Below, piece after piece: positions 1 through 32,793 of a DNA stretch of 32,793 nucleotides. A program made the translations under genes and the position numbers. The stretch covers positions 1 to 32,793 of the forward strand of contig JAGVME010000098.1 in NCBI GenBank assembly GCA_020053945.1, read 5' to 3'. The DNA is from Gammaproteobacteria bacterium (GTDB taxonomy: Bacteria; Pseudomonadota; Gammaproteobacteria; Ga0077554; Ga007554). The notes below the pieces were generated by a model. The model made no database searches. It saw only the letters and a list, made by a program, of their open reading frames with translations, and was not told the DNA's origin. The first letter of the stretch is position 1; the number at the start of each line of letters is the position of its first letter.

Positions 1-1
1 C

Positions 2-1273
2 AACGTGTTGCGTGTCATGGCGGAGCGTGGCTTGCCATCGTTCGAGTGGCGCAACCTGGCGATGATGTGGAGCGATACCATCAGCGGCGTTCTGGTGGTG
101 ATCTTCAGTGCGTTGTCCGCCAACGCGTCGCGCCGCTATCCCTGGGCGCAGTGGGCCAATGCCACGGTAGGGTTCTGGCTGTTGCTTGCGCCGTTGATAT
201 TTTGGACGCCGTTGCCCGAAGCCTATGCCAACGCGACGTTGGTCGGCACGTTGGTGATTGCGTTTTCGGTGTTGATTCCGATGATGCCGGGCATGAGCAT
301 GGCCGGTATGATGGGTGGGCCGGACGTCCCGCCGGGCTGGGCTTATACGCCCGCAAGCTGGTTGCAACGCCTGCCGATTGCGGTGTTCGCCCTCATTGGT
401 TTTTTTATCGCACGCCACATGGCGGCATACCAGCTCGGTTATATCGACCGTGCCTGGGATCCGTTCTTTGGCGCCGGCACGGAGACAATCATTACTTCGG
501 CTGAGTCCAAGGCCTGGCCCATTGCCGATGCCGGCCTCGGTGCGGTGGTCTACATGCTGGAATTGGTGATGACCTTCATGGGTGGCAAACAGCGTTGGCG
601 GACCATGCCGTGGATGGTGCTGGCGCTCGCCATCCTGGTCCTGCCCCTCGGCATTGTCAGCATCGTCTTCATCATCATTCAGCCGATCGTGATCGGTACC
701 TGGTGTACGCTTTGCCTGATAGCTGCGCTGGCGATGCTGCTGATGATCCCGTATTCCCTCGATGAGTTTGTCGCCATGGGCCAATTTCTGACCGACGCGC
801 GCCGCAAAGGTAAACCGTTCTGGCGCACCTTTTGGATGGGTGATGCGATGGAAGGCGGCAACCCTGACACGTCCAAAGGGCTGCTTGGGACGATGCGTGA
901 AAACCTAGCCCAGGGCACACGTGGCATGACATTCCCCATCACGCTGTTACTCAGCACCGCGGTGGGTGTGTGGCTCATGTTTACGCGGCTCACCTTCGAC
1001 AGTTCCGGCGCCATGGCCAACAGCGACCACCTGATCGGCGCATTGGTGGTGACGTTCTCGATTATCGCTTTTTCCGAAGTGGCGCGCAGCGTGCGGTTTA
1101 TCAACATCCCGTTCGGCGCGTGGTTGCTCGCGGCACCCTGGCTGCTCGACGGCATCGCTTCATCGTGGGCGGCGTGGAACAGTGTTATCTGCGGACTACT
1201 GCTAATTGCATTGGCGATCCCACGCGGGCCGGTCAAGGATTCTTATGCGGGGTGGGATCGATATGTCATATAA
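2..1273 (+). CDS. VKOR-family / SPW-repeat membrane protein (5' end cut by window)
   Basis: This is a polytopic inner-membrane protein. An SPW-type pair of membrane segments comes first (about residues 20-95, with the SPW-like PWAQW and a hydrophobic run). A VKOR-like section follows (about residues 120-260) with the redox motif CTLC in GTWCTLCLIAA. A second SPW-like pair lies near the C-terminus (about residues 335-410). VKOR proteins reoxidise DsbA-type thiol oxidases using quinone, so disulfide formation in the envelope is the likely role. The first in-frame start is GTG at position 5, but it has no visible ribosome site and the frame is open to the window edge, so the true start probably lies upstream. 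Only one CxxC pair is visible here. The second cysteine pair expected in VKOR is not, and could lie in the missing part. It opens a + strand cluster with sugar-phosphate and chaperone genes. Confidence 0.75.
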   Translation, partial: NVLRVMAERGLPSFEWRNLAMMWSDTISGVLVVIFSALSANASRRYPWAQWANATVGFWLLLAPLIFWTPLPEAYANATLVGTLVIAFSVLIPMMPGMSMAGMMGGPDVPPGWAYTPASWLQRLPIAVFALIGFFIARHMAAYQLGYIDRAWDPFFGAGTETIITSAESKAWPIADAGLGAVVYMLELVMTFMGGKQRWRTMPWMVLALAILVLPLGIVSIVFIIIQPIVIGTWCTLCLIAALAMLLMIPYSLDEFVAMGQFLTDARRKGKPFWRTFWMGDAMEGGNPDTSKGLLGTMRENLAQGTRGMTFPITLLLSTAVGVWLMFTRLTFDSSGAMANSDHLIGALVVTFSIIAFSEVARSVRFINIPFGAWLLAAPWLLDGIASSWAAWNSVICGLLLIALAIPRGPVKDSYAGWDRYVI

Positions 1274-1309
1274 AGTTTATGATTGCGCGGCCGATTACCG
1301 CATCACCCC

Positions 1310-1741
1310 ATGAACAAGCTTAATATCCCCGAGATTAATATTTCAATCTTCGGATTTCTTTTCAATTTTGTCTGGGAGATTTGGCAAGCGCCATTGTTTA
1401 AAAGTATGGATGGCTTAACCCATTTTGAGGCGACTATTCAGTGTACGCGGGCCACCCTTGGCGACGTGGTCATTTTACTTGTGGCGTTTTGGATTGTTGC
1501 ATTGATCGCAAGATCGCGTCACTGGATTTTTTACCCAAAGACTTTCCAGGTCTTAGGGTTCATCGCCATTGGTGTCGTCATTACCGTGGTTTTCGAGGCG
1601 ATTGCGATCCACGTTCTCCACCGCTGGCAATATGCTACGGTGATGCCTACCCTGCCGATTCTTGGCACGGGCCTCGCGCCGATTTTCCAATGGCTCATTA
1701 TTCCACCCATTATCATTTCTATGATGAGACGCAGAGGATAG
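1310..1741 (+). CDS. Conserved-looking small membrane protein, unknown function
   Basis: This 143-residue protein has about four hydrophobic membrane segments. Notable stretches are FNFVWEIWQAPLF near the N-terminus, with an acidic residue and two tryptophans inside a membrane segment, and a short basic C-terminal tail ending RRRG. I chose ATG at 1310; the frame is open back to a TTG at 1283, but that would add an unlikely leader. The gene starts 37 bases after the VKOR-like gene and ends 15 bases before the histidine phosphatase, so co-transcription is likely. I do not recognise a family with a known function. Base composition is more AT-rich than its neighbours. Confidence 0.65.
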   Translation: MNKLNIPEINISIFGFLFNFVWEIWQAPLFKSMDGLTHFEATIQCTRATLGDVVILLVAFWIVALIARSRHWIFYPKTFQVLGFIAIGVVITVVFEAIAIHVLHRWQYATVMPTLPILGTGLAPIFQWLIIPPIIISMMRRRG

Positions 1742-1756
1742 ACCTATGAAAATACC

Positions 1757-2383
1757 ATGGCCACGCAAATGAACAGGGCGTTTCCGCAGGTTTATGTGGT
1801 ACGGCATGGTGAGACCGCGTGGTCGATCAGCGGACAGCACACGGGCCTCACTGATATTCCTCTGACCGAGCGGGGCGAACGCGCCGCGCAGGAATTGAAT
1901 GCGCGGTTGCAAGGTTTGAGCTTCGCCAAAGTATCCACCAGCCCGTTGCAACGGGCGCGGCGCACCGCTGATCTGGCGGGTTTCGGTGACTCTGCACAGG
2001 CCGATCCTGACCTGATGGAATGGGATTACGGTGATTATGAGGGCATGCGTACGGTAGATATCCGCGCCAAATGTCCCGGCTGGCGTTTGTTCGAAGATGG
2101 TTGCCCGGGAGGGGAAACATTGGAAGAAGTGGCGATGCGCGCAGATCGTGTCATTGACCGCATCCGCGCACTGGAGAATGACGTACTGATTTTCGCGCAC
2201 GGCCACATACTGCGCATCTTCATCGCACGCTGGGTTGCGTTACCGGCGCTCGAAGCGCGTCGCTTGTATCTTACGACAACCTCCGTGAGTATTCTCGGAT
2301 ACGACCATGGCTTGGACGAGCCCGTTATCCATTTGCTCAATGACGCGCGCCGCGGCCAAAATTATTTGGCTGAGCATGATTGA
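1757..2383 (+). CDS. Histidine phosphatase family protein (phosphoglycerate mutase-like)
   Basis: This 208-residue cytoplasmic protein has the hallmark RHGE motif at residues 16-19 (VVRHGETAWS), where H17 is the expected phosphohistidine. The second catalytic histidine sits in FAHGH around residue 148. An acidic residue before the catalytic core is present in the LMEWDYGDYEG segment. The family includes cofactor-dependent phosphoglycerate mutases and broad sugar-phosphate phosphatases. The length (about 200 residues) and the DYGDYEG segment fit the phosphatase side better than a true mutase. It ends 10 bases before the aldolase start, so the two are probably translated from one mRNA. Exact substrate cannot be read from sequence. 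Confidence 0.88.
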   Translation: MATQMNRAFPQVYVVRHGETAWSISGQHTGLTDIPLTERGERAAQELNARLQGLSFAKVSTSPLQRARRTADLAGFGDSAQADPDLMEWDYGDYEGMRTVDIRAKCPGWRLFEDGCPGGETLEEVAMRADRVIDRIRALENDVLIFAHGHILRIFIARWVALPALEARRLYLTTTSVSILGYDHGLDEPVIHLLNDARRGQNYLAEHD

Positions 2384-2393
2384 TGGAGGCGCC

Positions 2394-3419
2394 ATGTCAA
2401 CATCCACTCAAGAATTAGCGGAAACGGTAGCGGGGCTGACAGTGCCCGGTAAAGGAATTCTTGCGGCCGACGAGAGCGATGGCACCATCACGAAACGGTT
2501 TAAAGAAGTGGAAGTGGTGTCGACGGCGGAAACCCGGCGCGATTACCGTGAGATGTTATTTTCCACGCCCGGCCTCAGTGATTTTATCAGTGGTGCCATC
2601 CTGTTCGAGGAGACCCTCAAACAGAAAAGTGCTACAGGCGTACCTTTGCTGGAGCTATTGAAAGCGCAGGGCATGGTGCCCGGTATCAAGGTGGATAATG
2701 GCACGGTGCCGTTGGCTAGGTTTTCCGGTGAAACGGTGACGCAAGGCGTAGACGGCCTGGCGCAACGTTTGGGCGAATACAAACAACGGGGCGCACGTTT
2801 CGCCAAATGGCGCGCGGTCATTTACATTGGCGCAGGCACTCCCACGCCGCAGGCGATTGCGGCGAATGCGCATATCTTGGCGTGTTATGCAGCTATTTGT
2901 CAGGAACAGGGCATGGTGCCGATTGTCGAGCCCGAGGTGTTAATGGACGGAGATCACACGCTTGCGGTGTCCGCGCGTGTCACGGAGGAAGTCTTGCACG
3001 CGGTGTTTCACGCATTACACCAGCAACGCGTGGCGTTGGAGCACCTGATTTTGAAGCCGAATATGGTCGAGCCTGGCCGCACCTGCCCGGAGCGTGCCAC
3101 GCCGCAACAAGTGGCGCAAGCCACGCTGACCTGCCTACGGCGCACGGTGCCCGCCGCAGTGCCCAGCATCAACTTTCTTTCCGGTGGGCAGGGCGAGGCA
3201 ACGGCCACCACTAACCTGCAGGCCTTAAACGCCACGATTGGGAAGCAACCGTGGGCCTTGAGTTTTTCATTCGGGCGCGCGTTGCAGGCGTCCGCGCTCC
3301 GCGCTTGGCGCGGCGATACTGCGAACACATCGGTTGCACAGCAAGTGTTACGCAAACGTTCGCGTTTAAATAGCGCGGCTGGGCAAGGCAAATATTCAGC
3401 CGCGATGGAGGATGAATGA
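2394..3419 (+). CDS. Class I fructose-bisphosphate aldolase
   Basis: The protein interconverts fructose 1,6-bisphosphate with dihydroxyacetone phosphate and glyceraldehyde 3-phosphate through a Schiff base. At 341 residues it has the size of the animal/plant-type class I enzyme. GKGILAADES near residues 19-28 carries the conserved D26. LILKPNMV carries the expected Schiff-base lysine K221. VPIVEPEVLMDGDH and INFLSGGQ are also family motifs. I chose ATG at 2394 because GGAG lies just upstream and homologues begin close to this point; the longer open frame back to 2307 overlaps the phosphatase. The stop overlaps the start of a 46-codon ORF by four bases (ATGA). Neighbouring phosphatase and zwf suggest a shared sugar-phosphate role. 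Confidence 0.95.
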   Translation: MSTSTQELAETVAGLTVPGKGILAADESDGTITKRFKEVEVVSTAETRRDYREMLFSTPGLSDFISGAILFEETLKQKSATGVPLLELLKAQGMVPGIKVDNGTVPLARFSGETVTQGVDGLAQRLGEYKQRGARFAKWRAVIYIGAGTPTPQAIAANAHILACYAAICQEQGMVPIVEPEVLMDGDHTLAVSARVTEEVLHAVFHALHQQRVALEHLILKPNMVEPGRTCPERATPQQVAQATLTCLRRTVPAAVPSINFLSGGQGEATATTNLQALNATIGKQPWALSFSFGRALQASALRAWRGDTANTSVAQQVLRKRSRLNSAAGQGKYSAAMEDE

Positions 3420-3556
3420 GAGCAACTGCCCTGGTGGTGCCAAACATCATTAAAGCCGTGCTCCACGTTGCTGGTAATTTTGAAATAGAGTTACCCCTGA
3501 CAGGCGATCCCGAAGGAATCATTGGGGAAACCGTAGTTTCTTTGCGGAGGATTTAG
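3416..3556 (+). CDS. Possible 46-residue protein between aldolase and cbpA
   Basis: This short frame starts with ATG overlapping the aldolase stop (ATGA) and ends with TAG directly abutting the cbpA start region. Its product begins MRATALVVPN and ends VVSLRRI, has mixed hydrophobic and acidic composition, and shows no signal peptide or clear membrane segment. The overlap at one end and the tight fit at the other are what translational coupling in an operon looks like, which is the main argument that it is real. I do not recognise the sequence. It could also be an untranslated spacer that happens to be open for 46 codons. Confidence 0.4.
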   Translation: MRATALVVPNIIKAVLHVAGNFEIELPLTGDPEGIIGETVVSLRRI

Positions 3557-3559
3557 TTG

Positions 3560-4510
3560 ATGGAATTCAAGGATTATTACGCCATCATGGGGGTCGCGCG
3601 TGATGCGACTCAAGATGAGATAAAGCGTGCCTACCGCAAGCTGGCCCGCAAGTATCATCCTGATGTCAGCAAGGAGGCCGACGCCGACGCACGCTTCAAA
3701 GAGCTGGGCGAGGCCTATGAGGTGCTGAAGGATGCAGAGAAACGCACGGCTTACGATCAGCTGGGAGCCAACTGGAAAGGTGGTCAGGAATTTCGTCCGC
3801 CGCCGGACTGGAACGCGGGCTTCGAATTCAGCGGCGGCGGTTTTACGGGCGGCGATGAGGCGGACTACAGCGATTTCTTCGCATCCCTGTTTGGGCGAGA
3901 TTTCCGCGCTGGCGGAGCCGGGCGCGCTTCCCCTCATGCAAAAGGTGAAGACCACCACGCCAAGGTGCTTATTAACCTGGAAGATACTTACCACGGCGCA
4001 ACCCGCACCATCACGCTGCGGGTTCCCGGCGTGGACGCGCAAGGCCATGTCATCACTAGGGAACGGATTCTCAACGTAACCATCCCGAAGGGTATACGCG
4101 AAGGCCAGCACATTCGCCTCAGCGGACAGGGCAGCGCCATCGGCGGAGAAGGTCAGGCGGGAGATTTGTATCTCCAGATTGAATTCCAGGCCCATCCACT
4201 TTACCGGGTCGATGGCCGGGACATCTATCTCGACTTGCCGGTGGCGCCTTGGGAGGCGGCATTGGGCGCAACAGTGAAGGTGCCGACACTCGGCGGCATT
4301 GTGGAAATCAAGATACCGGCGGGCTCGGGGTCGGGGTCGGGGCGCAAACTGCGGCTGAATGGACGGGGCCTACCGGGTGACCCGCCCGGCGATTGCTATG
4401 TAATATTGGCGATCGCGCTGCCACCCGCCGATACCGAAGCCGCCAGGGACGTGTACCGGAAAATGGCGCAGGAATTGAATTTTAATCCACGCGCCAAAAT
4501 GGGAGTGTGA
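3560..4510 (+). CDS. cbpA: CbpA, curved DNA-binding DnaJ-like co-chaperone
   Basis: This 316-residue J-domain protein stimulates DnaK ATPase and in E. coli also binds curved DNA in the nucleoid. The J domain occupies residues 4-70 with HPD at 33-35 (KYHPDVS) and the usual YEVLKD helix end. A Gly/Phe-rich linker follows (about 75-125). Two DnaJ C-terminal beta domains then run to the end; there is no zinc-finger, which separates CbpA from DnaJ. I chose ATG at 3560 rather than the TTG directly before it. It is followed three bases later by its modulator cbpM. The coding region contains a short GGGGTC tandem around 4325-4342, giving a GSGSGSG stretch that could slip during replication. Confidence 0.93.
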   Translation: MEFKDYYAIMGVARDATQDEIKRAYRKLARKYHPDVSKEADADARFKELGEAYEVLKDAEKRTAYDQLGANWKGGQEFRPPPDWNAGFEFSGGGFTGGDEADYSDFFASLFGRDFRAGGAGRASPHAKGEDHHAKVLINLEDTYHGATRTITLRVPGVDAQGHVITRERILNVTIPKGIREGQHIRLSGQGSAIGGEGQAGDLYLQIEFQAHPLYRVDGRDIYLDLPVAPWEAALGATVKVPTLGGIVEIKIPAGSGSGSGRKLRLNGRGLPGDPPGDCYVILAIALPPADTEAARDVYRKMAQELNFNPRAKMGV

Positions 4511-4513
4511 GAC

Positions 4514-4837
4514 ATGAATACTGAAAATAGCGTGCCACAATTCTCAATAGGCATACTGGAAGAGCACACCCAGTTGACGCTGGCCGACCTATGCCGCGCC
4601 TGCGCCATCCATGCTGAACAGATCATCGAGTTGGTGGATGTCGGTGTACTTGAACCTCAGGGACGTGAACCGGCTCACTGGCGTTTCGGTGGCGCCAGCT
4701 TGCATCGCACACGAAGGGTCTTGCGCCTGCAGCGGGATCTTGGCATTGATCTCGCGGGGGCGGCACTGGCGCTGGAATTGCTGGACGAAATCGAATCGTT
4801 GCGGACGCGCCTGCGGGCGATGGGGGGCGAGTACTGA
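4514..4837 (+). CDS. cbpM: CbpM, chaperone modulator of CbpA
   Basis: This 107-residue protein has the MerR-like fold expected of CbpM: a helix-turn-helix-like part (residues 15-65, with LTLADLCRACAIHAEQIIELVDVGVLEP) and a C-terminal helix rich in Leu, Arg and Glu. In E. coli CbpM binds the CbpA J-domain and blocks both its co-chaperone and DNA-binding activities. Position three bases after the cbpA stop, in the standard cbpA-cbpM order, supports the call as much as the sequence does. Length is typical (E. coli CbpM is about 100 residues). Confidence 0.85.
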   Translation: MNTENSVPQFSIGILEEHTQLTLADLCRACAIHAEQIIELVDVGVLEPQGREPAHWRFGGASLHRTRRVLRLQRDLGIDLAGAALALELLDEIESLRTRLRAMGGEY

Positions 4838-5003
4838 CCGAGGAATTGCGCGTGACCAGTTTTTTAAAGCGGCTAGCAAAAATCAGGAGCACAGTCATGA
4901 AACCAAAAAGAGATAGCGTCCTGATCACAAGCCGAACCCGAAATACGACGAGCGCGCGCGACGCCTGCTATGCGGGCTGAGCGAGGGTCAAAGAGGCATT
5001 GAG

Positions 5004-5879
5004 ATGAACAAGACCAAACGCGAGGGCGCGGCACCCTCGGACGCACTGGTGCTGTTCGGTATCACAGGGGATCTTGCCCACAAAAAAACCTTTCCGGCGC
5101 TCTACGCGATGGTCAGGCACGGCGTCCTCAACGTGCCGGTGGTTGGCGTCGCTTCCTCGCAATGGAGCCTGGCGCAGCTGCGCAAACGCGCCAGGGACGC
5201 TATCAAGGCCTCCGGAAAAATCGATGACAAGCCAGTCCTTGACCATCTGCTCTCCCTGCTCGGCTACGTGAGTGGCGACTATAACGATCCGCATACTTTT
5301 ACAGCGCTGAAGGCGGCGCTGGGCGATGCCCGGCGACCGGCGCACTATCTTGCCATCCCGCCCGTGCTGTTCGAGGCAGTTGTCAAAGGGCTTGACGCCG
5401 CAGGTCTGGTTGACCAGGCGCGCGTCATTGTTGAAAAACCGTTCGGACGCGACCTAACCTCCGCGCGCCAGCTCAACCGCCTCCTGCTGTCGGTATTTAC
5501 AGAAGACGCAATCTTCCGCATCGACCACTATCTTGGCAAAGAGGCGATCATGAATATCCTCTATTTCCGTTTCGCCAATTCATTTCTTGAACCGATCTGG
5601 AACCGCAACTGTGTGGCCAGCGTGCAGATCACGTTGGCCGAGGATTTCGGCGTGAAGGGTCGCGGCGCGTTTTACGAAAGCGCCGGTTGCCTGCGCGATG
5701 TCATTCAGAATCACGTGTTCCAGATCGTTGCGCTGCTGGCCATGGAGCCGCCGGCCTATCAGGGCTATGCGCAGGGTGGATTTGCAGATGCCGCAAAACG
5801 GCCTGCTACGAATAACGCTGAAATACCAAGCTGGCGTTGGTGCCGCCAAAACCAAAGCTGTTGGATAGTACGGTATTGA
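5004..5879 (+). pseudogene. zwf: Truncated glucose-6-phosphate dehydrogenase (zwf), 3' third lost
   Basis: The first about 255 codons are a clear G6PDH: the NADP-binding glycine motif [10 protein letters not shown] near residue 20, VEKPFGRDL in the middle, the active-site block RIDHYLGKE, and the [10 protein letters not shown] segment. Full enzymes are about 480-500 residues, but here homology stops after [13 protein letters not shown] at about base 5770. The remaining about 35 codons are the antisense of the fabB 3' end and stop at 5879, overlapping fabB by 74 bases. The C-terminal beta-sheet domain that completes the substrate pocket and subunit interface is absent, so the product should be inactive. 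ATG at 5004 is preceded by AGAGG. The frame is open upstream to a TAG at 4914 but with no ATG or GTG there. The break is best explained by a deletion or rearrangement. Confidence 0.85.
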
Positions 5880-7020
5880 GGATGACGTCGTCACGGCGTT
5901 CGCGCACGATGGGCATGTCGGCGGCGGCGGGGTCGAGCTCGTCGATATGCGCCGAAGCGCAGATGAAATTGTGTTGCAGCATGAGCAATGAATAAATCGC
6001 TTCGTGCACACCTGCTGCCCCGAGTGAATGGCCGGTGAGCGGTTTAGTGGAGCTGAGTGGCGGTACCTGGGCGCCAAACACGCCGCGCAACGCTTCCAGT
6101 TCCTTTACGTCACCCACCGGCGTGCTGGTGCCGTGGGTGTTGATGTAATCGACGGGGCTGCGCACCTTGGCCAGCGCCTGCTGCATGCAACGCATCGCCC
6201 CCTCGCCAGAGGGCTGCACCATGTCCACGCCATCGGAGGTGGCGCCGTAACCCACCAGCTCGGCATAGATCGGCGCGCCGCGTTGCAGGGCATGTTCGAT
6301 CTCTTCCAGCACCAGCATGCCGCCGCCGCCCGCGATGACAAAACCATCGCGCGCCGCATCGTACGTGCGTGAGGCGCGTGACGGTGTGTCGTTGTACTTT
6401 GACGATAGCGCGCCCATGGCATCAAACAACATAGTCTGCGTCCAGTGCAACTCTTCGCCGCCCCCAGCGAAGACGATATCCTGTTTGCCGAGTTGGATCA
6501 GTTCCATGCCATTGCCGATGCAGTGGGCGCTGGTGGCGCAAGCGGAACTGATGGAATAGTTCACGCCTTTGATGCCGAACGAGGTCGCCAGGCAAGCCGA
6601 GACGGTGCTAGACATGGTGCGCGGCACCATATAGGGTCCGACACGGCGAATTCCCTTTTGCCGCAGGATGTCAGCGGCCTCAACCACGTTGGCGGTAGAC
6701 GCGCCACCCGAACCGGCAATCAGGCCAACACGTGGCTGTGATACCTGCGCGGGTGTCAGCCCGGCATGTTCGATGGCCTGGCGCATGGCGAGATAGGCAT
6801 AGGCCGCCGCATCGCCCATGAAGCGGCGCAGCTTGCGGTCAATCAGTGCCTCGGTGTCTATATGCACGGCCCCACACACCTGCGAGCGCAGGCCCAGCGC
6901 GGCATATTCAGGGCAAAATTCGATGCCGGAGCGCCCCTCGCGCAACGCGCTCAGAACCTCATGGCGGTCATTGCCGATGCTGGAGACAATACCGAACCCT
7001 GTGACTACTACGCGCCGCAT
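5806..7020 (-). CDS. fabB: FabB, beta-ketoacyl-ACP synthase I
   Basis: This enzyme condenses malonyl-ACP with acyl-ACP and is needed to elongate cis-unsaturated intermediates made by FabA. At 404 residues it has the usual FabB length. The catalytic triad is visible: C161 in [13 protein letters not shown]296 in [11 protein letters not shown] and H331 in [12 protein letters not shown]. The glycine-rich GGTNASLVF near the C-terminus is also standard. I chose the ATG at 7020 ([10 protein letters not shown]), matching the family start; the longer open frame upstream runs into fabA. It lies 13 bases downstream of fabA in the usual fabA-fabB operon order. The 3' end overlaps the read-through tail of the broken zwf on the other strand. 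Confidence 0.96.
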
Positions 7021-7033
7021 AACAAATTCCCCT

Positions 7034-7582
7034 TCAAAGATCATCGGTGTTGGTGAACAGGCCGACACGCAGGCCCGTGGCGCTATAAATCTCGCGGCCA
7101 TCCACTTCCATCACCGCATCTCCCACGCCCATGAACAGCCTGCGGGCGATGACGCGCGTCATGTCGATACGGTAGGTAATGAGCTGGTTCGCCGGGGTCA
7201 CCTGACCCCGGAAGTTCACCTCGCCCACACCCAGGGCGCGGCCACGGCCCGGGCCGCCGCGCCAACCCAGGTAGAAGCCCACCAGTTGCCACAGGGCGTC
7301 CAGCCCCAGGCACCCCGGCATCACCGGATCACCCTGAAAATGACAGCCAAAAAACCACAGGTCAGGACGGATATCCAACTCGGCGATGATCTGCCCCTTG
7401 TCATGCGCGCCGCCGTTTTCGGTGATGGAGGTAATGCGGTCAAACATCAGCATGGGCGACAATGGCAACTGCGCATTGCCTGGGCCAAATAATTCTCCCC
7501 GGCCACAACGGATCAAGTCATCGTAAGAAAACGAATGCTGCCGGATGGCCACTGCGGGCGGTGCTGTTACGACTGAAGACAC
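7034..7582 (-). CDS. fabA: FabA, 3-hydroxydecanoyl-ACP dehydratase/isomerase
   Basis: FabA dehydrates 3-hydroxydecanoyl-ACP and isomerises the trans-2 to the cis-3 product, the branch point for unsaturated fatty acids. The signature [23 protein letters not shown]-type core is present, with catalytic H81 and D95 in this numbering, and [11 protein letters not shown] follows. I chose a GTG start at 7582 because AGAGG sits six bases upstream on the coding strand and gives 182 residues, close to the usual 171; the ATG at 7642 has no ribosome site. The first about 12 residues (rich in Val, Ala and Pro) are longer than usual. It forms a two-gene operon with fabB. Confidence 0.95.
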
Positions 7583-8088
7583 GGAAAACCTCTTGCTGGA
7601 ATGCAAAAATGCAGGATTATTGTTAGAGCCAACTGTAAGCATAGGAAATTCAACGGCTCTTGTCCAGCCAATTCCGCAGGCGCAGGCCATGGGCTACGGG
7701 TGTGCGGCGCTTCTTCCCGGCAAGGCCACCGCAACACCGGAATCCCTTCAAATTCAAAAAGGTTGATCAAGACGGGGGCTTGCCCCATCCCCATTTACCG
7801 CAGGGCCAAGCTGATATGTCAGCCAATAAACAATAAGTATCCACTGGCGTTTTCTTACGCTATCTACTCAGAAGACAGTAACGTGCGCAACAAGCTGACA
7901 TGAAAGTGCCTTGTTTATAGTACTCGCGTAGCGAGCAGTGTCGCCTTAATTGCTGACTTCTGAGCAAATAACATCACTTGCCAAGCCGATTTATTTTTTA
8001 TATTGACTTTCCTAGAGGCTAGCCTCAACAATAACCTACGCTAGAAAAAAATTAGGTTTCCAATAACTGAAAAATCCAAGGAGGGGCT
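7583..8088. other. 506-base divergent intergenic region between fabA and the haem-propeller gene
   Basis: No convincing gene is seen. It should hold the fabA promoter (left, - strand) and the promoter of the gene at 8089 (right, + strand). Short dyads are present: GCTGA/TCAGC around 7810-7823 and CTCGC/GCGAG at 7922-7934. Short open frames here lack family-like composition and good ribosome sites. Confidence 0.6.
8003..8032 (+). promoter_or_regulatory. Candidate promoter with an internal palindrome
   Basis: TTGACT at 8003-8008 resembles a sigma-70 -35 box. An 18-base spacer separates it from AACAAT at 8027-8032, a weak -10. The spacer contains the perfect 12-base palindrome GAGGCTAGCCTC at 8015-8026, a place where a repressor could bind. 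The strong ribosome site AAGGAGG lies about 50 bases further on, just before the start codon at 8089. The -10 match is poor, so confidence is limited. Confidence 0.35.
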
Positions 8089-10890
8089 ATGAAACCATTG
8101 ATGGGGCTGTCCTGTTCTTTACTGCGCCCTTTATGGGCTATTTTAATTGCATGCTTATCCTTCAACGCCGTAGCTGCGCAATCATCGTACACCCTCTTCG
8201 AGTCCGGCCAAGTGCGACCCTTAGCGTTATCGCCGGATAAATCCTATCTTTATGCGGTAAACACGCCTGATAATCGGCTGGAAATATTTCGGGTCACCAA
8301 AAAAGGGTTGCGGCGCAGCGGTTCTGTTTCCGTGGGTCTTGAGCCGGTTGCCGTAGCGGTACGTTCCAACAATGAAGTGTGGGTGGTTAACCATCTATCC
8401 GACAGCGTAAGTGTTGTTGACGTGCGCCATCCGGCGCGGGCCCAAGTAATAAAAACGTTATTAGTGGGTGATGAGCCCCGCGACATCGTATTTGCCGGCC
8501 CCAATAAAGCCCGTGCGTTTATCACCACTGCCCATCGGGGACAAAACAGTCCCATTGATCCGCAGTTCACCACGCCTGGCGTAGGGCGGGCAGATGTATG
8601 GGTTTTTGACGCGGCCAACCTGGGAAATGCGCTTAATGGCCCACCGCTGACGATATTGACACTTTTCACTGATACCCCGCGTGCGTTGGCGGTGAGCGCG
8701 GATGGGCGGCGCGTGTATGCGGCAGGCTTTCATACGGGCAACCGCACGACAACAGTATTTGAAGAGCTGGTGCCTGACGGCGGCGAAAGCACCGGCGGCC
8801 TTCCCTCCACGCGCGTGGATGCGGCAGGTGAAGCGCAACCGGAAACCAGCCTGATTGTAAAACATGACGGTACCCATTGGCGCGATGAACTACGCCGCAC
8901 GTGGGACCACGCCGTGCCTTTTACGCTGCCAGACAAAGACGTGTTTGTAATTAATGCCATGGCTAATCCACCCGCGCCAATAGCGGGCGCTGGCGGTTAT
9001 TTTAGCGGTGTAGGGACGGTATTGTTCAATATGGCGGTGAATCCTGCCTCCGGCCGTATTTATGTTGCCAATACGGAAGCGTTGAATCACCGCCGCTTTG
9101 AAGGGGCTGGATTGCGTTTGGGACGCGACCACACGGTGCAAGGCCATTTACACGAAAGCCGCATCACCGTGCTTGACGCAACAGGCGTTAAGCCACGTCA
9201 TTTGAACAAACATATCAACTACCAACAATGCTGCGCGCCCTTGCCTAATGCGGAAAATGCCAAGAGCCTCGCCCAACCTATGGACATGGCTATTACCGCT
9301 GATGGCAAAACATTGTATGTGGCTGCTTTTGGCTCAAGTAAAGTAGGTATTTTTAATACCCAGCAGTTAGAGAATAATACTTTTCAACCTTCCACGCGCA
9401 ATCAAATTATAGTGAAGGGGGGCGGGCCCAGCGGGTTGGCGCTGGATGAAGAGCGTGAAAGATTGTATGTGTTGACGCGTTTTGACAACAGCATTTCCAT
9501 CATTGATACCGATGACCGTAAAGAGGTGGCGCACATAGCGATGTTCAATCCCGAGCCATCGAGCGTGGTGCGCGGCCGCCCCTTTCTTTATAACGCCGCC
9601 TTCACCTCAAGCCATGGTGATTCGTCATGCTCAAGTTGCCATGTTTTTGGCGACGCCGATAGCTTGGCTTGGGATTTAGGCGACCCGGATGGCACTACAG
9701 TTAATAATCCTGGGCCTTTTACAGTCTCGCCAGCGCTATTCGGCGCCAACCCGCATTTCCGTACCTTAAAAGGCCCCATGACAACGCAAAGCTTGCGTGG
9801 CATGGCCAATCATGGCGCCCTCCATTGGCGTGGTGACCGTACGGCGGCCAATGATGAACCAAGCGCGCAGCCCGATAGCGGCGCATTTAACGAAGATGGC
9901 GCGTTTAAGAAATTTAATGTCGCCTTTACCGGGCTCAATGGGCGGCACGCCATGCTTGAGCCGCAAGACATGCAGGCCTTCACGGACTTCGTTCTACAGA
10001 TCACCTATCCCCCCAACCCAATACGTAACCTGGATAATTCATTAACACCCGACCAGGCAGCAGGCCGCGCAATATATTTTGGCGATCGTTCGGATACCTT
10101 TCTCAACTGCAATGGTTGCCATGTGCTGGATCCCAATGGCAATAAAGAATTTGGCGTAGCGAAACCCGGATTTTTCGGTACCGATGGCCAGTTTAGTTTT
10201 GAGAGTGAAACGCAGGTTTTCAAAATACCGCACCTGCGGAATCTTTATCAGAAGGTAGGCATGTTCGGCATGGCATCAGTGCCGTTTGTTAACCCTGGTG
10301 ATAATGATTTTAAAGGTGACCAAATTAGAGGTTTTGGTTTCTTGCATGACGGTAGTTTTGACACGTTGTTCCGTTTTCATAATTTGGGGCTTTTTACGCA
10401 GCGTCCACCTGGCTTTTTTGACCCAACCGATCCTGGTAATCCGGGCGGGTTTCCGTTTCTTCCGCCAGAACATCCGTTAGCGTCACAAGTTAACCCCATT
10501 GGCGTCAAGATGCGCCGCCAAATGGAACAATTTATGTTGGCGTTCGATACTAACCCCGCACCTATTGTAGGTCAGCAAGTAACGCTGACGCCCGTGAATG
10601 CAGATATCGCACTACCGCGCATCGCCTTATTGCTGCAGCGGGCGCAGGCGGCAGAATGCGAACTGGTGGCGAAATTGCATTTTGGGGAACGTGAATTTGG
10701 TTATCTGTACAATAGCGGCGCCTGGAAAACCGACAACCGTAAACGTGCGCCGATAACAAGCGTTGTGTTGCAAGATATCGTTAAATACAGGAAGCTGCCG
10801 GTCACCTATACATGCGTACCGCCAGGGTCAGGTGTACGTGTCGGCATAGATCGTGATGAAGATGGCGTGCTCGACGGGGATGAAATCTGA
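8089..10890 (+). CDS. Exported YVTN beta-propeller protein with two c-type haem sites
   Basis: This 933-residue protein begins with a Sec signal peptide (basic start, hydrophobic [15 protein letters not shown], cleavage likely after AVAAQ). Residues about 35-500 show repeated propeller strands ([50 protein letters not shown]). The C-terminal part has two haem c motifs, CSSCH at 514-518 and CNGCH at 674-678. Their 160-residue spacing resembles di-haem peroxidase/MauG-type proteins. The very end ([13 protein letters not shown]) is a calcium-binding-like loop. ATG at 8089 follows AAGGAGG. The protein should be periplasmic or surface-exposed and redox active; substrate is unknown. No maturation or partner gene lies next to it: fabA is divergent and the downstream gene is convergent. 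Confidence 0.85.
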
Positions 10891-11010
10891 CATTTTCGAT
10901 AATGTCGACCCCAACCTTTGACCGCCTTCTTTGGCCAAGACACCCACCCACACAAACCCGGGTTCACACCAAGCGAGCAGGGGAAGTATGGTCAAGAAGA
11001 CGCAACCGAA

Positions 11011-11038
11011 CACCCGCCACACGGGCTGCGGGCGGGTG
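11011..11038. terminator. Hairpin between convergent genes, possible bidirectional terminator
   Basis: CACCCGCC at 11011-11018 pairs perfectly with GGCGGGTG at 11031-11038 across a 12-base loop. It lies about 120 bases after the haem-propeller stop and about 20 bases past the stop of the convergent glycosyltransferase. No clear T-run follows on either strand, so intrinsic termination is only suggested. Confidence 0.45.
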
Positions 11039-11057
11039 CATATAACATCAAAAGGGG

Positions 11058-13295
11058 CTAAGCGGCACGGCGCGGTTTGGACTGGGGAAGCGGAATGCTA
11101 ACTTTCGTTTCAATTTCGAACCCAGGCATTGTAACCTCAGGCTCAGCCATGGGAAGCGCTTGCGCAACTGCGGTCTTTGCCTTGGGCTGTATCATCTTAT
11201 GCCAGCCATGTACACCGGCTAGAATGTCTTCTTTGCTTTCTTTGAAGCCGATGAAATACTGCACGGCGTAAAGCAGGAAAGCAGCATTCAGCACGGCAAA
11301 TACGCCATGTCCCCAGCGATCCGCACTGAAATCGATTGCCGCAAACACGAACCATTGAACCAAGAGCACGTATGCTGCGATAACATACAATGCGGCGGCG
11401 GTCGTGCGACCTTGTATCTTGGGTGTGCGTCCAAAGGGAATTTTTTCCTTGGTCCAAGCCTGTTGCAGCGACTTTAGTACCCCGCCCATATTAACGGGGA
11501 GTAACAACAAATTCAGCGCATAGACGCGGAAGATATCGGTGCGACGATACCCCAGCAGAACAAGGTCTCGGGCATAGAATATGAAATAGGGTAGCGCTGT
11601 TAACGGCAACCACAGACTACGAATGCTCTCAGTGAAGGGCACGATCAGAACAATGAGGAGGCCAATATTAACTGCCGCAATGGAGGTAAGATAGTGGAAG
11701 CGCATGAAACCTTCCATCAACTTGCGATGTTGGCCTGGCTCGCGCCCGAGATAGCGCAGCAGCTTGGGCAGAATGATCAGCCCACCATTGGCCCAACGGC
11801 GGCGCTGGATAAGTAACGAACCGAAATCAGGAGGTGTCGCGCTGTAGGCGAGGCGCTCAGGGTAATTGAATAGCCGCCAACCACGATCCACCAAATCAAT
11901 GGTCGATTCGGTATCTTCAATAACGGTACGATCCTGAATATAGCGCGTCACAACAAAACCACGCTCCTCTTCCTGGGCGGCTATCTCCAGCAGGGCTGCC
12001 TTGCGTAAGACGGCATTGGCACCCACCCAATAAGTGGCGTTATAGGCAGTAAAACCCTGGTGAATCTGGTATTGGATATCCGTAGTCGCTCCAGCGATGC
12101 GCTCAAGTACCCCCGAGGCGCCGGGAATGCAGCTATAGGGTGTTTGCGCGACAGCCAATTTTTCGTTGCCGGGTTGCTCCATGAGCTGCACCAAGCGCAG
12201 CGCATAATCAGGAACAATCAAACTATCCGCGTCCAGAGTAACGAAATAATCAGCGTCCGGTATGTGCAGGCTTGCCTGGCTCGCATCCACCTGTTCGAGG
12301 TGCAGGCCATCGGCCCCTTTGCGTTCACGCCAGCTTTGGCCTACCAAGCCGATGTAGCTGTTAAGGTTCATCGCCTTATTGGCTTCATGTGAGAGATTAA
12401 CGTAGGCCTTACGCTGAAAACTGCTCATCTCCACTTTGAACACAGACGCAAGACGCCGGTATTCACGCAAAATCAATGTTTCATGGAGACCACCGGGCTG
12501 CTGGGCAGCCGCAGTAATCTCGGCAGCACGGCTGCGGTGCATATCGCGCTGGCGTAACAAAATCTTATCCACATAGAGTATATCGGCGTGATCCACAACG
12601 GCATGGTGCTGCGCCTGATGTTCGAACCAGACAGCCACTTCATGACAAAGGGATATCAGGTGGGCGGCCTCGTCAATGGCGTTGATTGGCCCCCGTATCT
12701 GGCGAGCTTCGAAATGCGTCAGAGCCGCTTCGAAACGTTGTGCCGGCAATGTAAATAATTTTTGAATACGGTGTGGCAGCCCGCAGGTCGTGGCCAGCGC
12801 CGCCGCATCGGCGGCGCTACGGGGTGGCAGGGGATCATCGATCAGAAGCACGACTCGGCGATTGGGATATTCTTGCAATGCTGCTGACATCAGAGTCTGA
12901 AAAACCACGCGCTCATCTTCTTTGTAGGAAGGCACCAGGATGGTGAGCGCGGCAGCGGGCTTGTCGTAGATCGCCTCAAGAACGTCTCGCGGCACAGGGC
13001 AATGCTGCATGCGGCGCTTCAGGTAAGCGAGCCGCGTGAAAAGATAGACAAATCCGCCATAGATCAAAAAGGCAACAATAACGATGAACAAGGAATGCGC
13101 CGCTACTATTCCCCAGTGACCGCCGCGCGTCTGCTCAATTAGTATGCCGCCAAGCTCGGCCCCTACCATAATGCTTGAAATTATGGTCGCCACGATACCT
13201 AGTTTCGTAAGCCAAATCTCGCGCTTAGTATTGAACGGAGTGGTATTAGTTTTTTCTTCTGCCGTAACTGCAGGGCTTAACTTCTGGTCAATCAT
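11058..13295 (-). CDS. Membrane family 2 glycosyltransferase (polysaccharide synthase-like)
   Basis: This 745-residue inner-membrane GT2 enzyme probably polymerises a beta-linked polysaccharide and passes it across the membrane. Two membrane segments (about residues 30-52 and 62-86) precede the cytoplasmic GT-A domain, which starts at LTILVPSYKED near residue 117. The donor-binding DxD is at 355-357 (TLDADS). An EDTES segment supplies the likely catalytic acid, and QRRRW at 497-501 is the processive-synthase QxxRW motif. Several membrane helices follow to about residue 690. An unusually long insertion (about residues 190-330) separates the nucleotide-binding start from DxD. ATG at 13295 is preceded by a purine-rich GAAGGG. 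Upstream on the same strand are the SGNH-like and MBOAT genes, suggesting an acylated exopolysaccharide. No BcsB- or PilZ-like partner is seen. Polymer identity is unknown. Confidence 0.85.
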   Translation of the reverse strand: MIDQKLSPAVTAEEKTNTTPFNTKREIWLTKLGIVATIISSIMVGAELGGILIEQTRGGHWGIVAAHSLFIVIVAFLIYGGFVYLFTRLAYLKRRMQHCPVPRDVLEAIYDKPAAALTILVPSYKEDERVVFQTLMSAALQEYPNRRVVLLIDDPLPPRSAADAAALATTCGLPHRIQKLFTLPAQRFEAALTHFEARQIRGPINAIDEAAHLISLCHEVAVWFEHQAQHHAVVDHADILYVDKILLRQRDMHRSRAAEITAAAQQPGGLHETLILREYRRLASVFKVEMSSFQRKAYVNLSHEANKAMNLNSYIGLVGQSWRERKGADGLHLEQVDASQASLHIPDADYFVTLDADSLIVPDYALRLVQLMEQPGNEKLAVAQTPYSCIPGASGVLERIAGATTDIQYQIHQGFTAYNATYWVGANAVLRKAALLEIAAQEEERGFVVTRYIQDRTVIEDTESTIDLVDRGWRLFNYPERLAYSATPPDFGSLLIQRRRWANGGLIILPKLLRYLGREPGQHRKLMEGFMRFHYLTSIAAVNIGLLIVLIVPFTESIRSLWLPLTALPYFIFYARDLVLLGYRRTDIFRVYALNLLLLPVNMGGVLKSLQQAWTKEKIPFGRTPKIQGRTTAAALYVIAAYVLLVQWFVFAAIDFSADRWGHGVFAVLNAAFLLYAVQYFIGFKESKEDILAGVHGWHKMIQPKAKTAVAQALPMAEPEVTMPGFEIETKVSIPLPQSKPRRAA

Positions 13296-13724
13296 CCCTT
13301 CTTTTTCCTTATTTTAAAGTGCTGCTTATCGTCGTTGATTAAACGACAAATAAAGTGCTGTGGTTTTATCCAAGGCAGGATAAGCCCCTTTTTTAAAGTG
13401 TTTATTTAATGTGCTTACTCAAAAGTCGCCGCTTATTTATACAGAACTTGCGTTACATTTTCGAGTAATGCATGAAACTCAAGCATGAGACCACTGAGAT
13501 CTTTAGGACTGAACATACTTAAACCCAGATTTTCCATGGATCCTCGCTACGAACGCTAATGGAAAATCTGGGTTAAACCTGTAAACTTCAGCCGACGATT
13601 GTACACTAATACATCATTTTTGACGAGTTTAGCTCACGAGTTATGTGCCAATTACCCTCTGGGTATTCGCAGAAAGGGGGTTAGGCGGGGTTGTATTGTA
13701 ATACATTGATTTTATTAAATATAT
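13296..13724. other. 429-base intergenic region with several inverted repeats
   Basis: No gene is seen. It holds the leader of the glycosyltransferase gene. The short direct repeat AAAGTGCTG occurs at 13316-13324 and 13352-13360, with a related AAAGTG at 13395-13400. Small hairpins are GTCGTT/AACGAC at 13331-13347 and TTATCC/GGATAA near 13366-13383. The large hairpin at 13522-13574 and an AT palindrome at 13712-13731 are listed separately. Confidence 0.6.
13522..13574. repeat. Long inverted repeat (16-bp arms, 21-base loop)
   Basis: AACCCAGATTTTCCAT at 13522-13537 is matched perfectly by its reverse complement at 13559-13574. Pairing continues outward for two more bases past one mismatch. 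There is no T-run on either side and it is 150 bases past the nearest gene end, so a terminator is not the obvious reading. It looks like a dispersed palindromic repeat or the remains of a small mobile element. No second copy is present in the window. Confidence 0.7.
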
Positions 13725-13731
13725 TTAATAA
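13712..13731. terminator. Perfect 20-base AT palindrome over a stop codon
   Basis: TTATTAAATATATTTAATAA is a perfect palindrome and includes the stop codon (13725-13727) of the - strand SGNH-like gene. Being pure AT, it makes a weak hairpin. It might slow RNA polymerase or be an AT-rich protein-binding site; evidence for termination is slight. Confidence 0.3.
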
Positions 13732-15038
13732 ATAATATTATGTGCACGTTTAAAGTCGTCGACTTGCTGGTGGATTAGCTGGATGTCCTGCGGGTGGCTT
13801 GTACGATAAATTTGCTGCCGGGAACGTATATCGGTCAGTGCTTGTTCGATATTTTTACTGGTAAGCAATACCCCAAAATCTTCTGAGGCGCCACGGATGC
13901 CAAATAGCCGATTTAATACCTGGTCACCGACTGTGTCCTTAAAATGTGAGGAATCCCAATAATTGTTGAGCTCGTCCGCGCTCCCGATTTTAGGCAGCAC
14001 TTCGGTGGTAATGGCCGAGTAACCGCTAAAATCATACAGGGGGATGGACTGCTGATGGGGATGTTTGGCGGCATCTTCGGACAACAGACGAACGAGCGCG
14101 CGCTTGCCGCTTTCGATGGAGGGCCATTCACCCGTAGCCGCCGAGATCTCCATCTGATGGACATGCGCGGGCGTAAAGAAAATGCGCAGATCAATCTTAT
14201 GCCAGCGGCATAATTCAATGATGCGCTGGATGTAATCAAGCGATGTAATATTATCAGTGCTCGGCTCCGGGGCTGGTTTCTGATTGCGCTTTGGTGCGGC
14301 AGGGATGCGCCATTCCAGCTTGTAGCGTACCTCCTGCTTGTCGATCTCATCGAAATAATAGCGCGGGCCGTGGCGTTGGTAATTTTCCCATGGCTGGTGG
14401 AAAAATACTTTTCCGAGACGTTGGCCGTCCTGGGCTAACCATTCAGTGGGAATCGGCTTTTGCGCATTGATGGTGGCAATGCTTTCAGCCAAGGTATCAA
14501 AACTGATCAGAAGCTTCAGGTCGGCCAGAAATATCTTGGCCGATGACCCTAACGAATCTGCGCCCATAAGAAGTTGGGGATCAAAGTCAGGGCGGTTACT
14601 GCCGGGCGCCAGTGTGGGGTGATAAACATCCAGGCCCAGCACGACCTGCTGCAACGGATGCACCGCCTGGGCATGACGAAGATAATAGTACATTTCCTTG
14701 GTGGTGGCCCCATCGAAAGCAAGGTTATATACAGGTCTTGCTTCCGACCCCCACGCTGGGTGGGAGGGGCGCAGGCCTAAATGGGTGCGCGAGGTACCGA
14801 GAATAATGGTACGGGGTTTGATGCGGCGGATATCATATGCCTTTGATAATCTGATGCGATTATAGATGGCTGGTTTCTGCGCATTGAAACCTTCCATTTC
14901 TACCATACGAAACATGCCGTAAGGATCAACAATGACATTGAAGCTGACGACAGCGGCGATTAACGCCATCAGCGCTGCCAGCAAGATTGTGATGTATTTT
15001 TTGGCCTGAGGCGATTGGATCGAGATCACTTTATTCAC
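13725..15038 (-). CDS. SGNH-like membrane-anchored protein, probable MBOAT partner
   Basis: This 437-residue protein has one N-terminal membrane anchor (about residues 15-37) and a periplasmic domain. The segment VDPYGMF follows the anchor. GTSR at 81-84 resembles SGNH block I, with S83 as candidate nucleophile. NYWDSSH near the C-terminus gives a DxxH pair (D362, H365), the usual partner residues. AlgJ/AlgX-type proteins combine this fold with an AlgI-type MBOAT to acetylate exported polysaccharide, and the gene directly upstream is such an MBOAT. The start is GTG at 15038, 16 bases after the MBOAT stop. A 16-bp tandem duplication spans this start and the MBOAT stop. Since the MBOAT gene is interrupted, this protein may have lost its acyl donor partner and may also be poorly transcribed. 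Confidence 0.7.
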   Translation of the reverse strand: MNKVISIQSPQAKKYITILLAALMALIAAVVSFNVIVDPYGMFRMVEMEGFNAQKPAIYNRIRLSKAYDIRRIKPRTIILGTSRTHLGLRPSHPAWGSEARPVYNLAFDGATTKEMYYYLRHAQAVHPLQQVVLGLDVYHPTLAPGSNRPDFDPQLLMGADSLGSSAKIFLADLKLLISFDTLAESIATINAQKPIPTEWLAQDGQRLGKVFFHQPWENYQRHGPRYYFDEIDKQEVRYKLEWRIPAAPKRNQKPAPEPSTDNITSLDYIQRIIELCRWHKIDLRIFFTPAHVHQMEISAATGEWPSIESGKRALVRLLSEDAAKHPHQQSIPLYDFSGYSAITTEVLPKIGSADELNNYWDSSHFKDTVGDQVLNRLFGIRGASEDFGVLLTSKNIEQALTDIRSRQQIYRTSHPQDIQLIHQQVDDFKRAHNIIY

Positions 15039-15065
15039 CTAAAACTGGATTCACTTAAAACTGGA
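15034..15065. repeat. 16-bp tandem duplication at the MBOAT stop / SGNH start
   Basis: Two adjacent units, TTCACCTAAAACTGGA (15034-15049) and TTCACTTAAAACTGGA (15050-15065), differ at one base. One unit contains the stop region of the MBOAT gene and the other the GTG start region of the next gene, both read on the - strand. It looks like a local slippage duplication. Confidence 0.75.
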
Positions 15066-15996
15066 AATAGATAAACTCAGAGACTCGTGACATCATCATA
15101 AGACTCAGCCCGAACAAACAGCCAATAAAGATTGCCCAACGCGCCGATCCATTCCACCGCAAAGTGGCGGTGTCTGCCTCAACTTCACCAGAATCATTGG
15201 GGCCAGTGTAGGCAGTGATCTGCTGCGTGTTGGGGGCAAGCCACGCCACCAGCAATAAGGAAAAGGCTACGAGCAATGCCATACCGCTATCCACGGGCGC
15301 CGTTGATATTGTCAGATGAGGGGCAAGTTCCGCCAGTGAAGCGGGCACGGCGATGCCGTTATAGCCAGCCATGGCCTTGATCATTTCTAACGCCGAGTCC
15401 ATATCTTCAGCCCGGAAAAATACCCAGGCAATTACCACCGCAACAAAGGTAAGCAGTTGGGCAAATTTGCGCCCCCAGAAACTGGTCGCTTCTACGCCCA
15501 TGCCAAGCCGCTGGCGCAGCTCACGCCATGCGTGATTGATGACCAGGTAGAGGCCATGCAAAACACCCCAGACCATAAAGGTCCAGCCAGCCCCATGCCA
15601 GATCCCTCCCAACAACATCGTTAAAAACACGTTTATAAAACGTCGCGCAGAGCCCTTGCGATTGCCCCCCAAAGGGATATACAGATAATCTCTCAGAAAA
15701 CGAGACAGCGTAATATGCCAGCGCCGCCAAAAATCGATAATATTGGTGGCTTTATAGGGTGACGCAAAGTTTAGGGGCAAACGGATGCCAAATAACAAGG
15801 CGATGCCGATGGCCATGTCTGAATAGCCAGAAAAATCGAAATATAGCTGCGCGGTATAGGCCAAGGCCGCGCTCCAGGCGGCAAAAAAATCGAGCTGTAC
15901 GCCCATGGCCACAGCATTAAATTGCGGCGAGGCGTAACCGGCGGCAGTATCTGCCAATAATATCTTCTTGGCCAGGCCGATAATGAAAATGGTGAT

Positions 15997-16053
15997 CCCT
16001 AACGCCGTGAGTTAAGCGGCGGCGTAGCTGTCCGCTTGGACGAAAAGTTAGGC
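15997..16053 (-). repeat. attC-like recombination site (57 bp)
   Basis: Read on the - strand, the site has an inverse core GCCTAAC (16053 to 16047), a left arm with CCAAGCGGAC, a right arm with GCCGCTTAACTC, and a core GTTAGGG (16003 to 15997). AAGCGG pairs with CCGCTT and the core boxes pair with each other. The left arm carries one extra C before AAGCGG, like the unpaired base that sets attC polarity in aadA-type sites, which supports - strand orientation. The core ends in G rather than Y because its last bases belong to the host gene. Confidence 0.8.
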
Positions 16054-16323
16054 GCAAAACAATGAGAGGATAGCGCGATATGTTTGACGTAGACGAATTG
16101 CTGGACGAGGCCGCATCCCGACTTGAGGGGGACGCGGTAGACTTAAGGTGGTGGGCATGGCCCGAAGTTTTTGGGAATACGTCTGGCCCGCGCAACGGGG
16201 CTGGAGGTCAGACAATGACGACATTTCAAGTTTTTGGGTTTGAGTCGCAGGACGGGCAGAGAATTAAATGGTGCGCTGGAGTATGGAGATCTTGGGATGG
16301 CCAGCAAATATGGTAGCGCCTAA
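16003..16323 (-). mobile_element. Integron-type gene cassette inserted at a secondary site
   Basis: On the - strand both junctions read G^TTAGG: GTTAGGC at the right end (16324 to 16318) and GTTAGGG at the left end (16003 to 15997). The left end is preceded by a 57-bp attC-like inverted repeat. Placing the crossover between G and TT, as integron integrases do, makes a 321-bp unit whose removal exactly restores the MBOAT frame (GCG-TTA-GGG). One small ORF fills the unit on the opposite (+) strand. No intI gene and no second cassette are in the window, so this looks like off-target insertion of a single circular cassette by an integrase encoded elsewhere, now or in the past. Confidence 0.82.
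16080..16316 (+). CDS. Cassette-borne small protein of unknown function
   Basis: This 78-residue protein begins MFDVDELLDEAASRL and is rich in Trp and Gly (LRWWAWPEVFGN, WCAGVWRSWDG). There is no signal peptide or membrane segment, so it is probably cytoplasmic. GAGAGG lies ten bases before ATG at 16080. The stop at 16314-16316 is seven bases from the cassette edge, so the ORF fills the cassette, as usual for cassette genes. It is the only part of this region coding rightward, opposite to the MBOAT gene and opposite to the apparent attC polarity. The style resembles uncharacterised small proteins common in integron cassettes, but I cannot assign a family or function. Confidence 0.7.
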   Translation: MFDVDELLDEAASRLEGDAVDLRWWAWPEVFGNTSGPRNGAGGQTMTTFQVFGFESQDGQRIKWCAGVWRSWDGQQIW

Positions 16324-17106
16324 CGCCATATAACCGACCTTCACCCGGCCAAGCATGCTGAATTGCGGCATTATTTCGCGGTGATGTATGATCGGCCCCG
16401 CGATTAACTGGGGGAAAAAGCTCACAAACAATGAGAAATCCAGCAGATTGAAGCGTTCAACCTTACCGTAATAGGCATCAATCAGAAAAGCGATTTTTTG
16501 GAAGGTGAAAAAGGATATCCCAAGAGGCAATACAATGGTGGCCAGGAATAAATCCAGCCCCAAGAGAGCGTTGGCGTTATCAACAAAGAAGTTGGCATAC
16601 TTAAAGTAACCTAACACCAAAAGGTTGAAACAAAGTCCAAAAATCAATAACAGCTTCGATAGATGCCTGTTTTTTTTGCTAAATTTTGCAATTCTGGTTG
16701 CAATCGCGTAATTAATTAACATCAATGGGATGAGCAGGAGCAAATACTTTGCGCTCCACCATCCATAGAAAAGCAATGACATCATGGTCAATACAAAGAT
16801 CGAGCCACGTTCGTATCCTTGATGACGCAGACCATGGAAGAGCAACACCGCAAGGGGCAAGAACACAAATATAAAAAAATAGGAATTAAACAACATCTAT
16901 GAGCTGCCGCCTTTTATCAAAATCTTCAGGCCCTCAAGATGCGGGGCGGTTAGAAAAAATAATGTATTTATTCAATATCTTATCACAGATGGATCATAAA
17001 ACATACACCCGCTGCACAGATAATCTTGTCTGGAGCCCCCTACTTCGGGTCGCCTAAACCTGTCCCCCGGTCTACAATAGGCTCCCCCCTGTAAGGTAGT
17101 TGCTAC

Positions 17107-19146
17107 ATGTCTGAATTAAACCCCCGTCAACGTGCTGCAGTGCGGCATCTGGATAGCCCGCTATTGGTGCTGGCGGGTGCGGGCAGTGGCAAGACGCGCG
17201 TAATTACGCAGAAAATTGCGTATCTGATTCAGGAATGTGGCACGGCGCCGCACCACATCGCCGCCGTCACCTTCACCAATAAAGCGGCGCGTGAGATGAA
17301 AGAGCGCGCCAGCAAGCTGCTGACGGGTACTAACGCTCGCGGCCTGATGGTATCTACCTTTCACACGCTGGGCCTTAATATTATTCGCCGTGAGATCAAG
17401 GCGCTGGGTTACAAGCCGGGGTTTTCGATCTTTGATGCGCAAGACAGCGCGGCATTATTGCGCGATTTACTGCATAAAGAGTTCTCTGGGGATGGTGGGC
17501 AAATCGAGCAGATGCAGTGGCAGATTTCGCGCTGGAAAAGCACCCTGATTAACGCACCACAGGCATTGGAAGCGGCCAATGGCGATGCGGTGCTGACCGC
17601 CACCGCAGCGGTATACGCTGAATACGAGCGCCACCTCAAAGCTTATAATGCGCTGGATTTTGATGATTTGATTTTAAAGCCAGTGGCGCTGTTTGCTCAG
17701 CAGCCGGAGATTCTTGACGCCTGGCAAAACCGCATCCGCTATTTGCTGGTGGATGAGTATCAGGACACCAACGCCAGCCAGTATCGTCTGGTGCGTTTGC
17801 TGGTGGGAGTGCGTGGGGCATTGACGGTGGTGGGCGATGATGACCAGTCCGTGTATGCGTGGCGTGGCGCGCAGCCGGAGAATCTGGCGTTATTGCAGGA
17901 AGATTTCGTTAATTTAACTGTGATCAAACTTGAACAAAATTACCGATCCACGGGCTGCATTCTCAAAGCCGCCAATCATTTAATCTCCAACAATCCGCAT
18001 GTGTTTCAAAAAACGCTGTGGAGCGACAAGGGTTATGGCACGCCGTTGCGCGTGCTGCGGGCGCGTAACGAAGAGCACGAGGCCGAACGCGTAGTGTCGG
18101 AACTGATCAGCCATAAATTCAAGCACCGCACCGACTTTCGTGATTACGCCATTTTATATCGTGGCAATCATCAGTCACGCCTGTTTGAAAAAATGTTGCG
18201 CGAACAGCGCATTCCCTATTTTTTAAGCGGTGGCACCTCGTTTTTTGCGCATACCGAGGTCAAGGACATCATGGCCTATCTTCGCCTGCTAGTGAATCCC
18301 GATGATGATAGCGCCTTTCTCCGTATCATCAATACGCCGCGCCGCGAGATCGGCCCCAGCACGCTGGAAAAACTGGCCGATTATGCCACCACGCGCGGTG
18401 TGAGCCTGCTTGAAGCAAGCTTTGAGTTGGGGTTGGAACATCACCTGCCGGAGCGCGCCGTATCACGCCTGCGTCATTTCACCGCATGGCTGGTGGATAT
18501 CAGCGACCGTGCGCAGCGTGGCGATGCAGTGGCAGTGGTGCGCGAGATGATCCAGTCCATCAATTATGAAACGTGGTTGCTGGACACCTGCAAAGACCCG
18601 AAAACTGCCGAGCGGCGCATGGAAAATGTGCATGAACTGGTGGCGTGGTTGCAACGTCTTTACGAACAGACCGGCGGTTTTGGTGAAAACCAGGAAGAAA
18701 AAAGTATCACCGAGCTGGTCTCGCATATCATGCTGATGGATATTCTCGACCGTCAGGAAGAAGAAAACAGCGCCGACTGCGTGCATCTGATGACGCTGCA
18801 CGCCGCCAAGGGGCTGGAGTTTCCGCATGTATTCTTGATTGGCATGGAAGAAGAGCTGTTGCCACATCGCGTCAGCATTGAAGAAGGCAACGTGGAAGAA
18901 GAGCGCCGTCTGGCCTATGTCGGCATCACCCGCGCGCGCGAAACACTGACGTTTACCCTGGCGACACGGCGCAAACGCTATGGCGAAATGCTGGAATGCG
19001 AACCAAGCCGCTTTCTGAAAGAATTGCCACAGGATGATTTGGTGTGGGAAGGCGTGGGCACCGAAGTTGATCCGCAGCTACGCCAGGAACGTGGCGCGGC
19101 GCATCTGGCCAATGTGCGTGGGCTGCTGGGCAAAATCGCCTTGTAA
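17107..19146 (+). CDS. rep: Rep, ATP-dependent 3'-5' DNA helicase
   Basis: This 679-residue superfamily 1A helicase helps replication forks through protein roadblocks. Length and sequence fit Rep (about 670) better than UvrD (about 720). Walker A is AGAGSGKT at 23-30. LLVDEYQDTNASQ is the Walker B/DEAD-like motif II, VVGDDDQSVYAWRGA is motif III, EQNYRST motif IV, LMTLHAAKGLEFPHVFLIG motif V and RLAYVGITRARETL motif VI. The C-terminus stops soon after the helicase core, as in Rep. ATG at 17107 fits the family start (MSELNPRQRAAV). It is divergent from the MBOAT gene and convergent with the restriction-modification genes. Confidence 0.95.
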   Translation: MSELNPRQRAAVRHLDSPLLVLAGAGSGKTRVITQKIAYLIQECGTAPHHIAAVTFTNKAAREMKERASKLLTGTNARGLMVSTFHTLGLNIIRREIKALGYKPGFSIFDAQDSAALLRDLLHKEFSGDGGQIEQMQWQISRWKSTLINAPQALEAANGDAVLTATAAVYAEYERHLKAYNALDFDDLILKPVALFAQQPEILDAWQNRIRYLLVDEYQDTNASQYRLVRLLVGVRGALTVVGDDDQSVYAWRGAQPENLALLQEDFVNLTVIKLEQNYRSTGCILKAANHLISNNPHVFQKTLWSDKGYGTPLRVLRARNEEHEAERVVSELISHKFKHRTDFRDYAILYRGNHQSRLFEKMLREQRIPYFLSGGTSFFAHTEVKDIMAYLRLLVNPDDDSAFLRIINTPRREIGPSTLEKLADYATTRGVSLLEASFELGLEHHLPERAVSRLRHFTAWLVDISDRAQRGDAVAVVREMIQSINYETWLLDTCKDPKTAERRMENVHELVAWLQRLYEQTGGFGENQEEKSITELVSHIMLMDILDRQEEENSADCVHLMTLHAAKGLEFPHVFLIGMEEELLPHRVSIEEGNVEEERRLAYVGITRARETLTFTLATRRKRYGEMLECEPSRFLKELPQDDLVWEGVGTEVDPQLRQERGAAHLANVRGLLGKIAL

Positions 19147-19265
19147 ATTATCTTATTGAAAATCAGCTTTTTAACTGAATTTGCAACGCGGCGAGGAAAA
19201 AATAAGAATTTCCAGGTATTATGTGGCAACCACACAAAGTAAGTGGTTTCAATAACCTATATTAT

Positions 19266-19306
19266 CAGCGGTTACAATTATGCGCTTGCGCTCGGCGTAA
19301 CCGCTG
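19266..19306. repeat. Inverted repeat between rep and vsr
   Basis: CAGCGGTTAC (19266-19275) pairs perfectly with GTAACCGCTG (19297-19306) around a 21-base loop. It lies between the convergent rep and vsr genes and may end transcription from either side, although no T-run follows. Confidence 0.55.
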
Positions 19307-19403
19307 TAAGGCTGATCGAATAGCGCATGCTGCCAGCTGACTAACGCATACCAGACGCTTCCAGCTTATTGTCCACTAGCGCATGTCACTATGCGCCAGC
19401 ATT

Positions 19404-19823
19404 TTATCCTTCATAAGCGAGAAACCCCGCAAGCTTGCTTATCAGTTCGCCTAACCTTTTCGTTTCGCACTCCCACACTACCAGTACCCGCCAACCATTC
19501 CCCGTTAGAACAGCAAGGTTTTCAGCATCTCGAGCGCGGTTCCGCTCGATCTTCGACAACCAGTAGTCTTGCTTGGATTTCGGTAGGCGGACATGCCCAG
19601 AACAATCGTGCCCATGCCAAAAACAACCATGGACGAACACGGCGACTTTGCGTCCGACAAATGCAATGTCGGGTTTGCCGGGTAAATCTTTACGATGAAG
19701 CCGGTAGCCTCGATGCCCCAAGTCGCCGCAAAGCTTTCTAACGACGAGTTCTGGGCGCGTATCCTTCGATTTGACCAAACGCATTAGAGCGCTGCGCTCC
19801 GTCGGCGACAACGTATCAGTCAT
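19404..19823 (-). CDS. vsr: Vsr, very-short-patch mismatch repair endonuclease
   Basis: Vsr nicks DNA 5' of the T in T:G mismatches that arise by deamination of 5-methylcytosine at the sites of its partner methyltransferase. At 139 residues it has the normal length. Expected motifs are visible: MRLVKSKDTRPEL at the N-terminus, KDLPGKPDIAF with catalytic D52, and VFVHGCFWHGHDC with H65 and H70. ATG at 19823 abuts the endonuclease stop, so it is the last gene of a - strand operon with the methyltransferase and endonuclease. Its presence supports a methyltransferase that makes 5-methylcytosine. Confidence 0.95.
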   Translation of the reverse strand: MTDTLSPTERSALMRLVKSKDTRPELVVRKLCGDLGHRGYRLHRKDLPGKPDIAFVGRKVAVFVHGCFWHGHDCSGHVRLPKSKQDYWLSKIERNRARDAENLAVLTGNGWRVLVVWECETKRLGELISKLAGFLAYEG

Positions 19824-20819
19824 TTAATCGATGAATAATTTTTCGGATGGCGTCCAATTTTTCGCAAATTTATCGGCGCGGCGCAGCCATTCTTTTATGC
19901 GGTTTTCGGGCAGAACAGCTTCTCCCCAATACTCTTCAAAAAGCGCGGAATCCATATGCATAGCAGCGTTTCGGAGCTCGGCTTCCATAAGTTTCAATGC
20001 GCGCTCTACATAGAGCCCACCTTCGTCATCATTCTCTAAATTGGCAACGCTGCCTGCAGAGAACAAGTCGCGGGTTTGGTGGCAAAGAACGCCATGATAT
20101 GTGAGCAGATATAAAGCCACATCATCATATTTATGCTTTGCCCCGCTGGATTTGACTATCTGCGGACACAGCAATATTGCTTCTGCTCTGAGCCTAGTCT
20201 TTTCCGATTCAGGGAGCGTTGTGTAAAGCCGCGCCTGTATGGGGACAGAGTGTTCTTCGCCTGGCGCGTCTTCCAGCCACCACATCCGTTCGCCTTTTTT
20301 GAGACGACCCCTGGCATACTTGCGGATATATTGCATTTTCTCGTGCATTTCGGAGATACGGAAATCATTATAAGAAATGCCCATTTGCTCGAATAGCGAT
20401 TCGGCGGTGCCGATTTCCACTTCGAATCGAGGAACATGAGAAGTGCGGACATGCATAACGCACTTTTCGTATTCACCCCATTTTACGTCAGGCTCGCCAC
20501 CCATTTTCCCGAAAATCAAATAAACCTTCTTAACTTCCCCAACACGATTTGTCTCAAGGACACTATTTGCAACAGAGCGCCAAGTGTCTTTTTCAGTAAA
20601 TTTCACTTCAATGCCGAACTCGCCGATTGCAATATCCGGAAAAGCTTGTGCGGCTGGCGCAAAGTCGATTTCCCAATCCGCGTCTTCGAATTGGTCTCTC
20701 ACGACTTCGCGCACCCGGTTTTCAAATTGCTTGGATTCTTTGAATGGCGCTGCCTGCGCTTCCGTGCGCAGTTGCGCCACTACAGCGTCAAGCAGATATT
20801 CGAATTCATCTTGTGTCAT
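19824..20819 (-). CDS. Probable type II restriction endonuclease (PD-(D/E)XK)
   Basis: This 331-residue protein has a PD-(D/E)XK nuclease motif, with P61-D62 followed by E71-V72-K73 (FPDIAIGEFGIEVKF); D62, E71 and K73 would bind the metal and cut DNA. The rest is predicted soluble with no recognised domain. The C-terminal half is rich in charged residues and tryptophan (RMWWLEDAPGEEH). It lies between the cytosine methyltransferase and vsr on one strand, which is the main reason to call it the cognate restriction enzyme. The recognition sequence cannot be read from sequence. Confidence 0.8.
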   Translation of the reverse strand: MTQDEFEYLLDAVVAQLRTEAQAAPFKESKQFENRVREVVRDQFEDADWEIDFAPAAQAFPDIAIGEFGIEVKFTEKDTWRSVANSVLETNRVGEVKKVYLIFGKMGGEPDVKWGEYEKCVMHVRTSHVPRFEVEIGTAESLFEQMGISYNDFRISEMHEKMQYIRKYARGRLKKGERMWWLEDAPGEEHSVPIQARLYTTLPESEKTRLRAEAILLCPQIVKSSGAKHKYDDVALYLLTYHGVLCHQTRDLFSAGSVANLENDDEGGLYVERALKLMEAELRNAAMHMDSALFEEYWGEAVLPENRIKEWLRRADKFAKNWTPSEKLFID

Positions 20820-20875
20820 ACGCCCTTACCTTAAAGGGCACAGCCTAACGCCTATGAGTTGGATTGTCTAGGGGG

Positions 20876-21949
20876 CTACTTCAAGGAGGCTGCAACGGCT
20901 TGCGCTATATGCCAAGCGAGTACAGGTGGGACGGCATTCCCGACTTGCCTCTCAGTCTCACGTAGCTTGGAGTCAAAGATGAAGTCGTCCGGGAATGACT
21001 GGATGCGTGCGGCTTCCCGCATCGAGATACGGCGCGGTTGCTCATAGTGCCATTGTATGTTTCCGTGGCACTCCGCACGAATTGTGTAGCCCGGACGGTC
21101 AGCGCGAAGCCGCCTATCGCCTTGCTCTGGGCTGCGCTTGGCTTTACTCCAAACATGGTTGATGCTTTCGTTTTCTGGGAGCACCGACAGGTCGTGCAGC
21201 GCTTCGCGCGCCGTTATATGGTCTTTCAGTTCGCAAGCGGGGGCTGGCGCTTTGAACGGCTTTACGCCAGGGAGCGTGCCGACAATCATTACTCGCTCCC
21301 GCGTTTGAGCAACGCCATAATCAGCCGCATGGTATAGCTGATAACCGACGTTGTAGCCAAGATCCTTGAAGTCAGTTAACACCTGAAGCAGCGCACCCGA
21401 ATGATGCTTCATGAGCAGGCCCTTAACGTTCTCTGCGACGAAAATTTTGGGCTTGGCGCGGGCGATGGCTTCAACCATAGCGCGATACAACCCCGAGCGC
21501 TTGCCCGCCACACCGGCCCCCTTGCCATTAACCGATATGTCTTGACATGGGAAGCCGCCAATCACGATGTCGGCCTGCTTAGGCAACTCATCGAGCATCT
21601 TCCAGATGTCGCCCTGATGAATGTGCTTGCCGATGTTCTTGCGATAAGTCCTGCAAGCAACCTCGTTGAGTTCATTCGCCCACACGATATTGAATGGATG
21701 CTTGGCATAGTGACGTCCGAGCGACGTGAAGCCGCCCTTGAATCCCAAGTCCATGCCCCCGCAGCCGGAGAACAGAGAAATGACTGTGAAGTTAGTCATC
21801 TTCAGAGCCGAAGACGCCGCAGGTGTCCGTTGCCCAACTTCTTCGAGGGTTTGCGACGGTAATAACGCAAGGCTATCGCTTAAATGCACCTTACCTAATG
21901 CGGTCGAGTATTGTAGCTGTTGTTTGGTTTGATTTAGAGTAGTGGTCAT
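20876..21949 (-). CDS. DNA (cytosine-5)-methyltransferase
   Basis: This 357-residue enzyme adds a methyl group to C5 of cytosine in its target. Conserved motifs run in order: I (SLFSGCGGMDLGF, residues 58-70), IV (GGFPCQDIS with catalytic C135), VI (ENVKGL), VIII (QTRERVMIVG) and X (RQVGNAVPPVLAWHIAQAVA). The target-recognition region between VIII and IX is short, about 80 residues. The first 50 residues before motif I are extra and without recognised domain. I keep the ATG at 21949 because GGGGG lies eight bases upstream; M51 is the alternative. It is the first enzyme gene of the cluster and lies 46 bases after the small regulator. Confidence 0.95.
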   Translation of the reverse strand: MTTTLNQTKQQLQYSTALGKVHLSDSLALLPSQTLEEVGQRTPAASSALKMTNFTVISLFSGCGGMDLGFKGGFTSLGRHYAKHPFNIVWANELNEVACRTYRKNIGKHIHQGDIWKMLDELPKQADIVIGGFPCQDISVNGKGAGVAGKRSGLYRAMVEAIARAKPKIFVAENVKGLLMKHHSGALLQVLTDFKDLGYNVGYQLYHAADYGVAQTRERVMIVGTLPGVKPFKAPAPACELKDHITAREALHDLSVLPENESINHVWSKAKRSPEQGDRRLRADRPGYTIRAECHGNIQWHYEQPRRISMREAARIQSFPDDFIFDSKLRETERQVGNAVPPVLAWHIAQAVAASLK

Positions 21950-21995
21950 TGTGATGTCCCCCTTACAAAGGTCAAGTTAATGTTTGGCTAAGTTG

Positions 21996-22283
21996 CTAAC
22001 GGATTTGTTTTGCGCCGCCAAACTTCCCCTTAACTGCCGACCCACGAGGCTTTGCCGCCTCAAAATGAATCCGTGACAAGGCCACGCGGAAATCCAATTC
22101 ATGATCGGCCATGTCTGCCATCAGCGCCACCATAATCGCCATATGGGGAGGTATCTCGCCCTGCGCGGCATAGTTGGTAATGGAATTGGGATGCTGCTTA
22201 ATTAGTTCGGCGAAGCTTTTAACTGTCAAGCCCGCCTTACCCAATTGCCGCCTGAATTCGTCATAAGTCATAGCGGGCATCAT
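21996..22283 (-). CDS. Small XRE-like helix-turn-helix protein, probable R-M regulator
   Basis: This protein of about 95 residues has a helix-turn-helix-like N-terminal half (MTYDEFRRQLGKAGLTVKSFAELIKQHPNSITNY) and a basic, Gly/Lys-rich tail. Position directly before the methyltransferase suggests it times expression of the restriction-modification genes, as controller (C) proteins do. It is not a textbook C protein and other roles are possible. The start is uncertain: ATG codons at 22283 and 22280 follow AAAGAG with good spacing, a GTG at 22295 is also open, and the ATG at 22271 would give the shortest form. Confidence 0.65.
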   Translation of the reverse strand: MMPAMTYDEFRRQLGKAGLTVKSFAELIKQHPNSITNYAAQGEIPPHMAIMVALMADMADHELDFRVALSRIHFEAAKPRGSAVKGKFGGAKQIR

Positions 22284-22315
22284 AAAACAAACCACTCTTT
22301 TTGCACAGCCTTTAC

Positions 22316-22344
22316 TTTATATCACAAATTAATAAATGTGTTAA
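22316..22344 (-). promoter_or_regulatory. Candidate promoter of the restriction-modification operon
   Basis: On the - strand TTAACA (-35) and TATAAA (-10) are separated by exactly 17 bases. Transcription would start about 25 bases before the regulator start codon and read regulator, methyltransferase, endonuclease and vsr. Confidence 0.55.
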
Positions 22345-22393
22345 GCGAAGTAAAATATTTGTTTTCACCCTTGCATCACATAGTAGTCTGCGC

Positions 22394-22419
22394 ATCACTA
22401 TCACATAATTTATAGTGAT
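22394..22419. promoter_or_regulatory. Dyad symmetry upstream of the R-M regulator, possible operator
   Basis: ATCACTAT (22394-22401) is repeated inverted as ATAGTGAT (22412-22419) with a 10-base AT-rich centre. It lies about 50 bases upstream of the candidate -35 box, so it could be an activator site for the adjacent helix-turn-helix protein. No functional evidence exists beyond position and symmetry. Confidence 0.35.
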
Positions 22420-22620
22420 CACTGGGTTTGCCATGCCCCAGCACTTCTGTTATCAACTAGAGCCCACACTCTCTGATAGAGCTCAACTCAGAAAGCGAGC
22501 AATAGTTGCTATCCGAACACGCATTATCGTATTGCACAGTAATGCGCTATTTTGGTGCATTTGTGGACATATGCCAACGCAATGCGCTATTCTATTATGT
22601 TTTACCGTAGCAAAAATTAG

Positions 22621-22697
22621 GCGCCCGTAGCTCAGCTGGATAGAGTATTGCCCTCCGAAGGCAAGGGTCAGAGGTTCGAATCCTCTCGGGCGCGCCA
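22621..22697 (+). tRNA. tRNA-Arg (anticodon CCG)
   Basis: A 77-base cloverleaf is readable. The acceptor arm is GCGCCCG with CGGGCGC, followed by G and an encoded CCA. The D arm contains GCTCAGCTGGATAGAG. The anticodon stem TTGCC/GGCAA encloses loop CTCCGAA, giving anticodon CCG for Arg. The T arm is AGAGG TTCGAAT CCTCT. purE begins 34 bases downstream, so the two may share a transcript. Confidence 0.97.
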
Positions 22698-22731
22698 TAT
22701 ATATTTCGGGCTTCTCGCAAAAGATGATGAC

Positions 22732-23226
22732 ATGAATAATCCATTGGTCGGCGTGGTCATGGGAAGCAACAGTGATTGGGATGTGATGCAACACGCCGCC
22801 CAGCAACTGGACGCCTTTGGCATTGCGTATGAAGCCAAAGTGGTGTCAGCGCACCGCACGCCAGATCTGCTGTTTCAATATGCACATGACGCACAGGCGC
22901 GCGGTCTGGCGTGCATTATTGCTGGCGCGGGCGGCGCGGCGCATCTGCCTGGCATGCTGGCATCCAAAACCACGGTGCCAGTACTGGGCGTGCCAGTGCC
23001 TACACAACATCTGAATGGCATGGATTCGTTGCTGTCGATTGTGCAAATGCCCAAAGGCATCCCCGTAGCGACGTTTGCGATTGGTAACGCCGGCGCAGCC
23101 AATGCGGGCTTGTTCGCCATAGCACTGCTGGCGATCAACAACGCTGATTTGACGCAACGCCTGAACACCTTCCGTGACACGTTGCGCGACAGCGTGTTGG
23201 CCATGGCCTTGCCGCCGGTAAAATGA
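22732..23226 (+). CDS. purE: PurE, N5-carboxyaminoimidazole ribonucleotide mutase
   Basis: PurE moves the carboxyl group from N5-CAIR to form CAIR in purine synthesis, using the product of PurK. At 164 residues it has normal length. The substrate-binding motifs GSNSDW (11-16), SAHRTP (39-44) and [12 protein letters not shown] are intact. I chose ATG at 22732, since the frame continues upstream only through the tRNA. It overlaps purK by four bases (ATGA). Confidence 0.97.
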
Positions 23227-24356
23227 TTTTACCGGGGAGTACGTTAGGCATTCTTGGCGGCGGGCAGCTTGGACGTATGTTCACCGCAGCGGCGCGCACG
23301 CTCGGCTACCATGTAATAGTACTGGATCCCGACCCCCACAGCCCCGCCGCGCACTTTGCCGACCGGCACATCGTTGCCGATTTTTCCGATCAACACGCGC
23401 TCGAAGCATTCGGCAAGGAATGCGCGGCGATCAGCACCGAATTTGAAAATGCGCCTGCGCAAAGCCTGCGTTTTCTCGCGCAGTTTTGCACCGTGCGGCC
23501 CGGCGCTGAAGCCGTTGCGATCTCGCAAAACCGTATTTCTGAAAAACAGTTTTTCACAACCCATGGCTTTCCCTGCGCGCGTTATGCCGTGATTCAATCA
23601 CGCGACGACATAGCCCCTGCGATACACCAGATTGGACTCCCCGCCATAATCAAGCGTAGCCAGCTGGGTTACGATGGCAAGGGGCAGGCACGCGTCAACA
23701 CCACCGATGAAGCATTGCGCGCCTTTGACGACATGGGCGCCGTGCCGTGCGTGCTGGAAGAGTTAGTGCCGCTGCAACTGGAAATCTCGGTGATCCTGGC
23801 GCGCGGCGCAGATGCACAGACCGCTGTTTTTCCTGTGGCAGAAAACCAGCATTGCAATGGCATACTCGATGTTACCCTGGCGCCAGCACGCATTCCTGAT
23901 AACTTGGCGGAACAGGCACGCCACATCGCCACGCAACTTGCCGAGCGTCTGGATTATTGCGGCGTGCTGGCGGTGGAGTTTTTCGTGGTGGCAGGTGGGC
24001 GGCTGCTCATCAACGAAATCGCGCCGCGCCCGCACAACAGCGGCCACTATACGCTCAACGCCTGTATGACCGATCAATTTGAACAACAGGTGCGCACATT
24101 ATGCGGCCTGCCATTGGGCGATGCCCGCTTGCTATCGTCGGCCGTGATGGTGAACCTGCTCGGCGACCTGTGGGACGCCAGCGTGCCGCCCCTGCAAAAA
24201 ATAGGCGAACATGTGCTCACCTGCCCACAGGCCAAACTGCATCTCTACGGTAAACGCGAAGCCCGTCCTGGACGCAAGATGGGGCATTACACAGTGATGG
24301 ACGCGAAGATAGAGCATGCGCTGGCATTGGCGTTGGATATTAAAAGTACGCTATAA
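23223..24356 (+). CDS. purK: PurK, N5-carboxyaminoimidazole ribonucleotide synthase
   Basis: PurK carboxylates aminoimidazole ribonucleotide with ATP and bicarbonate, feeding PurE. This 377-residue ATP-grasp enzyme begins with the usual glycine-rich GILGGGQLGRM. It has the central ATP-grasp lysine block (AIIKRSQLGYDGKGQ), VLEELVPLQLEISVI, and the metal-binding INEIAPRPHNSGHYT. It is translationally coupled to purE through the ATGA overlap. A strong GC-rich hairpin about 70 bases after the stop may end the transcript. Confidence 0.97.
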   Translation: MILPGSTLGILGGGQLGRMFTAAARTLGYHVIVLDPDPHSPAAHFADRHIVADFSDQHALEAFGKECAAISTEFENAPAQSLRFLAQFCTVRPGAEAVAISQNRISEKQFFTTHGFPCARYAVIQSRDDIAPAIHQIGLPAIIKRSQLGYDGKGQARVNTTDEALRAFDDMGAVPCVLEELVPLQLEISVILARGADAQTAVFPVAENQHCNGILDVTLAPARIPDNLAEQARHIATQLAERLDYCGVLAVEFFVVAGGRLLINEIAPRPHNSGHYTLNACMTDQFEQQVRTLCGLPLGDARLLSSAVMVNLLGDLWDASVPPLQKIGEHVLTCPQAKLHLYGKREARPGRKMGHYTVMDAKIEHALALALDIKSTL

Positions 24357-24726
24357 ACCTAAAAACATCACTTGGAGTCCACAGCGCGTCTAATTCCATT
24401 TCTAATGCAATAGCGCATTTACCCCCTCTCCCGCTTTGCGGGAGAGGGTTGGGGAGAGGGTGCGCAGGACACTAAAATCACCTGATTGTTGATGCGCGGC
24501 GAAAAAACTTACACCTGCTATCGTTCATCCCGCGCCAAGACGCCGCCGCTGGGACGGTGTTTGATCAGTTTATGATTCGTGCAATTTCGGCATTAATCCT
24601 TGATAAAGATAAATACCACACGACGCTTAAGCTATCCTTGCCCATCGGCCGCTAGCCTTTCCGACGACACTGCAATCTCCGCAATGATACATTATAGTAG
24701 GGTCTGAATTTTCCAAGGAGCGCACA
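24357..24726. other. 370-base intergenic region between purK and tas
   Basis: No gene is seen. It contains AATAGCGCATT at 24409-24419, a GC-rich hairpin (listed separately) and the leader of tas. The sequence just before tas has the ribosome site AAGGAG. Confidence 0.6.
24424..24448. repeat. GC-rich palindromic repeat, possible purEK terminator
   Basis: CCCTCTCCCGC (24424-24434) pairs perfectly with GCGGGAGAGGG (24438-24448) around TTT. A further GGGGAGAGGG follows. This type of CCCTCTCCC/GGGAGAGGG palindrome recurs in intergenic DNA of many proteobacteria. It can end or stabilise transcripts, but no T-run follows here. Confidence 0.7.
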
Positions 24727-25761
24727 ATGAATTATCGCCGTCTGAGCCGCACCGACCTTAACGTCAGCTTGATTTGTCTGGGCACCATGACCTGGGGTGA
24801 GCAAAACACTGAAACTGAGGCGCATCAACAACTCGATGCCGCTGTGGCGGCGGGGGTGAATTTTATTGATACGGCGGAGATGTATCCGGTGCCCCCTAAA
24901 GCGGAGACCTACGGCGCCACGGAAAAATATATTGGCACCTGGCTGAAGCGGCAGCAGCGTGAAAAAATCATTCTCGCCACCAAGGTCATCGGCTGTTCTG
25001 ATTTTTCTTACGTGCGTGACGGTAGCCAACGCTTGGACCGCAAAAATATCGAAGCCGCATTAAACGCCAGCCTGAAGCGCCTGCAAACCGATTACATTGA
25101 CCTATATCAACTGCATTGGCCCGACCGCAACACCAATTATTTCGGCAAGTTGGGTTATGAGCATGATCCCAGTGATGATCCGATTCCTATAGATGAAACA
25201 TTGACCGTGCTGGGTGACCTGGTTGCGGCGGGTAAGGTGCGCCATATCGGGTTATCCAACGAATCCCCGTGGGGTGTGATGACATTTTTGCGCGCCGCCG
25301 AACGGCTCGGCCTGCCGCGCGTGGTGAGCATTCAAAATCCTTACTCCCTGCTGAACCGTACCTTTGAGGTGGGTCTTGCCGAAGTGGCGCACCATGAAGA
25401 TGTGGGTTTGCTTGCCTACTCACCCTTGGGGTTTGGTGTGTTATCCGGCAAATATCTTAATGGCGCGCGCCCTGTTGATGCGCGCCTGACGTTGTTCACA
25501 CGCTTTACGCGTTATAACAACGCGGTGGCGGTTGCCGCGACGCAAAAATATGTTGAGCTTGCGCGGCGTCATGGCCTGGATCCGGCGCAAATGGCGCTGG
25601 CGTATGTGAACAGCCGCAGCTTTCTCACCAGCACCATTATTGGAGCGACTAGCCTTGAACAACTGCGTAATAATATCGCCAGTGTTGATGTGACATTATC
25701 GCCCGAGGTAGTAAGTGCGATTGAGATGATCCATCAAGGCCATCCCAATCCTGCTCCCTGA
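24727..25761 (+). CDS. tas: Tas-like NADP-dependent aldo/keto reductase
   Basis: This 344-residue cytoplasmic TIM-barrel oxidoreductase is close in length to E. coli Tas (346). The catalytic tetrad is visible: D48 and Y53 (FIDTAEMYP), K86 (LATKVIG) and H130 (LYQLHWPDR). The C-terminal STIIGATSLEQLRNN binds the NADP adenosine phosphate. The family start (MNYRRLSRTDLNVS) matches ATG at 24727, with AAGGAG just upstream. The natural substrate is not established. The next gene starts 19 bases after its stop, but its exported propeller product gives no functional link. Confidence 0.92.
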   Translation: MNYRRLSRTDLNVSLICLGTMTWGEQNTETEAHQQLDAAVAAGVNFIDTAEMYPVPPKAETYGATEKYIGTWLKRQQREKIILATKVIGCSDFSYVRDGSQRLDRKNIEAALNASLKRLQTDYIDLYQLHWPDRNTNYFGKLGYEHDPSDDPIPIDETLTVLGDLVAAGKVRHIGLSNESPWGVMTFLRAAERLGLPRVVSIQNPYSLLNRTFEVGLAEVAHHEDVGLLAYSPLGFGVLSGKYLNGARPVDARLTLFTRFTRYNNAVAVAATQKYVELARRHGLDPAQMALAYVNSRSFLTSTIIGATSLEQLRNNIASVDVTLSPEVVSAIEMIHQGHPNPAP

Positions 25762-25780
25762 CCAAGGACACCGTATCCCC

Positions 25781-28700
25781 ATGTTGTTGCGTAGGCTGTT
25801 GTTAATGTTGGCTGGCAGTGTTATCTGCGCGGGCGCGTGGGCAAAGCCTGCCATTGACGCCGTGATACCCGCCCATGTTCCCATGGGCCGTGATGCTGAT
25901 ATCCTCATGCAGGTAAAAGACGGCATCAACAACCAGTTTGTGATTATGCCGGGCGGGCCGTTCATTAAAAAAACCTTACCGTTGCCGTATCGGCTCTATG
26001 ATATGGCGGTGTACGAAGGCTTTGGTTTGATCGCCGCCGGTGAACGTGGATTGCTGGTGGCCGATGTTGCCGGGACTGCCGCACCAAAAATTGTCGGCGG
26101 TTATTCGCCGGTCACTCCCTGCCTCCTGAACCCCTCGCTTCGCTCTCCCGCGACACTAGCACATCCGTGTGCGTCGTCCGGCAAAATCACGCGTGTTATT
26201 ACTGAGAATGATCAGGCGTGGGTGGTTGATAGTGAAACCGACATTGTAGTTTTGCATCTTGCCAACTTGGCCAAGCCTGTAGTGCTGGGGCGTTATCAGG
26301 GTGATCGGGCTATTGCGGACGTAGTGGTGCTCGGTGGCTATGCGTATGCGTTACTTTGTCCCCCGGTGCCTGCGATGCCCGCTGATAATGCGGGTAATGC
26401 GGACGCGCCCTCGTGCGACAGCGGCACCGACGCCGTGCATGGATGCACAAGTGCCGTAAGCGGTCGCTCACGGCATCCTGCCTCCCGCGACACTAGCGCA
26501 TCCATGCACGTCGCAGGATGCGCAGGAACGGCCATTGCCATCATTGACATGCGCACCCCGCATGCGCCTGTAGAGCTGTCACGCACCCCCCTGTCCGGCG
26601 CAACACAAAAAATATTTGTCAAAGGCAATCATGTCTATGCCGCCCAACCCGGTACAGGGTTAGCCATTATTGACGCCACCGATAAAGCGCATCCCGTGCA
26701 AATAAGCCGCCATGCGGTCACGGGCGGCGCAACGGCAGTTACCGTACAAGATAATATTGCGCTAGTAGCGCGCGGCGTGGGTGGCATTACGGTGTTTGAT
26801 GTCGCTGATCCCGCGCAGGTCAAATGGCTGGGGAGCCATAGTCGCCTGGGGCGTGTCCTGGGCATCACCGCCCCCGCCTCGCCCAGTTCTCCCCCTCAGG
26901 CATTGGTGTGGAATGACCACAATGAGGCCATCACGCTTGACCTCACCCGCCCCGCGCTGCCTTCCATTATCGCGGTGCATCGGGACGTTGCGCCGGTTGC
27001 CGCCGTGTGGCTTGATGCGCCGCATGAGAATGGCATGGTGGTTACGGCCACCTCTTCGGCGGTGCAAATCATGGATTTTTCCGCGACACCGCCATTAATC
27101 TCCAATGAAAACCTGGATACTGGCCAAGGCGTTAATTTTGGCGGCGAGCGGCGTTTGTTTATTGACGGTGAGATTGCCGCCGTGCATGGATGCACCAGTG
27201 CCGTGAGCGGCCGCTCCCGGCATCCTGCCTCCCGCGACACTAGTGCATCCCTGCACGGCGCAGGGTGCGCCGGAACGGCGTATGTCACCGACTGGTTTTC
27301 GGGCTTGCATTTATATGACATCAGCACGCCTGCACGGCCACGTTTGCTATCCAGCTTTCATACCCCAGGCTCGGCCAAGGGCGTAGTCGTGCGCGACGGT
27401 TATGCATTTGTGGCTGACGATGACCATGGCTTAAACGTGGTCGATGTGCGCGACCCAACGCGTCCCCTATCCATCGCCACCCTTGCCACCAATGGACTGG
27501 CGTACACGCCAAAATTGGCCGGTAATCTTCTGTATCTTGCCAGCCATCGCGGCGGTTTTCAGATTATTGATGTGGGCAATGTGGCGTCACCAAAAATTAT
27601 TGCCGATGTCGACACGCCCGGAAAATCCTGGAGCTTGGATGTGGCTGGCAACACGTTGTTTGTGGCGGATGACACCTCTGGCATATTGGTGTTTGATGTC
27701 ACCGACCCCGCGCAGCCCAAACAAATTGGTGTATTCAACCCCGGCGGTGCCGCCGAAGACATTGTGGTGCGTGGCACTACCGCGTACGCCACTTTTTTTG
27801 ACCAGGGTTTTTATGTGCTGGATATCACCAATCCCGCCGCGCCGCAGAAAATCGGCCATACCCCCACGCCCGGTAATGCGCGCGCCATCGAATTAAAAGA
27901 TAACTTTGCCTACGTGACTGACTGGTTCGCGGGAGTGCAAGTCATCGACATCAGCGACAACACCGCCCCCACTATTGTCGGTGAATACGATACCCGGGGT
28001 GCCGCCTGGGGCATCGGCATTAAAGGTAATTACGCGTATATTGGTGACTGGTGGGGCGGCTTTGTCACGCTCGATATCAGCAATCCTCACGCCCCCACAC
28101 TGGCCGACCATTACCACGCCCGCGGCCAGATTCTGCAAATTGCAGCGCAAGGCAAATTCGCCTATGCCGTTATAGGGTCTGGCATAGAAAACGGCAGCGT
28201 ACAGATATTTGATATCACCAATCCCCTTAATCCAACCTGGGTTACCGGCGTAGATGTTGATGGCGCCGTCGAGGGATTGTTGCTGGATGGCGCGCTGATG
28301 TACCTCGCCGTAGGCAGCGGTAATGACCGGGGCGTGGTCGTGGTTGATATCAGCAACCCATTTCAGGCGCGCCGCATTAATCACATTGCCATTGAAGACG
28401 GCGTGCGGCGACTCAGAATCGGTGCAGGGCGATTGTATTTTATCAATGCCGCCGGATTAGGCGTTATCTCCTTGGGCAGTCCCGTCCGGCCGCAACTCCT
28501 GCCAGGCTATGCCGCAAAAATAAATGACCTGTGGATTGATGACAAGCGTATTTATCTTGCCACCGACCAGGGTATGGAAGTGCTGAATGTGCAGCTTAAT
28601 GTCATATCACGCTACAAAATTGTACGCGCAGCCACCCTGGTGCGTGCACGTGGCAACACCGCATTTTTATATGTTGCAGGGTTGGGCATACGCGTGCTGA

Positions 28701-29194
28701 ATGTGGCCGAGGGTACAGTGCGTCCGGTTTCGTTATTCGATCCCGATGCACTGCTGTCTGATCTTAACCTGGATAACGGCGTGTTATACGCCACCGGACA
28801 GGATGCCCACCTCCTGGCCATCGACATTACAGATTTACAGCGCCTCAAAATCCAGGGCCTCTACCCGCTGGCGCGGCCTGCCACCGGCATCACCCTCACC
28901 AATAACACCGCATTGCTCGCCGGTAACGACATTATTACCTCCGTAAAACTGTTGCCAGCGGCAGTGATCACCCGACGCGACAAAAAAGACATACGCCTGA
29001 CGTTGCCAAAAGGATGGCCCGCCGGCACCTATCATGCCGTAAGCATCGCCGCCAACGGCAAGCGCAGCATGGGCTATAACATACTCAACATCGACATGCC
29101 CCGCACCTCAAAACCCAAGATTACCCCAGAAGAATTTCAGCGCCTGTTGCAGGAACAGAGAAAAAATTTGCTGCAAAGCCCGCCTACCCGTTAA
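25781..29194 (+). CDS. Exported LVIVD-repeat beta-propeller protein with in-frame palindromic inserts
   Basis: This 1137-residue protein has a signal peptide (MLLRRLLLMLAGSVICAGAWA, cleavage likely after WA). It is built of many about 40-residue propeller blades with recurring cores such as AYVTDWFAGVQVIDIS, AYIGDWWGGFVTLDIS, LFVADDTSGILVFDVTDP and QIFDITNP, the LVIVD type. These blades probably form two propellers at the cell surface or in the periplasm; binding partner unknown. Two 34-codon inserts (codons 218-251 and 467-500), 90% identical at DNA level, break the blade pattern. The second separates GEIA from YVTDW, a blade core seen uninterrupted elsewhere in the protein. A degenerate third copy lies near codons 112-135. 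The C-terminus is a short charged helix. The reading frame is intact throughout. ATG at 25781 follows tas by 19 bases. Confidence 0.85.
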   Translation: MLLRRLLLMLAGSVICAGAWAKPAIDAVIPAHVPMGRDADILMQVKDGINNQFVIMPGGPFIKKTLPLPYRLYDMAVYEGFGLIAAGERGLLVADVAGTAAPKIVGGYSPVTPCLLNPSLRSPATLAHPCASSGKITRVITENDQAWVVDSETDIVVLHLANLAKPVVLGRYQGDRAIADVVVLGGYAYALLCPPVPAMPADNAGNADAPSCDSGTDAVHGCTSAVSGRSRHPASRDTSASMHVAGCAGTAIAIIDMRTPHAPVELSRTPLSGATQKIFVKGNHVYAAQPGTGLAIIDATDKAHPVQISRHAVTGGATAVTVQDNIALVARGVGGITVFDVADPAQVKWLGSHSRLGRVLGITAPASPSSPPQALVWNDHNEAITLDLTRPALPSIIAVHRDVAPVAAVWLDAPHENGMVVTATSSAVQIMDFSATPPLISNENLDTGQGVNFGGERRLFIDGEIAAVHGCTSAVSGRSRHPASRDTSASLHGAGCAGTAYVTDWFSGLHLYDISTPARPRLLSSFHTPGSAKGVVVRDGYAFVADDDHGLNVVDVRDPTRPLSIATLATNGLAYTPKLAGNLLYLASHRGGFQIIDVGNVASPKIIADVDTPGKSWSLDVAGNTLFVADDTSGILVFDVTDPAQPKQIGVFNPGGAAEDIVVRGTTAYATFFDQGFYVLDITNPAAPQKIGHTPTPGNARAIELKDNFAYVTDWFAGVQVIDISDNTAPTIVGEYDTRGAAWGIGIKGNYAYIGDWWGGFVTLDISNPHAPTLADHYHARGQILQIAAQGKFAYAVIGSGIENGSVQIFDITNPLNPTWVTGVDVDGAVEGLLLDGALMYLAVGSGNDRGVVVVDISNPFQARRINHIAIEDGVRRLRIGAGRLYFINAAGLGVISLGSPVRPQLLPGYAAKINDLWIDDKRIYLATDQGMEVLNVQLNVISRYKIVRAATLVRARGNTAFLYVAGLGIRVLNVAEGTVRPVSLFDPDALLSDLNLDNGVLYATGQDAHLLAIDITDLQRLKIQGLYPLARPATGITLTNNTALLAGNDIITSVKLLPAAVITRRDKKDIRLTLPKGWPAGTYHAVSIAANGKRSMGYNILNIDMPRTSKPKITPEEFQRLLQEQRKNLLQSPPTR
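26116..26185 (+). repeat. Degenerate copy of the in-frame palindromic element
   Basis: This stretch shares CCCGCGACACTAGC and a following CATCCGTG-like block with the two full copies, but the left half has diverged. It sits in frame inside the LVIVD protein. Edges are approximate. Confidence 0.55.
26432..26533 (+). repeat. In-frame palindromic element, copy 1 (102 bp)
   Basis: The copy matches copy 2 at 92 of 102 bases with no gaps, and the flanks are unrelated. It has nested inverted repeats: outer GTGCATGGATGC with GCATCCATGCAC (perfect), inner GCCGTAAGCG with CGCTCACGGC (one mismatch), and GCATCCTGC with GCAGGATGC (perfect). It encodes 34 residues within the propeller protein. Confidence 0.85.
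27179..27280 (+). repeat. In-frame palindromic element, copy 2 (102 bp)
   Basis: This is the second copy of the same element, 747 bp from the first. The outer and inner inverted repeats are kept with one mismatch each, at different positions from copy 1. It interrupts a blade between GEIA and YVTDW; removing exactly 102 bp rejoins the normal blade core. Confidence 0.85.
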
Positions 29195-29295
29195 GTTTTT
29201 CTCCAACCCTATGAAAAATAAAAATTTATCTATATGGGTTTGTTGATGGGCTGAGGGTAGGCGCCCATCATGGATAGATGCCCTAAAAACTAACA

Positions 29296-29321
29296 AATTT
29301 CGCACAATTCTGTGCTAAATT
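29296..29321. repeat. Imperfect hairpin upstream of the lipoprotein remnant
   Basis: AATTT-c-GCACA pairs with TGTGC-t-AAATT around a 4-base loop. It lies between the LVIVD gene and the lipoprotein remnant. It might be a terminator for the former or an operator for the latter. A second small dyad, GATGGGC/GCCCATC, lies at 29245-29269. Confidence 0.35.
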
Positions 29322-29415
29322 ACACCCATCCTGAAATTGATCCATGGTTCGGCCAAAACCACGCGCCACCGCGTACTTGGTCATTTCGATTTACTTATGA
29401 CATTGAGGAAAAATT

Positions 29416-29953
29416 ATGAGTATTTTGGTTACGGCGGCACGCCTTGTAACACTGTGCCTTTTTGCCGCGCTCGCGGCATGTGGCGGCGGGGATGAAAAAG
29501 CGGCTGCGCCCACCCCCTCCACCTTCCTCATAAGCGCCAATAACGGCACTACCGGCTCTGAGCTATTTCTCACTGACGGTACCGCCGCTGGCACTACGCT
29601 GCTCAAAGACATCAATACCATTAGTAGTGCCGACCCGCAAAATCTAGTGGTGGTCGGTGGCGTGAGCTATTTCACCGCGAATGACGGGCGTACGGGGCGA
29701 GAGTTGTGGAAGAGCGATGGCACGGCAGCGGGTACGGCTGGTTAAAGACGTTAGTCCCGGTGTGAGCTTCAGCTATCTTAATGGCCTCACCGCTGTTGGC
29801 AACACGCTTTACTTCATAGCTAATGATACCGCTGGCTATGAGTTGTGGAAAAGCGACGGCACCACGGCGGGTACAATACAGGCCATGGACTTTAATCCCG
29901 GTAGGGCGAGTGGCGCATCTCAAATACTCGATGAGCGCATGGGACTTATATAG
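29416..29953 (+). pseudogene. Decayed ELWxxDGT-repeat lipoprotein
   Basis: The gene starts with a lipoprotein signal (hydrophobic run ending LAACGGG; lipidation on the Cys of AAC). Propeller-like repeats follow (ELFLTDGTAAGT, ELWKSDGTAAGT, ELWKSDGTTAGT). The first frame stops at 29745, right after DGTAAGT. The next frame carries on with RLVKDVSPGVSFSYLNGLTAVGNTLYF, exactly what the repeat predicts. Adding one C near 29736 (ACG-CGG-CTG) rejoins them, so a one-base deletion is likely. The second frame then ends at 29953 after only one more repeat, whereas such proteins usually have many, so the 3' end is also lost. Sequencing error could explain the frameshift but not the truncation. Outer-membrane lipoprotein of unknown role when intact. 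Confidence 0.75.
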
Positions 29954-29970
29954 AGCTTATAAGGTAGGCA

Positions 29971-30378
29971 ATGGATATCATGAATAAACCCTGGCTCGAC
30001 AACATCGCCTGGACCGCCGAAGGCCTGGTGCCTGTAATCGTCCAGGAAGCTAGTAATGGCCGCGTGCTGATGTTTGCGTGGATGAACCGCGAAGCGCTGA
30101 AATTGACTGCCCGCAGTGGCAAGGCCGTATATTGGTCACGTTCGCGCGGCAAGCTGCGGCGCAAGGGTGAGGAATCCGGCCATGAACAATGGGTTCATGA
30201 TATCCGCTTGGATTGCGATAACGACGTGGTTTTGCTCACCGTGGAACAAATCGGCGGCATTGCCTGTCATACCGGTAGGCACCATTGTTTTTTCCAGCAA
30301 TTGCAGGGAGATGCGTGGGTGAGCGTAGACCCGGTGATAAAAGATCCGGACAAAATATATAGCGGGTCGGGATCATAA
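29971..30378 (+). CDS. hisI: HisI, phosphoribosyl-AMP cyclohydrolase
   Basis: HisI opens the adenine ring of phosphoribosyl-AMP, the third step of histidine synthesis. At 135 residues it is a stand-alone HisI. Motifs are [30 protein letters not shown], and the zinc/magnesium-binding [10 protein letters not shown] and [11 protein letters not shown] with conserved cysteines. ATG at 29971 follows AAGG; an ATG three codons later is an alternative. hisE follows 26 bases after its stop. The rest of the his operon would lie upstream in many relatives, but here the neighbour is a decayed lipoprotein gene. Confidence 0.96.
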
Positions 30379-30404
30379 AGCCGCCAGCGGCGACAGGGGA
30401 TGCA

Positions 30405-30725
30405 ATGAACGACGTATTATTACAACTGGCGCGGGTACTGGAAGCGCGTAAAAATGCTGACCCCGGCAGCTCCTATGTGGCGGGGTTATACGCCAAAGGA
30501 CTCGACAGCATTCTCAAAAAAATCGGCGAGGAAGCCACCGAAACCGTCATCGCCGCCAAAGGTGGCGACAACCGTCAGGTGATTTATGAAACCGCGGATT
30601 TGTGGTTTCACTGCCTGATCTTGCTGGCGTATCAAGACTTGAAGCCCGAGGATGTGCTGGCCGAGCTGGAGCGCCGTTTCGGCATGTCAGGTATGGAAGA
30701 AAAAGCGGCAAGAACAAAGCAGTAG
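30405..30725 (+). CDS. hisE: HisE, phosphoribosyl-ATP pyrophosphatase
   Basis: HisE removes pyrophosphate from phosphoribosyl-ATP, the second step of histidine synthesis. This 106-residue protein has the expected all-helical pattern with [29 protein letters not shown] and [14 protein letters not shown], where the acidic residues bind metal. It is separate from hisI, unlike the fused HisIE of enterobacteria. It is followed by tatA after 160 bases. Confidence 0.96.
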
Positions 30726-30885
30726 CTTATTTTAAAGCGGCTTTGGCGGGACGTGGCCGGCCAGGGTTTTAGGCGCAGGCACCCTTCCTGTACTTGCCAC
30801 ATAAAGGGTGATATTCTATAAAATTATCGGTGGGGGCTCTGCTCATTTATCATGCTCCACCACACTTCAAGAATTGGAGGAATTT

Positions 30886-31155
30886 ATGGGCTTTGGTGGC
30901 ATTAGCATATGGCAGTTATTGATAATACTGCTGATTGTAGTGGTGTTGTTTGGCACGAAAAAGCTGAAGAGTATCGGTGCGGATTTGGGCGGGGCAGTGA
31001 AAGGTTTTCGCGGCGCCGTGCGTGATGGTGAGGCTAATGCCCCAACTGCTACCGCAGACGCAACCGCCCCCCAGGACAAGATTGAACAAGGCCGTACCGG
31101 CGAGAGCCGGGTCATAGACGGCACGGCCACTGTAAACACCAAAGACAAGGCGTAG
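30886..31155 (+). CDS. tatA: TatA, twin-arginine translocase pore-forming subunit
   Basis: TatA oligomers form the passage for folded proteins. This 89-residue protein has an N-terminal membrane helix ([16 protein letters not shown]), the hinge [10 protein letters not shown], an amphipathic helix ([14 protein letters not shown]) and a charged tail. I chose ATG at 30886 because GGAGG lies five bases upstream; the open frame upstream has no family features. It starts the tatABC set. Confidence 0.95.
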
Positions 31156-31197
31156 CGTTGCCGACATCGCGGCTCGCGCACAATTTGCAGGGGCTGT

Positions 31198-31599
31198 ATG
31201 TTTGATATCGGATTTTGGGAAATTATGATGGTGGGGGTCGTGGCGTTGTTGGTCATCGGCCCCAAAGAGCTACCTACCATGATGCGCACCGTCGGCGGAT
31301 GGATGGGCAAAACGCGCCATTTCGTTAATGCCGTAAAAACCGAAATAGAGCGCGAGGCATACCGTGCCGACGAACTCAAGCGGCTGCTTGCCGAGCAGGC
31401 CGGCATCGTCGAACGCCACAAAAGTATTGACCCTTCCCAGCCCGCCGTGCCCATCAAGTCCTCCGGTAACAATAACCCAGGGGATGATTCCCCCACGACA
31501 GCGGTGCATGACGCGCGCCACGTTGCCGCCATCGCATCCATCCCAGACGCAACGCCTGGCCCCCCCCCTGATACTGCCGCAAAAACGGCGGCGCCATGA
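31198..31599 (+). CDS. tatB: TatB, twin-arginine translocase receptor subunit
   Basis: TatB works with TatC in recognising twin-arginine signal peptides. This 133-residue protein has MFDIGFWEIMMVGVVALLVIGPKELP, with the characteristic acidic residue near the start of the membrane helix and the GPKELP hinge, then a long amphipathic helix (KTRHFVNAVKTEIEREAYRADELKRLL). The Pro/Ala-rich tail is typical and poorly conserved. It lies 42 bases after tatA. Confidence 0.95.
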   Translation: MFDIGFWEIMMVGVVALLVIGPKELPTMMRTVGGWMGKTRHFVNAVKTEIEREAYRADELKRLLAEQAGIVERHKSIDPSQPAVPIKSSGNNNPGDDSPTTAVHDARHVAAIASIPDATPGPPPDTAAKTAAP

Positions 31600-31638
31600 T
31601 TGCTGTCACCACGTTCGCGCACCTTGCGCCCTGCTAAC

Positions 31639-32424
31639 ATGCACGTTTACCCTCCCCCACCAGAGCAGCCCTTTACCGCGCATCTTGTAGAATTGCGTAA
31701 TCGCCTGTTGCGTGTGCTGGCGGCCGTGGTGGTCATCTTTTTAATCCTGATGCCGTTTGCCAATGATTTATACACCCTGCTGGCGCGCCCCCTGTTGCAG
31801 GTGCTGCCTTCGGGCGGCACCATGATCGCCACCGAAGTCATTTCACCCTTTTTGATACCGTTTAAATTTGCTTTTATGGTGGCGGTATTTATGGCCATGC
31901 CACTGGCTTTGCACCAAACGTGGAGTTTTATCGCCCCCGCCTTATTTCAACAAGAACGGCGCATGATGATACCGTTGCTCATCTCCAGCATCCTGCTGTT
32001 TTATGCGGGCATGGCCTTCGCTTATTTTGTAGTATTCCCGATGGTATTTGGCTTTATGGTGGGGGCAGCGCCCGCAGGCGTGGCGGTGATGACCGACATC
32101 AGCAAATACCTGGATTTTGTGCTGATTATGTTCTTTGCCTTTGGCCTGTCCTTTGAGGTGCCGATCGCCACTATCCTGGTGGTGTGGGCGGGGCTGGTCA
32201 CGCCCGAACAATTAAAGGCGTCACGCCGCTATGTCATCGTTGGCGCATTTGTACTGGGCATGTTGCTCACGCCGCCGGATGTGATTTCACAAACCATGAT
32301 GGCCATCCCCATGTGGTTGTTGTTCGAAGTTGGTGTGTTTTTCTCACGCATGTTTGTACCTGAGAAGATGGAAAACGCGGAAACGGTAAGCGACCACCCC
32401 GCGGATCCTGGTGCCTCCCCTTAG
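31639..32424 (+). CDS. tatC: TatC, twin-arginine translocase core subunit
   Basis: TatC is the six-helix membrane protein that binds twin-arginine signal peptides. The start is typical ([21 protein letters not shown], with the conserved HLVELR). [21 protein letters not shown] and [22 protein letters not shown] are family blocks, and six hydrophobic helices are visible. I chose ATG at 31639 by family length (261 residues), although no good ribosome site precedes it. The frame is open back to a TTG at 31600 directly after the tatB stop, which is an alternative start. Confidence 0.95.
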
Positions 32425-32732
32425 GATCGGTGAGCAATAACTCGCGGCCTTGCCATATAAAAAATGTTTATGCTCCCCGTAAACTCGGCGGTGCAGGGGG
32501 CTTGCGCTTCCCTGTGCTCACCGCATTGGCACCCCCCGGCGCACGGATGCCGCAGGACAAAAGGATCAATCATGGCTCCTCCACACAAAGGTTCGTTCAT
32601 GGGCTACAATGCCCGGCTCTCCGTTCACATCCCAATCAGATCAGGCCGAAGAATTGTCGAAGAAAATGCTTATTCAACTTCCACATCAATAGTGTAATAA
32701 TTACCTCACCGAACAAGCTGAGGAGGCAGAAT
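32425..32732. other. 308-base region after tatC
   Basis: I see no convincing gene. A 77-codon open frame (32464-32697) has unusual composition (His, Pro and Cys rich, low-complexity end) and no ribosome site. No clear terminator with a T-run is visible after tatC. Confidence 0.5.
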
Positions 32733-32793
32733 ATGTCACGACCACCGCGCGGCCAAAAAGTAATTGATGGCGCACTCCAGGCCATTGCGTCAG
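32733..32793 (+). CDS. Start of an unidentified gene, cut by the window edge
   Basis: AGGAGG at 32721-32726 precedes ATG at 32733 with good spacing. The 20 visible codons (MSRPPRGQKVIDGALQAIAS) are open to the end of the window. The fragment is too short to identify. Confidence 0.5.
   Translation, partial: MSRPPRGQKVIDGALQAIAS

Follow-up and report, generated by a model that had tools for sequence, protein, structure and literature searches.

Evidence for insertion of an integron gene cassette at a chromosomal G^TT inside an MBOAT acyltransferase gene, away from any integron, in a gammaproteobacterial lineage

We show that an MBOAT O-acyltransferase gene in a gammaproteobacterial genome is split, to the base, by 321 bp that begin and end at G^TT and carry an attC site at one end, and that removal of these 321 bp restores the gene. 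In our judgement it is highly likely that an integron integrase (IntI) inserted a circular gene cassette here at a non-integron chromosomal G^TT, in an attG-type event. The window, that is, the whole stretch of DNA analysed (32,793 nucleotides), is contig C78 of a metagenome-type bin of 2.14 Mb in 155 contigs that is 85.6% complete, and since the host genome is an incomplete metagenome bin, the insertion is known as an assembly consensus. The features of the locus are as follows.

16896 to 15055, minus strand: MBOAT O-acyltransferase gene, including the insert
16324 to 16896, minus strand: MBOAT 5' part, codons 1-191, in frame with the 3' part; PF03062 at 24 bits, just below the cut-off
16003 to 16323, minus strand: inserted integron gene cassette, 321 bp, TTAGGC...G, with G^TT at both ends
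15997 to 16053, minus strand: attC of the cassette, from R'' GCCTAAC to R' GTTAGGG, identified by covariance model and homologues
15997 to 16002, minus strand: 3' half of the genomic target site (TTAGGG), from the joined flanks
15055 to 16002, minus strand: MBOAT 3' part, codons 192-506 plus stop, open from the joint to the stop; PF03062 at 93 bits, above the cut-off
16080 to 16316, plus strand: 78-aa ORF, the longest ATG ORF of the cassette, coding status uncertain
13725 to 15038, minus strand: 437-aa neighbour, on the same strand as the MBOAT gene and its conserved partner

Read along the minus strand, the 191 codons of the 5' part lead up to GGCG^TTAGGC, the 321 bp follow, and the gene resumes after GGCG^TTAGGG. 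The boundaries of the insert are GGTTATATGGCG^TTAGGCGCTACC on the 5' side and ACTCACGGCG^TTAGGGATCACC on the 3' side, and the joined flanks give an empty target of GGTTATATGGCG^TTAGGGATCACC. When 16003-16323 was removed by script, the flanks formed an open frame of 506 residues reading MALGITIFIIGLAKK across the joint. Both the split between G^TTAGGC and G^TTAGGG and the restored protein had been proposed in the initial annotation, and both held to the base. As in attC x attG recombination, the genomic G^TT target is neither an attC nor an attI, and the empty site rejoins exactly. The 321-bp insert is present in a single copy in the host genome.

The 57-bp inverted repeat at one end of the insert, previously described as attC-like, proved to be an attC. 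A covariance model (R1), trained on 14 attCs that were drawn from plasmids, from other genomes and from the host's own integron contig, with the window site left out, matched exactly 15997-16053 on the minus strand over its full length, with 47.9 bits and E=1.8e-9 in the 2.14-Mb genome; an absent match at this position had been named as grounds for abandoning the reading. This is the second-best match in the host genome and the only attC that the model search found in the window. Among 30 other genomes of the class, searched as a control, only five matches in 4 genomes exceeded 47.9 bits, and 18 of the 30 lacked any match at E<=1e-3. A plain attC letter pattern was rejected as a detector, as it returned noise on the host genome. 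The site has R''/R' boxes (RYYYAAC...GTTRRRY), L''/L' boxes and a folded bottom strand. The cassette start, TTAGGC, perfectly complements the R'' box GCCTAAC, as is expected of a cassette end, and the last 6 bases of the attC, 15997-16002, are host DNA. The bottom strand of the circular form adopts the canonical fold, with a 7-bp stem between the R boxes (z=-2.3), and folds less strongly in the integrated state (z=-1.57), where R' contains host bases. Homologues include the attC of aadB, 80% identical over the full length, and a Diaphorobacter plasmid attC, 87.5% identical, which lies two genes away from a gene annotated as an integron integrase. The window contains no detectable copy of an attI/Pc segment, and with one attC, no adjacent intI or attI, and an intI on another contig, the locus has the composition of a SALIN, a single attC lacking an integrase.

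These features fit a reaction in which the folded bottom strand of the cassette attC would recombine with a genomic G^TT acting as an attG-type secondary site, and would leave TTAGGC...attC...G between the two MBOAT halves. The enzyme would most likely be the intact IntI resident in the genome.

Read without joining, the 5' part of the MBOAT gene meets an in-frame stop within the cassette about 19 residues past the joint, and the conserved His region GGIWHGAG is encoded in the 3' part. With a stop at this point, the predicted product is an acyltransferase without its catalytic half, very probably inactive. A protein search of the host bin (85.6% complete) found no second intact copy; its matches were these two fragments alone. 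Outside the insert the gene is otherwise free of stops and frameshifts, an indication that the insertion is recent. The product belongs to PF03062 by its Pfam match, with relatives 36-66% identical, and is an O-acyltransferase by family assignment. Of the proposal that an exopolysaccharide acyltransferase had been inactivated, the broken gene therefore stands, while the family says O-acyltransferase only and an exopolysaccharide substrate is at most suggested. A homologue of the 437-aa neighbour adjoins the MBOAT gene in 34 of 80 fetched loci; the neighbour had no match in Pfam and may have an AlgJ-like role in polysaccharide acetylation.

Elsewhere in the window, a short dispersed repeat (CTCCCGCGACACTAG...) occurs at 26145-26176, 26482-26513 and 27229-27260, in frame within a 1137-aa ORF (25781-29194), and a similar stretch lies inside a recG-like gene (L007 near 4180). 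Judging from translations, genes for a Vsr-like endonuclease, a 331-aa protein and a C5 cytosine methyltransferase-like protein stand together at 19404-21949, probably as a restriction-modification system.

The initial annotation had asked whether an intI exists elsewhere in the genome, and a full-length one was found. It is listed here with the other cassette sites of the lineage that are discussed below.

Contig C4, host bin: full-length intI (TIGR02249, 490 bits; cut-off 265)
Contig C3, host genome (L062:6078 to about 6750), minus strand: cassette with a ParE-type toxin and a PF09720 antitoxin; the site is empty in G002
Contig C100:7041-7455 (L063), host genome: cassette of 414 bp at the serB stop codon
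Contig C67 of G001 (L072:2102-3026): cassette of 924 bp at the serB stop codon
Contig C27 of G002 (L116): serB stop codon, empty of cassette, GGTAG^TTAGAGGTCAGG

The C4 intI lies directly upstream of the recG-like gene; its cassette array points away from the intI and is cut off by the end of the contig. The integron comprises an attI and at least two cassettes with attCs in attI-proximal position. Its IntI shares 56% identity with IntI1, and the catalytic residues R146, K171, H277, R280, H303 and Y312 are conserved. Full-length intI genes were present in 7/7 other family genomes examined, and in G006, an assembly of nine contigs, the attCs lie in one array on one contig; the integron has therefore probably been present in the family for a long time. 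Copies of the attI/Pc segment (TTGACA...GTAAAGAAAG) also precede cassettes without an adjacent intI, at L066:2147-2208 and L067:2309-2370 in G001 and at L078:2189-2237 in G002, and truncated intI pieces occur in G001 and G003.

Additional model matches in the host genome lie on contigs C3, C100, C33 and C92. Those on C33 and C92 (31 bits) are candidates only, as other genomes of the class give scattered matches in that range. The C3 cassette lies upstream of an exbB-like gene, with a DUF302 gene on its other side, and its attC is of the lineage's own type. In G002, a genome of the same genus, the empty site reads AAAAATGGCG^TTAGGACACC; the filled site of the host reads AAAGGGTG^TTGGAC...attC...GCG^TTAGGCGCC, with flanks matching those of G002. 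An automatic left boundary at GTTGGAT, which implied an 810-bp cassette, was rejected on the alignment with this empty site, which places it at GTG^TTGGAC. At the serB stop codon, the 924-bp cassette of G001 occupies exactly the G^TT that is empty in G002, with 87% identity beyond the cassette, and the host genome holds at the same G^TT a different, 414-bp cassette followed by a different gene. The serB stop codon (GGTNG^TTAG) is thus a reused insertion point, filled in two species and empty in a third. A GTTAGGC/GCTAGGC-like sequence also follows serB in G006 and G005.

Together, the C3, serB and MBOAT sites provide good support for at least three off-integron cassettes in the host genome, of which the MBOAT one interrupts a gene. 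Whether empty or rejoined, each of the three targets has G^TTAG and then purines; three sites are too few for a consensus, and the TTAG preference to the right of the sites is partly built in, as the model favours GTTRRRY. The initial annotation had described secondary sites as occasionally used; use at G^TT is borne out, and the C3 and serB cases indicate that such use is less rare in this lineage than that wording implies. Several other loci were excluded from the attG insertions: at G001:C41, G001:C79 and G002:C15 the cassette is preceded by an attI/Pc copy that lacks intI, and at G001:C14 and G002:C23 by another attC. Separately, MITE-like elements with ends CTGTAGAAAAAC...GTTTTTCTACAG abut the R' box of attCs at G001:C41, C44, C19 and C79 and at G002:C15 (L066-L069, L078), one of them followed by a transposase-like ORF (L066). 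One cassette of G005 (C16 69936-70857) has flanks that lie about 350 kb apart in G006:C7 (229966, 578855), reflecting either a rearrangement at the cassette or an assembly error.

Alternative explanations for the MBOAT insert were weighed against these data. The length of the insert is divisible by three, as it would be if the 321 bp belonged natively to the gene, or formed an alternative domain, and resembled an attC by chance, but read-through meets a stop (1 TAA) and a model match at the E-value given above is hardly fortuitous. This explanation is refuted by the relatives, which we scanned as one genome per GTDB species, obtaining 80 loci with identity of up to 66%. In all 79 loci that entered the count at the joint, those with a long open frame, 0 residues are inserted and 0 deleted within ±4 positions of the joint; an alignment with 11 relatives is likewise gapless there, and the family and class genomes possessing the gene carry an uninterrupted copy. 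The initial annotation had called for the uninterrupted gene in relatives and held that its reading would fall if they carried the same 321 bp. The genomes compared belong to species other than the host, and the empty MBOAT site is accordingly that of the joined flanks. We consider that there is next to no chance of a natural gene part. An assembly or binning chimera, in which a cassette contig was joined to the MBOAT gene, is suggested by the fragmentation of the bin and by the tendency of integron arrays to break assemblies, as on C4. Such a chimera would not, however, have its two joints at G^TT or leave a gene that can be restored exactly; a single continuous contig of 32.8 kb carries both flanks, and the adjoining helicase gene is 84% identical at the DNA level to that of same-genus G001, which shows that the contig belongs to the lineage. 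A chimera is very improbable, and we give slightly less credence still to another mobile element that targets or mimics an attC, such as a MITE, an IS or a group IIC intron. The MITE-like repeats with CTGTAGAAAAAC ends that abut attCs in related genomes speak for such an element; against it, the insert contains no transposase or intron, the window gave no Rfam intron match, the attC is complete with R and L boxes and G^TT boundaries, and the gene rejoins with no leftover target-site duplication.

Off-integron insertion of a cassette, as originally proposed, is thus supported by the attC, the G^TT on both sides, the exact restoration and the presence of a resident IntI. A separate question is which integrase acted. 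The attC similarity is 0.86 to the Diaphorobacter site and 0.80 to that of aadB, against at most 0.75 to the own-family attCs compared. Because the attC is nearer to foreign sites than to those of its own family, the event could have used another integrase, carried by a plasmid or another integron and since lost, which would have performed the same chemistry. We regard such a visiting enzyme as unlikely, given that a full-length IntI is resident and that two further insertions in the host used the same kind of site, the C3 one with an attC of the lineage's own type; we infer that the resident IntI performed the MBOAT insertion. The same similarity suggests that the cassette itself may have come from outside and gone straight to the genomic site.

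What the cassette encodes, if anything, is doubtful. No convincing ORF runs in the usual cassette direction, toward the attC, within the 321 bp. The 78-aa ORF runs opposite to it and is weakly longer than expected by chance (P=0.042). Searches of 369 class genomes, plasmids, genome contigs and viral contigs gave no convincing homologue of this ORF, only two matches at E 0.004-0.008 that are short or weak, and Pfam and NCBIfam gave no family match.

The mechanism proposed here has already been described. IntI-mediated cassette insertion at genomic sites is established (Loot et al. 2024, as presented in PMC12901181 and PMC12444791), and according to PMC12444791 cassette libraries in E. coli were the source of the attG landscape. 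As far as these accounts extend, the present case is alike in that IntI would have placed a cassette at a G^TT in the genome outside attI and attC sites, and differs in being a natural chromosomal event in a broken gene that rejoins exactly, rather than one in an E. coli cassette library, with the addition of sister genomes holding empty sites for two comparable insertions. SALINs, reported in the part of PMC9229058 that concerns them as 115 orphan cassettes in 41 Shewanella genomes, resemble the MBOAT insert as isolated one-attC cassettes without a nearby intI in a genome that has one; there they were counted, whereas in the present lineage joining the flanks, or an empty site in a sister genome, locates the targets to the base. 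Use of secondary sites by IntI1 is a long-standing observation, with a GNT consensus and an example, GTTAAGT, inside blaVEB-1 (PMC3518468). Those events share with our case an attC recombining with G^TT inside a coding sequence, but they were rare and took place on laboratory plasmids, in contrast to the natural, chromosomal event described here. By default, IntegronFinder 2.0 no longer reports single orphan attCs as CALIN (PMC9024848); our results indicate that single orphan attCs in metagenome-assembled genomes can be real insertions.

The value of the case lies in its base-level resolution, in a broken gene that can be restored exactly and in the broader pattern across the family, for a process so far known mainly from laboratory assays and counts of orphan attCs. 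With natural sites readable to the base, a gene that rejoins and sister genomes with empty sites, the natural attG consensus, the reuse of sites and the cost of insertion become measurable in an environmental lineage. It is tempting to speculate, with somewhat less than even confidence, that the integron of this family routinely seeds single cassettes at chromosomal G^TTAG sites, some of them, such as serB, reused across species, and that the chromosome may thereby serve as an extended store of cassettes scattered along it, at times to the detriment of host genes.
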